Positions 1-64,000 of a stretch of 64,000 bases of DNA are shown here, in pieces. How positions within the stretch are numbered: the stretch's first letter is position 1; every line of letters begins with the position of its first letter. Location of the stretch: positions 1-64,000 of the forward strand of contig JABIRI010000141.1 of assembly GCA_018667915.1 (NCBI GenBank), written 5' to 3'. The notes below the pieces were generated by a model. It saw only the letters and a list, made by a program, of their open reading frames with translations, made no database searches and was not told where the DNA came from. The position numbers and the translations under genes are program-made. The DNA comes from Opitutaceae bacterium (GTDB lineage Bacteria; Verrucomicrobiota; Verrucomicrobiia; Opitutales; Opitutaceae).

Positions 1-3
1 AGG

Positions 4-41
4 GCCGTGTCGCCAGGGCGAGAGTCGCGCTGCGACACGGC
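4..41 (-). other. Stem-loop downstream of atpE
   Basis: Inverted repeat gccgtgtcgc / gcgacacggc, a perfect 10-base stem with an 18-base loop. It lies just past the atpE stop, between atpE and whatever ATP synthase gene follows outside the window. There is no clear T run on the minus strand, so it reads better as an intercistronic mRNA structure (processing or differential expression in the atp operon) than as a terminator. Confidence 0.4.
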
Positions 42-56
42 AAAATCAGAGTCTGA

Positions 57-1189
<1,133 letters not shown>

Positions 1190-1332
1190 GGATGCGCAGT
1201 GATACTTATGAAGACAGGAAAGGAAGTTCGTAGGGCACGCGTCTCGCTCTCGTCAATCACTGAAACCTGTAAGGGGGCACCAAGCCGCAGTCATAAGTGT
1301 AGGGTAACACCCTGTTGCGTGCCGCTAATCAT

Positions 1333-1360
1333 GCTAATTCTGAGATTCCGCAGGATTAGC
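1333..1360. other. Stem-loop between trmB and atpB
   Basis: gctaattctg / caggattagc forms a 10-base stem with one G-U type mismatch and an 8-base loop, about 20 bases past the trmB stop. No T run follows on the minus strand, so it is at most a weak or Rho-assisted terminator for trmB, or part of the atpB leader. The rest of 1190-1379 shows only a short agggt/accct hairpin. Confidence 0.35.
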
Positions 1361-1379
1361 TGGCTAAATTCGACTGCGA

Positions 1380-2012
1380 TCAGAGGGCGTTTTCTGCTCG
1401 GACCGCGATCCAGGATTGATGGCCATCCGCTCGAGCTTGGAAGACGGTTTCGTGCTCCAGGGGCCAAGGTCGGTCGTCCTGCAGTTCCCAGTCGGCGTGA
1501 GCGGCCACGACCTCACGCGCGACTTCAAAATATGGGGCGTAGTCGGTGCGGAAACACAGTTCAGTGCCGGGGGTGGTAAATTTCGCCAACGTAGCGAGGA
1601 AGGCGGGTTGGATGAGGCGATTCTTCCAGTGCTTCCGTTTTGGCCAGGGGTCGGGGAACAGCACGAAAATGCGGCGATTGAACCGCACGGTGTCGGGCAG
1701 AGCGGCGAAAAAGTGCGCGTCGGACGCCCGCAGCCACGATACGTTGGTCAGTCCGGCGCGGTCCGTTTTGCTGGCGGCTTTTTCCAGACGTTCTTTGATG
1801 ATGTCGATCGCCAGACAGTGTTCGTCCGGGTGCTGCTCTGCGTAGGCCGTCAAAAAATGCCCGTGGCCGCAGCCGATTTCCAACGTGAGCTGGGGATGGT
1901 CCAACGGAAGCTCCGCCAACGCCGTGCGCAGGTCGGCGATGCGTTGGGTATTGATGGCTTGGGCCTCTTCGATTGGCGGCATGTTTGCCGGAAAAAACCG
2001 GTGGAACGACAC
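1380..2012 (-). CDS. trmB: tRNA (guanine-N7)-methyltransferase
   Basis: Methylates G46 in the tRNA variable loop with S-adenosylmethionine; cytoplasmic. The 210-residue protein is of normal length. The SAM-binding loop is LEIGCGHGHFL (about 43-54), the acidic ribose contact is AIDI (about 68-71), and the family signature FPDPWPKRKHWKNRL (about 119-134) is followed by the conserved RTDYAPYFE. It starts 28 bases after the histidine kinase stop in the same direction, so it is probably the last gene of the response regulator-kinase-trmB transcript. Confidence 0.95.
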   Translation of the reverse strand: MSFHRFFPANMPPIEEAQAINTQRIADLRTALAELPLDHPQLTLEIGCGHGHFLTAYAEQHPDEHCLAIDIIKERLEKAASKTDRAGLTNVSWLRASDAHFFAALPDTVRFNRRIFVLFPDPWPKRKHWKNRLIQPAFLATLAKFTTPGTELCFRTDYAPYFEVAREVVAAHADWELQDDRPWPLEHETVFQARADGHQSWIAVRAENAL

Positions 2013-2040
2013 GACGCAAGCTCAACCGCGTTTCGACGAT

Positions 2041-3330
2041 TTACGCTCCGTCACGGGTCGGCACGGTCGCGTCGACCGGTAACAGCAGGATGAACGACGC
2101 CCCCTGCCCCGGCACGCTGACGACCTCGACGTGGCCTCCGTGGAGCTGGACAATGTGTTTTACGATGGCGAGCCCGAGGCCGGTGCCGCCCTTTTCGCGC
2201 GAGCGGCCCTTCTCTACGCGATAGAATCGCTCGAAGATGTGCGGCAGGTCCGCTTCTGGAATTCCGGGACCGTTGTCGGAGATCCGGATTTCAACCCCGG
2301 TTGGTTTCAACGCCGCCGCGATTTCAATCGTCGATCCGCTCGGAGTGTATTTTAAAGCGTTTTCAATGAGATTGTTAATAACCTGAGTGATTTTCAATGG
2401 GTCGGCCCACACACAGACATCGGCGGGGTCGATAATACTCTCGATTTGCTGCGAGGTCGTATCAGGTCGGTTCAGGTAATCGTCCAAAACTCCCTCGATC
2501 AGCGGGCGGAGTTCGAGCGATTCACGGTTCAGGCCCGGTTTGCTGGATTCCAGGCGAGAGAGCGTCAGTAGATCATCCAGCAGAGAATTGAGCCGCTCGG
2601 TGTGGCGCTGAACCGTGCCGAGAAAACGCAACCGGTCTTCCGCTTCCATGGTGTCGTGGTCATCGACTAGGGTTTCGATGTAGCCTTTGATCACGGCCAA
2701 GGGTGTGCGCAGTTCGTGGGAAACATTGGCCACGAATTCCTTGCGGACCCGCTCGAGGCCTTTTTGGCGAGTCACATCATGAAGCACAAACAGCGCCCAT
2801 TTGCTGTCGCTGCCGTCGAGCGCCAGAATAGTGGTGCCCGTGACCTCGACCCAACGCGTATCGTCGGCGCCGACAAATTCGATTTCCGAGCGCGGATCCG
2901 CCTCCCCTGCCCTCACACGCTCCACGTAACCCAAGAACTCCACACTGTGCAGCACCACCTCCAGGCGTTGTTCTAGAATATCGACAGCCTCCGGAAATAT
3001 ATCCTGTAATGATCTGTTAGCCAGCATGATATGATTGTGACTATCCACAATCAGCACCGCTTCGTTCAGGCTGCCCAGAGTAGCATCGAGTTGGGCGAGA
3101 TGGGAAACCTTGGTCTTTTCCAGCGCCCCGACTTCATCAATCAGGTCGTTGGCAGCCGTGCAGAACTCATCCCAATCGGCCCCGGACGCTCCCGGGTGTT
3201 CGTGACGGAGGAATGGTTGGCGGGCTTCCAGCGCGCCTTTGATTGTGCGAAGTGCTTTACGGTGCCCCACCAGTTTGCCGCGCAAAATAATGAGCGCCAC
3301 GACCAGAATTACGATGAGAGTCTCCAGCAT
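2041..3330 (-). CDS. PhoR-like membrane sensor histidine kinase
   Basis: Autophosphorylating sensor, the partner of the response regulator encoded immediately upstream. 429 residues: one N-terminal membrane helix (about 2-17) with almost no periplasmic part, a linker, a PAS-like domain (about 80-190), the HisKA box with phospho-acceptor H205 in NVSHELRTPL, then the HATPase domain with N box NNLIENALKY, DNGPGIP and GGTGLGLAI. The architecture and the pairing with an OmpR-type regulator match PhoR. No pst or phoU genes are in the window, so phosphate control is inferred from similarity only. Other PhoR-family kinases are possible. Confidence 0.85.
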   Translation of the reverse strand: MLETLIVILVVALIILRGKLVGHRKALRTIKGALEARQPFLRHEHPGASGADWDEFCTAANDLIDEVGALEKTKVSHLAQLDATLGSLNEAVLIVDSHNHIMLANRSLQDIFPEAVDILEQRLEVVLHSVEFLGYVERVRAGEADPRSEIEFVGADDTRWVEVTGTTILALDGSDSKWALFVLHDVTRQKGLERVRKEFVANVSHELRTPLAVIKGYIETLVDDHDTMEAEDRLRFLGTVQRHTERLNSLLDDLLTLSRLESSKPGLNRESLELRPLIEGVLDDYLNRPDTTSQQIESIIDPADVCVWADPLKITQVINNLIENALKYTPSGSTIEIAAALKPTGVEIRISDNGPGIPEADLPHIFERFYRVEKGRSREKGGTGLGLAIVKHIVQLHGGHVEVVSVPGQGASFILLLPVDATVPTRDGA

Positions 3331-3370
3331 GTGTTAGGGGGTGAACGCGTAGTTCAATTAAGCCGACGGT

Positions 3371-4090
3371 TTAATTTGTCGACTCGTAGACTCTGCGCTC
3401 CGCCATGCGATACCCCACCCCGCGGATCGTTTCAATCCATTCAGCTTCTGCACCGAGTTTTTCCCGTAACCGACGCACGTGGGTGTCAACCGTGCGGGTT
3501 TCAATCTCGGTTTCGTAATTCCAAACATTAAGCAGCAAATGCTCCCGCGTCTGCACCCGTCCCCTCCGCTCCATCAACAGATGCAGGAGTTTAAACTCCG
3601 TGGCGGTCAGGTCGATGACGGCCCCGCCGATTTGGACTTCGTGACGATCCACATCCAACTCGATCGATCCCACGATTAACTTTGGCGTAGAGGTTTCCCC
3701 CTTATCGGATGTTCGGCGCAGAATGTTATGCACCCGAAGAACCAGCTCCTTTGTGCTAAACGGTTTGCAGATATAATCATCGGCTCCGGTTTCCAGACCC
3801 TGCACGCGATCGTTCTCCTCGACCTTAGCGGTCAGGAAGATCACCGGAACGTCTTTCAAATTAGGGTCAGCGCGCAAAAGGCGACAGATCTGGATCCCGT
3901 TTATCACCGGCATCATGACGTCGAGGATCACCAGGTCCGGCATCATTGCGCGGGCTACGCCGATGCTGTGGGTCGGATCGTTTACGGTCTGGGTATCGAA
4001 GCCTTTCGCCTTCAAATTATACGCGACCAAATCAGCGACATCTGGCTCGTCGTCGACGATGAGAATTTTCTTACGGAGGCTTTCTGCCAT
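3371..4090 (-). CDS. PhoB-like OmpR-family response regulator
   Basis: DNA-binding regulator phosphorylated by the adjacent kinase. 239 residues: receiver domain (about 8-122) with acidic pocket D13-D14, phospho-acceptor D57 in LVILDVMMP and conserved lysine in CKPFSTKEL. It is followed by a winged-helix domain (about 140-233) with the ELVL/LTATEFKLL and RTVDTHVRRLREKLG signatures. The kinase follows 40 bases downstream, giving the usual regulator-sensor order. mnmG lies 95 bases upstream on the same strand, so a promoter of its own in that gap is possible. The regulon cannot be read from this sequence. Confidence 0.88.
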   Translation of the reverse strand: MAESLRKKILIVDDEPDVADLVAYNLKAKGFDTQTVNDPTHSIGVARAMMPDLVILDVMMPVINGIQICRLLRADPNLKDVPVIFLTAKVEENDRVQGLETGADDYICKPFSTKELVLRVHNILRRTSDKGETSTPKLIVGSIELDVDRHEVQIGGAVIDLTATEFKLLHLLMERRGRVQTREHLLLNVWNYETEIETRTVDTHVRRLREKLGAEAEWIETIRGVGYRMAERRVYESTN

Positions 4091-4184
4091 TCGCTAAAAC
4101 CTAGTGGCCATCTTGCCGACATAACAGTCCAAAACCGCGTTGTTTCACAATTGTTACAGCGAGCGCAAATAATTTGCGAATAGA

Positions 4185-6080
4185 TCAGTCTGATTTGCTG
4201 GCTGCGCGCCGGTGGGATTCGATATAGATCAGTAAGATACTGATATCCGACGGGTTAACTCCACTTATGCGGCTCGCTTGGCCCAAACTGAATGGCGCGG
4301 TTTCTGCGAGCTTGGTGGCACTTTCATTTCGTAATCCCTTAATTTTCGAGTAATCGAGGCCGACCGGAATCTTGACCTTTTCAATGTCCTTGAGCTTCTC
4401 AACTTGGCGCTGCTCGCGCTCCAGATACCCCCGATAGGTCACGCGATATTCGATCTCCTGACGCGTCTCGGTGGGCAGCTTCAAATAGTCTTCAGGCATG
4501 GCGGGCGGAGCGCCCTTCCCTTGCGACATGCGGCGGAAATGATCGCCATAAGTCCCCTGCTCTCCTCCGGGTCGTTTGGACTCAATCCACTCAATCCAAT
4601 TGGTGGTTTGCGCGACCTTGGCCTGCATCCGTTCCAGCCGTTCGGTTTTGATCAGACCATGGGTGGCCGCGTGGTGCAGTAGCCGGTTCTCGGCACTGCC
4701 GTGGTTGAAGAGCAACCGGTGTTCGGCGCGGCTGGTGAACATGCGGTAAGGCTCTTTGGTGCCCTTGGTCACAAGATCATCGATGAGTACGCCAATATAA
4801 GCTTCGTGACGGCCGATGATCATAGGTTCGTTGCCTCGGGCCTTGTTGACGGCATTAACGCCCGCAACGAGTCCTTGAGCCGCAGCTTCTTCATACCCGG
4901 AGGTTCCGTTGATCTGGCCCGCAAAAAAGAGATTTTCGGCCTTCTTGGATTCAAGGGACGGAAATAATTGGGTCGGCGGTGCAAAATCATATTCAACGGC
5001 GTAGGCCGGTCGGAGCAGCTCGGCTCGCTCCAATCCGGGGATTGAGCGCACCATGGCCATCTGAACATCAAACGGGAGCGAAGTCGAAAGCCCGTTGATG
5101 TAGTATTCGTTGGTCGAGCGACCCTCGGGCTCCAAAAATAGCAGGTGGCGTGGTTTATCGGCAAAACGTACAAATTTGTCTTCGATACTTGGACAATAAC
5201 GTGGACCCGTGCTTTGGATCTCCCCGGAATACATCGGAGACTTGGTGAGGTTTTGATTCACAATCTCCGCCGTTTCGGGCGTGGTATAGGTCATCCAGCA
5301 GGAAACTTGATTCGTTCCAGGCTCCCAACCGAGGCGTTCTTCACCAGATTGTTCCACGTGGAACAACGCCGAATCCTGGCGGGTTTCGTGAAAGGCGAAG
5401 CGGGTGGGGTGTTCGTCTCCGCGCTGTTCCTTCATCTTGGTGAAGTCTAGACTGCGGCCAAGGAGGCGAGGAGGCGTGCCGGTTTTGAGCCGCTCCAGCT
5501 CGATGCCAACTTCCTCGAAACTGGCAGAAAGCGTTTTGGCGGTGAAGTCGCCCATGCGACCGCCTTCGTTCTTATTCTTGCCGATGTGCATCAGGGCCCG
5601 GAGGAAGGTGCCCGTTGTAACGACCACGGTGGTGCCAGCGAATTCGATATCCAGATTGGTCCGCACGCCGGTAACTCTGCCGTCCTTGAAGTTCAATCCC
5701 GTGACCGTAGCCTGAAAGAGCTGAAGGTTCTCCTGCAGCTCCAACGTATGCTTCATCCGATATTGGTAGGCCTTCTTGTCGGACTGCACCCGCGGTGCCT
5801 GAACCGCCAAGCCCTTGGACTCATTGAGCAACCGAAACTGGATTCCGGTCACGTCGGCATTGATGGCCATCTCGCCTCCCAATGCATCAATCTCGCGCAC
5901 GATGTGGCCCTTGGCTTGGCCACCGATCGCGGGGTTACAACTCATCGCGGCAACGGTGTCGATGTTGCCCGTGAGGAGGAGGGTGGATGCACCCATTCGC
6001 GCCGACGCCAAGGCCGCTTCACATCCCGCGTGACCGGCTCCGCAGACGATCACATCATAAGGTATCGTGTTGAATAACAA
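4185..6080 (-). CDS. mnmG: tRNA uridine-5-carboxymethylaminomethyl modification enzyme MnmG
   Basis: FAD enzyme that with MnmE builds the (carboxymethyl)aminomethyl group on U34 of tRNAs reading NNA/NNG codons. 631 residues, normal length: FAD-binding GxGxxG (GAGHAG, residues 14-19), MSCNPAIGG, the GTPPRL segment in the middle, ATGYEEAAAQGLVAG-type second dinucleotide region (GTSGYEEAAAQGL), and the helical C-terminal MnmE-binding domain with the conserved end region SRISGVNPSDI. The only start that fits is TTG at 6080, directly abutting the mnmE TAA with no spacer, so translation is probably coupled and gives matched amounts of both partners. Confidence 0.96.
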   Translation of the reverse strand: MLFNTIPYDVIVCGAGHAGCEAALASARMGASTLLLTGNIDTVAAMSCNPAIGGQAKGHIVREIDALGGEMAINADVTGIQFRLLNESKGLAVQAPRVQSDKKAYQYRMKHTLELQENLQLFQATVTGLNFKDGRVTGVRTNLDIEFAGTTVVVTTGTFLRALMHIGKNKNEGGRMGDFTAKTLSASFEEVGIELERLKTGTPPRLLGRSLDFTKMKEQRGDEHPTRFAFHETRQDSALFHVEQSGEERLGWEPGTNQVSCWMTYTTPETAEIVNQNLTKSPMYSGEIQSTGPRYCPSIEDKFVRFADKPRHLLFLEPEGRSTNEYYINGLSTSLPFDVQMAMVRSIPGLERAELLRPAYAVEYDFAPPTQLFPSLESKKAENLFFAGQINGTSGYEEAAAQGLVAGVNAVNKARGNEPMIIGRHEAYIGVLIDDLVTKGTKEPYRMFTSRAEHRLLFNHGSAENRLLHHAATHGLIKTERLERMQAKVAQTTNWIEWIESKRPGGEQGTYGDHFRRMSQGKGAPPAMPEDYLKLPTETRQEIEYRVTYRGYLEREQRQVEKLKDIEKVKIPVGLDYSKIKGLRNESATKLAETAPFSLGQASRISGVNPSDISILLIYIESHRRAASKSD

Positions 6081-7439
6081 TTATTTACCTATACAAAAAG
6101 TTTCGAAAAGTCGATCGAGCATGGCCTCATTTTCAATGCGACCACCGATCTCCCCAAAGGCATCCAACGTCCCTCGCAGATCCGCTGCGAGCAGCTCGGT
6201 CGGGCCGCGGTTTGCCAGATGTTGTCCGGCCGATTCCAGTGCCTGGGTTGCATGACGCAACGCTTCGGCGTGGCGGGCATTGACGGCGATTTGGTCGCTC
6301 GAATCGGATGGGGAAAAATTGTCCGCCAAAGCGATGATGCGCTGATCCAGCTCGGTCATGCCATCATGCGTCAGCGCCGAAATCTGAATCGAATCAAAGC
6401 CGTCGGGCCCGATGGTTTCGGGCGATTTTTGTCCAAGAAGATCGCCCTTGTTGAGCACGACCAGAGTGGTCGTAGAATTAAGCTCAGCCGAGACCTCGGC
6501 TGGTAGCGCCGGGGCAGGGTGGGTCGCATCGAGCACGAGCAAAACGAGATCGGCTTCGCGGAGCCGTTCGATCGTTTTTTCAATTCCCAGCCGCTCGACT
6601 TCACCAGGCTCGGGGTTGAGTCCGGCCGTGTCGATAAGGCGTAGACAGTGCGGACCGACCATCACGGTCTCCTCCAAATAGTCGCGAGTCGTGCCGGGTT
6701 GGTTGCTGACCAGCGCCCGTTCCCGCCCGACCAGGGCATTGAGCAGCGAGCTCTTGCCGGCGTTGGGCTCACCGAGGATTACGGTTTTGATCCCGTCACG
6801 GAGCAATTCGCCGTAGCGATGAGTGGCCAGCAGTCGTTCCGTTCCACGTAGAACATTGCTCAAAAGGTCCTGCACGACGCGGCGATCTTCGTCGGGTAGG
6901 TCTTCCTCCGGGAAATCAATATAAGCCTCAACCCGCGCCAGTCCTAGAAGCAGATCATCGGTCAACCGAGTGAGGTGGCGGCCGAGGCTGCCCTGAAGCT
7001 GTTGATTGGCGGCGGCTACCGCTCGAGCACTGCGAGCATGGATTAAGTCCATCACCGCCTCCGCCTGACTCAGGTCGATTTGCCCGTTCAGGAACGCCCG
7101 ACGGGTGAATTCACCAGCTTCGGCGGCTCGACATTCTCGCTTAAATAAATCGTTAAGAACAAGTTGAGTAATAACCGGATTGCCGTGGGTAGAAATTTCC
7201 AAGACGTCTTCACCTGTGTAGGAACGGGGTCCTGCGAAGAAAGTCACCAGCACGTCATCGATTTCGTTGCCGGTCACGTCGCGGTAGGGTTGATGGCTCG
7301 CGACGCGCGGCTCGAGGGCATCGGCAAAAACCGAGGTCGCAATGTCCCGACAAAGCGGTCCGCTCACGCGCACTACCGCGATGGCGGATGTGCCAGCGGG
7401 CGTAGCGGGAGCAGCAATGGTATCGACGGAGTGAGACAT
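6081..7439 (-). CDS. mnmE: tRNA modification GTPase MnmE
   Basis: GTPase partner of MnmG in U34 modification. With the start at MSHSVDTIAAPAT (7439) it has 452 residues, the usual length; the track ORF adds 31 unlikely residues. N-terminal tetrahydrofolate-binding domain (about 1-120, FTRRAFLNGQIDLSQAEAV), helical domain, and an inserted G domain with P-loop GEPNAGKS (223-230), DTAGL switch II and NKGD. The C-terminus is the catalytic CIGK (CxGK) motif. It is the first gene of the mnmE-mnmG pair. Its 5' region contains the first of three palindromes described separately. Confidence 0.96.
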   Translation of the reverse strand: MSHSVDTIAAPATPAGTSAIAVVRVSGPLCRDIATSVFADALEPRVASHQPYRDVTGNEIDDVLVTFFAGPRSYTGEDVLEISTHGNPVITQLVLNDLFKRECRAAEAGEFTRRAFLNGQIDLSQAEAVMDLIHARSARAVAAANQQLQGSLGRHLTRLTDDLLLGLARVEAYIDFPEEDLPDEDRRVVQDLLSNVLRGTERLLATHRYGELLRDGIKTVILGEPNAGKSSLLNALVGRERALVSNQPGTTRDYLEETVMVGPHCLRLIDTAGLNPEPGEVERLGIEKTIERLREADLVLLVLDATHPAPALPAEVSAELNSTTTLVVLNKGDLLGQKSPETIGPDGFDSIQISALTHDGMTELDQRIIALADNFSPSDSSDQIAVNARHAEALRHATQALESAGQHLANRGPTELLAADLRGTLDAFGEIGGRIENEAMLDRLFETFCIGK

Positions 7440-7564
7440 GCGAACAGCCAGACCGAACCTTGTTCGCCCGCGGACGCAAAACGAAACCGCGACCTTCCCA
7501 GCCCCCGGTCCGCGCCCCGTCCGCCATCTCACTGCAGCCCCTATATAACGCCGATCCCTTAAAA

Positions 7565-7586
7565 GTTGCCACCATTATGGTGACAA
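7565..7586. promoter_or_regulatory. Palindromic operator-like site, copy 1
   Basis: ttgccaccattatggtgaca plus flanking bases. It is a near-perfect inverted repeat centred on the T of CCATTATGG, with one mismatch in the left half relative to copy 3. It lies about 130 bases upstream of the mnmE start. The size and dyad symmetry suit a homodimeric repressor or activator. The cognate regulator is not identifiable from the window. Confidence 0.55.
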
Positions 7587-7730
7587 ACATGCATAACCCA
7601 ATTTTTATGAATGATTAAAGAAGGTGTGAATGCGGTGGCCTGGGAATAGGTCTACGTTCCTCCGACTCGCCCAAACCCGGTCTTGTTGCCCCCATCTCCC
7701 TGACGTTGAATTTCCTCCGATCAAAACGCA

Positions 7731-7750
7731 TGTCACCACAATGGTGACAT
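7731..7750. promoter_or_regulatory. Palindromic operator-like site, copy 2
   Basis: tgtcaccacaatggtgacat, with the same outer half-sites TGTCACCA / TGGTGACA as the other copies but a slightly different centre (CAA). It lies 164 bases from copy 1. Conservation of the arms while the flanks differ argues for selection on the dyad. Confidence 0.55.
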
Positions 7751-7845
7751 ACTCGCGGAAATCCCTCCCAGTTTCTGTTTCAGAATAGCCTCCCTTGGAC
7801 TCAAATGAGGTCAGACCTTCCGAAAGAGTCGTGGGTTGTGTTACT

Positions 7846-7867
7846 TGTCACCATTATGGTGACAAAC
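7846..7867. promoter_or_regulatory. Palindromic operator-like site, copy 3
   Basis: The perfect form: TGTCACCATTATGGTGACA, a 19-base palindrome, flanked by TT and AA, which extends the symmetry to TTGTCACC...GGTGACAA. It lies about 40 bases past the stop of the efflux adaptor gene. Being downstream of that operon, it is more likely to act on a transcript starting in this gap, or to be part of a repeat family, than to be the efflux promoter operator. Confidence 0.6.
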
Positions 7868-7904
7868 TTACTTGGGCCTTTCGAAGCTGCGGGGGGGCGT
7901 TGGG

Positions 7905-9152
7905 TTAATTGTCGAGGGGGGCAACTCGGCTGCCGTCTTTGACGCGGTCGCCGGGGTAGAGCACCACGGACTCATCGGGTTCGAGGCCGGCAAGTATCTC
8001 AGTTTGAAGGCCGTTGCTGAGTCCGGGTTGCACGGTTCGTTTCTCAACTTTTGAGCCGTTTAGCACAAAGGTGGACCAGGTTTGCCCGTCCTGAAACAGT
8101 GCTCCGGCAGGAATTTGAATGACCATACCGCGGCGGGCTTTTTCGATTCGGGCTTCTACGCGGTAACCATCGCCGAGACTGGCGCGTTGGTCGGGTGGTG
8201 TGGTGAGATCGGCGAGCACGTTCACGCGTTGTTCTTCCACCCCGAGTGCTGAGACCTTTGTGAAGGCGGCGGGTTCGACCCAACGCACGCGGGCTTCGAG
8301 GTCGAAATCTCCGCCCCATTGTTCGAGCCACACGCGAGCTCCGGGTTTGATCGCCACACCATCGCGGGAAAGCACTTCGATGCGAACCTCGAGATCGGTG
8401 GGGTCACCCAACTCAAGAATAGGCATGCCGCTGGTTACCACGCGTGAGCTTTCTTGCATGACGCGCAATACGCGTCCGCTGATCGGCGAATTGATTTCCA
8501 TTAACGCATCGGCCAAGTCTGCGGGGGCGTCGCCGCGATTCAGCACGGCTTGAGCTTGTTCGAGTTCGAAGCGCGCGACCTGTAGGGCGAAGGTGGATGC
8601 GCGATCTTCTTGTGCCGCGGTGGTCTCTTGATTGAGGGCTACGTCTAAGACTTGTTGGGAAACGAGTTGTTGTTTCGCCAACGAGCGTTGGCGGGTGGCC
8701 TTTGATTGAGCGAGATCCAACAATGCCGCAGCGCTGGCGCGTTGGGCTTCGGCTTGATCGACTTGGCTTGTAGCGGCGCGCACGCGCGCTTCAGCTTGAG
8801 CGCGACTGCGCCGGTCGAGGATGTCGCCGCCGGCAGGTTCGAGCACCGCCAAAACGGTTTCGCCGGCGATCACGGAAGCGCCCGGCTTTAGGTCGATGCG
8901 CTGCAACTGTCCCGCTGATGGACTCGAAACAATGTAACGGTGCCGCACTTGTGTGACGCCTTCTTCGTTCACAGTCGCGATCAAATCACCACGCGTAACG
9001 GTGGCCGTTTCGACGGGCAACGCGGCAGGCCACATTCCGGCGACGATCAACGCGATCAACAATGCTCCCGCGATCCATCGCCAGCCTTGGCGGCGGCGTT
9101 GATGGTTGTCCCCAGCGGTGGGATCGAAAGGTGTTTCGGCAGGTTCGGTCAT
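7905..9152 (-). CDS. HlyD/MacA-like efflux periplasmic adaptor subunit
   Basis: Membrane-fusion protein joining an inner-membrane ABC exporter to an outer-membrane channel. 415 residues: cytoplasmic N-terminus, one transmembrane helix (about 26-45), a biotinyl-lipoyl-like half (GDLIATVNEEGVTQVRHRYIVSSPSAGQL), a long Ala/Gln/Arg-rich coiled coil (about 115-205), the returning lipoyl half (INSPISGRVLRVM), and beta-barrel/MacA-like C-terminal domains. It is the last gene of the ATPase-permease-adaptor operon, 31 bases after the permease. Substrate unknown; family members export peptides, glycolipids, macrolides or siderophores. Confidence 0.88.
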   Translation of the reverse strand: MTEPAETPFDPTAGDNHQRRRQGWRWIAGALLIALIVAGMWPAALPVETATVTRGDLIATVNEEGVTQVRHRYIVSSPSAGQLQRIDLKPGASVIAGETVLAVLEPAGGDILDRRSRAQAEARVRAATSQVDQAEAQRASAAALLDLAQSKATRQRSLAKQQLVSQQVLDVALNQETTAAQEDRASTFALQVARFELEQAQAVLNRGDAPADLADALMEINSPISGRVLRVMQESSRVVTSGMPILELGDPTDLEVRIEVLSRDGVAIKPGARVWLEQWGGDFDLEARVRWVEPAAFTKVSALGVEEQRVNVLADLTTPPDQRASLGDGYRVEARIEKARRGMVIQIPAGALFQDGQTWSTFVLNGSKVEKRTVQPGLSNGLQTEILAGLEPDESVVLYPGDRVKDGSRVAPLDN

Positions 9153-9183
9153 GACAAAATGCGTCGGTTCAAAATAGAGCGGA

Positions 9184-11550
9184 TTATTCGGTGGCTTTCA
9201 AGGCGCCCACTAAATCGAGCTGGTTTAGTTTACGGCAGGCGATCAACGCGGAGAACGTGGTTGCGAGCGTGATGACCAGTGTGGCGTAGGCGTAGTTTGA
9301 GGCGGAAAGGATGAGCGGCAGTCGCACCGTTTCGGTGTTGATGCTTTGAATCAAAAGCGAAGCCATGCCGGATCCAATCCAGAGGCCGAGGGGCAGGGCG
9401 ATTGCGGCCAATACGACGAGTTCGCCGACCAATACGCTACCCACATCTCCTTGGCTAAAACCCAACACGCGAAGGGTCGCGAGTTCGCGGGCGCGTTCCG
9501 AAAGTGCGATGCGCGCGCTGTTATAGACGATGCCAAATGCGACGACGGTTGCGAAGCTCGAATAGATCACTTGAATCAGTCCAATGCTCTCCGCGGTCGT
9601 CTTGCGGAAACTTTGACGCATGGCGTTTTTGATTACGACGCCGGATGCCTGCGGAGTCGCTTTAAGCTCCTTCAAAAACTCTTCCCACTGACCACCCGCA
9701 ACACTGATGAAGGCGCCCGTGATACGATCGCCTTCACCCAGCAAACGGTTGAGCGCATCCAATTCCATAAACGAAGCGATCCCCGCAAAGTCCTGTGAAA
9801 ATCCTCCGATCGGAACCGTGATCGAACGACGTTTTCCCTGCAGGACATTGATGGTCACGAGATCACCGGGCCGAACCTCCAGCGTTTCGCCAAGCGCTTC
9901 GGAGATAACCAAGCCATTTTGTTTCAGTAGTAGCGGCTTACCGTCCCCACCAATAACGCGGTTGAGGTCAGCATCTTTGACGACCCCGTGCAGCGCCAAT
10001 CGGCGCGAACGATGACCCGCCACCATCTCAATGGGCACCGTGCGAAAGGGCTCCGTTAATACAACTCCCGGTAACTGCGAAAAGTCATGTGCGGCCCGTA
10101 ACGGTCCGGGCTCCACCAAGGAAACGGTTACAGTTTGGCGCTGCACCACGTCCCACTGGAAATCGAGAATGTGGCGAATTCCATCACGGAAAGCATTGGG
10201 TATGATTAGGATACCAGTCGCCATGGCGAGGGCGACTGTGGTGAATATTGCCTGCCATGGTTTGCGTTCCACGTTACGCAAGGCCATGCGCAAGGAAACC
10301 GTCAGCCATTTGGAGAACCCCATGCGTTCTGCCAAGGCAGGACGAAAACTTTCCGGGGGCTCAGGCCGCATCGCCTGCGCGGGTGAGAGTCGCACAACTT
10401 TGCGCACGGCGCCCGCGACCCCGATTAAGGCAGCCGCGGAGCTCGCCACCAGTGCACCGATTATCGCGCCGGAAGCGGGCACAAATTCAAGCCGAGGAAA
10501 ACGGAAAAAAAGGTGATACATATCCACGAGTCTTAGTCCGAAAATGAACCCCCCGAGCGTGCCCAGTCCCGTTCCCACGACCACGATCACCAGAGCAAAT
10601 TTTATGTAGTGCCACGCGATGGTGGCGTTTCTAAAACCGAAGGCCTTGAGGATGGCGATCTGTTCGCGCTGGAGCGCAATTTGTCGGCTCATCACCGAGT
10701 GGGTCATGAACGCGGCGACGCTCAGAAAAACGAGGGGAAACCCGAACGACAGTCCTTCTAAAACCCGGATCTCATCGTCGACCCGAATGTTGGACGGATG
10801 CTCGGAACGACCATATGCGCCGAGGCCACCATAGGGCTTCAGAATCCTATCCACTTCCGCGATGACTTCGGGTTCGGAGGCGCCGGGAGCAAGGGAGAGG
10901 GCGAGGGTATTAAACGCCCCCTCGAGATTAAATGCTTCGGCGAGCTCTTGTTCCCGCATCCAGAATATGCCGAACGTTTTATTGTCGGGCAGCGCGCTAC
11001 CGGGTCGCGCTTCGAAGACGTATTGCGGGGCGAGAACGATACCAGCAACGCGGAGTTCGAGCCGCCGGCCGTTGAGAATCGCCGCAATCGGGTCGCCTGG
11101 ATTTAGTGCGTTGGCATCGGCGAATGCTTCGCTCACCAACACCTCTAAACGACTGGAGCCCTCGAGCAAATTTCCGCGGCGTAAGTAAAGTTGATTGAGT
11201 AGGGTGGGGCGTCGATCGGGCACCGCGTTGATCAGTCCTGAAGCGGGTTCCAGCAACTCCGGTAAGTCTAACGTCACGCTGATCTCGATCCCGGTTTCCA
11301 CGGCCGCAACTCCGGGGATGGCCGCAAGTTTCTCCCGCGCACTCTCTGGCGCGCGTTTCAGGTTAGCGAAGACCTCGGCGAAGTGGTGTTTCTCGTAGTA
11401 GCCGTCGCGGGCATGATTGAGCGAGCGGATCAAGCTGCGCGTCATAATCATCATGGCCAAGCCACACGCCATCACCAGCGCGACCGCGAATGCCTGTGAT
11501 TTAAGCGCCTTGAGGTCCCGTAGTAACTTGAGGTCGAGCAGATCCATCAC
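9184..11550 (-). CDS. ABC transporter permease with two FtsX domains
   Basis: Membrane subunit of a type VII (MacB/LolCDE/DevBCA-like) ABC system. 788 residues with two FtsX-type halves: helix 1 at about 18-40, a long extracytoplasmic domain, three helices around 270-385, then a repeated helix (about 430-450), a second periplasmic domain and three C-terminal helices (about 660-780). It ends in the short tail QLDLVGALKATE. It lies between the ATPase (15-base gap) and the adaptor on one transcript. The duplicated layout means one chain probably supplies what two chains do in LolC/LolE. The start could be either of two adjacent Met codons. Confidence 0.88.
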   Translation of the reverse strand: MMDLLDLKLLRDLKALKSQAFAVALVMACGLAMMIMTRSLIRSLNHARDGYYEKHHFAEVFANLKRAPESAREKLAAIPGVAAVETGIEISVTLDLPELLEPASGLINAVPDRRPTLLNQLYLRRGNLLEGSSRLEVLVSEAFADANALNPGDPIAAILNGRRLELRVAGIVLAPQYVFEARPGSALPDNKTFGIFWMREQELAEAFNLEGAFNTLALSLAPGASEPEVIAEVDRILKPYGGLGAYGRSEHPSNIRVDDEIRVLEGLSFGFPLVFLSVAAFMTHSVMSRQIALQREQIAILKAFGFRNATIAWHYIKFALVIVVVGTGLGTLGGFIFGLRLVDMYHLFFRFPRLEFVPASGAIIGALVASSAAALIGVAGAVRKVVRLSPAQAMRPEPPESFRPALAERMGFSKWLTVSLRMALRNVERKPWQAIFTTVALAMATGILIIPNAFRDGIRHILDFQWDVVQRQTVTVSLVEPGPLRAAHDFSQLPGVVLTEPFRTVPIEMVAGHRSRRLALHGVVKDADLNRVIGGDGKPLLLKQNGLVISEALGETLEVRPGDLVTINVLQGKRRSITVPIGGFSQDFAGIASFMELDALNRLLGEGDRITGAFISVAGGQWEEFLKELKATPQASGVVIKNAMRQSFRKTTAESIGLIQVIYSSFATVVAFGIVYNSARIALSERARELATLRVLGFSQGDVGSVLVGELVVLAAIALPLGLWIGSGMASLLIQSINTETVRLPLILSASNYAYATLVITLATTFSALIACRKLNQLDLVGALKATE

Positions 11551-11565
11551 GTATTCATAAAATGG

Positions 11566-12297
11566 TTACCATGCCAATTCTCCGACCGGGCGCGGCTTCG
11601 CATTCACGCGGGCGAGTTCGAGGCGACCATCGGACATGGTGAACACACGATCGGCCATTTCGGCGAGGATTGCGTTGTGGGTGATGACCACGGTGAGGGT
11701 TCCGATCTCGCGATTGATGCGCTGAATGGCCTCCAGCACGAGCACGCCGGTCTTCACATCCAGCGCACCGGTAGGTTCGTCGCAGAGGAGGAGTTCGGGT
11801 CGCTTGGCGATGGCGCGAGCAATAGCGACGCGTTGCTGTTCGCCGCCGGAAAGTTGGGCCGGAAAATGATTCGCGCGGTTGGTGAGGTCGACGAGTTCCA
11901 GGGCGTCTTCCGGGGACATGGGATCGCGGGAAACTTCCGTGATCAGTCCAATATTCTCCCGAGCGGTGAGGCTGGCGATGAGGTTGTAGAATTGAAAAAC
12001 AAAGCCCACCACATCGCGGCGGTAGGCGGTAAGACCAGGTTCGTCGGCCTTGCTCACATCCCAACCGCGGTAGTGCAGGGATCCCCCGGTGGGATTGTCG
12101 AGCCCACCGATCAGATTCAGCAGGGTCGATTTACCGGACCCCGAAGCGCCCAACAGCACGACCAACTCACCCTTGGGCAAGTCGAGATTGACCCCACGCA
12201 GCGCATGGACGGCGGCGTTTCCACTGCCATAGGTCTTCGCCAAATCTCGTGCGACCACGAGAGGTGAAGCAGGAGAGGAAGAATCTGACGCGACCAT
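11566..12297 (-). CDS. ABC transporter ATP-binding protein (LolD/MacB type)
   Basis: Cytoplasmic ATPase powering the FtsX-type permease encoded next to it. 243 residues: Walker A GASGSGKS (50-57), Q loop [11 protein letters not shown] (about 101-111), ABC signature LSGGEQQR (149-156), Walker [13 protein letters not shown] (169-180) and switch-region VITHN. The IGGLD and DEPTGALD wording is typical of the LolD/MacB ATPase group. First gene of the operon; no regulator is encoded beside it. About 100 bases separate it from the sulfatase gene upstream on the same strand. Confidence 0.93.
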
Positions 12298-12397
12298 GAG
12301 ACAACCATTTGACTCGTTTCCGGCCGTTGTCGCAAGTGCCGCGCTTCATTCGGGCCCATTCAATAGCCGATGTGATTAGATGTGGCTTCCTTCCTAC

Positions 12398-13897
12398 TCA
12401 GTAATCGGCTCCGGTTAGGCTTTGGAGGACGGAGAATTGCCAGTGTTGGAGTTTCGTTTTAAGGGCTTCGGTTATTGCCGGGTAGCGGGCCGCGAGGTTG
12501 CGGGTTTCGGTGGGATCGTCGGCCAGTGAAAAGAGTTCGTTGCCTGCGATATTTTCGCCATCAACGACAAGTTTGTAGCCGTCGAAGACCACGGCGCGGG
12601 GGCCTTTGAAGTCGGTGGCGTGAATGGTTAGGTGTTGCTGGTTGCGGAAGGTGCGGGTGTATTTTCCGGCCATCATTTTGATCAGCGGTGTGGTGCCTTC
12701 TTGCAGCTTGGGATCGATGTAGGGTAGCGGATGATTTTCCGCCTCGTTTGAATTGTCGTAGTCCCAGAAAAAGATGGGTTTTTCGCGCGATGGCATGCCG
12801 TGCGTGAGAAGCGGAGCCAAGCTTTCGCCGTCGATGGGACGGTCAGGCAGGGATTGTCCGACGAGGTCGGCGAGCGTGGGTAAAAAGTCGCTGGTGACGG
12901 TGGGCAAACCAGACGTTCGGGGGCGGGTAATTTTTGCGGGCCATTCGACAACTCCGGGAACGCGGATGCCGCCGTCATAAACGCTGCCTTTTAATTCGCG
13001 GAAAGGGTTGGTGGCTCCATCGCCACTGATCGGAACGCCATTGTCTCCACAGTAGAGCACGATGGTATTTTCGCGGAGGCCGGCCGTTTTCAGATGATCG
13101 CGGAGTTTGCCGATTGCGCGGTCCATAGCGGTGATTTCGGCGTAGCGCTCGCGAAGAACATCGCGCAGCGGCCGGGTAGTGGCTTCGCCGGTTTCGATGC
13201 TGGTGAGTTTGACGGATTTCTCGGTATATTCGGTGGGCAAGTCATCGTAGAGCGCGAGATCTTCAGGTAGCCCCATGTAGGGTTCGTGGGGTGAACCAAA
13301 CCAGACGACAGCCATGAAGGGCTGGTCTGATTTTTGGGCCCGACCGATGAAGTTGATCGTTTCATCGATAATCACTTCCGAACCTTCGCCGGGAAATTTT
13401 TGCGGCGCGCCACCGTTGCGCACGAGCACGGGATCGAGTTCGAAAAAATTGTCGTGCGACAACCATTCATCGAACCCCATGGCGCCGGGGCTGGTGGGGG
13501 AACTTTTGTTTACCGGGCCGACATGCCATTTCCCGAAATGACCGGTGCGATAACCGGCTTTCTTCATGATATGTCCGATCGAAATTTCTTCCGGGCGCAT
13601 CGACCAATTGGGAGAAAAAGTGCCGTAACGGTTGGGGTGGCGTCCGGTCAAAAAACTGCCCCGGGTAGGTGAGCAGGAGGGGTGTCCCGAATAGAATCGA
13701 TCGAGGCGCAATCCGGTCGCGGCCATTTCGTCGAGGACGGGCGTGTGCAGGTGAGGATGGCCGTTGTAGGCGACCTCATCCCAACCGTGGTCATCTCCCA
13801 TCATCAGAATGATGTTCGGTTGATCCGCGGCAATGGCGGCGGCTTGAGCCGTGATGAAAACGAGGAGGAAAGAGCAGGTCTTAGATACGGAGATCAT
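12398..13897 (-). CDS. Secreted arylsulfatase-family sulfatase
   Basis: Hydrolyses sulfate esters, probably on a sulfated glycan, in the periplasm or outside. 499 residues with a signal peptide (about 1-23, cleavage near AIAADQ). The metal-binding MGDDHG is at 33-38. The sulfatase signature CSPTRG has Cys75 as the residue converted to formylglycine. Metal ligands also lie in the YCGDNG region. Sulfatases of this length are abundant in marine Verrucomicrobiota and Planctomycetota. It sits 24 bases after the SDR gene on the same strand. No formylglycine-generating enzyme is in the window. Exact substrate not predictable. Confidence 0.9.
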   Translation of the reverse strand: MISVSKTCSFLLVFITAQAAAIAADQPNIILMMGDDHGWDEVAYNGHPHLHTPVLDEMAATGLRLDRFYSGHPSCSPTRGSFLTGRHPNRYGTFSPNWSMRPEEISIGHIMKKAGYRTGHFGKWHVGPVNKSSPTSPGAMGFDEWLSHDNFFELDPVLVRNGGAPQKFPGEGSEVIIDETINFIGRAQKSDQPFMAVVWFGSPHEPYMGLPEDLALYDDLPTEYTEKSVKLTSIETGEATTRPLRDVLRERYAEITAMDRAIGKLRDHLKTAGLRENTIVLYCGDNGVPISGDGATNPFRELKGSVYDGGIRVPGVVEWPAKITRPRTSGLPTVTSDFLPTLADLVGQSLPDRPIDGESLAPLLTHGMPSREKPIFFWDYDNSNEAENHPLPYIDPKLQEGTTPLIKMMAGKYTRTFRNQQHLTIHATDFKGPRAVVFDGYKLVVDGENIAGNELFSLADDPTETRNLAARYPAITEALKTKLQHWQFSVLQSLTGADY

Positions 13898-13921
13898 GGG
13901 GGGGAGTTGGGGAGACGTCTT

Positions 13922-14695
13922 TTACGCGTGCATCACCTGGCCGCCGTCGATGTTGATGGTCTGACCGGTGATGTTGCGGGCGTGTTCGGATGCGAGGTAG
14001 GTGGCCATGGTGGCAAATTCAGCGGGCGTCTGCCAGCGACCAAGCGGAGAAGTTTTTTTGATTTTTGCTTCGGCCCAAGTGACGTAATCCTGCTGTTGCT
14101 CGGCCGGCAGATTGGCTTGGCCAGCGGCCCACACCGATTCGTTGAGCTCGGTCTGCACCATGCCGGGGGAAAGCGCGTTGGCCCGCACGTGAAACGGCGC
14201 GCAGTCTTTCGCAACGACCTGCATGAAGTTGATCAATCCCGCCTTGGCCGCGCTGTAGGGGGGGTCGGTTGGCGAGCCCATTTGGCCTGCGACTGAAACC
14301 AGAAAGAGCAGTGACCCCCGACCCCTTTTGGTGAGGTGGGGCGCGAAGGCGTGAGCCACATTGACCGCTCCCATCAAATTTACTTCAAGGGCGTGTTTCC
14401 AATCGCGCGGATCGAGGTTCCAAAACGGAAAACCAAATTTTCCCGATCCAACTCCCACCGAAAATACGACATGATCGGTTTCGGGGCGGGCGGCGGCGAA
14501 GGCGTTTACCTGTTCGAACGAAGTCACGTCGCCTACGGAGTTATCGCCGGTGGTCGGAAGTGGCGGTGCGTCCGGGGACTGATCGAATCCGGCAACGCTA
14601 CATCCTTCGGTTTCGAACTGATCCGCAATCGCTCGGCCGATTCCCTGCGCCGCGCCAAAGACCACAATGTTCTGACCGGTCAGATTTAAGTCCAT
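13922..14695 (-). CDS. SDR-family NAD(P)-dependent oxidoreductase
   Basis: Short-chain dehydrogenase/reductase, cytoplasmic. 257 residues: cofactor-binding GAAQGIG (14-20), acidic residue after strand 2 (FDQS, about 37-40) favouring NAD(H), the catalytic triad with S134, Y147 and K151 (YSAAK), and the C-terminal NITGQTINIDGGQVMHA end typical of classical SDRs. It lies directly upstream of the sulfatase in the same direction, consistent with a role in sugar or alcohol oxidation after desulfation. That link is an inference from position. Confidence 0.88.
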   Translation of the reverse strand: MDLNLTGQNIVVFGAAQGIGRAIADQFETEGCSVAGFDQSPDAPPLPTTGDNSVGDVTSFEQVNAFAAARPETDHVVFSVGVGSGKFGFPFWNLDPRDWKHALEVNLMGAVNVAHAFAPHLTKRGRGSLLFLVSVAGQMGSPTDPPYSAAKAGLINFMQVVAKDCAPFHVRANALSPGMVQTELNESVWAAGQANLPAEQQQDYVTWAEAKIKKTSPLGRWQTPAEFATMATYLASEHARNITGQTINIDGGQVMHA

Positions 14696-14710
14696 GAGCG
14701 GGTGGGCGGG

Positions 14711-15553
14711 TCAGGAACCGGGAGGAGCCTGTGGGGAGGGAGTGGTTTCCTCGACCGATTCGATCGGTGGAGGCGTGGGCTTGGGGATCGAAATTTTGGG
14801 GATACCGAAGCTGGGCTTGGGGGCCGTTGGTTTGAAGCTCGGCATCGCCGGGGTCGTTACGCGGGGTTTGATCGTGGGGGAAGCGGGAGCGGCGATGGTC
14901 GGAGCCAAGTCGGGTTCGTCTTCGAGTGCGTTGGTGCCGCGGGCGATTTCGGTTTTGATTCCACGGAGTCGCTTCTCGGCGCGGTCGATCCGGTCGGGGT
15001 AGCGTTTGAGACGTTGCTTCACCTGGTCGATGGATCCGGGATCCGTGCCGCGTTCGGCGGCCAATAAGAGCCAGGCGAGGCCTTCGACATAGTCGCGGCG
15101 CATCCCGCGGCCGCTTACCAGCATGGCGCCTACATTATAGGTGGCTTCGGGGGATCCGAGATAGGCGGCGCGTTGGTAATACTCGAAGGCGAGTTTGTGA
15201 TTCACGGTCTGGCCGAGCAGGCCTTCGTGATAGGACTTACCGATTCGGAAAACAGCTTCGGGGTGGTCGTTGAGGGCCGCCTTTTGGTAGTAGATGAAGG
15301 CCTTGGCCTTATCCTGCTCAACTTGATCGCCGACTTCGAGCAGTTGGGCGTATTGGAAGCAGGCGAGGGGGTTGCCCTCCTCGGCGGCTTTGACGAGCTG
15401 CTTGGTGGTTTTCCGTGTGGGACCGCTTTCGTCGATACCGACGAAGACGGGCGGGGCCATGATCACTTTCTCCGCTGCTTGGGAAGAGGCGACGTTGAGT
15501 GCGAGACAACCGCCCAAGCAGAGGGTCACCCAGTAGGGTGACTTTGAATACAA
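14711..15553 (-). CDS. Secreted Sel1-repeat (TPR-like) protein
   Basis: About 280 residues: hydrophobic signal segment (YWVTLCLGGCLALNVASSQA), three to four Sel1-type repeats (ACFQYAQLLEVGDQV, AVFRIGKSYHEGLLG, ATYNVGAMLVSGRGM), then a charged helix and a Pro/Thr/Ser-rich C-terminal half without predicted fold. Sel1 repeats mediate protein-protein contacts; no enzymatic role is evident. The track start at 15592 lies inside recA and gives an odd [10 protein letters not shown] prefix. A TTG at 15553, just after the recA TAG and preceded by an AGAGG, gives a clean signal peptide and is preferred. Probably co-transcribed with recA. Confidence 0.75.
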   Translation of the reverse strand: MYSKSPYWVTLCLGGCLALNVASSQAAEKVIMAPPVFVGIDESGPTRKTTKQLVKAAEEGNPLACFQYAQLLEVGDQVEQDKAKAFIYYQKAALNDHPEAVFRIGKSYHEGLLGQTVNHKLAFEYYQRAAYLGSPEATYNVGAMLVSGRGMRRDYVEGLAWLLLAAERGTDPGSIDQVKQRLKRYPDRIDRAEKRLRGIKTEIARGTNALEDEPDLAPTIAAPASPTIKPRVTTPAMPSFKPTAPKPSFGIPKISIPKPTPPPIESVEETTPSPQAPPGS

Positions 15554-15560
15554 GAAGCCT

Positions 15561-16652
15561 CTAGGCCTTGGCTTTGGTTTTAGCGGCATCATTTTTGGTC
15601 GCTTCGGCTTTCTCGGCGGTGCCGCTTACCGCGGCATATACCTTGTCCATGATTTCCGTGCCGAGTTTCGGGTCATCGCGGATAGCTGCTTTAGCGGCGT
15701 CGCGGCCTTGGCCAATGAGGTCGCCTTTGTAGGAAATCCAGGCGCCGCGTTTTTCGAGGACCTTATGCTCGAGGCCGAGATCGATGACGGAGCCACTGGC
15801 GGAGATGCCCTCGTTATACATGATGTCGAATTCGCACTCGGTGAAGGGTGGGGCGACTTTGTTTTTAACGATCTTCAGCTTGGTGCGGTTACCGATGACA
15901 GTGCCATCGGGCTGCTTGATTTGCTCGCGGCGGCGGATGTCGATGCGCACGGAACAGAAGAACTTGAGGGCGCGACCACCGGGGGTGGTTTCAGGGCTGC
16001 CGAACATGACGCCGATCTTTTCACGAATCTGATTGGTGAAGATACAGATACACTTGGTTTTACTCACCACGGCGGTGAGACGACGCATGGCTTGTGACAT
16101 GAGGCGGGCCTGGGAGCCGACGGTGGCGTCGCCCATCTGGCCGTCGAGTTCGTGTTTGGAAACGAGGGCTGCGACCGAGTCGATGATGATGACGTCGATG
16201 GCGTTGGAGCGGATGAGGGTCTCGGTGATGTTGAGTGCGTCTTCACCGGAGTCGGGCTGAGAAACGAGCAGGTCGTCGAGGTTAACGCCGACGGTTCGGG
16301 CGTATTTCGGATCGAGGGCATGTTCAACGTCGACGAAAGCGGCGAGGCCGCCGTTGCGTTGCGCTTCGGCGATGACACTCAAACAGAAAGTGGTCTTACC
16401 CGAGGACTCTGGACCGTAAATTTCCACGATGCGGCCGCGGGGCAATCCCCCGACGCCGAGTGCGAGATCGATGGCGAGCGAGCCGGTCGAGATGGTCTCG
16501 ACTTTCATCTTGGTGTTGTCGCCCAAGCGCATGATTGAACCCTCGCCGAATTGTTTGGTGATGGCGCTGATGGCGAGGTCGACATTCTTGCGGGCGGCGA
16601 GCTCGTTGGTGGGTGCGGGTGCGGTGGTTTTTGCGACGGTGGATCTGGCCAT
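15561..16652 (-). CDS. recA: Recombinase RecA
   Basis: ATP-dependent strand-exchange protein and LexA co-protease. With the start at [10 protein letters not shown] (16652) it has 363 residues; the track start 24 codons upstream is a GTG with no family support. Walker A GPESSGKT (80-87), the [12 protein letters not shown] segment, Walker [11 protein letters not shown], loop L1/L2 region ([26 protein letters not shown]) and a Lys/Ala-rich acidic-free tail (KTKAKA). No recognisable SOS box was found upstream, though LexA motifs vary in this phylum. The Sel1-repeat gene follows immediately. Confidence 0.97.
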
Positions 16653-16772
16653 GGATGAAGAGAGGGTTGGGTAGTGGGTGGGTTTTAAGTTAGAAAACCT
16701 CGACGGTGATCCGTTGAGCTCCACCGCGCAAGCGCGGACCCTAAATTGAGGCGCAGAAATACGAGCAGGCCC

Positions 16773-16806
16773 AAAAAACCCCGAGACTCAGGGTTGCGGG
16801 GTTTCG
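16773..16806 (-). terminator. Rho-independent terminator of the dioxygenase gene
   Basis: On the minus strand an 8-base stem aaaccccg / cggggttt with a 13-base loop is followed at once by further T residues (six T in total). It starts about 17 bases past the stop of the PhyH-family gene and separates it from recA. Confidence 0.75.
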
Positions 16807-16822
16807 TTGAGAAAGGGGAGCG

Positions 16823-17698
16823 TTAGCAGCTCACGTTTTTGCCTTCGCTACCGAAGGCGGCCAGACGCACTTCCGGCGGGGACTTATGGATGTCGTCCGG
16901 GGCGTAATGGAACTGTAGGGCGCGGCGACGTTTGGGGGAATTGTTGTGAGGCGTGCCGTGGGGAAGCTTGCCATCGAAGATCAACATGCCGCCGCTGGGC
17001 AATGGAGCGGCGACGGACTTTGTGCCCATCACAGTGGTGTCGCAGAGCTGCCAGTCGCGCCGTTGAAAATGAATAATCGGTTCGTGGTGGCGGCCGGGCA
17101 GGATCTGCATGCAGCCGTTGTCGATGTTGGCATCATCCAGGGCGATCCACGTGCCGATAACGGGTGTATCGAGCGGGTAGTCGAAGTAGGCGTGGTCTTG
17201 GTGCCACGGTTTTTCGCGGCCGATCAGCGGGGGCTTGAGCAAGGCCATATCCTGAAACATTTCGGGAGTGCGATCGTGGAGGAGCATTTTGACGACTCGC
17301 AGCATCTCGGGGTGTTGTGAAATCGCGCGGAGGCGCGGCTCGTGGCTTTCGAAGACGCCCAACTTACGCACGCAGTCCATGCGCTCTTCTGGTCCCAGTT
17401 CTTCCAGTCGATCTTGCGCGACCGCTTCGAAGACGAGGTCTTCGAAACCAGGATGCTCACCCATCAAGAGGGACACGATGCCGTCGATCGCGGCCTTCAC
17501 CTCCGCCGGGGAGAAGGCTTGGCGGATGGAGAGGTAGCCCTGTTCGCGATAGAACGCGACTTGGTCCGGGCCAATGTCGGCGAGCGTTTCGACCTGCGAG
17601 GCTTCCGAGGTGGGCTGGTAGAGGTCGGGATCGTGAAGTTCGGCGCCGAGATCGAAGCGAAGACCGCCAACTTTGGTTTCTACGGGTGTGCTGCTCAT
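16823..17698 (-). CDS. Phytanoyl-CoA dioxygenase (PhyH) family protein
   Basis: Fe(II)/2-oxoglutarate-dependent oxygenase of the PhyH family. 291 residues from MSSTPVETKV (the track start is 28 codons further up and weaker). Iron ligands are visible as H166-x-D168 (HQDHAYFDYP) and distal H247 in GKLPHGTPHNNS; the 2-oxoglutarate-contacting arginine is likely in KRRRALQFHY. The double-stranded beta-helix core spans about 140-270. Many planctomycete/verrucomicrobial PhyH proteins of this type act on unknown small molecules. A divergent AraC regulator starts 163 bases away and probably controls it. It has its own terminator. Confidence 0.87.
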   Translation of the reverse strand: MSSTPVETKVGGLRFDLGAELHDPDLYQPTSEASQVETLADIGPDQVAFYREQGYLSIRQAFSPAEVKAAIDGIVSLLMGEHPGFEDLVFEAVAQDRLEELGPEERMDCVRKLGVFESHEPRLRAISQHPEMLRVVKMLLHDRTPEMFQDMALLKPPLIGREKPWHQDHAYFDYPLDTPVIGTWIALDDANIDNGCMQILPGRHHEPIIHFQRRDWQLCDTTVMGTKSVAAPLPSGGMLIFDGKLPHGTPHNNSPKRRRALQFHYAPDDIHKSPPEVRLAAFGSEGKNVSC

Positions 17699-17861
17699 GG
17701 GAATGGTGTCGAGGGTGTGAAGGAGAAGAGCGGGGTGAGCGTGACGTCGGCGGGTCGATTTGATCAACGGCCACGCACCCAAAAGGGGAGGATGGCAACC
17801 ATAGCCTGATTTTCAGCAATGTGAATGGACGTGTCGGGTAAAAACATGCACTAATCCGATA

Positions 17862-18704
17862 TTGATGAGCAAAAAACGGGTTAATAGCGTAGTCTTATCC
17901 GATATCATGGGGCGGGTTCGCTGTGAACCGGGCTGGCGGTTGGAGGCGGGTTGGTCGGCCGGGTTGGTTGATTTTGACCTGTGGTTGGTGTGGTCGGGGC
18001 GCGGGAAAATGCGCCTGTCGGACCGGGAGATCGATTTACACCCCGGAACCTGTGTGTGGATGCGTCCGGGGCGGCGCTACGAGGCTTGGCAGAATCCCAA
18101 CGACCGTCTGGGGGTGAGTTTTGCCCATTTCACGATGGAAGGATCCGCCGATATCGAACCGCCGTTCGAAGTGGCGGAGGTGCGGTCTCTTGAGTTTGCG
18201 CAAGCGGCGATGAGTGAAGTCGTGCGTCTCGGTCCTGGGGAGCCCAAACTCGCCGCGAACGTGTTGGGAGGGCTATTGGCGGTGTTGGCCCACGATGAGC
18301 AAGAATTGGCAACGCGTTTAAATACTCCGGGAGGGCATCCTCGTTCGCGACACGATGCGGCCATGGAAGTGCTGGCGGCTCGGATCGTGGAAGAACCGGG
18401 CCGTCAATGGCGAATCCAGGAACTCGCGCAAGCGCAAGGGATTGCGGTCGATTATTTTTCGCGCCTGTTTCGGGACGTGATGGGTGAGCGCCCTCAGTCT
18501 TACATCCTACGCAATCGCATGGCGCGCGCGCAGCACCTTCTCCGGGAAACCCACCTCTCAGTAGGCGAGATCAGCCACGTGCTGGGCTTCCGTGATTCGT
18601 TCTACTTTTCACGGCAATTTCGGACCTTTTATGGCGCGCCGCCCTCGATCTATCGGCGGCGGCGGTTTGCGATTCCAACCGCGCGAGATGAAAGTTCAGC
18701 TTGA
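17862..18704 (+). CDS. AraC-family transcriptional regulator
   Basis: 280 residues: N-terminal cupin-like sensor half (about 15-130, with LHPGTCVWMRPGRRYEAW matching the AraC ligand-binding barrel) and C-terminal double HTH domain (about 172-270; IQELAQAQGIAVDYFSRLFRDVMGERPQSYI and VGEISHVLGFRDSFYFSRQFRTFYGAPPS). It is divergent from the PhyH dioxygenase across a 163-base gap, a pairing that usually reflects local control by a sugar or small-molecule signal. The gap holds the sequence atccgatattgat and, inside the gene start, atccgatatcat, which could be half-sites. Confidence 0.9.
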   Translation: MMSKKRVNSVVLSDIMGRVRCEPGWRLEAGWSAGLVDFDLWLVWSGRGKMRLSDREIDLHPGTCVWMRPGRRYEAWQNPNDRLGVSFAHFTMEGSADIEPPFEVAEVRSLEFAQAAMSEVVRLGPGEPKLAANVLGGLLAVLAHDEQELATRLNTPGGHPRSRHDAAMEVLAARIVEEPGRQWRIQELAQAQGIAVDYFSRLFRDVMGERPQSYILRNRMARAQHLLRETHLSVGEISHVLGFRDSFYFSRQFRTFYGAPPSIYRRRRFAIPTARDESSA

Positions 18705-18762
18705 ATCAGCATATTCCGGTCGCGTAATATGGTGCCCTTTTGTCGATAAATTCTGTAAAGCC

Positions 18763-19098
18763 ATGACTATCAAAGCATATCTGAAACCACAGTGTGGTTG
18801 GTCCAACGGCGTTCGCGCTATCATGTCCAAACATGGCCTCGAATATGAGGACATCGACATCATCAATAACCGCGATAATTACGCCGAAATGGTGCAGAAA
18901 TCCGGACAACCCCTGTCTCCTTGCGTCGAAATCGACGGAGTCATGTTGGCCGATGTATCCGGTGAAGAAGTGGAGAACTACATGCTCTCCAACGAGTTGA
19001 TCAAGCCAAACGAAGCTACGACGGATGTAGCGACGGACGCAGGCTGCTCCGATGAGGAGCACGCTAAGATGGCTTCCGACACGATTCGCTTCTTTTAA
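18763..19098 (+). CDS. Monothiol glutaredoxin-like protein
   Basis: 111 residues from MTIKAYLKPQ. The thioredoxin-fold start leads to the redox site CGWS (C11), close to the CGFS of monothiol glutaredoxins. The usual fold landmarks continue with YEDIDIINN and the cis-proline region SPCVEIDGVMLADVSGEEVENYML, where SPC replaces the common TVPQIF. The C-terminal tail CSDEEHAKMASDTIRFF contains another Cys. The track ORF begins 57 codons earlier inside araC, and that prefix has no support. It could serve in Fe-S delivery or deglutathionylation; its position before gltB, an Fe-S enzyme, is suggestive only. Confidence 0.75.
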   Translation: MTIKAYLKPQCGWSNGVRAIMSKHGLEYEDIDIINNRDNYAEMVQKSGQPLSPCVEIDGVMLADVSGEEVENYMLSNELIKPNEATTDVATDAGCSDEEHAKMASDTIRFF

Positions 19099-19234
19099 GC
19101 GCATCCGCGGCTCCCACCGCATCCTTCAGGCCGGCTCTCGCTCTTCGCGTTCGGCCTTTCTCCAACCCGCCTCCACTCCCCAATTTCCGGGGCGCGGGAC
19201 CTGCCCTCCCTCTCTGTCTCACTATCTCACCACT

Positions 19235-22200
19235 ATGGTCCGTCCAATTCCTTCCCCCCTCTACCATCCTGATCAAGAACACGACGCTTGCGGCGTCGGA
19301 TTTATTGCCCGCATGACGGGTGAACGCAGTTATGATGTGATCAATCGGGCAGTGGCGGCACTGAAGGCTCTGGCTCACCGGGGCGCGATCGACGCCGATG
19401 CCATCACGGGTGATGGGGCCGGTATACTCACGCAGATTCCTGTCGAGTTGCTGCGTGAGCGTCTCGAGGAGCGGGGCAAAACCCTCTTCAACGACGCTGA
19501 CCTCGGCGTCGGCATGATCTTCCTCCCTGAAGAAGAATACGCCCAAGCTCATTGCAAAAAAATCGTCCGCGACGCGGTTGAGGCGGAAGGGCTTGCGTGG
19601 CTTTGCTGGCGCGAAGTGCCGACCGATGATTCCTGTCTCGGCCGTAAGGCGATTGATACCCAGCCCGTCATCGCTCAGGCCCTCATCGCTCGTCCCGACT
19701 CCTCCGATGATGAGCCCATCAATGATGACGAATTTGAGCGTAAGATCTTCCTGGCCCAGAAGAGTATCGAGCGGAAGATCACCGAAGAAGGCATCGAAGG
19801 GTTCTACATCTGTTCGTTTTCCTCGCGCACGATCGTCTACAAAGGCATGCTCACGCCCCATCAGATTCGAAAGTATTTCACTGATCTGAAGTCGCCCAAG
19901 TTTACCTCGGCCTACGCAATTTTTCACCAACGCTACTCGACGAATACGTTCCCGATGTGGCACCTCGCCCACCCCTTTCGCATGGTGGCGCACAACGGTG
20001 AAATCAATACGATCCGCGGTAATCGCAACCTCATGCGGGCGCGCGAGAATTCGCCCGCGCATGGTGTTTGGGGCGACCGCTACGATGACCTGAAGCCGCT
20101 TGTTCAGCCGGACGGCAGTGACTCCGCCACCTTCGATAATGCCCTTCAACTCCTCACGCTCGGCGGACGCAATCCGCTGCACGGCGCGATGATGATGATG
20201 CCCCCAGCCTGGGAAACCGACGATACGCTCAGCGATGAAGCGAAGGCGTTTTTTCGTTACCACGCGACGATGATGGAGCCCTGGGATGGGCCCGCCGCCA
20301 TTGCCTTCACCGATGGCAAGGTCATCGGTGCGTCGCTCGATCGCAATGGCCTGCGTCCCGCGCGCTACAAGGTCTACGATGATGGCTATGTCATCTTGGC
20401 TTCCGAAGCCGGCCTCGTTTTTGATTTCCCCGGCAAGGTGGTAGAGTCCGGACGACTCGGTCCCGGGCGCATGCTCGCGATCGATCTCGAACAGAATCGT
20501 TTCCTGCACGACGACGAAATCAAAGATAGTTTCACGCAGAACCCGCTCTTCAAAACGTGGTGTGCGGAACATCTCGTGAACCTGCACGACGTCGCCGGTG
20601 AGCCCGCCGCCGATGCAGATGAGGCGCCCGCAGATAGCACGCCGCAACAAATCGCTTTCGGCTACGAAACCGACGAAGTCGAGATGGTGCTCCAACCCCT
20701 TGCCGCTGGCGCAGAACCGACTGGTTCGATGGGTGAGGACACTCCGCTTGCCGTGCTCTCTCGTCGCCCGCGTCTACTCTATAATTATTTTAAACAACTC
20801 TTCGCCCAGGTCACCAATCCGCCGATCGATTCGATCCGCGAAAAGACGGTGATGTCGCTTTCCATGTTCGTCGGCGGCCGCCTCGGACTTTTGGAGGAGT
20901 TACCGAAGACCGCCGGATTGGTGGAGCTCAAGTCGCCCATCCTTTTCGACCACGAAGTCGCCGCGTTCGACGGGATCGATTTCCTGAAAGATCGGGTCGC
21001 CCGCCATTCAGTTTTGTTTAATGCGACCGCTGGGGCCGCTGGACTCGAGACGGCGGTCAAGGCGCTCGCCGAGACCGTGGTTAAAGGTGTCGCCGAAAAC
21101 CGGGACAAGGTCATCATTCTTTCCGATCGCGGAGTCAGTGCCAGTCAAGTGGCTATCCCGATGTTGCTCGCTGTGGGTGCGGTGCATCAGGCGCTGATCC
21201 AGGCTGGGGTGCGCGTGCGTTGTGATCTGGTCGCCGAAACCGGTGAGGCCCGCGAAGTTCACCAAATTGCCTGCTTGCTCGGCATGGGAGTCAACGCGGT
21301 GAATCCTTATCTCGCCTTCGAGGTCATCAGCCAACTCGCGCTCGATGGCAAAGCGGGCGAAGATGTCACCCCGACCCAAGCGCGGCGCAATTACGAAACC
21401 GCTATCGGTGCAGGTCTGCGCAAGATCATGGCGAAGATGGGTATCTCCACGCTCTACAGTTATCGTGGTGCGCAGATCTTCGAAGCGCTCGGTGTATCGC
21501 ACCAAGTGATCGAGGACTGTTTCTTTGGTGTGCCGAGTCCGATTGGCGGAGTGGGTTACCAACAGATTGGTGAAGCCACCATGGTGCGTCATGCACTTGC
21601 CTTTCCTGAACTCGATACGGCCGATCCCGACAATGCCGGCCAAGCCGTCGCACCCGGCCTGAAGCCGGAAGGTTACTACCGCGTCAACAAGCGCGGCGAA
21701 GGCGAATACCACGCCTGGAGCCCGAAGCTCATCGCTTCGATGAACAAATTCAACCGCGCCGGCACGACGGAAGCCTTCCAGCCGTGGAAAGCCCAAGCCG
21801 ACGAGCACCAACCGGTCGCGCTCAAGGATCTGTTGAAAATCCGTTTCCCCGAAAACGGAGTCGATCTCGAAGAGGTCGAAGGCATCGAAGACATCCGCAA
21901 GCGTTTCACTACGGCCGGCATGTCGATGGGCGCGCTCTCGCCTGAAGCGCACGAAGCTCTCGCGATTGCCATGAACCGCATTGGCGGCAAATCCAATTCC
22001 GGTGAAGGCGGCGAAAATCCCGAGCGTTACTCGGTGCGCGAAAATGGCGACAACGCCAACTCCGCCATCAAGCAAGTCGCTTCCGGTCGCTTCGGTGTCA
22101 CTGCTGAATATCTGGCTAACGCGAAGGAGATTGAAATCAAAATGGCCCAAGGCGCGAAGCCGGGTGAGGGCGGGCAATTGCCCGGCCACAAGGTTTCGCC

Positions 22201-23812
22201 AATGATCGCGCAATTGCGTTTCTCGGTGCCGGGTGTGACCCTCATCTCGCCGCCGCCGCATCACGATATCTACTCGATCGAGGATTTGGCTCAGCTCATT
22301 TTTGACCTCAAGGAAGTCAACCCGCGCGCCAAGGTTTGCGTGAAGCTCGTTTCGTCATCCGGGGTCGGCACGGTCGCCGCTGGTGTGGCTAAGGCCTACG
22401 CCGATGTGGTGCTCGTATCCGGCCACGATGGTGGCACCGGTGCGTCGCCGCTCGCATCGATCAAAAATGCCGGCTCTGCCTGGGAAATTGGCGTCGCGGA
22501 AGCGCACCAAGTTCTGATGCAAAACGATCTGCGCGGACGCGTCGTGCTGCGCACCGATGGCGGCATGAAAACCGGTCGCGACATCGTGATCGCCGCATTA
22601 CTCGGCGCCGAGGAATTTAACTTCGGCACCGCTGCACTCATCGCGGCCGGTTGCGCGATGTTCCGCGTCTGTCACTTGAACACGTGTCCGGTCGGCGTCG
22701 CCACCCAACGCGAAGATTTGCGCGCGAAGTTCCGCGGCAAGCCGGAGAATGTGATCAACTTCTTCAACGCCGTCTCCGAAGACGTGCGCCAATACCTCTC
22801 GAAGCTCGGGGCGCGTTCGCTCGAGGATATCATTGGTCGCGTAGATCTGCTCGAACAAATCGACGATCCCGCCAACGAGAAGACCAAGCTCATCAATCTT
22901 TCAGGCTTGTTGCACAATCCGGATCCGACGGGTGAGATGGATCGTTGCCACACCCGTGAGCGCAACGAACGCTTTGGTGGTGAAGGATCGCTCGACGAAG
23001 CGATCTTGCAGGAAGCCCGTGATGTTATTCTGGGCAAGTCGGCGCGCCTCGTGGCGCGCTACAAGATCACCAACGTCAACCGCGACATTGGCACGCACCT
23101 CGCCGGACAGATTGCTTACCAAAAAGGTAATGCGGGTCTCGAACCCGGCACGATCGATCTGACCTTTACCGGTTCCGCTGGACAGTCGTTTGGCGCATTT
23201 CTGGTCAAAGGCATCCGCCTCACGCTGAATGGTGAAGCCAATGATTACGTGGCGAAGGGCATCAACGGAGGAGAGATCATCATCCGACCTAAACCGACCG
23301 AGAGTTTCGGGTGGAATCAACAGTCCATCGTAGGCAACACCTGTGTGTTCGGTGCGACGGGCGGACACGTATTTGCCGCGGGTCGTGCGGGCGAACGCTT
23401 CGGCGTGCGCAACTCAGGAGCGACCGCGGTCATCGAAGGCGTGGGTGATCACGGCTGCGAATACATGACCGGTGGCATGATCGTAGTTCTCGGACCCACA
23501 GGCATCAACTTTGGTGCCGGCATGAGCGGAGGCTTAGCCTTCATCTACGACGACGAAGACAAGTTCGATTCTCGCATCAACCCGGACATGATCAGTGTCG
23601 AGCGCCTCAGTGATGAAGAGGAAATCGCGAGCCTCGCCCAACTCGTCAGCGTGCACGCCAGCCTTACGGGATCGCCGCACGCGCAGGCGTTGCTCAAGGA
23701 CTGGGACAACACGATTAAAAAATTCTGGAAAGCCGTGCCTAACCCGCCGACTCCGGAAACCCCGAAAGCTCTCTACCGCTTCGACGAAGCCAACGCCCCG
23801 GCGTTGGCCTAA
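19235..23812 (+). CDS. gltB: Glutamate synthase large subunit
   Basis: Converts glutamine plus 2-oxoglutarate to two glutamates. With the start at MVRPIPSPLY it has 1525 residues, typical for GltB. The short propeptide ends before the nucleophile C19 (HDACGVGFIA) of the class II glutaminase domain (to about 430). A central domain and the FMN-binding synthase domain (about 860-1220, with GGKSNSGEGGE and GHDGGTGASPL) follow. The [3Fe-4S] cysteines are C1140, C1146 and C1151 in CAMFRVCHLNTCPVG, and the C-terminal beta-helix domain has GGEIIIRP and GERFGVRNSGA. No gltD lies adjacent, so the small subunit must be elsewhere or the enzyme is ferredoxin-type. Long antisense ORFs here are shadows. Confidence 0.96.
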   Translation: MVRPIPSPLYHPDQEHDACGVGFIARMTGERSYDVINRAVAALKALAHRGAIDADAITGDGAGILTQIPVELLRERLEERGKTLFNDADLGVGMIFLPEEEYAQAHCKKIVRDAVEAEGLAWLCWREVPTDDSCLGRKAIDTQPVIAQALIARPDSSDDEPINDDEFERKIFLAQKSIERKITEEGIEGFYICSFSSRTIVYKGMLTPHQIRKYFTDLKSPKFTSAYAIFHQRYSTNTFPMWHLAHPFRMVAHNGEINTIRGNRNLMRARENSPAHGVWGDRYDDLKPLVQPDGSDSATFDNALQLLTLGGRNPLHGAMMMMPPAWETDDTLSDEAKAFFRYHATMMEPWDGPAAIAFTDGKVIGASLDRNGLRPARYKVYDDGYVILASEAGLVFDFPGKVVESGRLGPGRMLAIDLEQNRFLHDDEIKDSFTQNPLFKTWCAEHLVNLHDVAGEPAADADEAPADSTPQQIAFGYETDEVEMVLQPLAAGAEPTGSMGEDTPLAVLSRRPRLLYNYFKQLFAQVTNPPIDSIREKTVMSLSMFVGGRLGLLEELPKTAGLVELKSPILFDHEVAAFDGIDFLKDRVARHSVLFNATAGAAGLETAVKALAETVVKGVAENRDKVIILSDRGVSASQVAIPMLLAVGAVHQALIQAGVRVRCDLVAETGEAREVHQIACLLGMGVNAVNPYLAFEVISQLALDGKAGEDVTPTQARRNYETAIGAGLRKIMAKMGISTLYSYRGAQIFEALGVSHQVIEDCFFGVPSPIGGVGYQQIGEATMVRHALAFPELDTADPDNAGQAVAPGLKPEGYYRVNKRGEGEYHAWSPKLIASMNKFNRAGTTEAFQPWKAQADEHQPVALKDLLKIRFPENGVDLEEVEGIEDIRKRFTTAGMSMGALSPEAHEALAIAMNRIGGKSNSGEGGENPERYSVRENGDNANSAIKQVASGRFGVTAEYLANAKEIEIKMAQGAKPGEGGQLPGHKVSPMIAQLRFSVPGVTLISPPPHHDIYSIEDLAQLIFDLKEVNPRAKVCVKLVSSSGVGTVAAGVAKAYADVVLVSGHDGGTGASPLASIKNAGSAWEIGVAEAHQVLMQNDLRGRVVLRTDGGMKTGRDIVIAALLGAEEFNFGTAALIAAGCAMFRVCHLNTCPVGVATQREDLRAKFRGKPENVINFFNAVSEDVRQYLSKLGARSLEDIIGRVDLLEQIDDPANEKTKLINLSGLLHNPDPTGEMDRCHTRERNERFGGEGSLDEAILQEARDVILGKSARLVARYKITNVNRDIGTHLAGQIAYQKGNAGLEPGTIDLTFTGSAGQSFGAFLVKGIRLTLNGEANDYVAKGINGGEIIIRPKPTESFGWNQQSIVGNTCVFGATGGHVFAAGRAGERFGVRNSGATAVIEGVGDHGCEYMTGGMIVVLGPTGINFGAGMSGGLAFIYDDEDKFDSRINPDMISVERLSDEEEIASLAQLVSVHASLTGSPHAQALLKDWDNTIKKFWKAVPNPPTPETPKALYRFDEANAPALA

Positions 23813-23825
23813 GCGAAATTAGCCC

Positions 23826-24290
23826 ATGGCCAAATCCAAACCGATTACGGGGTCGACCGGGGAAGTGCTTACTTGTTTGCCGTCGCCTTATGTCCCGCAT
23901 GCGGCGACGGGGCTGTTGTATCTTCCGCGCATGATCGCGAAGTGCCGCTATGTGCAGAAGCACGGCGAGATGCCGAAGAGCTACCGGAAGAACTATGGGC
24001 GCGGACTAGATCGGTTTATTTCCATGCACCTTGGCGTCGAGCCGAAGCAGATTCAGGAGGCGGTGCACGCGTCGGTGGATGACGCGGAGCTCGACGCAAA
24101 GTTGTTGGCGCTTTTTCCCGATGATGTGCGGGCAACGAAGTGGAACCGCGATTTGGTCCAAAAGGGGATGACCAAGGCCGGGCGCGAGTTTCTCGCCGAG
24201 GCGTTGGGCAATATGGGCTGCGCCGATCGCACGGATGAGATCATCAGTGTGCCCGACCTGATCGATTTTGACGAAGGTCGGATCGAGTAA
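23826..24290 (+). CDS. DUF5069-like small protein
   Basis: 154 residues, soluble, no signal peptide. The N-terminal part (GLLYLPRMIAKCRYVQKHGEMPKSYRKNYGRGLDRFISMHLGV) resembles the DUF5069 pattern, in which a LPRxxxKxR segment is followed by a short helical repeat; the family has no established function. The C-terminal half is helical (TKAGREFLAEALGNMGCADRTDEI). It starts 13 bases after gltB in the same direction, so it is probably co-transcribed. The assignment rests on remembered family wording, not a search. Confidence 0.6.
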   Translation: MAKSKPITGSTGEVLTCLPSPYVPHAATGLLYLPRMIAKCRYVQKHGEMPKSYRKNYGRGLDRFISMHLGVEPKQIQEAVHASVDDAELDAKLLALFPDDVRATKWNRDLVQKGMTKAGREFLAEALGNMGCADRTDEIISVPDLIDFDEGRIE

Positions 24291-24377
24291 GTCGATTTCC
24301 GCTGAACAGCGGAATGAGCCCTGAATTATTTGGCCGCAAAAAGGCCCAAAATGACTTAAGGCGAATCAACCGTTAAT

Positions 24378-24393
24378 CGCGCCTATAGGCGCG
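24378..24393. promoter_or_regulatory. Perfect 16-base palindrome
   Basis: cgcgcctataggcgcg is perfectly self-complementary. It lies in the 204-base gap between two convergent genes (DUF5069-like, plus strand; BNR protein, minus strand), together with a weaker ttccgctgaacagcggaa hairpin at 24298-24315. Neither has a T run. They may terminate or shield the convergent transcripts; a protein-binding site is less likely in that position. Confidence 0.35.
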
Positions 24394-24494
24394 CGGTCGG
24401 CGTTGGGAAACAAGACGGAGCTTTTTGCGCCTCTTTGTGGCTAAAAACCAGGCTGATCAGCGGATTAAGGAGAGGCTGAGGTGATCCGCCAAAT

Positions 24495-25508
24495 TCAGCG
24501 GGTATTGTCGGCCAGAGTTAGGAAGCCGAGGTCGTTGGTGAGGGCGCCGTCGAGGCCGCCGTCTTGCCAGGTTGCTCCGGCATCTTGGCTCCACACGGTG
24601 CCTTCTTCGAAACTTGCGGCCCAGAGTTTGCCGGGGTTGTTGGGGTCGTAGGCCAGGGTAAGCACGTTGGGGCTGGGGAGTCCTTCACTGCGCTGCTGCC
24701 AGGTTTTGCCACCGTCGGTAGACGTAAGCACACCGACGGCCCAACCGCCGACGGCCAGGTTCTGGGCGTTCTGAGGGTCGACGGCGCAGGCGTAGAGATT
24801 GGCATCGCCAGCGGATGGGGCGGTGGGTTGCCACGTTTTGCCGGAGTTGGTCGAAAGCCAGGCGCCGTGGCCTTCGGTCACGGCCAACCACACGCCGGAT
24901 TTGGCGTTGCCGTGGCGGAGTCGCAATACGTGACCGGCAGGCACGGCTTTGATCCGTCGCCATTTGTTGCCGCGGTTGGTGGATTCGAATAGTCCTCCGC
25001 CGGTTCCGACCAGGAGGCGGCTTGGGTTGCGGGGGTCTAACGTGATGGTTTTCGAGAACCGTTCGTCGATGCCGGTGTTGATGCTTTCCCAAGAATCACC
25101 GCCGTCCAGCGATCGGACAAGGCCCCAGCCGGAGGCAGCGTAGACGTTTTTGCCATCGGTGGGGTCGATGACGATCGCGGTGACGTCACTCACGCGCCAG
25201 TCGGTGACCATGCGCCACGATTGGCCGCCGTCGGTGCTGCGCACGATACCGTTACCACAGGCGAGAAAGATGCGGCTCGAATCCGAGGGGTCGACCGAAG
25301 CACTGGCCACTTGTTGGATCTTGGGGCCGTAGGGTGTCCAACCCTTGTCGGGTAGATGGATGAAAATTCCGGCATCGGTGGGTATCGATGAGTTCTTCTG
25401 CGCCTTGGTGAAGGCGGCAGCGGTGAACAGCACCGATTCCGGCTGAGCGAAGGCGATGCTGCCGGTGAGTCCCAGAGCGAGAAGGGTTCGGATCGTGGTG
25501 AGCATCAT
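24495..25508 (-). CDS. Secreted BNR/sialidase-type beta-propeller protein
   Basis: 337 residues from MMLTTIRTLLAL: signal peptide (about 1-20, SIAFAQ), then six to seven repeats with the Asp-box/BNR wording, for example STDGGQSW, SLDGGDSW, STNRGNKW, STNSGKTW, STDGGKTW, SQDAGATW. This is the photosystem stability/YCF48- or sialidase-like propeller fold. Asp boxes alone do not show glycosidase activity and no catalytic residues could be assigned. The start overlaps the stop of the upstream toroid gene (ATGATG containing TGA), implying translational coupling. Probably a binding or accessory protein for that partner. Confidence 0.78.
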   Translation of the reverse strand: MMLTTIRTLLALGLTGSIAFAQPESVLFTAAAFTKAQKNSSIPTDAGIFIHLPDKGWTPYGPKIQQVASASVDPSDSSRIFLACGNGIVRSTDGGQSWRMVTDWRVSDVTAIVIDPTDGKNVYAASGWGLVRSLDGGDSWESINTGIDERFSKTITLDPRNPSRLLVGTGGGLFESTNRGNKWRRIKAVPAGHVLRLRHGNAKSGVWLAVTEGHGAWLSTNSGKTWQPTAPSAGDANLYACAVDPQNAQNLAVGGWAVGVLTSTDGGKTWQQRSEGLPSPNVLTLAYDPNNPGKLWAASFEEGTVWSQDAGATWQDGGLDGALTNDLGFLTLADNTR

Positions 25509-27430
25509 TCGTCGTCGGAGTTGATGGTGGTATTGATGGAGCCGTCGCGGAAGTTCAGTCGGCGTTGGGTGTCGCCATGGCGCAGGGTCACCTCGTTGCG
25601 GCCGGGTGTGGCTTGGGCGAAGGGGCCGTCGAAGAGCGGCCACGCATCGTAATCGACCCTTCGGCCATTGACGGTCGGAGTTTCGCCATAAGTGGCGCGG
25701 AGTTTGGTGCCATCGAGCGTGGTGAAGGATGCGGTGGCGACAGGCGAGAGCGAGAACTCGAACGGGAGCGCTTTCACCGCGTTTACGAAGGCTTCGAACG
25801 AGTCGAAGTCATCGGCGGTGGCGATTTGCACGATGTAGCCGTTTTGGGGGGATTCGCTGACATAGACCTGGTGGCCGGTGCCCCATTCCGTGTGTCCGCT
25901 ACTGATCCAGGCGCCCGCGCCTCCGGCGAGCAGTCCCGTCCAATCGGTGGGGCGCCATTCACCGGCCACGAAGGGACGGTAAGCGATATAGGACTCACCG
26001 CCTTGGGCGAAGATCCACCCGGAATCGTCTTCCGTGCGATGGGTGAGATCGCGGGAGAAGAAGGTATTGATATGAGGGAAGTCCGTGCCGGCGGGGATGT
26101 CGTAGAGTCCGATGAGGGTGGATTCGTGCTGGAACACCTGTTCGTGGGGCGAACCGCTCATGAGTTTGTCCGGCGAGTTATAATCGACCTTGGACCGAGC
26201 AATGAGATCGACGACCGTGTCCCAGTCGGCGCCGAAATACATCGTGCCCTCTAGGGCGGAAAAATACGGATGCAGGGCGAAGAACGTATTGGAGAGACCG
26301 AGGGGCTTATCCTCGTGCCAAACGTGACTCCAAGTCTGTTGTTGAATCGGTTGGAGCAGGCCGCCCTGGCTGGAACCAAGCAGGTAGTCCGCGGTGACGT
26401 AGCTGTATTTGTAGACCGCCTTGGTTTTGAGCCCGGCGATTTCCACCGCATCGGGTCCGGCGTGGCGCATGCGCCAGCGGGTGCGACGCAGTTCGCGGTG
26501 CACGTAAGGTTTGCTGCGATCGGTGGCGATGTGCTGGAGTAGGGGCGGAGGCGTGTAGCCGCTGAGCGCGACGATGAGCGCGGAACCGTTGAGTTGCATC
26601 TCACCCTGCCCCCACAACAGCCAGGCCAGCGCGGTCGAAGCCGCCAGTGAAGGTTGGATGGCGTGTTTCGGGTAGATGCGGCTGTGAGCGCCGCCGTAAA
26701 TGCCACCAATGTTTTCGACGGCGAAGTCGAGCAGTTCGAACTCCAGCATCATCTGGGCTTTGTGCTGCAATTCAGGGTCGCGACACCAACCGACAAGCAA
26801 GGTCAGAGCCGACACATACGGATCGATGTAATTAGGAGAGTCATACTCTCCCCGACCGTAGGCGGTGGTGATGCGGATCGACTCCAGGAGGTATTCTTTG
26901 GCTTCGGCGCGGTTTTCGGCGGAGGACTTGCCGTTATACCACTCGGATCCGGGAAGGTCAGGCCAGATTTCGGCTGCCAGATAGATGCTGGCGTAATACA
27001 TGAGCCAATGGTTCTCGGTATCGCCGCGGTAAGGGAAGTAGGTGCGCCATGCTTCGCGGATCACCGCCCAATCGTCGTCGTTTAGATGGGGTTCACCAGC
27101 GTGCATGGTGAGCACCATCGGAAACATCCAGAACATCGCGCCGGTCGGTTTCGCGGTGAGAGCGCGTAGCCGCGAGCGGGCCCATTCTAGATGGGTGCCT
27201 TGCGCGAAGTTGAGGGCTACATCGTGCAGTCCGCCCCGTTCCATGTTGGTGGGATCGGTGCGGGTGAGGTATTGTTCAATCAGGGCGGCTCGCCGGGCTT
27301 GGAAAGCGAAGCCGATTTCGCCATCACTTAAAGGCGCAGCGGGTGGGGTGCTGCCGTGGACGGATCCCACACCGGTGACCATTAGAGCGAAAGCGCAGGT
27401 CAAACATCGAAGGGTAACGAGGTTTCTCAT
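25505..27430 (-). CDS. Secreted alpha/alpha-toroid protein, possible polysaccharide lyase-like enzyme
   Basis: 641 residues with a signal peptide (about 1-26, VGSVHGS). The first half is a series of amphipathic helices with aromatic-rich loops (WRTYFPYRGDTENHWLMYYASIYLAAEIWPD; NYIDPYVSALTLLVGW), as in alginate-lyase/heparinase toroids. The second half is beta-rich (from about 330) and ends in a short jelly-roll-like module (GRNEVTLRHGDTQRRLNFRDG). The N-H-W and Y-rich helix edges could line a glycan groove. No named family is claimed; a hypothetical polysaccharide lyase or glycoside hydrolase is the best reading. It is coupled to the downstream BNR gene. Confidence 0.55.
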   Translation of the reverse strand: MRNLVTLRCLTCAFALMVTGVGSVHGSTPPAAPLSDGEIGFAFQARRAALIEQYLTRTDPTNMERGGLHDVALNFAQGTHLEWARSRLRALTAKPTGAMFWMFPMVLTMHAGEPHLNDDDWAVIREAWRTYFPYRGDTENHWLMYYASIYLAAEIWPDLPGSEWYNGKSSAENRAEAKEYLLESIRITTAYGRGEYDSPNYIDPYVSALTLLVGWCRDPELQHKAQMMLEFELLDFAVENIGGIYGGAHSRIYPKHAIQPSLAASTALAWLLWGQGEMQLNGSALIVALSGYTPPPLLQHIATDRSKPYVHRELRRTRWRMRHAGPDAVEIAGLKTKAVYKYSYVTADYLLGSSQGGLLQPIQQQTWSHVWHEDKPLGLSNTFFALHPYFSALEGTMYFGADWDTVVDLIARSKVDYNSPDKLMSGSPHEQVFQHESTLIGLYDIPAGTDFPHINTFFSRDLTHRTEDDSGWIFAQGGESYIAYRPFVAGEWRPTDWTGLLAGGAGAWISSGHTEWGTGHQVYVSESPQNGYIVQIATADDFDSFEAFVNAVKALPFEFSLSPVATASFTTLDGTKLRATYGETPTVNGRRVDYDAWPLFDGPFAQATPGRNEVTLRHGDTQRRLNFRDGSINTTINSDDE

Positions 27431-27570
27431 GTATCTACCGATCTTGAGGGCTCTGAATGGGTATAGGGAAGTGCAAGTCTTATGAATATTTCGCCGTCCG
27501 CCGGATTTTTGGGGCTCAATGGGCCCGCCCTCGGCTTGCCAAAGGAGGTTTGGCGCTTTCGGCTGCCTCC

Positions 27571-27918
27571 ATGCAAAAAGGCCAGCGTGTAGTATGCACC
27601 AATGATACGTTTACCGATGTAGTTCGCTCGATTTACGAGCAGTTGCCGACGAAAGGTGATACCTACACGGTGCGCGACGTGTTTCTGGGCCGCGAAAAGA
27701 TCGTGCGCTCGGGCGACTCGGCAACGGTTGGCCTGCTGTTAGAGGAATTGAACAATCCGATAGATCCTTTCCATGCCGATTCGCAGGAACTCGGTTTTTC
27801 ATCCGAAAGATTTGCTCCCCTGGAAGAGTTACCGCCCGAAGAAGTGTATGCCGAGGCTGAGCAAGAGCTCGAATTGGTGGGACCGGGGCCAGGACCGATG
27901 ACGTGGGACGTCAAATAG
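27571..27918 (+). CDS. Small conserved-looking protein of unknown function
   Basis: 115 residues from MQKGQRVVCTNDTF. The N-terminal part (about 1-55) looks like a small beta-barrel (GQRVVCTNDTF, KGDTYTVRDVFLGREKI), followed by LLLEELNNPIDPFHADSQELGFSSERFAPL and an acidic tail. Similar short proteins occur in this phylum, but no function is known to me. A strong aaaggagg lies 22 bases upstream of this ATG, too far for usual spacing. The in-frame TTG next to it is too close, so the exact start is uncertain. A bidirectional terminator follows at 27962-28006. Confidence 0.6.
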   Translation: MQKGQRVVCTNDTFTDVVRSIYEQLPTKGDTYTVRDVFLGREKIVRSGDSATVGLLLEELNNPIDPFHADSQELGFSSERFAPLEELPPEEVYAEAEQELELVGPGPGPMTWDVK

Positions 27919-27961
27919 CGTTATGCGTTTAGCATCTTGGGTTGGGCGCCGATTTTGGAAC

Positions 27962-28006
27962 AAAAAAAAGCAGCCGCCCAAAAAGGACGGCTGCTGAAGT
28001 TTTTTA
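27962..28006. terminator. Bidirectional Rho-independent terminator
   Basis: gcagccgccc / ggacggctgc forms a 10-base stem with one mismatch and a 5-base A/T loop. Eight A precede it (eight T on the minus strand) and gaagtttttt follows on the plus strand. It lies between the convergent small unknown gene (ends 27918) and the histone-like gene (ends 28024) and can serve both. Confidence 0.85.
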
Positions 28007-28023
28007 TTTGGTGAAGACTAAGC

Positions 28024-28257
28024 TTACTTCTTCTTAGCAGGTGCCTTCTTAGCAGGTGCCTTTTTGGCAGGTGCCTTCTTAGCAGGTGCCTTTTTGGCAG
28101 CCTTCTTTTTAGCAGGTGCCTTTTTAGCAGCCTTCTTTTTAGCAGGTGCCTTTTTAGCAGCAGCCTTCTTCTTAGCAGGTGCTTTTTTAGCAGGTGCCTT
28201 CTTAGCAGGCGCCTTCTTTTTAGCAGCTTTCTTTACCGTTTTTTTGGCTTTGGCCAT
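28024..28257 (-). CDS. Histone H1-like Lys/Ala/Pro-rich DNA-binding protein
   Basis: 77 residues from [10 protein letters not shown], almost entirely Lys, Ala and Pro: tandem KKAPA and KKKAA units with a short [11 protein letters not shown] start and no globular part. Such tails bind DNA (or RNA) non-specifically and compact the nucleoid, as with Hc1-like and eukaryotic H1 C-terminal tails. At DNA level the units are near-identical 15-base repeats (agcaggtgccttctt), so copy number can change by slippage. The track start 15 codons upstream lacks support. It has its own terminator downstream. Confidence 0.85.
28030..28215 (-). repeat. Coding tandem repeat in the histone-like gene
   Basis: Imperfect tandem units of about 15 bases (agcaggtgcctttttagc and variants) running through most of the gene and encoding the KAPAK/KKAA motifs. 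Variants differ mainly in third positions and in ttctt versus ttttt runs. It is not a CRISPR: there are no spacers and the frame is kept throughout. Confidence 0.85.
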
Positions 28258-28520
28258 ATCAGTTTCCTTTTTGGGATCTATGTGTTGGTTCTGATCTAAC
28301 ATCCGTCCGACTTTCGCCTCGCGGACACTTGGCGCACCGTGCGCCGCGTGGCATGAGCTTCAATTACCCAACCACAATTGCAAGTATCCAGTGACGTGCG
28401 GTTGCAGTTTTATTCCGCGGTAAAATCGGTCAATTTTGGACGCATATCCGATATATGAATACGATGTAAATTAATAGGAGCAGGCTTGCGAGTGGATGCG
28501 AAGATCTTTGCATTAAATTT

Positions 28521-28949
28521 ATGACGACAAGTGAAGCGCAGCAACTGATTGAGCAAAGCAATGAGCGCATGCGCGCCGAAAGCGGAGAAATTGTTTTCGA
28601 CGAATGGGCGTTAATTTCACTTTCCGGAAACGGCGCGAAATTGGCGGCGTATATTGGACCACGAGTGGAGCAATTTCGCCTACGATTTAAAGCCGACATT
28701 CGGCCGCTTCAAATCGAACTGGAAGGACGTCAACTTACCGTCGGGGATTTCGCGTTTGTGGCCGATGCAGAAGGCACCGCTTACGATGCGTGTGTTCGGG
28801 TGGGGCCGTCGGCTTATCTTTGGTGTAACCATACTCAGGCGACGATGACAGAGATCCGTGAGTCCGGGGCTTGGTTGCCGGCGCAAAAAATATTTGCCGC
28901 CATGTGTGAACGATTCCGAATCGATCCGGTTCAATCGACTCTTTCGTAA
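28521..28949 (+). CDS. Hypothetical protein
   Basis: 142 residues, soluble, no signal peptide or membrane segment. It begins with a helix (SEAQQLIEQSNERMRAESGE), then alternating strands (VFDEWALISLSGNGAKLAAYIG; RFKADIRPLQIELEGRQLTVGDFAFV) and ends in a helix (AQKIFAAMCERFRID). The overall alpha-beta pattern with FDEWALISLSG recalls roadblock- or profilin-like small sensory folds, but no family is claimed. It faces the exchanger gene convergently with only 6 bases between stops. Confidence 0.6.
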   Translation: MTTSEAQQLIEQSNERMRAESGEIVFDEWALISLSGNGAKLAAYIGPRVEQFRLRFKADIRPLQIELEGRQLTVGDFAFVADAEGTAYDACVRVGPSAYLWCNHTQATMTEIRESGAWLPAQKIFAAMCERFRIDPVQSTLS

Positions 28950-28955
28950 GTTGTT

Positions 28956-29942
28956 CTAGTTCAGCAATCCGTCGTATACGAAAAACCCATACGTCGCGAC
29001 CAGTAGGCCGCCGACCCAACGAGGGAGGCGACCAAAAACAAGTAAGCAAACCGCATGGGCGATCGTTACACCGCCCAGCAGAATCATCGCGGTGGTGAAA
29101 AAGTCCGGTAGTGGAATGGGACGAAGAACCGCGAACAATCCGAGGCAAAGCGGGATACAAATATGTCCGTCGCCCACTTGCGAACTGTAGACGATATCGG
29201 CGCGTTTACGTGCCGCATAATAGAACGCCAATAGCGCGTTGGGTAGAACCAAAAGCCAACCGGTAATCCAACCCAAATTTGTGGCGCTGAAGAAACCATT
29301 TTCGGATGCCGTGAGGTGCGAAACAAGCGCATCCAGGCTCTCGTAAATTAGCCAACCACTCGCGGCGATCAGCAGCAGGTCTCCATAGAATTTTACGCTG
29401 AAATTTTTGTCCCGCTGGAGATTGTTTTTCAGCACATCGTAAATTTGGAACGCCTGCCAAAAGAGAAAAACACTGATCAAAGCGAAGCCGTCGCCGCGAT
29501 CCAGCGACCCGTCTTGGCCTAAAATCCAGGTGAGACCGGAAAAAAATATTACGGCCGTAAGCGAAAAAAGAAGCGCAAGACGGCTTAGTCGCTGTTCGCG
29601 TTTTTGGGTTTTACTGCCCTTCGCTAAGACGATTTGAAGCGGCCAAATCAAGGCCGATAAACCGAGCAAAAGAGTGAGATTGGAGACATTGTTCACCAAA
29701 CTATTCACCATGATTTCTTGAGCGGGTCCGTTGTCGCGCCATAGTAAAAAAACGAACACCATATTTCCTAATCCGGAGCAGTAGGGCACCACCAAAGTGC
29801 CGAGTGCGGTGCCCTCGAGTCCGCGATGCAGCAGGGCTTCGAGACGCCAGATCATTAGCCAAGAGGCCAGTAGAAATGCGACCTTAAAAGTGATCGGATG
29901 AGCGATGTCTAGTCGGTCGATAAGGTCGCGAAATGGGTGCAT
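28956..29942 (-). CDS. Divergent Na+/Ca2+-exchanger-like membrane protein
   Basis: 328 residues, about ten transmembrane helices, in two related halves. The alpha-repeat-like segments are GPAQEIMVNSLVNNVSNLTLLLGL (about 72-95) and ADIVYSSQVGDGHICIPLCLGL (about 247-268). Each carries an acidic residue and a small/polar N-S or G-D-G pair where classical CaCA proteins have EVVVGSN-type motifs. This supports a cation/Ca2+ antiporter, but the motifs are degenerate, so the ion is uncertain and a non-transporting role cannot be excluded. The gene stands 15 bases upstream of nothing on its own strand except the lipoate-ligase-like gene, which precedes it in transcription. Confidence 0.6.
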   Translation of the reverse strand: MHPFRDLIDRLDIAHPITFKVAFLLASWLMIWRLEALLHRGLEGTALGTLVVPYCSGLGNMVFVFLLWRDNGPAQEIMVNSLVNNVSNLTLLLGLSALIWPLQIVLAKGSKTQKREQRLSRLALLFSLTAVIFFSGLTWILGQDGSLDRGDGFALISVFLFWQAFQIYDVLKNNLQRDKNFSVKFYGDLLLIAASGWLIYESLDALVSHLTASENGFFSATNLGWITGWLLVLPNALLAFYYAARKRADIVYSSQVGDGHICIPLCLGLFAVLRPIPLPDFFTTAMILLGGVTIAHAVCLLVFGRLPRWVGGLLVATYGFFVYDGLLN

Positions 29943-29957
29943 AGCGAAAGAGCGCGT

Positions 29958-30668
29958 TTAGCGACGTTCAATCCATGCTTCCGAAGCGTAATCCTCGGCG
30001 AGCGCGTCGACCATTTCGTCCCACGGTTCCGGCCAAGGGCAGGGAGCGTTGGTTTTCTGCAGAAGTTCGCCCAACGATTCGCCGAACTCTGTCTCGAATT
30101 GATCCCAATCGATGCCACCAACTGCGGATCGCGCGATTGAGCCCTGGAAAAGGAGGCCTCGCTTGCTTCGTTTTTGGGCGGCGCCGGCAATTTTCGTTCT
30201 GGACCTCGCGTGGATGACATCAGCCGGTTCCGCGCGCGCGAAACATACGGCTGGGCCGGCGGCAGCGGGCTCGATGGTCTCCGGAGGCTGCAATATAGCG
30301 GGACAATCCTGGTTATTGAGGGTGTTGGCCACGACCTGATGCACTGCCCTGTAGCTTTCAGCAGCACGCGCGGCGCCCAATTCATGTTTTGCCGGTATTA
30401 CGAGGGCATAGGTCCAGTCATTGCGATGGTCCACGATGCCTCCTCCAGTCGGCCGACGGCACAGTTCCAGATCAAAAGCATCTTCGCCGAGTTGTTGCCG
30501 CACTTCGCCGATTTTTTGAGCGTAACCCAACGTCACCGCCGGTCGATGCCACTGGTAGTGGCGCCATCGCGCCCGGGTGGGGTCAGGGTAGTGTTGCAGC
30601 AGCAGAAAATCTGCCGCCATGTTGGCGGCGGCGGAGTCGGAACGCACGGGAAGCTGGTCGAGCGGCAT
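29958..30668 (-). CDS. Lipoate-protein ligase A/LipB/BirA-fold protein
   Basis: 236 residues from MPLDQLPVRSDSA; the track start 49 codons upstream overlaps sixA. Typical biotin/lipoate ligase fold with DFLLLQHYP (helix 1), RWRHYQWHRPAVTLGYAQ, and the signature RRPTGGGIVDHRNDWTYALV that binds the lipoyl-AMP intermediate. The lysine region TKIAGAAQKRSKRGLLFQGSI matches the K-x-G-x-A-Q ligase motif. It would attach lipoate or octanoate to 2-oxoacid dehydrogenase or glycine cleavage subunits. It lacks the extra C-terminal domain of E. coli LplA, as do many family members. Probably in one transcript with sixA (40-base gap). Confidence 0.82.
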   Translation of the reverse strand: MPLDQLPVRSDSAAANMAADFLLLQHYPDPTRARWRHYQWHRPAVTLGYAQKIGEVRQQLGEDAFDLELCRRPTGGGIVDHRNDWTYALVIPAKHELGAARAAESYRAVHQVVANTLNNQDCPAILQPPETIEPAAAGPAVCFARAEPADVIHARSRTKIAGAAQKRSKRGLLFQGSIARSAVGGIDWDQFETEFGESLGELLQKTNAPCPWPEPWDEMVDALAEDYASEAWIERR

Positions 30669-30708
30669 GGTTTTGGGCGCTAACGAGTCAGAGCGATTGG
30701 GTTGGTCC

Positions 30709-31230
30709 TCAAGATTTCCGCACCAGGTTCCCGAATCCGGGCAACAGTTCGGGAGAGAAGTGCCAGGCGACCCGCCAGCGAGGAAGTCCCGATTTGGCGT
30801 GGGTGTCATCTCCACGACGTAGCGCCATTACGGAGTTTTTCTTAAAATGAAACAGGTTGAAGCGGCTGGCATCGGTCACCAACAGCGAAGCGAGCGCGCT
30901 CAACTGCGGTTGATGGCCGACGATGGCGATATCGTGCGTGGCAGGGTAGATTCGCATCCGTTCCGCGACGATTTGCGGATCGTCCGCGGGCTCGAGTCCG
31001 GCTGTTTCCACGAGGGGGCTGTTGAGTCCAATTTGGGAGACTAAATCGGCGGCGGTTTCAAAGGCGCGTTGCAGCGGGCTGTGCCAAACCTGTTTGGGGG
31101 TAAGCTGGCCGGTTTTCTTGAAGTGGTCGGAAACGAGTTGGGTGACGGCTTGGCCGCGCTCGCTAATCGGCCGCTCGGCATCGATCTCGTGATCGAGGGC
31201 GTGAGCATGGCGGATCAAAAACAGACGCAT
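30709..31230 (-). CDS. sixA: SixA-like phosphohistidine phosphatase
   Basis: 173 residues of the histidine-phosphatase superfamily. Catalytic LIRHAHA (R-H7-8 region) is at the N-terminus, followed by ERPISERGQ (conserved R and G-x-x-Q), WHSPLQRAFETA and the second catalytic His in AIVGHQPQLSALAS. SixA proteins remove phosphate from histidine phosphotransfer domains or PTS components. It lies 18 bases downstream of a hybrid histidine kinase in the same direction, which fits a role in damping phosphorelay signalling, although the kinase shows no HPt domain. Confidence 0.85.
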   Translation of the reverse strand: MRLFLIRHAHALDHEIDAERPISERGQAVTQLVSDHFKKTGQLTPKQVWHSPLQRAFETAADLVSQIGLNSPLVETAGLEPADDPQIVAERMRIYPATHDIAIVGHQPQLSALASLLVTDASRFNLFHFKKNSVMALRRGDDTHAKSGLPRWRVAWHFSPELLPGFGNLVRKS

Positions 31231-31248
31231 GCCCCGACAAATACCGAA

Positions 31249-32808
31249 TCAACCTTTTACGTCGAGCAGACTACGCACTTCATACAACAGCGAGCTGAGG
31301 GCGAACGGCTTGGTGAGGACCGTTTGATGCTTGGCGGGTATGCCCGTGATGGGGTCGGAGTCTTGGTTTGGAGTGGACAAAAGGCGCAGGCCTTTTTGGC
31401 CGCGATGTAGTTTTCGCACGATCTTCGCGACATCGGAGTTTTGAGCAGTGGGATCTGCGATCACCAGATGCACACTTCCTCCTAAACGGTCCATGGCTAC
31501 TTCTGCGGCGGCGACTGAGGTGCAGGTCGTCACATCATAGCCATCGGCGGCCAGAATGCCTTCGACCATTTTGCCTACTATCCGGTCTTCTTCGATAATC
31601 AACAGGGTCTCGCGACCGCCGGTTACGGGTAGGGGCGCAAGTTTGCCCCGGACCTTGGAAACGGGTTCGCGGGTGCGGGGGAGGCGAACCCTGAACGTGG
31701 AGCCCCTGCCCGATTCACTTTCCACATCCACATAACCACCACTTTGCTTGATTACGCCGTAAACCAGAGCGAGTCCGAGTCCCGTGCCTTTGCCTTCGCT
31801 TTTGGTGGTGAAGAAAGGTTCGAACAACGTTTTTAGCGTCGATTCGTCCATCCCCGTGCCATTGTCGGAAACCGTCAGTTCGACGTAGTCGCCGGGCCGC
31901 GGGTCAGTCGCACGACGCAGTTTATTACCCTTAAGGGTGATGTTTTGAGTCCGCACGGAGATGCGGCCGTTTTTCTTGGTCGCGTCGCGGGCATTGAGCA
32001 CGAGGTTGAGGAAAACCTGCTGCAGCTGCGTGGGGTCGACGTGGACGTTGCCGGTATTTTCGTCGAGATCGAGTTCGAGTGACCGATGTTCACCCAGCAG
32101 TCGGGACAAAATATCGACGTGTTCGTGGACCAAACGATTCACTTCGATCACACGGGGCGCCATTTTCTGGCGCCGACCGAAGGCGAGCAATTGATGGACC
32201 AGAGTCGAAGCGCGTTGGCCGGCTTGATAGATTTCCTGCAGCTCTTTGCGCACCCCGGAATTTTCTCCCAACTGATGATGTAGGATCTCGGTGTAGCCGT
32301 TGATGACCGAGAGTAGGTTATTGAAATCGTGCGCCACCCCTCCAGCCAGTCGACCGACCGCGTCAAGCCGTTGCGAGTGCACCAGCGCTTCGCGCAATTG
32401 GCGATTGGCGGTCATATCCTGATACGTGATCATGATGTTGACGAGATTACCGCCCCCATCGGTCAACGCGCTCAGAGTCCAGGCCACAAAAACGAAGGAT
32501 CTATCTTGGCGTTTCAGGTAGCCCTCACGGGTAAGCGGCTTCGTGGCGGCCCCTTTTTTGGCCCAGGAGCGCATGATAGTGAGGTCGCCCCGGTCCTTGT
32601 GGAGCTTCGCTAGGGAGAGGTCGGTCAGTTCGGCCGCGGAAAACCCAGTCATGCCGGCCAGCGCCGGATTGGCGTGAGTGATTTGCCAACCGTTCCGCCC
32701 GAAAGCTCCCTCGGTAATCATCACGCCTTCAGACAAACCCTTGAACATCCGGGAGAGCACCGCCGACGACGGGGTGGAGGACTTGGAGGTTGAAGCGGAT
32801 TTTGGCAT
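31249..32808 (-). CDS. Soluble PAS hybrid sensor histidine kinase with receiver domain
   Basis: 519 residues, no membrane segment. PAS domain about 15-135 (GWQITHANPALAGMTGFSAAELTDL) with a PAC-like end. HisKA with GGVAHDFNNLLSVINGYTEI, the phospho-acceptor His in the AHDFNN class of kinases. HATPase domain (VFLNLVLNARDA, VSDNGTGMDE, GKGTGLGLALVYG). C-terminal receiver (about 398-515) with IIEEDR in the acidic pocket, acceptor Asp in LVIADPT and LTKPFAL. The AHDFNN type of kinase usually works through its own receiver and unknown partners. sixA follows directly and may dephosphorylate this relay. Confidence 0.88.
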   Translation of the reverse strand: MPKSASTSKSSTPSSAVLSRMFKGLSEGVMITEGAFGRNGWQITHANPALAGMTGFSAAELTDLSLAKLHKDRGDLTIMRSWAKKGAATKPLTREGYLKRQDRSFVFVAWTLSALTDGGGNLVNIMITYQDMTANRQLREALVHSQRLDAVGRLAGGVAHDFNNLLSVINGYTEILHHQLGENSGVRKELQEIYQAGQRASTLVHQLLAFGRRQKMAPRVIEVNRLVHEHVDILSRLLGEHRSLELDLDENTGNVHVDPTQLQQVFLNLVLNARDATKKNGRISVRTQNITLKGNKLRRATDPRPGDYVELTVSDNGTGMDESTLKTLFEPFFTTKSEGKGTGLGLALVYGVIKQSGGYVDVESESGRGSTFRVRLPRTREPVSKVRGKLAPLPVTGGRETLLIIEEDRIVGKMVEGILAADGYDVTTCTSVAAAEVAMDRLGGSVHLVIADPTAQNSDVAKIVRKLHRGQKGLRLLSTPNQDSDPITGIPAKHQTVLTKPFALSSLLYEVRSLLDVKG

Positions 32809-32842
32809 GCGAGTGGTGGTGGTGGACTAAGGGTAACGCCGA

Positions 32843-33481
32843 CTAAGGCGCTAACCTTTCAACAACCCATCCGGGGGACCCCCGTCGGTAAACCAATCGG
32901 TCGTGCAATCTGCTTGGTCGCCCCTGCCAGAATTCGATACTTTCGGGCGCGACGTGGAATCCGCCCCAATGGGGTGGAGCCGTGAGGGGTTCGGTGGCGA
33001 AGCGCTCAGTCGCTGCGGCTAATCGGGCCTCGAGCGTCGCACGATCCTTGACCGGTTGGCTTTGCTCCGAGGCCCAGGCGCCGAGTTGGCTGCCATGAGG
33101 TCGGCTCTGGAAATAGGTTTCGGTCTCTTCTCGGGAAACCTTAGTGACGGTTCCTCTCACGATCACTTGCCGCTCTAGGGCTAACCAAGGAAAGACCAAC
33201 GAAACCGCGGGGTTTTGGGCAAGATCGCGGCCTTTGGCACTTTCGTAGTTGGTGAAAAACGTGAAGCCGGAGTCGTCGACTCCCTTCAGCAGCAGGGTGC
33301 GCACGGAAGGCCGGCCGGAGGCATTGACTGTCGCTACACTCATGGCGTTGGGCTCGATGACGCCGGCGCGCTTCGCTTCGGCAAACCATTGCTCGAATTG
33401 AGTAAACGGGTCAGCCGCCAAATCGGTTTCGCTCAAGCCCGCCAAGGCGTAGTTTTTTCGAAGGTCAGCGAGTTCAGTCAT
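32843..33481 (-). CDS. pdxH: Pyridoxamine 5'-phosphate oxidase
   Basis: FMN enzyme oxidising pyridoxamine or pyridoxine 5'-phosphate to pyridoxal 5'-phosphate. 212 residues, normal length. N-terminal [33 protein letters not shown]-binding [40 protein letters not shown], then the substrate/FMN C-terminal signature region [27 protein letters not shown]. The usual C-terminal RLAP is present (ERLAP). Divergent from the PHP phosphatase gene; it stands about 34 bases upstream of the hybrid kinase in the same direction. Confidence 0.95.
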
Positions 33482-33605
33482 AGCCAGTTGAGATTTCTGG
33501 TGAATCTGGCCAAAGTGTCAAAAAGACTCGGGAACGCTCCCTATTCGATGCATTACTTTACAACAATTTGACGAACGGTCCGCGGTAAGGCCAATTGGAC
33601 CTATC

Positions 33606-34430
33606 GTGTCTACGCCTTTGCTTTACGAATCTCACTGTCACACTCCGCTCTGCCAACATGCTGAAGGACATCCGCGCGAATATGCTGAGGCCGCGCTGCA
33701 AGCGGGATTCAAGGGCCTCATTGTGACCTGTCATTGTCCGTTACCCGATAAACACAGCGACTGGGTGCGCATGGCGCCGACAGAATACGAACTCTACCTC
33801 GGGCTTATCGAAGAGGCGCGCGAAGAGTTTGAGGGAAGGTTGGACGTGCGGGCCGGACTCGAAAGCGATTTTTTCCCGGGCATCGAACCGTGGCTCAAAG
33901 AGCTTCATGCCCGGCACCCGCTCAACCACGTGTTGGGTTCGGTGCACCCACAGCTGCCCGAATACCAGGATGACTTTTACCGCGGGGACGACTTTGCGTT
34001 TCAGCAGGTCTATTTCGATCACATCGCGCAGGCAGCGGAAACCGGGCTCTTCGACACGATGTCTCACCCCGATTTGGTGAAAAACTTGGCTCCGGCGGCG
34101 TGGGATTTCGCGCGTATTGCACCTTATATTGGAGCCGCGCTGGATCGGATTGCCGCCACGGGAGTCGCGATGGAGCTCAATACGAGCGGGCGCTACAAAA
34201 CCATCCCGGAAATGAATCCCAGTCCCTCGATGCTGGGGATGATGCTCGAGCGCGGTATTCCCGTGGTCTTGGGGGCCGATGCCCATGTGCCGCACCGGGT
34301 GGGTGAGGGATACGCCGTCGCGCTTAAAACGCTGCAAGAGGTCGGCTACGAAGAGATCAATATTTTCTTAGATCGCCAACGCCACGCCATCCCGATCGCC
34401 GACGCGCTCGCCTCACTACGAAACGACTGA
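33606..34430 (+). CDS. PHP-domain histidinol-phosphatase-type hydrolase
   Basis: 274 residues of the PHP phosphoesterase family, closest in wording to HisJ/HisK histidinol-phosphate phosphatases (last-but-one reactions of histidine synthesis). Metal ligands are visible as SHCHTPLCQHAEG (H11, H13), CHCPLPD, E in RAGLESDFFPG, HVLGSVH, DTMSHPD and the C-terminal GADAH. The TIM-like barrel spans the whole protein. The start is GTG at 33606. There are no other his genes around, so function in histidine synthesis versus a general phosphatase role rests on family resemblance. rlmN follows in the same direction after 72 bases. Confidence 0.8.
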   Translation: MSTPLLYESHCHTPLCQHAEGHPREYAEAALQAGFKGLIVTCHCPLPDKHSDWVRMAPTEYELYLGLIEEAREEFEGRLDVRAGLESDFFPGIEPWLKELHARHPLNHVLGSVHPQLPEYQDDFYRGDDFAFQQVYFDHIAQAAETGLFDTMSHPDLVKNLAPAAWDFARIAPYIGAALDRIAATGVAMELNTSGRYKTIPEMNPSPSMLGMMLERGIPVVLGADAHVPHRVGEGYAVALKTLQEVGYEEINIFLDRQRHAIPIADALASLRND

Positions 34431-34502
34431 GGGCCGAAGTCGCGCTGAAAACCCCGTCTGTGTATTTACAAGCCGCCGCGCGCCGGTTGTGCTGATCGTT
34501 TC

Positions 34503-35603
34503 ATGTCCGAGAAAACCCGCCCATCACTATATAGCTACACGCGCTCCGAACTCGAATCGTTGGTAGCTGATTGGGGTTTCAAAACCGTGCACGCGGCCAA
34601 GGTTTGGCGACACCTCTATCTAGCAGGCCGCTCGGACTGGGATACGATTCACGAACTTCCCCAGCCACTCGCGCAACGACTCGATACCGAGATGTCGGTG
34701 GGGGAATTGCCGATCACGCGCGAAACGCACTCTTCCGACGGCTTCACCCGCAAATACCTGCTCGGATTGCACGATGGTCACCAAATAGAGACCGTGCTCA
34801 TGCGTTACTCGGGCCGTGTGACAGCCTGCATCAGTTCACAGGTGGGCTGTGCGATGGGCTGCGTTTTTTGTGCCACCGGCCAGATGGGCTATACGCGTCA
34901 CCTCACCACCGCGGAAATTGTAGCGCAGGCTCTCCACGTGGACGGAACGTTGCGCGAAACAGTCCGGGAAGCGCCCGCGCTGGCGGAGTCCGACCATGAG
35001 TCGCCCCATCATCGCCATGAACGACTGCGCAACATCGTGCTCATGGGCATGGGTGAGCCGCTGCATAACTACGACGCGGTGATCAAGGCCACCCAGATCT
35101 TGCGTGATCCAGCGGGGCTGGCCTTAGGTGCCAAAAAAATCACCTTAAGCACGGTCGGGGTGATCCCGGGGATCATCCGGTTGGCTGATGAACGACAGCC
35201 CATTCACCTTGCGGTTTCCCTGCACGCGGCGGATCAGGATAGACGTGCCTCCATCGTGCCGGTAGCGAAGAAATGGCCTCTTGATGAGCTGATGCAGGCG
35301 TGTCGCTACTACGTCGAAAAAATGGACCGGCGGATCTTTTTCGAATGGACGCTTATCGAAGGCGAAAACGACCGCGCCGAAGACGCCCATGCGGTGGGAC
35401 GGCTGCTAAAAACAGTGCCTTGCCAAGTGAACCTTATTCCATTGAATCCAACTTCCGGATACGAAGGTCTGCCGAGTGATCTTACGTCGGCCAAACACTT
35501 CCAATCAATCCTCGCGGAGTATGGTCTACCCAGCACCGTGCGTCAGCGACGCGGCATCGATATCGCCGCCGGTTGCGGCCAACTGGCGAACGCGAGCGAG
35601 TAA
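34503..35603 (+). CDS. rlmN: 23S rRNA (adenine(2503)-C2)-methyltransferase
   Basis: Radical-SAM enzyme methylating A2503 of 23S rRNA and A37 of some tRNAs. 366 residues. The [4Fe-4S] motif CAMGCVFCATGQMGY (C-x3-C-x2-C) is near 119-133. Also present are VLMGMGEPLHNYDAV, the STVGVIPGI and ISLHA-type segment (LAVSLHAADQ), and the C-terminal methyl-carrying cysteine in RQRRGIDIAAGCGQLA. An acidic/His-rich insert (ESDHESPHHRHERL) lies between the cluster and the GEP motif, longer than in E. coli but seen in other bacteria. Confidence 0.95.
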   Translation: MSEKTRPSLYSYTRSELESLVADWGFKTVHAAKVWRHLYLAGRSDWDTIHELPQPLAQRLDTEMSVGELPITRETHSSDGFTRKYLLGLHDGHQIETVLMRYSGRVTACISSQVGCAMGCVFCATGQMGYTRHLTTAEIVAQALHVDGTLRETVREAPALAESDHESPHHRHERLRNIVLMGMGEPLHNYDAVIKATQILRDPAGLALGAKKITLSTVGVIPGIIRLADERQPIHLAVSLHAADQDRRASIVPVAKKWPLDELMQACRYYVEKMDRRIFFEWTLIEGENDRAEDAHAVGRLLKTVPCQVNLIPLNPTSGYEGLPSDLTSAKHFQSILAEYGLPSTVRQRRGIDIAAGCGQLANASE

Positions 35604-35652
35604 AGGGAATCAATAACCTACTGGTGGCCGTTTTGGGATTACAGCATGGGCG

Positions 35653-36354
35653 TTATAGAGCGGACACTCCGCCGTGTTGACGGAGGAGTTCGGCGAGTTC
35701 GGTGAAACCCCGTTCGGTGGCCGCATCCAGAGGTGTCTTGTCGAAAAAGTTGGGCGTATTGATATCGGTCGCGCCGTTCTCGATCAGCCAGCCAACGAGC
35801 TCTACGTGATTTGAAAGCGTCGCGGTGTGGATGGCTCGGTTGCACTGCGGACCGCGGTCTTCGACGTGTTGCAAGATCGCATCGGCCATTGCGGGTTTTC
35901 CGCCATAGCCCACGTAAAACATGAGATTGATTCCATGGGGGCCGCGTGAATCGACGGTGGCGGTTTCCAGATCGATCATCGCCTTCACCGTTTCGGTGTG
36001 ACCCAACATCGCGGCGGAAAATACATCGTTTCGCGCCCCTTGCGTGAGCAAGTAACGCACGATCTCGCGTTGGCCCATATGAGCCGCACCTTCTAAGCCA
36101 CTTTCCCAATCACCGTCGCCCCAATCCCAGCGGGCGTGAATTAGCGCCGAGTCCGCCGCGAGCATCGATTTCACTTTCGGAAGATCGCGATGCGCGGCTT
36201 GCACGAATTCGTAGACTTTGCGTAGATCTGTGCGCGGTCCTCGGCCGGGACCGCGACCTTCCTCGTCGGCCACCGGTTGCGCGCGAATAAAAGAAGCGGA
36301 CACAGCCGCTCCTGATGCGAGCAGAGAGCTCTTTAGGAAAGTCTGTCGATTCAT
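35653..36354 (-). CDS. Exported ankyrin-repeat protein
   Basis: 233 residues. The N-terminal segment MNRQTFLKSSLLASGAAVSASFIRAQ is a signal with a partly Tat-like RQTFLKSS. A charged Gly/Arg stretch (EEGRGPGRGPRTDLR) follows, then about five ankyrin-type repeats (DWESGLEGAAHMGQREIVRYLLTQGA; NDVFSAAMLGHTETVKAMIDL; NRAIHTATLSNHVELVGWLIENGA; TDINTPNFFDKTPLDAATERGFTELAELLRQHGG). Ankyrin repeats bind proteins; the partner is unknown. It precedes no co-directional partner closely and sits convergent to rlmN (49-base gap). Confidence 0.82.
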   Translation of the reverse strand: MNRQTFLKSSLLASGAAVSASFIRAQPVADEEGRGPGRGPRTDLRKVYEFVQAAHRDLPKVKSMLAADSALIHARWDWGDGDWESGLEGAAHMGQREIVRYLLTQGARNDVFSAAMLGHTETVKAMIDLETATVDSRGPHGINLMFYVGYGGKPAMADAILQHVEDRGPQCNRAIHTATLSNHVELVGWLIENGATDINTPNFFDKTPLDAATERGFTELAELLRQHGGVSAL

Positions 36355-36402
36355 GGGGAGACAGGTAGGAGTCGTGAGTTGAATTGTAGAGTTGAGGGAG
36401 TG

Positions 36403-37074
36403 TTACCGTTGAGCGAGTTCACGGAAGGCATCGCGGCCGATCCAGCGGGCGGATTTTGATTCTCGGGTCGTCAATTCCTCGGCGAGATCGAGGGCGGCGG
36501 CGAGGCAGGTTTCGCTTTGGCGTTTGCCGATTTGGCGCAGGGCCCAGTTGACGGCTTTCTTCACAAAATTGCGTTCGTCGTCGGCGGTTTGGGCGATGAG
36601 GGGCAGGAAATCGAGGAAGGTTTGGTGGGGTTCCTTTTTGCGTTTTAAGGCGAGGGTGGCCATGAGGGCGAAGGCGGTGCGCCGCTCAAATTCGGGTTCA
36701 CGTGGCGCCCATTCGCGCACTTTGGCGAGGGCGAAGTCGGTTTCGCGAAATACGTTGATGCACGTTTGGTCACAAACATCCCAGGAGTCGAATTTGGTGA
36801 TCCAAGCGTCGGCCAATTCGGGAGTGAATTGTTTGGGGTCGGCCGTGAGCGCGGCGAGGATTTGCGCTTCGTGGATGGGGTGCTCCCACAGTGCGAGGGC
36901 GAGCTCTTGGTTGCGCCGATGGAGCTTTGCCATGCCGCGCAGGCGCACCATCGAGGCGCCGAGCATTTCGGTTTTTGGGCGGATGCCGAAGCGCAATTGG
37001 CCGGCGACGTTTACCGGATCAGACTCGGCCCGCAGCTCGGCGAGGAGTTGGTTGGCGAGCGCAGTGGCGGTCAT
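36403..37074 (-). CDS. AlkD-like DNA alkylation repair protein
   Basis: 223 residues of tandem HEAT-like helices, as in the AlkC/AlkD DNA glycosylase superfamily that removes alkylated bases. Recognisable segments: YGVR-type region replaced by LRFGIRPKTEMLGASMVRLRGMAK, LALALWEHPIHEAQILAALTADP, the conserved WVTKFDSWDVCDQTC-like stretch (DAWITKFDSWDVCDQTCINVF), and FVKKAVNWALRQIGKR. The W-x-x-x-F-D-x-W-D-x-C-D motif is characteristic of this family. The inverted repeat copy at 37111-37206 sits immediately upstream, between it and the DAHP synthase gene. Confidence 0.85.
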   Translation of the reverse strand: MTATALANQLLAELRAESDPVNVAGQLRFGIRPKTEMLGASMVRLRGMAKLHRRNQELALALWEHPIHEAQILAALTADPKQFTPELADAWITKFDSWDVCDQTCINVFRETDFALAKVREWAPREPEFERRTAFALMATLALKRKKEPHQTFLDFLPLIAQTADDERNFVKKAVNWALRQIGKRQSETCLAAALDLAEELTTRESKSARWIGRDAFRELAQR

Positions 37075-37110
37075 GGGACGAGGGAGGGTCGGGCGAGAGC
37101 GGGGAGACGT

Positions 37111-37206
37111 TCTTTCTCTTTATTCCTTATCTTTATCTTTACTCTCCGAATTGGGAGGCAGGGTGGGCGGCGCGTGGCGCCGTCAGATAAGGAATAAAGA
37201 GAAAGA
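37111..37206 (-). repeat. Solo inverted-repeat element (copy A, gene-less)
   Basis: Two perfect 22-base arms: 37111-37132 beginning TCTTTCTCTTTATTCCTTAT, and its reverse complement at 37185-37206. They enclose a 52-base centre with an inner cggcgc-gtg-gcgccg hairpin. The right arm abuts the TAA of the DAHP synthase gene. Read on the minus strand, the 3' arm and the bases before it (cggagagtaaagataaagat...) match the 3' end of the four-helix-bundle element at 42180-42220 and give an in-frame KDKDKE-stop, like its KDKDNE-stop. This suggests an internally deleted relative. Confidence 0.75.
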
Positions 37207-38262
37207 TTAGCCGGAATTCCGACGGGAGCGAACGGCTTGGGCGAGGTGATCGAGGACGGGTAGGGTTTTTTCCCAGGCGAGGCAGGCGTCGGTGATGCTG
37301 CGGCCGTAGACGAGAGGTTTGGTGTCGAGGGATTGGTTTCCGCCAACGAGATGACTCTCGAGCATGAGTGCGGCGATGGCGGGTTCGCCTTGGGCAATTT
37401 GATTAGCGAGATCGCCGGCCACTTCGGGTTGTTTCTCGGCGTCTTTGCCGCTGTTGGCGTGGCTGCAATCGACCATCACGTAGGCCGGAAGTTTTTGGGC
37501 TTCGAGCTGGGTTTTGGCTTCCGCGATATGAGTGGCCGAGTAGTTGGGCCCGGCCGAACCGCCGCGTAGCACCATGTGGGTGTCGGGATTGCCGGAGGTG
37601 CCCATGATGGCGGGCGCACCTTCGCGGGTCAGGGTGGGAAACCAGTGGGGGTTGTTGGCCGAGCGAATCGCGTCGACCGCGACCTTCAGGTTGCCATCGG
37701 TGCGGTTTTTGAAGCCGACCGGCATGGAGAGCCCGGAGGCGAGTTCGCGGTGCACCTGGCTTTCGACGGTGCGGGCGCCGATCGCTCCCCAGCTGATGAC
37801 GTCGGCGTAGAACTGGCCGAGAGTGGTGTCCAGAAACTCCGTGGCGATGGGCAGCCCTTTGGCGGTGACGTCGATCAACAGTTGTCGTCCGAGTCGCAGC
37901 CCTTGGTTGATTTGGTAAGAGCCGTCGCGGGTGGGATCGTTGATGAGTCCCTTCCAGCCGACCACAGTGCGTGGTTTCTCAAAATACACCCGCATGACGA
38001 TCAGCAGATCTTGCCGGTATTTTTCGGCCGCGGGAGCCAACAGGTCGGCGTAGTCTAGGGCGGCGGCGGGATCGTGGATCGAGCATGGGCCGGCGACCAC
38101 GAGTAACCGGTCGTCTTCTCCGCGCATGATGGCGGCGATTTCGTGTCGCGCTTCGGCGATTTGGTCGCGGGAAGCGTCCGGCAACGGAATCTCTTCGGCG
38201 AGCAGGCCGGGAGCGATGAGTGGTTTGGTGGCGCGGATGCGCAGGTCAGCGGTTTCAGGCAT
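37207..38262 (-). CDS. aroG: 3-deoxy-7-phosphoheptulonate synthase, AroF/G/H type
   Basis: First enzyme of aromatic amino acid synthesis (phosphoenolpyruvate plus erythrose 4-phosphate). 351 residues from MPETADLRIRATKPLI, the class I-alpha length. An upstream TTG gives 13 extra residues but fits the family less well. Features: DDRLLVVAGPCSIHDPAAALDYA, MRVYFEKPRTVVGWKGLINDP, KNRTDGNLKVAVDAI, DCSHANSGKD and SHLVGGNQSL. The C-terminal SITDACLAWEKTLPVL is typical. The allosteric inhibitor (Phe, Tyr or Trp) is not deducible here. The stop codon touches the repeat element described above. Confidence 0.94.
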   Translation of the reverse strand: MPETADLRIRATKPLIAPGLLAEEIPLPDASRDQIAEARHEIAAIMRGEDDRLLVVAGPCSIHDPAAALDYADLLAPAAEKYRQDLLIVMRVYFEKPRTVVGWKGLINDPTRDGSYQINQGLRLGRQLLIDVTAKGLPIATEFLDTTLGQFYADVISWGAIGARTVESQVHRELASGLSMPVGFKNRTDGNLKVAVDAIRSANNPHWFPTLTREGAPAIMGTSGNPDTHMVLRGGSAGPNYSATHIAEAKTQLEAQKLPAYVMVDCSHANSGKDAEKQPEVAGDLANQIAQGEPAIAALMLESHLVGGNQSLDTKPLVYGRSITDACLAWEKTLPVLDHLAQAVRSRRNSG

Positions 38263-38319
38263 CGGAAGCGCGAACGTGGCTTTTCGGCCGGGCGTTGGCA
38301 AGGAGCAGGGACTCCGCTC

Positions 38320-38502
38320 TCAAGATTTGTCCGGCTTATCCTTTTCTTTGTCCGACCTGCGACGAGACTGTCGTTTCTCTTTTTCCGTCGGCCACCGTAA
38401 ATGAGGCGGGTATTGCAGCCGTTTGATCCTCCACGACATGAACGCCATGGCGCCGGCGATGGCTCCCACAATACAGACCACGAGAATGACGGTTTCGTTC
38501 AG
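38320..38502 (-). CDS. Putative small single-pass membrane protein
   Basis: A 60-codon reading frame too short for the ORF track: LNETVILVVCIVGAIAGAMA, then FMSWRIKRLQ, PPHLRWPTEKEKRQSRRRSD and a KEKDKPDKS end. One N-terminal transmembrane helix (about 4-24) is followed by a strongly basic cytoplasmic tail, a composition expected of real small membrane proteins. No ATG, GTG or TTG opens the frame before the helix; CTG at 38502 is given as the best guess, and GTG at 38481 would cut into the helix. It lies 57 bases upstream of the aroG ATG on the same strand. Confidence 0.45.
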   Translation of the reverse strand: MNETVILVVCIVGAIAGAMAFMSWRIKRLQYPPHLRWPTEKEKRQSRRRSDKEKDKPDKS

Positions 38503-38618
38503 ATGGGTAGGGGGTAGAGGTTCCCGACGTCGAGTTGGAAGAGACTCACGTAACCTATTTGTGTGCTGATATTTGCATTAATGAAAGCCTATAAATAGGT
38601 AAACTAACCCGTGGTTGC

Positions 38619-39974
38619 TTACTCTGACAGGGCGGTTCGAGCGGCCTCGACCCAAGCGGAGTCGGGAAACTCCGCCGCCGGAATTTCCAAGCCGGCCCGC
38701 TTCGCGCGGTCGGCGAGGGTGAGTCGGGCGAGCGCGGCGGAATCGCCGGAACTCGGATCGGCCAACGGGGAGGGGAGATCGACTAGCTGTTCTGCCGGTA
38801 ATACATTTTTGTCGTGCAGGAAGGTCGTGAGTGATGCGGCGAGGGTATTGATCCATGCCATCGCTGAACTGGGCGCTTGGTAGGGAAGACCGGGGCCTTC
38901 GCGACATTCGAAAAAGAGTCGGAGATGCTCATGCAATTCACCTAAAACTTTGTCGGCTGTGGCCGGGGTCCACTGGACTTGGAAGCTCTTGCGTTCACGG
39001 AACCCTTTGATCTCCCAAAGATGCAGGCCGAGTTGGTAGTCACCGTCTTGTTCGCGCAGGTCGCCCGTTACGACATAGTCAATTTGAAAGCCTGAGGTTT
39101 CGATAAGCTGGCGGATGTTGTCGGAAGTCCAAACCACGGGAAACATCATGTAGCTCTTTTGTTCCAAAATCCCGACTACCCCGAGGGAGTTATACTGGGG
39201 CGAAAAATACATGGACTCGGCCAGCCATAGGGGCAGTCCGCGACAAAAGCGGCCGAGCGCTTCCTCTGGGGCTTTGGAAAGCTCGTCGGTATTGTCGTGG
39301 TCGGGTAAGGCGATCTGCGCAAACGCGACCGTTTTGGCTCCGGGATCCTTCTCCGGCAAAAGATCGGGCAGGGATTCCAGGCCGTAGGACCAGATGGGTT
39401 TACTGATGCTTACGAGCTCGACTTTGGTTTCACCGTGCTCGCCGCCGCCACTGTGCCGTCCGGATTCCATGGCCTCGGCAATGGCGTTGGAAAATCCCCA
39501 GAGCCGTTCCTCGATTTCCGGATTTTTGAGGGCAAACAAGAGATCGAGCACGTGTTGCGCCGATTCCGGTCGACGCAAGGCGAGGTAGGCTTGGAGCAGG
39601 TTGATGCCGGTGGCCGGACCGTGACGTTCGGCGTCGTAGCGCGGAGCAATCAACTCGGGGATCGCAGCGATGTGTCCAGTCGAACCCAGATCACCCGAGA
39701 TGCGCACCAACACGTCGGGCCGGTTGCCTGCGGGCGAATTCAGCACCTCCTCATAAATGACTCGGGCGTCATCGAGATTACGGATTTCCAACAGTTCGAG
39801 CGCGGCTTGCAGGCGAGGGCCCACCGGACCTGGGTCGATGGCGGGTTTCGATGCGGTATCTGGGGAAGGCTCCGGCACCGTCGCCTCCGGCTCCGCGGGC
39901 TTGGGCGCGGAGTTATTCTGGTTAGCGGCGGAGGTCGGCTTCGATTTGCCGATCAATCGATCAAAGAATCCCAT
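38619..39974 (-). CDS. Hypothetical protein with helical-repeat N-terminal region
   Basis: 451 residues from MGFFDRLIGK (the track start is four codons upstream). A short hydrophobic/amphipathic start is followed by a Pro/Ala/Glu-rich low-complexity linker (about 14-58). A TPR-like helical region follows (about 60-185, AALELLEIRNLDDARVIYEEVL ... LLQAYLALRRPESAQHVLDLL), then an unfamiliar alpha/beta domain (about 205-455). That domain has ALGRFCRGLPLWLAESMYFSPQYNSLGVVGILEQKSYMMFPVVW, which could be a nucleotide-independent periplasmic-type or TolB-like fold. No signal peptide. I do not recognise the family. Intergenic gaps on both sides suggest its own promoter. Confidence 0.6.
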   Translation of the reverse strand: MGFFDRLIGKSKPTSAANQNNSAPKPAEPEATVPEPSPDTASKPAIDPGPVGPRLQAALELLEIRNLDDARVIYEEVLNSPAGNRPDVLVRISGDLGSTGHIAAIPELIAPRYDAERHGPATGINLLQAYLALRRPESAQHVLDLLFALKNPEIEERLWGFSNAIAEAMESGRHSGGGEHGETKVELVSISKPIWSYGLESLPDLLPEKDPGAKTVAFAQIALPDHDNTDELSKAPEEALGRFCRGLPLWLAESMYFSPQYNSLGVVGILEQKSYMMFPVVWTSDNIRQLIETSGFQIDYVVTGDLREQDGDYQLGLHLWEIKGFRERKSFQVQWTPATADKVLGELHEHLRLFFECREGPGLPYQAPSSAMAWINTLAASLTTFLHDKNVLPAEQLVDLPSPLADPSSGDSAALARLTLADRAKRAGLEIPAAEFPDSAWVEAARTALSE

Positions 39975-40326
39975 GCCGAGTTTCAAAGCGTGGTCCCCCG
40001 GGGAAGGCGAGTGGTTTTCTCGGTCCCCCTACCGGATGCCAAGACTCGCGCGGGCTACCGGGATCTTCGCGCGGCGAGGTTCGTGGTCGTCGTGAAAGAG
40101 CACTTTAGCCGCTGCGTCGTGGGAGCATACGCAGCATACCGTCATCCAAAAGGTCTGAAATAATCGCGTCATAGTTACCCTATAACGCGGCATAAAGCCT
40201 GCCAATTGCAGAAAAATGACATAATTTTTCTTTAAATCTGATCAGGGGACGACGCGATTGAGGGTATTCATCGTTTGCTTTACCCGTTGACCCCGCACGC
40301 TCTCCCTCTAGGCAAACGCTTCCCAG
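39975..40326. other. Non-coding gap upstream of miaB
   Basis: 352 bases between the divergent genes for the hypothetical protein (minus) and miaB (plus). No ORF with a credible start or composition was seen on either strand. It includes an AT-rich stretch (aaaaatgacataatttttctttaaatct, around 40210-40238) that is the likely promoter area for miaB. The sequence cgcgtcatagttaccctataacgcg (40165-40189) forms a 5-base-arm hairpin of unknown meaning. Confidence 0.5.
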
Positions 40327-41694
40327 ATGAACCGCGTCTACATTAAGACTTATGGCTGCCAGATGAACGAGCGCGACAGCGAGGCTGTTGCGGCGATGTT
40401 GCGTGACCGCGGATATCGCATCGTCGATGCCGAGAGCGATTGCGACATTATGTTGCTCAATACCTGCAGCGTTCGTGATGCCGCCGAGCAAAAGGCCTTG
40501 GGCAAGGCGGGTTACGTGACGCACCGCAAGAGGAAGAATCCGGACTTCGTGTTAGGGATCCTCGGCTGTATGGCCCAGAACCGCGGCGAATCGATTCTAG
40601 AAAAATTGCCCGATGTCGATCTGATCGTCGGCACGCAGAAATTTCACCAAGTCCCGGACTATTTGGATAATATTCGCGCGGCCAAAGATGCCGGCGTCCC
40701 GATTGGCAGCTCCATCGTCGATATTGGCGAAGAGGTGGATTCGCAGAATACGATTCGCGACCACCTCGAAACCGAAGAGCGCCAAGTCAGTGCGTTCGTT
40801 TCGATCCAGCAGGGCTGCAATATGTCGTGCAATTTCTGTATCGTGCCCAAAACCCGCGGCGACGAACGTTCGCGGCCGATGGAAGATATCGTTGCGGAAT
40901 GCCGCAACCTCGCTCAGCGGGGCGTGAAAGAGATCACGCTACTCGGGCAAATCGTAACCAGCTACGGCCGTCGTGACTATCAGGGTATCAATGGCGTCTC
41001 CCCCTTCGTGCAACTCATCGAAAAAGTGCACGAGATCGAAGGCATCGAGCGCATCCGATTCACCTCTCCGCATCCGCGAGGTTTTAAGCAGGACCTGGTC
41101 GAAGCTTACGGTCGTTTACCCAAACTCTGCGAATACGTGCACCTGCCGATGCAGAGTGGCAGCAATACCATGTTGCGCGCGATGAACCGGCCTTACTCGC
41201 GGGAGCGCTACAAGGAGATCGTCGATTCACTCCGTGCCGTGCGCCCGGACATGTATTTCTCGACCGATGTGATCGTGGGTTACCCCGGCGAAACTGAGGA
41301 TGACTTTCAGCAGACTAAGGAGCTCTTCGAGGCCTGCAATTTTGATATGGCCTACATCTTCAAGTATTCGATCCGCAGCGGCACGGTTGCGGCCGAGCTC
41401 GAAGATCAAATCACGGACGAGGTGAAAGAAGCGCGTAACCAAGCTTTGCTCGATGTGCTGCGGGTGAATTCCAAACGCCGCAACGAATCGCTGGTCGGGA
41501 CGGTGCAAAAAGTGCTCCTCGAAGGTCCGGACAAAACCGGCAAACACTTCACCGGTCGCACCCGCGGAAATCGCGTCGCGATCGTCGATGCCGATCCCCG
41601 CTTGGTCGGCGAAATCGTCGATATGAACGTGACGCGATCTACCATCAGCACCCTCTATGGCGATCTCGTGCTGGAAGGAGTGGGGGTGGAGTAG
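40327..41694 (+). CDS. miaB: tRNA-2-methylthio-N6-dimethylallyladenosine synthase
   Basis: Radical-SAM methylthiotransferase acting on i6A37 of tRNAs. 455 residues: N-terminal MTTase domain with cluster cysteines in YGCQMNERDS, NTCSVRDAAE and GCMAQNRGE; radical-SAM domain with CNMSCNFCIVPKTRG (C-x3-C-x2-C, about 162-176), HPRGF and LPMQSGSN; and a C-terminal TRAM domain (about 385-455, GKHFTGRTRGNRVAIVD). The sequence is standard MiaB, as opposed to RimO or MtaB. It is followed after a run of G by the inverted-repeat element carrying the four-helix-bundle gene. Confidence 0.95.
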   Translation: MNRVYIKTYGCQMNERDSEAVAAMLRDRGYRIVDAESDCDIMLLNTCSVRDAAEQKALGKAGYVTHRKRKNPDFVLGILGCMAQNRGESILEKLPDVDLIVGTQKFHQVPDYLDNIRAAKDAGVPIGSSIVDIGEEVDSQNTIRDHLETEERQVSAFVSIQQGCNMSCNFCIVPKTRGDERSRPMEDIVAECRNLAQRGVKEITLLGQIVTSYGRRDYQGINGVSPFVQLIEKVHEIEGIERIRFTSPHPRGFKQDLVEAYGRLPKLCEYVHLPMQSGSNTMLRAMNRPYSRERYKEIVDSLRAVRPDMYFSTDVIVGYPGETEDDFQQTKELFEACNFDMAYIFKYSIRSGTVAAELEDQITDEVKEARNQALLDVLRVNSKRRNESLVGTVQKVLLEGPDKTGKHFTGRTRGNRVAIVDADPRLVGEIVDMNVTRSTISTLYGDLVLEGVGVE

Positions 41695-41737
41695 GGGGGG
41701 GGATTATTGCCGAATGTTCTCCGAGACTCGCTCCATC

Positions 41738-42220
41738 ATCTTTCTCATTACTCTTTATCCTTATCTTTATCTCACCCCGGCGGAGTCTTCACTATGCGTA
41801 AAAAATTCGATCACGAAAAACTTCACGCTTACCAGAAGGCCGTTGAGTTTTGCGCTTGGGCAACCCCCCTCCTCGAATCACTGCCAACCCGACTAGCCGC
41901 CCGTGATCAATTGGACCGCGCATCAACGAGCGTCGTTCTGAACATAGCGGAAGGAAACGGGAAGCGATCCTTTCCTGATCGTTCGCGTTTTTTCGATATC
42001 GCGAGGGGTTCGGCTTTGGAGTGTGCCGCTTGTTTGGATGTTTTGATTTGTCGCGGTCAGGTGGACCTGGCCCGAGCGGATGAAGGGAAATCGCTCTTGC
42101 TCGAAGCAGTTTCCATGGTGGGTGGGCTGATTGCCCGTTTCGCTGGAGACGGTCGATTAGAAGAGGAACAAGCTGGATACGGAGAAGATAAAGATAAGGA
42201 TAACGAATAAAGATAAAGAT
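41738..42220 (+). mobile_element. Inverted-repeat-bounded unit carrying a four-helix-bundle gene (copy B)
   Basis: Left arm about 41738-41773 (pyrimidine-rich, ...ttatccttatctttatct) and right arm about 42185-42220 (its purine-rich reverse complement). They share an exact 18-base core TTATCCTTATCTTTATCT plus imperfect flanks. The only gene inside is 41794-42210, and its stop codon lies within the right arm. A 9-base direct repeat ttgccgaat lies outside both arms (41707-41715 and 42248-42256) and could be a target duplication or chance. No transposase is encoded, so any movement would need help in trans. Two gene-less relatives are at 37111-37206 and 52433-52463. Confidence 0.55.
41794..42210 (+). 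CDS. Four-helix-bundle protein (23S rRNA IVP/bS23-like)
   Basis: 138 residues from MRKKFDHEKL, with ggag 8 bases upstream; the track start inside the left repeat is not credible. The family wording is clear: KLHAYQKAVEFCAWATPLLESLP (helix 1), DQLDRASTSVVLNIAEGNGKRS (helix 2 and the NIAEG turn), RFFDIARGSALECAACLDVL (helix 3), and ARADEGKSLLLEAVSMVGGLIARF (helix 4). Homologues occur in 23S rRNA intervening sequences and as the Avd accessory proteins of diversity-generating retroelements, but the function here is unknown. The tail EDKDKDNE is encoded by the flanking repeat. No rRNA or reverse transcriptase is nearby. Confidence 0.88.
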   Translation: MRKKFDHEKLHAYQKAVEFCAWATPLLESLPTRLAARDQLDRASTSVVLNIAEGNGKRSFPDRSRFFDIARGSALECAACLDVLICRGQVDLARADEGKSLLLEAVSMVGGLIARFAGDGRLEEEQAGYGEDKDKDNE

Positions 42221-42266
42221 CTTTGCCCGAAGAACCCACGCGGTCTTTTGCCGAATTTCCCACACC

Positions 42267-42824
42267 ATGACCCTTTCCCTCGCCACGCTCATCACCGGTT
42301 TATTGCTCCTCATTCTTGGGGTTCTTTTTATCCTGCCGTTTCCGGCGATTGTGACCTCGATCAAGCGGTTTCCGCGTTCACGCACCTTTGCTTACGTGCT
42401 GTTTGGCGCGGGGGCGGCGTGGTTTCTCTACCGAATTACGAATCTTTCGGCGGCGGACTTTGGGCAGTATCGTAAACCACTCTTCATCTTCTTCGCGATT
42501 GTAGCCGTCAGCGCATTCAAGTTTGTGCCGGACTTTCTGGCCGTGCGCGGGGCCTGCGTGCTCGTGCTGCTTGCCGCCTCTCCGTTACTCGATGCGGGTT
42601 ATATGGTTTGGGACTACGGAGAAATTACGGACGGGGGGCGAATCTACCTCTACAAAGTCGCCCTCTATATTGCGGCGGCGCTCGCCATTTATCTGGGAGC
42701 CTCTCCGTTCCGGATGCGCGATTTCTTGGAATGGCTGTATCGTAAACCGGGTCGGGCTCGTTCGGTGGGCTTGGTAATCGCATCCTACGGTGCCGTCGTA
42801 TCGGCCGTAGCCTTCACCTACTGA
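42267..42824 (+). CDS. Multi-pass membrane protein of unknown function
   Basis: 185 residues with about five to six transmembrane helices (about 2-24, 38-54, 70-86, 92-108, 128-148, 165-185). Loops are short and positively charged on one side (SIKRFPRSRTFAYV; YRKPGRARSVG). No motif links it to a known transporter or enzyme. It ends 7 bases before the guanylate kinase start in the same direction, so the two are likely translated from one message. The four-helix-bundle element separates it from miaB. Confidence 0.7.
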   Translation: MTLSLATLITGLLLLILGVLFILPFPAIVTSIKRFPRSRTFAYVLFGAGAAWFLYRITNLSAADFGQYRKPLFIFFAIVAVSAFKFVPDFLAVRGACVLVLLAASPLLDAGYMVWDYGEITDGGRIYLYKVALYIAAALAIYLGASPFRMRDFLEWLYRKPGRARSVGLVIASYGAVVSAVAFTY

Positions 42825-42831
42825 TTGAGCG

Positions 42832-43446
42832 ATGTCGGACGACTCTGCCAGTGCCGCTCCCGTTTTACTCGTGCTTGCCGGACCGGCGGGTTCCGGCAAA
42901 ACCACGCTTTGCGAACGCATGGTGGCGGAAGTGCCCGGATTCTCCCGGGTGGTGACCAGCACGACGCGCGAGCCGCGCCCGGGCGAGGTGAACGGACGCG
43001 ACTACCACTTTTTTACGGCTAAAGAATTTGACCACCGTCTCGCAGCGGATGCGTTTCTCGAATGGGCGCTCGTCCACCGCAAGCACCGCTATGGCACGTT
43101 GGCGGCATCCGTGTTCGATCCGCTCGCCGCCGGCCAGAGCCTTATCATCAACGTCGATGTTCAGGGCGTGGAGAATTTCCGGGGTGCGGCGAAAAAAAGC
43201 CCACTACTTGCGCGTCATATGGCGACGGTTTATGTCGATGTGCCCATCGATGAACTGCGGGTGCGTTTGACGGGGAGAGGCGACTCCGAGGCTGAAATCG
43301 AGCGGCGGATGGTCACGGCGGTAAAGGAACAGCAGGAGCGGGATAACTTTGATCATGTGATCACCAGTTCTTCCAAAGAGGCTGACTTTCAGGCCCTGGT
43401 GGAAATTTGGCGGGTGGCAACGGCTCGAGTGGCCCAAGCAGATTGA
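42832..43446 (+). CDS. gmk: Guanylate kinase
   Basis: Phosphorylates GMP to GDP. 204 residues, normal length: P-loop AGPAGSGKTTLCERM (about 13-27), GMP-binding STTREPRPGEVNGRDYHFF (about 43-61), FLEWALVHRKHRYGT, LIINVDVQGVENF (Walker B/switch region), and the lid region RLTGRGDSEAEIERRM. The E-x-x-x-R-x-x-x-A-x-x-E-like end (VKEQQERDNFDHVI) is normal. Preceded by the membrane protein gene, with no recognisable regulatory element. Confidence 0.95.
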   Translation: MSDDSASAAPVLLVLAGPAGSGKTTLCERMVAEVPGFSRVVTSTTREPRPGEVNGRDYHFFTAKEFDHRLAADAFLEWALVHRKHRYGTLAASVFDPLAAGQSLIINVDVQGVENFRGAAKKSPLLARHMATVYVDVPIDELRVRLTGRGDSEAEIERRMVTAVKEQQERDNFDHVITSSSKEADFQALVEIWRVATARVAQAD

Positions 43447-43535
43447 TTACGTAGGCGTGCTGAGCTGTAACATTTACTGAATCGCACTCTTGCCGCCGGT
43501 CGCTGGCCCCCGTTGCCTCATGGGTGCTACCCCGC

Positions 43536-46500
43536 ATGGAACTTTATACCCCCCGATTTCCTTCAACTAGATTCGTTCGTGTCCTAATTGGGAGCGCTGC
43601 AGGTGTCGTATCGACGCTCTCGTGTGCGTGGGCGGCAGGGGTCCCTGCGGAGATTGAGTTTAACCGCGATGTGCGGCCGATTCTCTCCAACACGTGTTTC
43701 AAGTGCCACGGTCCCGATGAGGAGAACAACCAATCCAAGCTGCGGTTAGATCTGCGGGATTTCGCGATCGCTCCTCACGTCAACAAAGCGGGGCGCACCA
43801 TCACGGGAATTGTGCCAGGCAAACCGGATGAGTCCGAGGTATGGTTACGCCTGACGAGCACGGATCCGGTAAAGATGATGCCGCCGCCCGATGCCTTGCA
43901 CCAAGCGACCGATCTCGACCGAGCCATCATTCGCCGCTGGATCGAACAGGGTGCGGAGTATGCGCCCCACTGGTCCTATATCATGCCGGAGAAGGTTGCG
44001 CCTCCCGCGGTGGCCTCGACCGGTCTCGTTCGCAACGCGATCGACCACTTCGTTCTCCGTAAGCTCGAAGCTGCGGATATCACGCCGCATCCCGAAGCCG
44101 ATCGCGCCACACTGCTGCGTCGTCTCTCGCTCGACCTCGTGGGGCTTCCACCCACGCCCGCGGAGCTCGACACGTTTTTGAATGACGTAAGCCCGGGGGC
44201 TTACGAGCGCGCGGTCGATCGACTCCTCGAATCGCCCCACTATGGTGAGCGTATGGCGGTGCCGTGGTTGGATCTCGTGCGCTTCTCCGACACGGTCGGA
44301 TTTCACGGGGATCAGCGCCAAAATATTTTCCCATATCGCGATTATATCATCGACGCGTTTAACCAAAACAAACCCTACGATGACTTCGTGCGCGAGCAGT
44401 TGGCTGGTGATCTCCTGCCCGACGCGACTCCCGAGCAGATTGTAGCCACCGGCTTTAATCGTCTGAACCTCATGACCCGTGAGGGTGGAGCGCAGCCGCT
44501 CGAATATCTCGCCAAGTCTGCTGCCGATCGCGTGCGGGCCGTGTCCACGACCTTCATGGGTTCAACCGTGGGATGTGCGGAATGCCACGATCACAAATAC
44601 GATCCCTTCACCACCCGCGACTTCTATAGCCTCGCCGCCTACTTCGCCGATGTGAAACAATGGGGAGTGTATTCGGACTACAAATACACACCCAATCCCG
44701 ACCTGAAGGGCTTCAATAACGACTTTCCGTTCCCGCCGGAAATGGATGTTGAGAATGACTACCTGAAGCGCCGCGCAGCCCGACTTCAAGCGGCTCAAGC
44801 GGCGCGTATTTCTGAGGTGGTTGATTCCATCTTGGCCCGTCCGGAAGGACGCTCTCGGGTGATCGACTGGGCGCGCGCTAATGCTGATCCCTTGCTGGCA
44901 TCAAACGGCGGATGGTCAGCGATTCCGATCGTCCAAGTTACCGGTGATGCCGCGACCAAAATCACGCAGATGGACGACGGTTCCGTCCGGATGGAGAATA
45001 TCCCCAAGAGTAAACAGGAGGGTGACGAAAAATATGGCACGAGGCTGATTCTTTCCCCGGCGTCGGGCATGATCGCAGCGATGCAGCTCGAAGCCTTACC
45101 CGATCTGCAGGGAAGCGGCACCGTGGCGCGAAGTTCCTTTGGTTCGTTCACCGTCAGCCCGACGATTGAACTTCGCCGGCAAGGCTCAGCCAAGGCCGAG
45201 AAGCTAGAACTCGCGGGAGGGTTTCCGGATCGCGACTCATGGACGTTTTCCAATGCCTACATGGTCACTTCCGTCGAAGATCGCTGGCGAACGGATCCAC
45301 AGTTTGCCGACGAAACCCAGCGGGTAATTTATCAACTGGAATCGCCGATTGATATCGAGGAGGGGGATGAACTCGTCGTGACGCTCAAGACAACGGATTT
45401 GGCCCGAGCTCGGCTGTATGTGTCGCCGTTGGGGTTGCGTCGAAATGGGGAAACGGTGGCGAGTGATTTATCTTCCACGATCGCGACGGCGGTCACGAGC
45501 GGAGGCGCAATTTTGTCCGAGGGGCAATGGCGACTCTTGGGGACGGAATATTTCAAGGGCACCGGGACGACCGATGCGGTGTCCTATGCAACGGCACTGG
45601 AAACATTGCGCGAGATTGCGGCCTGTCGGGACGGCATGGCTTTTACGATGGTTACAGAGCCCATGGAACCTTTGATCACGCGGGTATTGCCGCGTGGAAA
45701 TTGGCAGGATGAATCGGGCGAAGTGGTGGCACCGGCACCGCCGGCATTTCTTGCGAAAAACGTGTCCACCTCAGGTGAGCGCGCGACGCGACTAGATTTG
45801 GCGGAGTGGATTGTATCATCGGAAAACCCACTTACGGCCCGCACGCAAGTGAACCGCTTGTGGAACCAGTTTTTCGGCACCGGGCTTTCCGCCGTGGTGG
45901 ATGATTTGGGTTTACAGGGCGAGTATCCCAGCCATCCGGAGTTGCTCGATTGGCTGGCGGTGGAGTTCGTCGATTCGGGTTGGGACGTGAAGCACATGGT
46001 GCGGTTGATGGTCAACTCGGCGACGTATCGCCAACAGTCGGTCTTCCGCCCGGAACTGCAGGATATGGATCCCGACAATCGTCTATTGGCCGCCCATCCG
46101 TCTCGCCGATTGGAGGCGGAGTTTGTGCGCGACAATGCACTCTTTATTGCCGGTTTACTCGATCCGGAGATTGGCGGGCCGAGTGCGACTCCCTATCAGC
46201 CGGACGGTTACTACGTGTCGCTGAATTTCCCCAAACGCCGTTACCAAGCGGAGCGTGACGAACGCCAATATCGGCGGGGTGTTTACAACCATTGGCAGCG
46301 GACCTTTGTGCATCCGATGATGGCCAACTTCGATGCACCTTCCCGCGAAGAGTGCACGGCGGATCGCACCGTTTCGAATACCCCGCAGCAGGCACTCACG
46401 CTGCTCAACGATCCGTCGTTTGTGGAAGCGGCCCGAGCGTTGGCGGAACGGGCCATGACGGAACCGGCACGAACGGATTTCGAAACCCGAATCGAACATG

Positions 46501-46730
46501 CGTTCCGATTGGTGTTGGCGCGGTCGCCGTCGGCTGAAGAAGCGACCGGACTCAAGAAGTTTTATTTCACCCAGCATGCGAATTATAGCGATGAACCAGA
46601 TGACGCCTCCGCGTTGGATTCAGTCGGTTTGCATATGACCGATGCGATGTTGGATCGCGTTGAACTTGCCGCTTGGACGCAGGTCGCGCGTGTGCTGCTC
46701 AACCTCAACGAAACCCTCATGCGTTACTAG
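43536..46730 (+). CDS. Secreted DUF1549/DUF1553 protein with cytochrome c-like haem motif
   Basis: 1064 residues from [10 protein letters not shown], with a signal peptide (about 12-34). A planctomycete-type cytochrome c domain at the start has CFKCH (C54-C57-H58) and the downstream [31 protein letters not shown]. DUF1549 (about 170-375) follows with [23 protein letters not shown] and [29 protein letters not shown], which carries a second CxxCH. A central beta-rich insert is about 400-740. DUF1553 (about 760-1030) has [25 protein letters not shown] and [22 protein letters not shown]. The biochemical activity of this family is unproven. It heads a four-gene operon with DUF1501, cytochrome/LRR and octahaem genes. 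Confidence 0.9.
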   Translation: [1064 protein letters not shown]

Positions 46731-46744
46731 CGCGCGCGTTGATC

Positions 46745-48190
46745 ATGTTTACTCCCTCCGATCTGAAAAATTTCGAAAACCGCCAACGCGCCTGGTCGCG
46801 CCGGACGTTCTTGGGCAAGTCGGCACAAGCAGTCGGCTCGCTCGCGCTCGGTTCGCTGTTGAACCCCAGCTTGCTCGGGCAACAAGGTCCGTGGCGCGGG
46901 GTATTGGATGCGCCGCATTTTTATCCAAAGGCGAAACGCATCGTGCATCTTTGTATGGCGGGCGGGCCGTCCCACGTGGATCTATTTGATCCCAAACCGG
47001 TGTTGAATCGCCTACACGGGCAGCCCTTCCCGGAGTCGTTCACCAAGGGCGAACAGCTGGCCCAATTGCAGGGCACCGAGTTGCTCGCGCGAGGCACGCA
47101 AGTCGGCTTCCGGCGCTGTGGTATTTCCGGACAAATGATCAGCGACCTGCTGCCGCACACGCAGACGATTGCCGATGACATCTGCATCGTGCGCTCGTTG
47201 CACACCGAGCAGATCAATCACGATCCGGCGCACGCGTTTATGAATGCGGGCTCGATCAACAAAGGTCGGCCGAGCATGGGTTCGTGGTTGCTCTATGGAT
47301 TGGGTTCGGAGGCAGAGAACCTGCCCGGATATGTGGTGCTCGTTTCGGAAGGCGGCGGCGGCGCGCAGCCCATCTCCGCGCGCCAATGGTCGGCCGGATT
47401 TTTGCCCAGCAAATTTCAAGGCGTTCAGTTCCAAAGCCGCGGTGCGCCGGTGCACTACGTCGGCAATCCGGACGGAGTATGCCAGAGCACGCAGCGCCAA
47501 GTCATCGACGAAGTGGCGCGGCTCAACGGCCTGCAGCAGCAGCAGTCGCTCGACCCGGAAATTGAGACGCGCGTGTCCCAATACGAGTTGGCGTTCAAGA
47601 TGCAGACGAGTGTGCCGGAACTCGCGGACATCAGCGAAGAGCCCCAGTCGATGCTCGATCTGTATGGGATCAAGGAAGTGGGCGACGGTTCCTTTGCGGC
47701 GAACTGTTTGCTGGCGCGGCGCCTGCTCGAACGTGGCTCGCGTTTCGTCCAGCTCTATCATCGCGGTTGGGATCACCACCGGCAATTGGATGAGAATATT
47801 CAGGTCGCGAGTAAACTGTGCGATCAAGCGTCAGCGGCACTGGTCAAGGACCTCAAACAACGCGGTATGCTGGAAGACACGCTCGTGATTTGGGGCGGCG
47901 AATTTGGCCGCACACCGATGGGGCAGGGCACGGGTCGCGATCATCACATCAATGCGTTTTCCGTATGGATGGCGGGCGGCGGTATTCGCCCGGGAACCAC
48001 GTGGGGTTCGACCGACGACCTCGGTTACCGCTACCTCAACGATGGACAAGAGGTGCATGTCCATGATCTGCATGCGACGATGTTGGCTTGTTTCGGCATC
48101 GATCACAAAAAGCTCACCTACCGCTACCAAGGTCGCGATTTCCGACTCACCGATGTGCACGGCCATGTGGTCAAAGGCATCATGAGCTGA
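46745..48190 (+). CDS. Tat-exported DUF1501 protein
   Basis: 481 residues from MFTPSDLKNF. The twin-arginine signal is SRRTFLGKSAQAVGSLALGSLL (about 18-39). The alkaline-phosphatase-like fold of the DUF1501/sulfatase superfamily follows, with HLCMAGGPSHVDLFDPKPVLNRLHGQPFPESF, NHDPAHAFMNAGS, RGWDHHRQLDEN and the C-terminal metal-site stretch IWGGEFGRTPMGQGTGRDHH. In this phylum DUF1501 genes almost always follow a DUF1553 gene, as here (14-base gap), so the two are likely partners in one extracytoplasmic process. The substrate is unknown. Confidence 0.92.
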   Translation: MFTPSDLKNFENRQRAWSRRTFLGKSAQAVGSLALGSLLNPSLLGQQGPWRGVLDAPHFYPKAKRIVHLCMAGGPSHVDLFDPKPVLNRLHGQPFPESFTKGEQLAQLQGTELLARGTQVGFRRCGISGQMISDLLPHTQTIADDICIVRSLHTEQINHDPAHAFMNAGSINKGRPSMGSWLLYGLGSEAENLPGYVVLVSEGGGGAQPISARQWSAGFLPSKFQGVQFQSRGAPVHYVGNPDGVCQSTQRQVIDEVARLNGLQQQQSLDPEIETRVSQYELAFKMQTSVPELADISEEPQSMLDLYGIKEVGDGSFAANCLLARRLLERGSRFVQLYHRGWDHHRQLDENIQVASKLCDQASAALVKDLKQRGMLEDTLVIWGGEFGRTPMGQGTGRDHHINAFSVWMAGGGIRPGTTWGSTDDLGYRYLNDGQEVHVHDLHATMLACFGIDHKKLTYRYQGRDFRLTDVHGHVVKGIMS

Positions 48191-48212
48191 CGCGCCCGGA
48201 TCCTGAATTTGC

Positions 48213-49667
48213 ATGTCTGATCTCACGATATTTGTTGGCCGGTTTCACCCACTGGTGGTGCATGTCCCCATCGGAGTGCTGCTGCTGTTGGCGGTTTCGG
48301 AAGCGATGGGTTGGCGTTGGTCCAAGCTGCGTCTCACGGCCGGCGCGCGCATGGTGGTGTTGGGTTTCGTGGTGTTGGGCGCGGCGCTAGCGGCTGGCTG
48401 CGGTTGGTTACTCGCGCAGCAAGGCAGCTACGACGAAGCGTTGGTCGGCCGGCACCAGAATCTCGGTTTCATTACTCTCGGGCTCACGGTCGCGTTGTTT
48501 GCGGTTCAGAAATGGCTCAAGCTTTACGGGTCACTCTTGGCGGCTGCGGTTGCGATCATGGCGTGGACGGGCCACAACGGCGGCTCTTTGACCCACGGTC
48601 CCGGTTATTTGGCCGAGCATGCGCCGGCGATGCTCCGACCCTTGCTCGGTGGAGGTGCACCCGGTCGTCCGGCTCCCGCAACGCTCGCCGAAGCCGATGT
48701 CTTTTACGATGTGGTGCAGCCCGTGCTCAACGCGCGCTGCGTCGCCTGTCACGGTGAGTCGCGCGCCGATGGCGATTTGCGGTTGGACTCATTCGAGGCG
48801 ATCCTTGCCGGAGGCGAACACGGCGAAGCGATCGTGGCGGGCAGCCCCGCCGAAAGCCTACTATTGCAGCGGCTTTATTTGCCGCTCGACCACAAGGAAC
48901 ACATGCCGCCGGCGGGCCGGCCTCAACCTACGGATTTTGATCTGGCGGTGTTGGACTGGTGGATCGCGGATGGCTCCCCCGCTCAAGGCGGTTTCATGGC
49001 GCGCGCTCCTGATCCGGTGGTGGTCGAGATCGTTGCAGCGCAACTGGGATTGCCCCCACCGCCTATTCCGGATCGTGCCGAAATGTTGGCCATTGCGCGC
49101 GAATTGGAGGTTGAGCTTGGCATCACCATCCGCCCACTCACGACCGAAGAACCTTGGTTAGGCGTGAACGCTCGCTTGGCTCGAGAGGATTTTGATGACG
49201 ATACGCTGACCCGCTTACTCGTGCTGGCACCTGCCTTGCACCGCTTGGATTTGGGCGGCACGGGTGTGACCGATGCAGGAATGGTCCATGTTGCGCAGAT
49301 GACGGAGCTGCGCCGCTTGCGCTTGGACGGCACCGCAATCACGGACACTGGGCTCGTCGCGTTGGCTCCGCTCAAACGCCTCGCGTCACTCAACCTGCAT
49401 TCGACCGGCGTCACCGATGCCGCGACGGATGCGCTCACCGAACTGCCGCGGTTGCGCCAGCTCTATGTATGGCAAACGGGAATGACTCCCATGGCGGCGC
49501 TGTCTTTGGCGGAGGCCTTGGAAAACCGCCGCAAACTCGATCGTTATCGCGCACAGATTGCCGCCAACCAACGCCGTATCGCCGACGAAACCTTCCGGGT
49601 GGATTTCGGCGCAGAGCCGTTGGTTCTACTGGAAGAGGCTGAAGCGTCTCCGGCCGAAGACGAGTAA
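48213..49667 (+). CDS. Membrane protein with cytochrome c domain and leucine-rich repeats
   Basis: 484 residues. The N-terminal membrane part has four to five helices (about 5-150; FHPLVVHVPIGVLLLLAVSEAMGW is the DUF2231-type start). A planctomycete-type cytochrome c domain (about 168-265) follows, with CVACH and distal Met in HKEHMPPAGRPQ. After a linker come three to four leucine-rich repeats (about 335-430: LHRLDLGGTGVTDAGMVHVAQ, LRRLRLDGTAITDTGLVAL, LASLNLHSTGVTDAATDAL). The pairing of haem and LRR in one polypeptide is characteristic of this phylum; the LRRs should face the periplasm and bind a protein or glycan. Third gene of the operon. Confidence 0.88.
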   Translation: MSDLTIFVGRFHPLVVHVPIGVLLLLAVSEAMGWRWSKLRLTAGARMVVLGFVVLGAALAAGCGWLLAQQGSYDEALVGRHQNLGFITLGLTVALFAVQKWLKLYGSLLAAAVAIMAWTGHNGGSLTHGPGYLAEHAPAMLRPLLGGGAPGRPAPATLAEADVFYDVVQPVLNARCVACHGESRADGDLRLDSFEAILAGGEHGEAIVAGSPAESLLLQRLYLPLDHKEHMPPAGRPQPTDFDLAVLDWWIADGSPAQGGFMARAPDPVVVEIVAAQLGLPPPPIPDRAEMLAIARELEVELGITIRPLTTEEPWLGVNARLAREDFDDDTLTRLLVLAPALHRLDLGGTGVTDAGMVHVAQMTELRRLRLDGTAITDTGLVALAPLKRLASLNLHSTGVTDAATDALTELPRLRQLYVWQTGMTPMAALSLAEALENRRKLDRYRAQIAANQRRIADETFRVDFGAEPLVLLEEAEASPAEDE

Positions 49668-49793
49668 GCGGCAAATTTCACACGGGTGAACGCGCTGCAT
49701 TGATTTGGCGCGGAAAACGCTCAAGGTGATCGCGTATCAGCTTCGCAACGTCCTTCTTCCTCAACCCGCGGGGGGATCCGCTTCCCGCGCACG

Positions 49794-51677
49794 GTGGGGG
49801 GATGGGTCGCGCTGATCGCGATCGTGTGGGGTGGGGTGGTGACGGCGGTGGGTGTGGCTCACCTGATGCAGGACGACTCCGTCGGTCCCGATAATCGTCC
49901 GGTCGCGGTATTGGATCGGGATTACGTTTCATCGGAGACCTGCCGCTCCTGCCATCCGAGCAACTACGACAGTTGGCACGCCTCCTATCACCGGACGATG
50001 ACCTAGGTCGCATCACCCGAAACGGCGGCGACTGACCTCGAAGGATTTACCCAAGAGCTCTCGGGGAAAGTCTATCGCATCTTCCGCGATGGCGACCGCT
50101 TCAAAGCGCAGGATCGCGAAACCAACGCGCCGAAGGACCAATGGAATCCGTCCCGCGAAATCGTGTTGATGACCGGATCGCATAACCTGCAGATGTATTG
50201 GCTCGAGTCCGGCGAAGGACGTTCGATGGAACCGTTCCCGTTTGCCTACAACATCAAGGAAGACCGGTGGGCGCCGGCGCATGACACGTTTTTGTTGCCA
50301 CCGGAATTCGGCGCCCAAGTCGGCCACCACAATACGATCGGTGAATGGAATCAGGCCTGCATGGACTGCCATACGACGTTTGCCCGCCCCCGATTTGTGG
50401 ATGGGTTGGAGTTCGATTCCCACGTGGTGGAATTCGGTATTTCCTGTGAGGCCTGTCACAGCGGGGGCGAAGAACATATCGCCGCGAACCGCAATCCCTT
50501 GCGCCGCTACGCCAAGCATCTCGGAGAGGAAGGTGACGATACGATGGTCGATCCGATGAAGCTCGACGGACCGCGAGCGACGCTGGCCTGCGGGCAGTGC
50601 CACAGCATTTGGGGGTTTCGTAGTGTGGAGGACAAGCTTGCCTGGAATCGCGAAGGCACCCAGTTCCAACCGGGCGACGATAAGCTTGTTTTGCGCTGGA
50701 TGATGGAGCCGACCATGGCCGACGCCAGCGAGGAGCTGCGCAAAGAATTGCAGAACTACAACGCGGGTTATTTCGACAACCGCTTTTGGTCCGATGGCAT
50801 GGTGCGCGTGACCGGCCGCGAGATGAACGGCGTGGTCGAGTCGCCCTGTTTCGAAGGCGGCGAGTATTCCTGCATGTCGTGTCACGAAATGCATCCGGAT
50901 GACCCGAAGCCCGAAGTATTGGATGCGTGGCGTGCCGGTCAGATGCGCACCGATCACGGCAATACGAATCAAGACTGTTTGCAGTGCCATGAAACCATCG
51001 CGCAGGACATCTCCGCGCATACCTTCCACGCGCCGGAGTCGGTCGGCAGCAGTTGTTACGATTGCCACATGCCGCACACCAGCTACGGCCTGCTGCGCGG
51101 CGTGCGCAGTCACCAGGTGTCTTCGCCGACCTCACGCGAGAGTATCGACACCGGACGGCCCAACGCCTGCAACCTATGTCATCTCGACGAGACGCTCGAG
51201 TGGACTGCGGACTACTTGCACAATTGGTATGGTCAGGAGAAACCGGATTTCGAGGCCGACGATCGTAACATTGCGGCCGCCATTAACTGGTTGCTCAAAG
51301 GTGACGCCGGTCAACGCGCCGTGGTGACGTGGAACATGAGTCGACCGGAAGCCCAAGCGGCATCCGGCACGGACTGGATGTATCCCGTGCTCAGCCTGAA
51401 CCTCAACGACCCCTACGCGGCGGTGCGCTTCATCACCTATTCAACGCTCCGCGATCTCCCCGGCATGAGTGACTTCGAATACGAATATGTCGGCGACGAA
51501 GCGGTGACCCGACCCCGAGTCAAAGTGGCCTACGAAAAGTGGTTCAACGAAATCAAACCCAAGGACCACGTCTTCGACTCCAGCACCCTGCTCCAACCCA
51601 ACGGCCTCTTCCAACCCGGTGAAGTCGCCCGCATGCTAGAACTCCGCGATGATCGCCCGATCTTCCTAGCCGAGTAA
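49794..51677 (+). pseudogene. Octahaem c-type cytochrome gene interrupted by an in-frame TAG
   Basis: One continuous frame from GTG 49794 to 51677 apart from TAG at 50004-50006. Before the stop: a membrane helix (VALIAIVWGGVVTAVGVAHL) and haem motif CRSCH ending SYHRTMT. After it, with no frame change: VASPETAATDLEGF and seven more motifs, CMDCH, CEACH, CGQCH, CMSCH, CLQCH, CYDCH and CNLCH. The pattern fits a CAG or CAA glutamine codon mutated to TAG. The track splits it into 49794-50006 and 50163-51677. The 5' end also lacks an ATG. Possibilities are pseudogene, recent nonsense allele, amber readthrough or sequencing error. A multihaem electron carrier for the operon is the inferred ancestral role. 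Confidence 0.8.
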
Positions 51678-51756
51678 GAGTCGAGGAAGGGATAACGCGC
51701 CCGAGTCGGGCAAGCATCCGTGTTGTCCGTTGCCAATGGAAAGCTCACTAAGATGG

Positions 51757-51854
51757 AGCTGTCGGGCGTAAAGCCCGACCCACGTTGCCTCTCAGGTGGG
51801 TCGGGCTTTACGACCGACAGCTTCGGTGCACCGCGGACCGGACGGAGCCGGTCC
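51757..51854. repeat. Extragenic palindromic repeat between convergent genes
   Basis: Arms gctgtcgggcgtaaagcccg... (51758-51783) and its reverse complement (51796-51821) agree at 25 of 26 positions, and each arm also folds on itself (gtcgggc/gcccgac). It is followed by a smaller hairpin ggaccgg / ccggtcc at 51835-51854. The block fills the gap between the cytochrome operon end and the convergent GNAT gene. The tgtcgggcg...cgcccgaccca core recurs at 63107-63128, so this is a dispersed REP-like family. Confidence 0.75.
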
Positions 51855-51864
51855 CTCCCTTTTA

Positions 51865-52341
51865 TCAACTCAAATCTTTGACCATACTGATGTCGGTGAC
51901 TTCGTAGCCGCAGGATTGGTAGAGGTGGTGGGCGACTTTGTTGGTCGCGAAGACGTGGAGGCCGAGCCGGGTGCAGCCGAGGCGTTTGGCTTCGATTTCG
52001 GCGAGTCTCATGAACTCGCGACCGTGGCCTTGACCGCGGTGCTCGGGGACGATTTCGATGTCGTAGAGCCACGCCAGTCCGGGCGGGCCGTCGGTGGCAA
52101 GACTGACCCAGATCCAGCCGATCAATTCCTGAGTATCTTTATTCTCGATACGGCGAATGTGGTGGCCGGTGGTTGTAAATCCGTTGGGCAGCAGGGTGGT
52201 GTTTTCGGCTTCGGCGCGGGCGAGGGCGGACGCTTCGCTCCAGGCGCCACTGGCTACTTTCTCACGGGAATACTCGCGGGCTTGATAGGTTTGCCAGGCG
52301 GAGAATTCGTCGGGGGATGGCTCGATGGCGATTAGGCGCAT
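51865..52341 (-). CDS. GNAT-family N-acetyltransferase
   Basis: 158 residues. The Gcn5-type core shows LIGWIWVSLATDGPPGLAWLYDIEIVPEHRGQGHGREFMRLAEIEAKRLGC. The acetyl-CoA pyrophosphate loop is RGQGHG, and LGLHVFATNKVAHHLYQSCGYEVTDISMVK carries the usual C-terminal N-x-x-x-x-x-Y-x-x-x-G-Y pattern. The N-terminal 50 residues (SPDEFSAWQTYQAREYSREKVASG) are as in small-molecule or peptide acetyltransferases. The substrate is not predictable. It is convergent with the cytochrome operon across a REP-like repeat. Confidence 0.9.
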   Translation of the reverse strand: MRLIAIEPSPDEFSAWQTYQAREYSREKVASGAWSEASALARAEAENTTLLPNGFTTTGHHIRRIENKDTQELIGWIWVSLATDGPPGLAWLYDIEIVPEHRGQGHGREFMRLAEIEAKRLGCTRLGLHVFATNKVAHHLYQSCGYEVTDISMVKDLS

Positions 52342-52432
52342 GGGTGGCGGGCTGGTGCTGCTGTGAGGCAGGATGGTTTACTCGCGCAATGACGCTAAGC
52401 TGGGTGGCAGGAGTTCTGAGAGGCAGGGATTT

Positions 52433-52463
52433 CGAGAAAGAGAACGAATAAAGAGAAAGATTC
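52433..52463 (+). repeat. Relic of the four-helix-bundle element's 3' arm (copy C)
   Basis: cgagaaagagaacgaataaagagaaagatt, matching the right arm of the unit at 42185-42220 (gataaggataacgaataaag...) with a few substitutions. Read in the same sense it gives FEKENE-stop, parallel to the DKDNE-stop of the intact gene. No left arm and no gene remain nearby. It sits in the gap between the small secreted protein gene and the GNAT gene, both on the minus strand; an unrelated cctcgg/ccgagg hairpin follows at 52472-52488. Confidence 0.6.
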
Positions 52464-52498
52464 TCCTTCGTCCTCGGTTTTGCCGAGGCGAGGGAGGA

Positions 52499-52921
52499 CT
52501 ATGGCGCGAGGGGGCCGAATTGGCGTTCGAATTCTACGGGGAAGACGCCTTGGCCGGCGGGGGTGTATTCGCCTTCGAGTTTGCCGGATTCGGCGTTGTA
52601 TTGGAGCAGGTAGTAGGAGCCTTCGTAGCCGGTGTCGTTGAGGTCGATGCGGATTTGTAGGCGGCTGCCTCCGACGCGCCAGCGGGCACTCGCCACGCGG
52701 ATGGGTCGGGGGTTGAGGTAGGCGGCTTGGAGGATGCCGTTTGCTTCAACTTTGTTGATTTTCAAAACGTAACCTCCGTCGGGCCGAACCCAGGAGCCGT
52801 TTAGCACTTGGCCGGAAACGATATTGGCGGGGAGTTCCTCGCCGGGTTTGGCGGAGTCCTCGGCGAGGAGCAGAGTGCCGCTCATTCCGAAGAGCAGGGC
52901 GGCAAGAGTGAGCAGGCGCAT
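52499..52921 (-). CDS. Small secreted protein of unknown function
   Basis: 140 residues with a clear signal peptide (about 1-20, LTLAALLFGMSGTLLLAEDS). The mature part is beta-rich: GQVLNGSWVRPDGGYVLKINKVEANGILQAAYLNPRPIRVASARW, then LQIRIDLNDTGYEGSYYLLQYNAESGKLEGEYTPAGQGVFPVEFERQ. It resembles small lipocalin- or avidin-like barrels in the spacing of the GSYYL/GEY strands, but no family is claimed. It is divergent from the phospholipase-like gene and probably monocistronic. Confidence 0.7.
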   Translation of the reverse strand: MRLLTLAALLFGMSGTLLLAEDSAKPGEELPANIVSGQVLNGSWVRPDGGYVLKINKVEANGILQAAYLNPRPIRVASARWRVGGSRLQIRIDLNDTGYEGSYYLLQYNAESGKLEGEYTPAGQGVFPVEFERQFGPLAP

Positions 52922-52989
52922 GAGTGCAAGGTGGGGTTGAGGGAAATTTGAACGTGCGATGAGTCACCTTGATTGAACAGGCTCCGGTT

Positions 52990-53478
52990 ATGCGATTATC
53001 TTTATGCCGGATGTGGGTGCTGTTGCTGGTGGCGGGTTTCGTCGGTTCCGCGAGTCTTTCTACGGCGGAGACTTCGACGGATGACGCAGCGTTTAAGCTC
53101 CCGCCAAAAGGTGGGCAGGTCTCTTTGGCGGAGATCAAAACGATCTGTGAGCATTATGGATTGATGTCACTCTGGGCCAAAATTGAAGCGGATCTACCGA
53201 CTAAGCCTTTTAAGAGCGATGGGTGCACCAGTTGGGTGGATAAGGTCAAAGGGCGGAGCATTTACTCGGCGTGCTTTTTGCACGACTTGAAGTATTGGGC
53301 GGGCTATCCGGGGGAGAAGGTCGAGCGGCTGGTGGCGGACGCGGAACTGATGATTGATGTCGCGCGAATTTTGGAGAGCACTCCGATGGCGGAGACGATG
53401 TATGCGGGAGTGCGGGTCGGGGGCACCGAGCACTTGGGGGCTAAATTCTCGTGGGGTTTTGGTCGCCAGGACGATTGA
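52990..53478 (+). CDS. Secreted phospholipase A2-like protein
   Basis: 162 residues from MRLSLCRMWV; the track start (TTG) seven codons upstream is weaker. Signal peptide about 5-26. The mature part has the PLA2-like pattern DGCTSWVDKVKGRSIYSACFLHDLKYWAGYPGEKVERLVADAEL, in which a DGC turn is followed by C-x-x-H-D and Y-W-x-G, as in bacterial proteins with the phospholipase A2 fold. The canonical CCxxHDxCY disulfide pair is incomplete (SACFLHD), so catalysis is uncertain. It may act on phospholipid or be a structural relative. The DUF6807 gene follows at once. Confidence 0.6.
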   Translation: MRLSLCRMWVLLLVAGFVGSASLSTAETSTDDAAFKLPPKGGQVSLAEIKTICEHYGLMSLWAKIEADLPTKPFKSDGCTSWVDKVKGRSIYSACFLHDLKYWAGYPGEKVERLVADAELMIDVARILESTPMAETMYAGVRVGGTEHLGAKFSWGFGRQDD

Positions 53479-53492
53479 TCAACGCTTCGCTG

Positions 53493-54434
53493 ATGCTCAT
53501 GAAAATCTGTCGCGCGATCGTTTTTGGGTTTAGTTGTTGTTGGGCGATGATGGCCGCTGCGGCGCCACTTGAGGTGGTCGAAGACGTGAATCAGATTGTG
53601 ATCTCTCGCGGTCAGACTCCGGTTCTGACGTATCATAAGGCGGAGATGCCGCCGCCTCCGGGTGAAACGGAGTTGTTTCGGCGGAGTGGATTCATCCATC
53701 CGTTACATGCGCCCAATGGCGACGTGGTAACGTCCATTCATCCGGCCGATCACATCCATCATATGGGACTCTGGCATGCGTGGGTGAAAACGAAATGGCA
53801 GGGCGAGGAGATCGATTTTTGGAATCTCAAGGGTGGCCGCGGCACGGTGCGATTTGTTGAGGTCATTGATCGCAATAGTCTGGGATTCAAAGTGCGCCAG
53901 CAGCAGGTTGCTTTGGCGTATGAAGACCGCGCCGAAACGGTGGTGCTTGACGAAACCCTCGAAGTCTCGGTCACGAGTTCGGCTCAGGCCAACGTCATCG
54001 ATTACACGATCACCCAGACCAACGTTTCTGATGCCGTGTTGGAGCTACCGGCCTATCGTTATGGGGGAGGTATTACGTTTCGGGCCCCGGAAACGTGGGG
54101 TGAGCCCGACGATTCCTACGTCACGTCGACTGGCTTGGATCGGACTGAAGGTCACGCGACGCGAGGGGATTGGGTGGTGATGCATGGACCCACGGAGCAG
54201 GGGAGTGCTTCGGTCGTGATCATGGGCCACCCGACAAACCATGATGCGCCGCAGCGCATGCGCATCTGGCCGAAAGGGAAGGTATTTTTCAACTATGCGC
54301 CGACGCAGGAATTTGATTGGCGCATCGCGCCCGCTGAAACGGTGGTGTTGCGCTATCGGGTGGTGGTCGATAGTCATCGCTTGGTTTCCGCGGATGTTGC
54401 GCCGTGGTGGCGAGACTATGCGAAGATCGACTGA
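53493..54434 (+). CDS. Secreted DUF6807 (PmoA-like) protein
   Basis: 313 residues from MLMKICRAIV; a second Met two codons later is equally possible. Signal peptide about 3-24 (AMMAAAAP). The mature protein is all-beta and matches the family with GRTPVLTYHKAEMPPPPG-type strands, SGFIHPLHAPNGDVVTSIHPADHIHHMGLWHAWVKTKW (conserved His cluster), GGGITFRAPETWG and the C-terminal RYRVVVDSH. The family was named PmoA-like, but there is no evidence for methane oxidation here. Its members cluster with carbohydrate genes and Gfo/Idh oxidoreductases, so a sugar-related role is the best inference. Confidence 0.85.
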   Translation: MLMKICRAIVFGFSCCWAMMAAAAPLEVVEDVNQIVISRGQTPVLTYHKAEMPPPPGETELFRRSGFIHPLHAPNGDVVTSIHPADHIHHMGLWHAWVKTKWQGEEIDFWNLKGGRGTVRFVEVIDRNSLGFKVRQQQVALAYEDRAETVVLDETLEVSVTSSAQANVIDYTITQTNVSDAVLELPAYRYGGGITFRAPETWGEPDDSYVTSTGLDRTEGHATRGDWVVMHGPTEQGSASVVIMGHPTNHDAPQRMRIWPKGKVFFNYAPTQEFDWRIAPAETVVLRYRVVVDSHRLVSADVAPWWRDYAKID

Positions 54435-54517
54435 ATGACTCGGCCGGTTATCATCGGGCTATAAGCATTTCTGGTGCCACGGTAGGAGGGTTTTTAGAGG
54501 AGAAATTCGGGAGATAT

Positions 54518-54530
54518 TGTAACGGTTACA
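54518..54530. promoter_or_regulatory. LacI-family operator-like site 1
   Basis: tgtaacggttaca: a dyad with arms TGTAAC / GTTACA around a central G, inside atattgtaacggttacatgaa. The CG-centred palindromes with AAC/GTT arms are the usual shape of LacI/GalR-family operators. It lies about 233 bases upstream of the receptor ATG. Confidence 0.6.
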
Positions 54531-54596
54531 TGAAATACTGGAGTGGGCGATAGCCCCATGATACCGGTGAGTCGCCGGGGTGGCAGGAGCCGCCAT

Positions 54597-54613
54597 TGTG
54601 TAACGGTTTCACA
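54597..54613. promoter_or_regulatory. LacI-family operator-like site 2
   Basis: tgtgtaacggtttcaca: the same AACGGTT core as site 1 with TGTG / CACA outer arms, symmetric at all but two positions. Spacing to site 1 is 79 bases centre to centre, close to an even number of helical turns, which would suit DNA looping by a tetrameric regulator. About 150 bases upstream of the receptor ATG. Confidence 0.6.
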
Positions 54614-54762
54614 GATGGCGATTCGAAGATCTGACCGTTTGAGGGCTTGTTAGCGTCATACCAGCCCCAGAAGTGATCCGCGGACTCAAATGTATTGGCC
54701 CATCGGTCGATGCATTTTGCCGCGATTTTGACTTAGACCCACCCCCTAGCACCACACCTCAC

Positions 54763-57450
54763 ATGAAAACTATTCATTCAACCCGACAGTCCATGTCTCG
54801 TTGCCACGGTCCGTTTATTCGCCGTGTTTTATCCATAGCCGCCGTATTTGCCGGTGGTTCTTTGCTCGCCCAAAATTCTAACGAAGAAGTGGTGGAGATG
54901 GAGGCCTTTAAAGTGAGCGGTTATCGCTCCGCGTTGGCCGATTCGCTCGATGCCAAGCGGCAGTCCGATCAGGTCTCAGACTCGATCATGGCCGAGGAAA
55001 TTGGCCAGTTCCCCGACACCAATTTGGCCGAGGCGATCCAACGCATCACCGGCGTTGCGATGACCCGTAACAACGGTGAAGGCGAAAAAGTCTCGGTGCG
55101 CGGACTTAATCCCAACTTCACTCGCGTCGAAATCAACGGTCGTTCCTCCATGGTGACGGTCGACGACTCCAGTCCGGAGCGTGATGCACAGTTATCCGTC
55201 TTTAATTCCGACCTCTACAACTCCATCGAAGTCATCAAGTCCCCCTCCGCTCGCGACGTTGAGGGCGGGATCGGCGGCACGGTGAAACTCAACACGTTTA
55301 AGCCGCTGCAAATCGGCAAGATGTCCTACGGTGGGGAGGTCAGTTACGCCACCAACGACTTCAAGGATTCCGATGAGCCGGGCTTCAGCGGATTCTATTC
55401 CAATATTTTTGCCGACGGCAAAGCCGGCTTCCTCGTTCAAGCTACCTATGAAGAGCGCGATCGCCGGGTTGATCGGGTTGAAAGCAATCAGGATTTCGAC
55501 ATTGTCGATACAGGCTTCCTGAAGGATGACTCGGACCCAGCCCAATTGGCATTGGTGGGATCAGCCTATCCGGAGCGCACGCGTTACTTCCAAAAGCGAG
55601 GAGACAATCCTCGTTTCAATCTTACCAGCACGCTGCAATTTCAACCCACCGAGGACTTGGAACTCTATATTGATGGTCTCATCTCGCGGGAAGAGCGCGA
55701 TGAGGACCGCTCGCGTATCCAAATGACATGGAGCCGTGGTGATCTCATTAGTGGTGTGGTTGATCCGGTTACCGGCACTCTGGTGCAGGCGACAATTGAC
55801 CGCCACCGGGTCGACCAAGATGCCTTGACCCGCATCACCGATGTGGAATCAACCGGTGTCACGGGTGGATTTGTATGGGATCGTGATTTACTGAAAATTT
55901 CCGGTGAGATTAGCATCTCCGAAGGTTCTGAGGATTGGTTCCAGTCCACCCTCCAAAGCCGAGTCAATCGTGATGGGGCGGGATCTTACGACATTCGGCC
56001 TGATCATATGATGCCGGCCATGACGACGCCGGGAATACTCCGCACGGCCGACAACATGGGAGTGCGGGCGTTGTTCCGCCAACATCGGATCATCAGCTAC
56101 GAAGAAGACGTGATGCGTCTTGATTTGGAGCGGGCGTTGGAAGGCGAGTTCTTTACTTCGGTGGAGGCGGGAATTCGGACCACGGATAACATCTTTGATC
56201 GCAAACAAGGCCGATCAAACTCCGCCACCTCGACCGGTGACATTGATTATGCCCGCGGGATTGAACCCGGTTGGGGACTGCAGGGTGATTTCGGCTTTGG
56301 CAAGGGTTCGACTGGTTTCCCCACTAATTGGGTGATGGCCAATCCAGATGCGCTTATTGAGCAATACCCTCTGGAAGACACGGTTATCCCATTTAATAAC
56401 GAACGAGTTTACACGGTGGAGGAAGATACTACGGCGCTCTACTTCATGGCCAACTTTGCCGAGAGTTTTGGCAACAGTCGTGTTCGCGGTAACATCGGGG
56501 TGCGCTACGTCGATACGAAGGCGGGTGGTATCGGCAATATCAATGCCGAGTCCAATGCCGGTGATGTCGTGGTCGTCGGTGAGCCGACCACGCTCGACCA
56601 AGACTATTCCGAGCTGTTGCCTTCGCTCAATCTGATCCTGTCGCCCGATGATCCTCAGGCTCCCTATCAGGTGCGTCTCGCCGCCTCCAAGGCCATGACT
56701 CGCCCGACGGTGGGTGAAATGAGCCCGGTGGTAATCGTCAGCGAACCAGATGGAGAAATCGAACGCGGTAATCCGTCGCTTGATCCGTTCTCGGCGTGGC
56801 AATACGACCTCGGCATCGAGACCTACTTTGGCGAAAACGACGAGGGAATGTTCGCCATCACGGGCTTTATTAAAGATGTGGAGAGTTTCATTGTTCCGAC
56901 TTCCTTCAATGAGACCGTTGGATTTCCGAGTGCGGGAATTCCGTCCCAAACCTTCCAGGTCGACACCTTCAAGAATGGTGGCACCGCCGACATCAAAGGC
57001 GTGGAGATGAGTTTCCAGACTCCGTTCACATTCTTGCCCGCTCCGCTGAGTGACTTTGGCACGATGATCAATTACACGTTCATTGACTCGGAATTTATCG
57101 ATGAGAATGGGAATTCAAACCCCTTCCCCGGCACCTCGGAAAACACCTACAACATTGTGCTCTTTTACGAGAAGGGCGGGTTCTCCACTCGGTTCGCTTA
57201 CAACTTCCGGGATGACTACCTGCTGGTTCCATCGGCCGCCGCCAACGGCATGAACAATGAATTCACCGAAGGCGTCGGCCGCCTCGATATTGGTCTACGC
57301 TATCGTTGGGACAGCGGTTTCAAAGTTTCAGTTGATCTCATCAACGTGACCGAGGAGCAGGACTACATCTACTACGATGTGTTCGACCGCCTGGAGCAGC
57401 TCACGATGGAGAGCATGCAGATCAATGTCAGTTTCGGTTACAAATTCTAG
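54763..57450 (+). CDS. TonB-dependent outer-membrane receptor
   Basis: 895 residues from MKTIHSTRQS. Signal peptide (about 14-37, ending SLLAQN), TonB-box-like VVEMEAFKVSGYR (about 42-54), and plug domain with SDSIMAEEIGQFPDTNLAEAIQRITGVAMTRNNGEGEKVSVRGLNPNFTRVEINGR (about 73-128). The 22-strand barrel follows and ends in the aromatic C-terminus FGYKF needed for assembly. The IGQFPDTNLAEAIQRITGV wording is that of the TonB-Xanth-Caul glycan/oligosaccharide receptor group. There is no SusD partner. Upstream operators and downstream Gfo/Idh, DUF1552, DUF1592 genes suggest inducible uptake of a carbohydrate. Confidence 0.93.
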   Translation: MKTIHSTRQSMSRCHGPFIRRVLSIAAVFAGGSLLAQNSNEEVVEMEAFKVSGYRSALADSLDAKRQSDQVSDSIMAEEIGQFPDTNLAEAIQRITGVAMTRNNGEGEKVSVRGLNPNFTRVEINGRSSMVTVDDSSPERDAQLSVFNSDLYNSIEVIKSPSARDVEGGIGGTVKLNTFKPLQIGKMSYGGEVSYATNDFKDSDEPGFSGFYSNIFADGKAGFLVQATYEERDRRVDRVESNQDFDIVDTGFLKDDSDPAQLALVGSAYPERTRYFQKRGDNPRFNLTSTLQFQPTEDLELYIDGLISREERDEDRSRIQMTWSRGDLISGVVDPVTGTLVQATIDRHRVDQDALTRITDVESTGVTGGFVWDRDLLKISGEISISEGSEDWFQSTLQSRVNRDGAGSYDIRPDHMMPAMTTPGILRTADNMGVRALFRQHRIISYEEDVMRLDLERALEGEFFTSVEAGIRTTDNIFDRKQGRSNSATSTGDIDYARGIEPGWGLQGDFGFGKGSTGFPTNWVMANPDALIEQYPLEDTVIPFNNERVYTVEEDTTALYFMANFAESFGNSRVRGNIGVRYVDTKAGGIGNINAESNAGDVVVVGEPTTLDQDYSELLPSLNLILSPDDPQAPYQVRLAASKAMTRPTVGEMSPVVIVSEPDGEIERGNPSLDPFSAWQYDLGIETYFGENDEGMFAITGFIKDVESFIVPTSFNETVGFPSAGIPSQTFQVDTFKNGGTADIKGVEMSFQTPFTFLPAPLSDFGTMINYTFIDSEFIDENGNSNPFPGTSENTYNIVLFYEKGGFSTRFAYNFRDDYLLVPSAAANGMNNEFTEGVGRLDIGLRYRWDSGFKVSVDLINVTEEQDYIYYDVFDRLEQLTMESMQINVSFGYKF

Positions 57451-57478
57451 TTATTCATAGGTCAGTTCAAGAGTAGGA

Positions 57479-57512
57479 ACGATGGCCCGCGATTTGTGGG
57501 CCATCGTCATTT
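57479..57512 (+). terminator. Putative terminator of the TonB receptor gene
   Basis: acgatggccc / gggccatcgt is a perfect 10-base stem with a 9-base loop (gcgatttgt), followed by catttg with only a short T run. It lies 29 bases past the receptor stop. The strong stem but weak T tract suggests partial termination, leaving some read-through into the Gfo/Idh gene. Confidence 0.65.
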
Positions 57513-57590
57513 GCCTCCGGTCGGACCGACCGGTTTCGAATAACGTTCGATTTACACCCGCTGATTTCTCGTCGATAACTTTACTCAATT

Positions 57591-58964
57591 ATGCCCCCAA
57601 TAACGTCTGCCCCCGTCCCTAGTCGCCGTGACTTTATGAAGACCTCCGCTGTCGCGGCCGGTCTCATGGCTGCGCCAAACTTTATCCGTGCTCAGCAGAG
57701 TGACTCTCCCGCCAACAAACTGAACATCGCCTGCATCGGAGTAGGCGGCAAAGGTAAGGGCGATGTCCGCGATGCGTCCTACCACGGCAACATCGTGGCG
57801 CTCTGCGACGTCGACCTCGAAGGTGACGCCGCCGAACGGATCGTGGATTTTCCCGGCGTCCCCGTTTTCACCGACTACCGGGAGATGTTCGACAAGATGG
57901 GCAACGAGATCGACGCGGTCACGGTTACGACTCCCGACCACACCCACTACCCGGCCGTGATGATGGCGATGGCATTGGGTAAACACGTCTTTTCGCAAAA
58001 ACCCCTCACCAACTCGATCTGGGAAGCCCGCCAACTCCTCCTCGCTTCGCGCCACTACGGCGTCGTTACCCAAATGGGCATCCAGGGGCACACCTTCCAG
58101 GGTATGCGCATCATGCGCGAATGGCTCGAAGCCGACGCGATCGGTGATGTTGAACAGGTGCGATACTGGACCAATCGTCCGATCTGGCCTCAAGGTCCCG
58201 AAGTCGACTACGCACCGACCGCGAATCCACGCGGCGTGAATTGGGATATGTGGCAAGGATCGGTGGCGGAGGATCGGCCCTTCAGCGACGGACTCCACCC
58301 CAAGAAGTGGCGCGCCTCGTGGGAATACGGCTGCGGAGCGCTCGGCGACATCGGGTGCCATCTTTTTGATGCCGCCTTCTGGGCCCTCGATCTGGGTATT
58401 CCCGACGAAGTGGTCGTCGATGCCGTATCGGATTTCACCGAATTGTCCGCTCCCGCCAGTTCCGTGCTACGTTATAAGTTCAGCCGCAATCGATCCGGCG
58501 ACAAAATCAAGCCCGTCGAGTTCCTCTGGTCGGATGGTGGTCTCAAACCGACTCGTCCGGAAGAGTTGGCCGAAGGCGTGAATCTCCACGAACAGTTTGG
58601 CCAGATTCTCCATGGGTCGAAGGGCACGATCTATTCGCCAGGAGGATACTGTGAAAGTCTGCGGCTGCTGCCCGAGGAGGCCATGCGGTCCTTCAAGCGC
58701 CCGGCCAAGAAATACCCGCGCGTCAAAGGTGGTCCGATCCAAGAGTGGGTTGAGGCGATCAAAAATGGCACCCAACCGGGCGCCAACTTTGAGTATGCCT
58801 CGCGCCTCACCGAGGTTGTCCTGTTGGGCAATCTGGCCATCCGTCTCGGCAAGCCGATCAAATGGGATTCGGAAAATCTCAAAGTCATCGGCGCGCCGGA
58901 AGCCGACGCCATGATCCGCCGCGAATATCGCGAAGGTTGGGAGTTTCCTATCTTCAAGGCGTAG
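57591..58964 (+). CDS. Tat-exported Gfo/Idh/MocA-family oxidoreductase
   Basis: 457 residues. Twin-arginine signal SRRDFMKTSAVAAGLMAAP (about 11-29). NAD(P)-binding Rossmann domain with IACIGVGGKGKGD (about 44-56) and the EKP-like catalytic region as FSQKPLTNSIWEARQL, in which Ser-Gln replaces the usual Glu. The C-terminal alpha/beta domain follows (QGHTFQGMRIMREWLEADAIGDV; CGALGDIGCHLFDAAFWAL with the conserved D-x-x-x-H/D pair). Such periplasmic proteins oxidise or isomerise sugars; a bound cofactor is expected because of Tat export. Follows the TonB receptor. Confidence 0.9.
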   Translation: MPPITSAPVPSRRDFMKTSAVAAGLMAAPNFIRAQQSDSPANKLNIACIGVGGKGKGDVRDASYHGNIVALCDVDLEGDAAERIVDFPGVPVFTDYREMFDKMGNEIDAVTVTTPDHTHYPAVMMAMALGKHVFSQKPLTNSIWEARQLLLASRHYGVVTQMGIQGHTFQGMRIMREWLEADAIGDVEQVRYWTNRPIWPQGPEVDYAPTANPRGVNWDMWQGSVAEDRPFSDGLHPKKWRASWEYGCGALGDIGCHLFDAAFWALDLGIPDEVVVDAVSDFTELSAPASSVLRYKFSRNRSGDKIKPVEFLWSDGGLKPTRPEELAEGVNLHEQFGQILHGSKGTIYSPGGYCESLRLLPEEAMRSFKRPAKKYPRVKGGPIQEWVEAIKNGTQPGANFEYASRLTEVVLLGNLAIRLGKPIKWDSENLKVIGAPEADAMIRREYREGWEFPIFKA

Positions 58965-59311
58965 CAGTTGGGGTTGGAGCCTCCACAAAACGCGTCCAGC
59001 TTCGCAAAAAGGTAGGGCGTGCTCGCCGAGCGCGCCGATCGGTGGAGTGGCCCAACCGGGTGAAACGGCGGTTTCGCCGAAACCGCCCTACCTCGAGTCG
59101 GACAACTCGTGTTCGGGGGCAACAGCTCCGGCCTCAGAGAGACCGGCTACAACCGCAGAGACTCGACTCACGAGTCGGTGAAATTTCACGGCTTTCCTTA
59201 ACTGGGAAAGGAGCTTTGGGCTGGAAGGACCACGCCTGTTTGCGGTAGTGATTGAGCTGCGTAGGGTTTGCTGCCTCGCACTCGAACACCCCGTCGAACC
59301 ACCCCTTACCC
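58965..59311. other. Repeat-rich gap between Gfo/Idh and DUF1552 genes
   Basis: 347 bases without a credible gene. It contains the REP-like pair at 59011-59092, a second dyad-rich stretch (gactcgactcacgagtc, 59159-59175) and a tttcc/ggaaa hairpin near 59194-59210. The DUF1552 promoter may lie in 59200-59300. No riboswitch could be matched by eye. Confidence 0.55.
59011..59092. repeat. REPIN-like inverted pair of hairpins
   Basis: Outer arms ggtagggcg (59011-59019) and cgccctacc (59084-59092) enclose two internal hairpins: gctc-gcc-gagc next to the left arm and ggcggtttc-gcc-gaaaccgcc (a perfect 9-base stem) next to the right arm. Two REP-type stem-loops in opposite orientation with conserved outer ends are the layout of REPIN elements that depend on RAYT transposases elsewhere in a genome. 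Confidence 0.7.
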
Positions 59312-60583
59312 ATGAAAAACGCCACCAATCTAAATCGTAGACAGTTTTTGCGCGGCGCTGGCGGACTGATGGCGCTGCCGTTCCTGAGCTCGATGCCACT
59401 CCCCGTTAAGGCAGCCAAACCACTCGCGGAGGCCCGTAAACGGCTGGTCTGTGTGGGCACGTTCCTTGGGATGTATCCCGGCGAATGGCATCCTGAAGCG
59501 GGCTCCACCTGTGTGCCCAAACTGCTCGAGCCACTCATGGAGCACCGCAACGAATTTACCGTCGTCTCCGGGGTCGATCACGGGATCAACGGCGGACACA
59601 AGGGCACGCCGTCATTCCTGTCCGGGGTATATCAACCGGAATTTATTGGCGAATCGGTGATGGTGCGTAACCAGATCACCCTCGATCAACTGGCGGCCAA
59701 GCAGCTCAGCGTAAACAGCCGCTTCCACTCCCTCCAACTTGGCGCGTCCGAAGGTAAACCTTCCCAGACCCTTTCGTGGGACGAAAACGGCGTGCCTCTT
59801 TTACCTGAAGCCGACCCGGTAAAGGCGTTCCAACGGCTATTTGTCGATGACCTGAATCCAGCCGCAGCCGATCGTGCGATGGGGTTTCAGCGCAGTGTGC
59901 TCGATATGGTCGCGGATGATGCGAAGGCCCTCCAAAAGGAAATCGATTACGAAGATCGGCAAAAGGTGGACGCCTACTTCTCCTCCATTCGCGACGTGGA
60001 AAAACGCATCGAGCGGCAGCAGCAGTGGATCAACACGCCCCGGCCCGAAGTGCCTCCTCTCCTCGAGCGTCCGACCACCTTTCACGAAAACCTGGACATC
60101 ATGTTCGAGCTGGTTGCCTTGGCGCTACAACACGACTCCACCCGCGTCGCTTCGGTAGAGCTGCCCGCCGGCGGTCTCCCCATCACGCTCGGAGGTGAAC
60201 AACTATCCGGTTACCATGGCCAATCCCATCACGGTAAAGACCCCGAAGTGGTGAACGAACTCGTGCGTATCGAACAAATGCATACGCGCTCCCTGTCGAA
60301 GTTCATCACTCGCCTCAAAGGCATCGATGACGGTGGGGCGAGCTTGTTTGACCGCACGCAAGTTCTCTTCGGCAGTGGTTTGGGCAACGGTAGTTCTCAC
60401 TCGAACAAAAACCTGCCCGTGCTCGTCGCGGGAGGAGATCTCAACCACACCGGTGCGGATCTGATTTTCGAGCCTGGCTCTACGCCCTTGAGCAATGTGT
60501 TTGTGACCATGCTGCAGGGGTTGGGTATCGACCAAGACCGTTTCGCCGCGAGCACCGGCAATATCAATAACGAGTTGGGTTAA
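59312..60583 (+). CDS. Tat-exported DUF1552 protein
   Basis: 423 residues from MKNATNLNRR. Twin-arginine signal NRRQFLRGAGGLMALPFLSS (about 8-27). The body matches DUF1552 with RLVCVGTFLGMYPGEWHPE, HRNEFTVVSGVDHGINGGHKGTPSFLSG, TLDQLAAKQL, SLQLGAS, the SYHGQSHHGKD metal-like histidine segment (ATGSGYHGQSHHG type: LSGYHGQSHHGKDPEVV) and a C-terminal SGLGNGSSHSNKNLPVLVAGG. Members nearly always sit beside DUF1592 genes, as here (20-base gap). The activity of the pair is unproven. Confidence 0.9.
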   Translation: MKNATNLNRRQFLRGAGGLMALPFLSSMPLPVKAAKPLAEARKRLVCVGTFLGMYPGEWHPEAGSTCVPKLLEPLMEHRNEFTVVSGVDHGINGGHKGTPSFLSGVYQPEFIGESVMVRNQITLDQLAAKQLSVNSRFHSLQLGASEGKPSQTLSWDENGVPLLPEADPVKAFQRLFVDDLNPAAADRAMGFQRSVLDMVADDAKALQKEIDYEDRQKVDAYFSSIRDVEKRIERQQQWINTPRPEVPPLLERPTTFHENLDIMFELVALALQHDSTRVASVELPAGGLPITLGGEQLSGYHGQSHHGKDPEVVNELVRIEQMHTRSLSKFITRLKGIDDGGASLFDRTQVLFGSGLGNGSSHSNKNLPVLVAGGDLNHTGADLIFEPGSTPLSNVFVTMLQGLGIDQDRFAASTGNINNELG

Positions 60584-60602
60584 TATCCCTGACGACGTTG
60601 CT

Positions 60603-63050
60603 ATGGACTCGACTCCGCATGGTTTGAAACGGTCTGCGAATCACGCGCGTCGTGGTGTGCTCCTGGCGGCGGGTCTGCTTCTGGCCCCGGCGCTTTCGTG
60701 GGCGGAAGATTTTGAACGCCTACTGACGCCTTTCATGGAGGAGCACTGCTTCAAGTGTCATGGCGAGGAAAAGCAGAAGGGTGATATCCGTCTCGATACC
60801 CTGGCAATGGATTTCTCGGATGCAGCCAATGCGATCTCGTGGCAGGATGTGTCCGACATGTTGGTCATCGGCGACATGCCACCGGAAGAAGAAGTGCGCC
60901 CCGACGCCACGGTCATGGCGGGGGTTATTGAAGCGATTGATACGCGACTACGTGCGGCGATCGCCGCGCAGGGAAATCATGGCCGCATCGCGATTCGGCG
61001 ACTGAGCCACACCGCACTGGATAATACGGTCGTGGATTTGTTGGGGATCAATTTAAGCCTCTCGGATAATTTGCCTGCTGATCCGGAAATCGACGGTTTC
61101 GAAAACCTCGCGATCACGCTCGATGCGAGCCCGGAAATGGTGCTCAAACTGCAGAACAACGCCCGCCACATCGCTGAGCTCGCCATCGCTTCGGGACCCG
61201 ACGTGCGGGCGGACCGGGTCTATACGATCGGCACGATCGGCCACGGCAACAATGTCGAGGAGCGAGGCGATTTTGTGATCACATCGTCCAGTCGTGACCG
61301 CAAACACGTCATGTGGCCGTCAGGGTTTGTTTCCCCCCAGAAAGGGACCTACCGCATCCACGTCGAAGGGTTGGCGCGTGATCTGCGCACAAAGCTCGAG
61401 CGTGATGGCATCGATTACACTTACCTGCGGGACAACTACGAAAGTAGCCTTAAAACCCGCAAACGACGGTCCTCGGACGAACCAGGACTCGTCTCGATCG
61501 TTGCAATTCAAGCATCGGAAGCGCGGCACATGGATGCGGCCAGTGTGCCGGGTCGGCGCGTGGGATATTTTTACCTCGGTGATGAGCTCGAGCAGCAGGC
61601 CGTCGATGTGCGATTGCACGCCGGAGAGAATATCATGCTGCACTATGCTTCGGCGGCGGTGCTGAATCAGTCGCCGACCGCAGTGGTTGAGGGCGAGGAA
61701 CGCTTGGTCGCTGATTTATTGGAGGTGAAATCGATCACGGTTTCGGGACCCGACATCCACGATTGGCCGACCCTCGCGCATCGCCAACTGCTGGGCGAGG
61801 ATGCGGATGCCGATATCGATGAGCAGATTGCGCAGTTCCTATTACGAGCGTTCCGGCGTCCGGTGCCGGACACAACCGTAGCAAATTTTCAACGGCTCTA
61901 CCGCGTGGGATTGGGCCAGGGCCTCTCCGCGGAGGAGTCGATGCGAAACGTTGTGGCGGGCGCGCTGTGCTCGCCGCGTTTTCTTTTTAACTATGACCAA
62001 GGGGAGGCGAGTGACGATTGGGCATTAGCCAATCGTCTGTCCTACTTCTTGTGGAATTCGATGCCGGATGACCTTCTGCTCGCGTTGGCCGATGCGGGTC
62101 AGCTCAGGAGTCCGGCGGTATTGCGCGCACAGGCGGCTCGGATGTTGGCCGATCCGAAAGCGCGTCGTTTCGTAATCGATTTCACGGGGCAGTGGCTGGG
62201 ATTAAATCACATCGAGTTGATGAAGCCCGACCCCAAACTATATCGAGACTATGACCCGTTACTCGAATCTTTCATGAAAGAGGAGAGCGAAAACTTTTTT
62301 GACTTCGTGCTGCAGCAGAATCTGTCGCTGAAATCGTTTCTCGATTCTGACTTCGTTGTGGTGAATGAGCGTCTGGCTCTACACTACGAACTGCCTGAAG
62401 TGAACGGTAGCGAATTCCGTAAAGTTATGTTACCCGAAGGGAGTCCGCGTGGAGGGCTACTCGGTCAAGCGAGTGTGTTGAAACTCACCTCCAATGGCAC
62501 GCGAACCTCCCCGGTGGTGCGAGGAGTTTGGGTGTTGGAAAATATTTTGGGCGATCCGCCCTCGCCGCCGCCGGCCGATGTCGAGCCGATCGAACCCGAT
62601 GTGCGTGGCTCCAAAACGATTCCCGAAATGTTGGCCCGGCATCGGGATGTCGAATCGTGCCGTGACTGCCACATGAGCATCGACCCGTGGGGATTCGGAT
62701 TGGAGCACTTCAACGCGGTGGGTGAATACCGCAGTGCCTATCGCGGAGGTCAGCCGATCGATGCGCGCGGCAGTGTGCCGGGTGGCTCGTTTACCAATTC
62801 TGAAGAAATGAAACAGGTGTTGCTGGGGCGGTCGGATCAATTTGCCCGGGCTATCACCGAGAAGCTCTTCACCTACGCTCTCGGGCACCCGCTTTCAGTC
62901 GGTGAACGACTCGTGGCCGACGACATGGCTGCCGTGGTGATGGAACGCGACCTGGGCCTGCAAGACCTCATCGTCGCGATTTGTTCCAGCCCGTTGTTCC
63001 TCGGAGAGTTCGGGGCTGCGGCCGTCGAAGTCGATGTTGCTCAGAATTGA
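60603..63050 (+). CDS. Secreted DUF1592 protein with cytochrome c-like motifs
   Basis: 815 residues, signal peptide about 17-34 (ALSWAED). Planctomycete-type cytochrome domain with CFKCH (C49-C52-H53). Then the DUF1587 segment (RIAIRRLSHTALDNTVVDLLGI), a carbohydrate-binding-like DUF1595 insert, the DUF1592 core (ANRLSYFLWNSMPDDLLLALADAGQL), and DUF1588 with FTGQWLGLNHIE and SCRDCHMSIDPWGFGLEHFNAVGEYR, carrying the second CxxCH. The C-terminal DUF1585 is AITEKLFTYALGHPLSVGER. The whole multi-domain order is that of the family. Co-transcribed with DUF1552; probable extracytoplasmic redox or degradative role. Confidence 0.9.
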   Translation: MDSTPHGLKRSANHARRGVLLAAGLLLAPALSWAEDFERLLTPFMEEHCFKCHGEEKQKGDIRLDTLAMDFSDAANAISWQDVSDMLVIGDMPPEEEVRPDATVMAGVIEAIDTRLRAAIAAQGNHGRIAIRRLSHTALDNTVVDLLGINLSLSDNLPADPEIDGFENLAITLDASPEMVLKLQNNARHIAELAIASGPDVRADRVYTIGTIGHGNNVEERGDFVITSSSRDRKHVMWPSGFVSPQKGTYRIHVEGLARDLRTKLERDGIDYTYLRDNYESSLKTRKRRSSDEPGLVSIVAIQASEARHMDAASVPGRRVGYFYLGDELEQQAVDVRLHAGENIMLHYASAAVLNQSPTAVVEGEERLVADLLEVKSITVSGPDIHDWPTLAHRQLLGEDADADIDEQIAQFLLRAFRRPVPDTTVANFQRLYRVGLGQGLSAEESMRNVVAGALCSPRFLFNYDQGEASDDWALANRLSYFLWNSMPDDLLLALADAGQLRSPAVLRAQAARMLADPKARRFVIDFTGQWLGLNHIELMKPDPKLYRDYDPLLESFMKEESENFFDFVLQQNLSLKSFLDSDFVVVNERLALHYELPEVNGSEFRKVMLPEGSPRGGLLGQASVLKLTSNGTRTSPVVRGVWVLENILGDPPSPPPADVEPIEPDVRGSKTIPEMLARHRDVESCRDCHMSIDPWGFGLEHFNAVGEYRSAYRGGQPIDARGSVPGGSFTNSEEMKQVLLGRSDQFARAITEKLFTYALGHPLSVGERLVADDMAAVVMERDLGLQDLIVAICSSPLFLGEFGAAAVEVDVAQN

Positions 63051-63073
63051 GCTAAACGAGCGGGAAGTGAACC

Positions 63074-63128
63074 GAGGTCAGCGACCTCTGCTACAGCGTG
63101 AAACATGTCGGGCGCAACGCCCGACCCA
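63074..63128. repeat. Palindromic pair between convergent genes
   Basis: gaggtc-agc-gacctc (63074-63088) and gtcgggcg-caa-cgcccgac (63107-63125, followed by cca). The second hairpin is the same family as the core of the block at 51757-51821. Located between the convergent DUF1592 and symporter genes, where such structures can act as transcript ends. Confidence 0.7.
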
Positions 63129-63186
63129 CGGTAAAGCACCGCACTCCATGGTGGGGCAGCCTTATCCCCAAAATTGTCTCACCGCT

Positions 63187-64000
63187 TCACTCTTCGGTCT
63201 GCATCCGTTTGTAGATGCGGTAAGGGATGAGATACATCAGAATCGCGACGACCGAGCCGGCGGCGAGGTAGCCATAGTCGATTTGTTTATCGACCGCGTT
63301 CTTCACCAGTCCCAGTGGCGAGAAAATCATGAAGGTGAGCACCATGAGCACGAGGCAAAGTCCGCCGACGAGTTTGAAGTGTTTCCACGGTGTCATATCG
63401 ATATTGGTCGCCGGAGTGGTGGGCTCGATGGAGCGGTCCAGCGGGAAGACTTTGGAGAGCCCGAACAACATGATAACATGTAGCACGAACAGGGCACCGA
63501 GTGCGTGCAGATAGTGCACCGGTAACGCGGGATTGAATTGGGAAACGGACAACGTGATCAGATAGGAGATCAACGTGATGTTGGCAGCCTTGGTGGAGAC
63601 GGTTTTGGAAAAATAACCCACCAGCAGAATGAGGAAAATTGGCGCGCCGAACAACACTTCGGCCTTCACCATGTAGACGAACAGTCCGTCTTGGAATTTC
63701 ATGATGAACGGGGCGACGAACATGGTGAAGATGACCAAAAAGCACCCCACCCATTTACTGCGCTTAATGATGACGTCATCGGAGAGGTGGCTTCCCCACA
63801 TCGGCTTGTAGATGTCGATGGCGAAGAGGGTCACCGAGCTGTTGAGCACGCTGTTGTAAGTGCTCAACACTGCGCCGAATATTACGGCTGCGAAAAATCC
63901 GACGAAGACGCCCGGCATGATGTCGCGCACGAGGGTGGGGTAAATGAAGTCGTTATTCTCGAACGCGTTGCCGCCGTAAACGTGGTAGGCGATGATGCCG
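63187..64000 (-). CDS. Sodium:solute symporter, C-terminal part (runs off the window)
   Basis: Only the C-terminal part of an SLC5/SSS-family transporter is present; the frame stays open to the right edge (the track Met at 63930 is internal). The visible start is YHVYGGNAFENNDFIYPTLVRDI, then MPGVFVGFFAAVIFGAVLSTYNSVLNSSVTLFAIDIYKP, the conserved helix 8 region with the Ser/Asn Na2-site wording, and five further helices. There is a long hydrophilic loop (KVFPLDRSIEPTTPATNIDMTPWKHFK) before two final helices and a short basic tail. Family members import sugars, inositol or amino acids with Na+. Convergent with the DUF1592 gene; likely part of the same utilisation locus. Confidence 0.88.
   Translation of the reverse strand, partial: GIIAYHVYGGNAFENNDFIYPTLVRDIMPGVFVGFFAAVIFGAVLSTYNSVLNSSVTLFAIDIYKPMWGSHLSDDVIIKRSKWVGCFLVIFTMFVAPFIMKFQDGLFVYMVKAEVLFGAPIFLILLVGYFSKTVSTKAANITLISYLITLSVSQFNPALPVHYLHALGALFVLHVIMLFGLSKVFPLDRSIEPTTPATNIDMTPWKHFKLVGGLCLVLMVLTFMIFSPLGLVKNAVDKQIDYGYLAAGSVVAILMYLIPYRIYKRMQTEE

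Follow-up and report, generated by a model that had tools for sequence, protein, structure and literature searches.

The intervening sequence (IVS) of 23S rRNA genes, REP/RAYT repeats, heptameric repeats and MITEs are the described systems with which the locus reported here is compared. In Coxiella burnetii, the IVS holds an S23 ORF between inverted repeats that form a 28-bp stem; RNase III cuts this stem, and the authors of that study cite mobile-element hypotheses for the IVS (PMC4990558). REP/RAYT and RAYT-TIR repeats are short dispersed palindromes accompanied by a gene that is flanked by them, with a possible non-autonomous relation between the two (PMC3733652). Degenerate heptamers that are dispersed and mostly intergenic, such as GGGAATC of Xanthomonas and GGGGA(C/T)T of Nostoc, have been described as G-quadruplex or simple-sequence repeats, with 70 inverted heptamer pairs in X. 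campestris, and the main text of that paper does not mention S23/IVP proteins with the heptamers (PMC4692102). The STRR of cyanobacteria are grouped with these heptameric repeat families. MITEs are short, gene-less and dispersed, and have terminal inverted repeats. No open-access paper that connects IVP genes with heptamer arrays was found.

The window (the whole stretch of 64,000 nucleotides that was analysed) contains a gene-less hairpin between an aroG-type gene and an AlkD-like gene. The features of this locus are as follows.

36403-37074, minus strand: AlkD-like DNA alkylation repair gene (Pfam PF08713), downstream cistron
37111-37132, plus strand: left arm, 22 nt, perfect complement of 37185-37206
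37166-37184, plus strand: inner G+C hairpin GGCGGCGCGTGGCGCCGTC, a core common to other gene-less hairpins; the other strand reads TCTGACGGCGNAGCCGCC
37185-37206, plus strand: right arm, 22 nt; its outer base adjoins the aroG stop codon (37209-37207, minus strand)
37207-38301, minus strand: aroG-type DAHP synthase (Pfam PF00793, TIGR00034), upstream cistron

The two arms are 100% complementary and lie 52 nt apart, and the aroG TAA is followed on the minus strand by TCTTTCTC with 0 nt between, exactly as described in the first-pass annotation, which had also placed the hairpin correctly between aroG and the AlkD-like gene (alkD). The order on the minus strand is the aroG stop codon, the hairpin, 36 nt and the alkD start. 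The hairpin is probably transcribed together with aroG and alkD in one operon, because the two genes are co-directional. A TCTTTA-type degenerate array runs inward past the left arm to about position 37147, so that the element (37111-37147 on its left side) is a degenerate hexamer array facing its own inverse rather than a unique 22-mer. The minus strand does read KDKDKE, as noticed earlier, but this is a trivial outcome of the hexamer array. The minus-strand RNA of the hairpin folds with -49.5 kcal/mol, as compared with -21.2 +/- 3.4 kcal/mol for shuffled sequences (z = -8.3), and none of the 200 shuffles folds as well. Folding is strong on either strand, with a z of about -8. No ORF is present inside the hairpin; the related unit at 41738-42220 has one.

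Copies of the arms were searched for in the genome that contains the window (G000; 4.28 Mb, 361 contigs). The arms of these copies are a degenerate array of TCTTTA, TCTTTC and TCGTTC, the outer end of which usually begins with TCTTTCT. The arm pattern gives 26 matches when up to one mismatch is allowed, and the reversed control pattern gives none. At least 12 of the copies are paired gene-less hairpins of the same arm class, and one further copy is a gene-bearing IVP unit. Further copies are one-armed, a form that is common; the one in the window is listed below with the gene-bearing unit. The sequence CTGACGGCG is located just inside one arm in seven hairpins (the window copy and six others), and NAGCCGCC follows it in most cases. 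The stem-loop of the window copy is slightly longer than those of the other hairpins that bear CTGACGGCG. At the corresponding place in a relative (G003), CTGACGACGCGNAGCGTCGCC or a close variant is found in 9 of the 17 sites inspected, and the inner hairpin appears as CTGACGACG... in most of the two-armed hairpins. GAAACCC, a second conserved motif near the ends, stands out clearly in some of the copies of G003 and is weak in G000.

The hairpin therefore cannot be read as a simply truncated copy of the gene-bearing unit, because its inner core is not part of that unit. The earlier description of it as a gene-less, MITE-like copy of the four-helix-bundle repeat holds in that it belongs to the arm family of that unit, of which at least 12 paired gene-less copies exist. 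Its similarity to the unit at 41738-42220 is confined to the arms, which are 79-89% similar between copies, and does not extend to the core, which contains no IVP sequence. The proposal that it is an internally deleted derivative is not supported, because the core, besides being without IVP sequence, carries an inner hairpin of its own that is found in other hairpins. The gene-less form thus represents its own lineage rather than the outcome of a one-step deletion.

The 22-bp perfect stem falls within the size of 23S rRNA IVS stems (~20-30 bp), but no IVP/S23 ORF lies inside it, and it is situated between aroG and alkD and not in a 23S rRNA gene. Like MITEs, it is short and gene-less, with terminal inverted repeats and at least 12 paired copies. 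No transposase with the same ends was seen in the sequence that was scanned, in which the arms are shared with the IVP unit. Unlike with MITEs, no target-site duplication is evident in the flanks of 20 copies checked by eye. It resembles REPs as a short dispersed palindrome, but its ends are TCTTTCT/AGAAAGA without a GTAG tag, CGTC is present only in the inner stem of some copies, the arms vary as tandem arrays, and the candidate partner is a four-helix-bundle protein instead of a tyrosine (HUH) transposase. The window hairpin thus works like a MITE or a REP, but lacks their defining features as well as the rRNA location of an IVS.

PF05635 proteins are common and were structurally solved in 2006. 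To our knowledge, they still have no assigned function. The gene-bearing unit of the window encodes a protein of this family, the profile of which matches PDB 2gsc, the X. campestris protein XCC0516. The features of the unit and the one-armed copy are as follows.

41738-41772, plus strand: left arm, 35 nt, 89% complementary to 42186-42220
41794-42210, plus strand: 23S rRNA IVP (four-helix-bundle) gene, 138 aa (PF05635, E 1.7e-19; TIGR02436), the 3' end of which lies inside the right arm
42186-42220, plus strand: right arm of the gene-bearing unit
52434-52460, minus strand: one-armed copy of the array of the window hairpin, with no partner arm found nearby

This unit is located between a TRAM-domain gene (miaB-type site) and the same next gene in G000, G001, G002, G004, G005 and G007. 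The arms at this site vary by species, being TCTTTA in some and TCGTTC in others, yet pair within each species, and only 4 of 720 left-right re-pairings of the arms score as well as the within-species pairing. At this site, then, the two arms changed together. Four other orthologous sites show no distinguishable co-variation of this kind, which counts against the explanation favoured below, as do the absence of the inner hairpin of the satellites from the window IVP unit and the lack of a visible target-site duplication.

Other IVP genes of the genus occupy conserved sites elsewhere, and the unit is particular to each (AGTAGCG, GGATTTT and others). For example, an IVP gene with GAATTAC units lies between sdhA- and sdhB-like genes and one with CAAGTA units between trpB- and yicC-like genes, all of these names being read from the flanking sequence by eye. 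At L120, L142 and L144, the IVP unit is found between apparent succinate dehydrogenase genes, inside a core metabolic operon, in several congeners. Flanking inverted arrays that beat all 100 shuffles are present at 29 of the 41 IVP genes of the genus. One scan of 85,462 species genomes with the IVP alignment gave 80 loci from many phyla, and flanking inverted repeats scoring at least 12 are found at 62 of these (78%), whereas such a score is reached by 4.5% of the mismatched flank pairs (p 1e-37) and, within these 80 loci, by 2.5% of the shifted positions. The flanks have a period of 7 nt (lag-7 identity of 0.42 and 0.39 versus 0.25), and the array unit, a degenerate ~7-mer, differs between IVP genes. 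The IVP genes are closely spaced between co-directional neighbours: both neighbours are on the strand of the IVP gene in 54 of 67 cases, when about 57% is predicted from the pair rate of the other genes in these loci (53/70). At L084, L086 and L089, the predicted IVP frames begin with the low-complexity sequences KGTKAQRHK, TEDRRQK and QESGVR, which are arrays read in frame, and annotated tails of this kind may be artefacts caused by the arms.

The array units are also dispersed in the genomes that carry the cognate IVP gene. GGCAGTC, the unit flanking the Bosea IVP gene, gives 83 matches in Bosea, and GGGGACC, inverted arrays of which flank the IVP gene of Xanthomonas codiaei, gives 109 matches in that genome; each gives none in 9 of 11 other genomes, the exceptions being two heptamer-rich cyanobacteria and Rudanella. 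These matches include hairpins of about 80-150 bp, but the counts overstate the number of separate loci, because overlapping positions are counted. In the genus itself, arrays of GAATTAC or of CAAGTA are common only in genomes that have an IVP unit of the corresponding class: GAATTAC arrays give 37-46 matches in four genomes with such an IVP unit and next to none in G001 and G003, both of which are without it, and CAAGTA arrays are all but missing from G003. The G003 genome contains abundant TCTTTA and AGTAGCG hairpins, yet arms of these types are found at none of the four IVP genes that are well covered there, which counts against the satellite explanation given below. Many of its TCTTTA hairpins (L183-L199) have two distinct ends, and no IVP gene with matching arms is present among those examined. 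These hairpins may be orphan satellites or may be served by another mobiliser, the partner having been lost or being unneeded. The genome of Sphaerospermopsis kisseleviana (L273) gives 1103 overlapping matches to GGGGACN heptamer arrays, far above the other genomes, with 246 for the control pattern, and these arrays probably belong to the cyanobacterial STRR class.

These results suggest an IVS-like selfish element outside rRNA, accompanied by gene-less satellites, which would be widespread and of an apparently undescribed kind. On balance, the window hairpin is somewhat better explained as a gene-less satellite in such a two-part system, with the IVP unit as its partner, than by any other origin. 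This reading is based on the anatomy of the hairpin, the shared arm class, the dispersal of the copies, the presence or absence of the hairpin at the junction and the association of IVP genes with arrays across phyla, all of which are observed. The gene-bearing form would consist of an IVP (S23-type four-helix-bundle) gene between inverted degenerate 6-7-mer arrays, lodged between co-transcribed genes, and all that the satellite would retain is a short core, which has a hairpin of its own, between inverted arrays of the same repeat unit. The satellite would work as a MITE or a REP does relative to a transposase, with the IVP unit as the candidate partner, on which the gene-less hairpins would depend or would once have depended. 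The arms may pair into a long duplex, of RNA or of single-stranded DNA, and the IVP or a host enzyme may recognize this duplex for spread. Avd, which is related to this family, serves diversity-generating retroelements as an accessory protein (PMC10053308), which makes a role of the IVP with RNA plausible. The aroG-alkD transcript may tolerate the hairpin because stems of this kind can be cut by RNase III, as happens in 23S rRNA IVSs; mobilization of the hairpins by the IVP and their excision by RNase III are both inferred. The gene-bearing unit resembles the IVSs in that a single IVP ORF within terminal inverted repeats is inserted in a transcribed region, but it lies between protein genes and not in an rRNA gene, and its arms are degenerate 6-7-mer arrays with dispersed gene-less satellites of the same arms.

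The opposite order of events, in which inverted heptamer and hexamer hairpins are an independent repeat class made by slippage or moved by another enzyme, and the IVP gene lodges in them later by recombination or because its protein binds them, is a less probable but serious alternative. It accounts for the abundance of TCTTTA and AGTAGCG hairpins in G003 without an IVP gene of that arm class, for the core that the satellites share and the IVP unit lacks, and for the frequency of one-armed copies. However, most IVP loci across phyla are flanked by arrays, and the unit is different each time and is found dispersed through the genome concerned; a purely independent repeat is disfavoured because it would not predict this coupling. 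The data thus favour, but do not prove, partnership with the IVP unit. An origin of the hairpin by chance or as a low-complexity artefact, which the simple-sequence-like arms might suggest, is extremely improbable and was rejected on the basis of the 26 matches against none and the failure of every shuffle to fold as well.

Comparison of the junction in relatives, as recommended in the first-pass annotation, is informative about its history. AroG is present in all eight members of the genus examined. In G000 and its nearest relative G005, a sister species with an AroG identity of 86%, aroG is followed by hairpins that share their inner core (GACGGCGCCnCGCGCCGC and, after it, CCTGCCT) but have altered arms. 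In G002, G004 and G006, alkD begins some 10-40 nt after aroG and the hairpin is absent. G001 has a hairpin of the same arm class with a different core shortly before alkD, G003 has one with another core just after aroG with no alkD adjoining, and G007 has no adjacent alkD behind aroG. The perfect arms, which had been taken to argue for recent origin, do not mark a recent insertion, because the orthologous hairpin of G005 has the same core; judged from these sequences, the element probably predates the split of G000 and G005, a double gain with the same core being less likely. Selection on pairing of the arms is possible. The hairpin may have been kept for a host role, such as protection of the 3' end of aroG mRNA, a site for RNase III processing or lowered expression of alkD, as for intercistronic REPs. 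Its very stable fold (z -8.3), its exact abutment on the aroG stop codon, its retention in G005 with arm changes and the position of another hairpin (C214) likewise just 3' of a stop codon are consistent with such a role, but the three congeners without the hairpin and the location of other copies beside unrelated genes make it rather unlikely; it is compatible with, and not exclusive of, the satellite explanation. At the C214 site, G004 has an orthologue of the upstream gene without the hairpin, but this comparison gives no clean junction because the downstream gene differs. A simple rho-independent terminator of aroG is very improbable and is contradicted by the sequence. The stem-loop is located directly 3' of the stop codon and has a weak Rfam match to Phe_leader (26.8 bits versus a gathering threshold of 55), but A and U predominate in its outer stem, after which comes ACGUCUCC rather than a U-run, no T-run follows it on either strand, and a terminator scan gives only two weak sites, neither of them for this stem. 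An IVP-unrelated hairpin at this position in distant genomes had been proposed as a sign of a terminator; instead, the aroG hairpins of G001 and G003 share the arm class, and none has a U-tract. Assignment to a known RNA family was rejected, the sub-threshold Phe_leader match being the only one in Rfam.

If PF05635 proteins and the arrays are linked as the satellite reading proposes, both gain a testable origin, in which the binding target of the protein would be its cognate array. This link would unite rRNA IVSs, dispersed heptamer hairpins and the Avd-like protein family, and would explain the tails KDKDKE, TEDRRQK and KGTKAQRHK as arrays read in frame. A wider and more tentative generalization, which we consider possible though not the probable outcome, is that free-standing IVP genes across bacteria belong to a large class of mobile elements that have inverted arrays of degenerate 6-7-mers at their ends and no other gene, that much of the heptamer content of bacteria consists of their gene-less satellites, mobilized without a known transposase and perhaps through an RNA or single-stranded hairpin, and that rRNA IVSs are special cases of this class.

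The window contains other repeats as well. Another palindromic repeat family, GTGGGTCGGGCNTAAAGCCCGAC, is present at 51757-51822 and 63106-63130, and a related copy lies in a flank elsewhere in the genome (L006). A 15-nt tandem array at 27997-28248, with 13 in-register copies, is located in a short minus-strand ORF and appears to encode a basic tail rich in lysine, alanine and proline. A 23-nt palindrome, TTGTCACCATTATGGTGACAA, is present in three copies near a minus-strand gene (7566-7588, 7730-7752 and 7845-7867), and these copies look like repeated operator sites.
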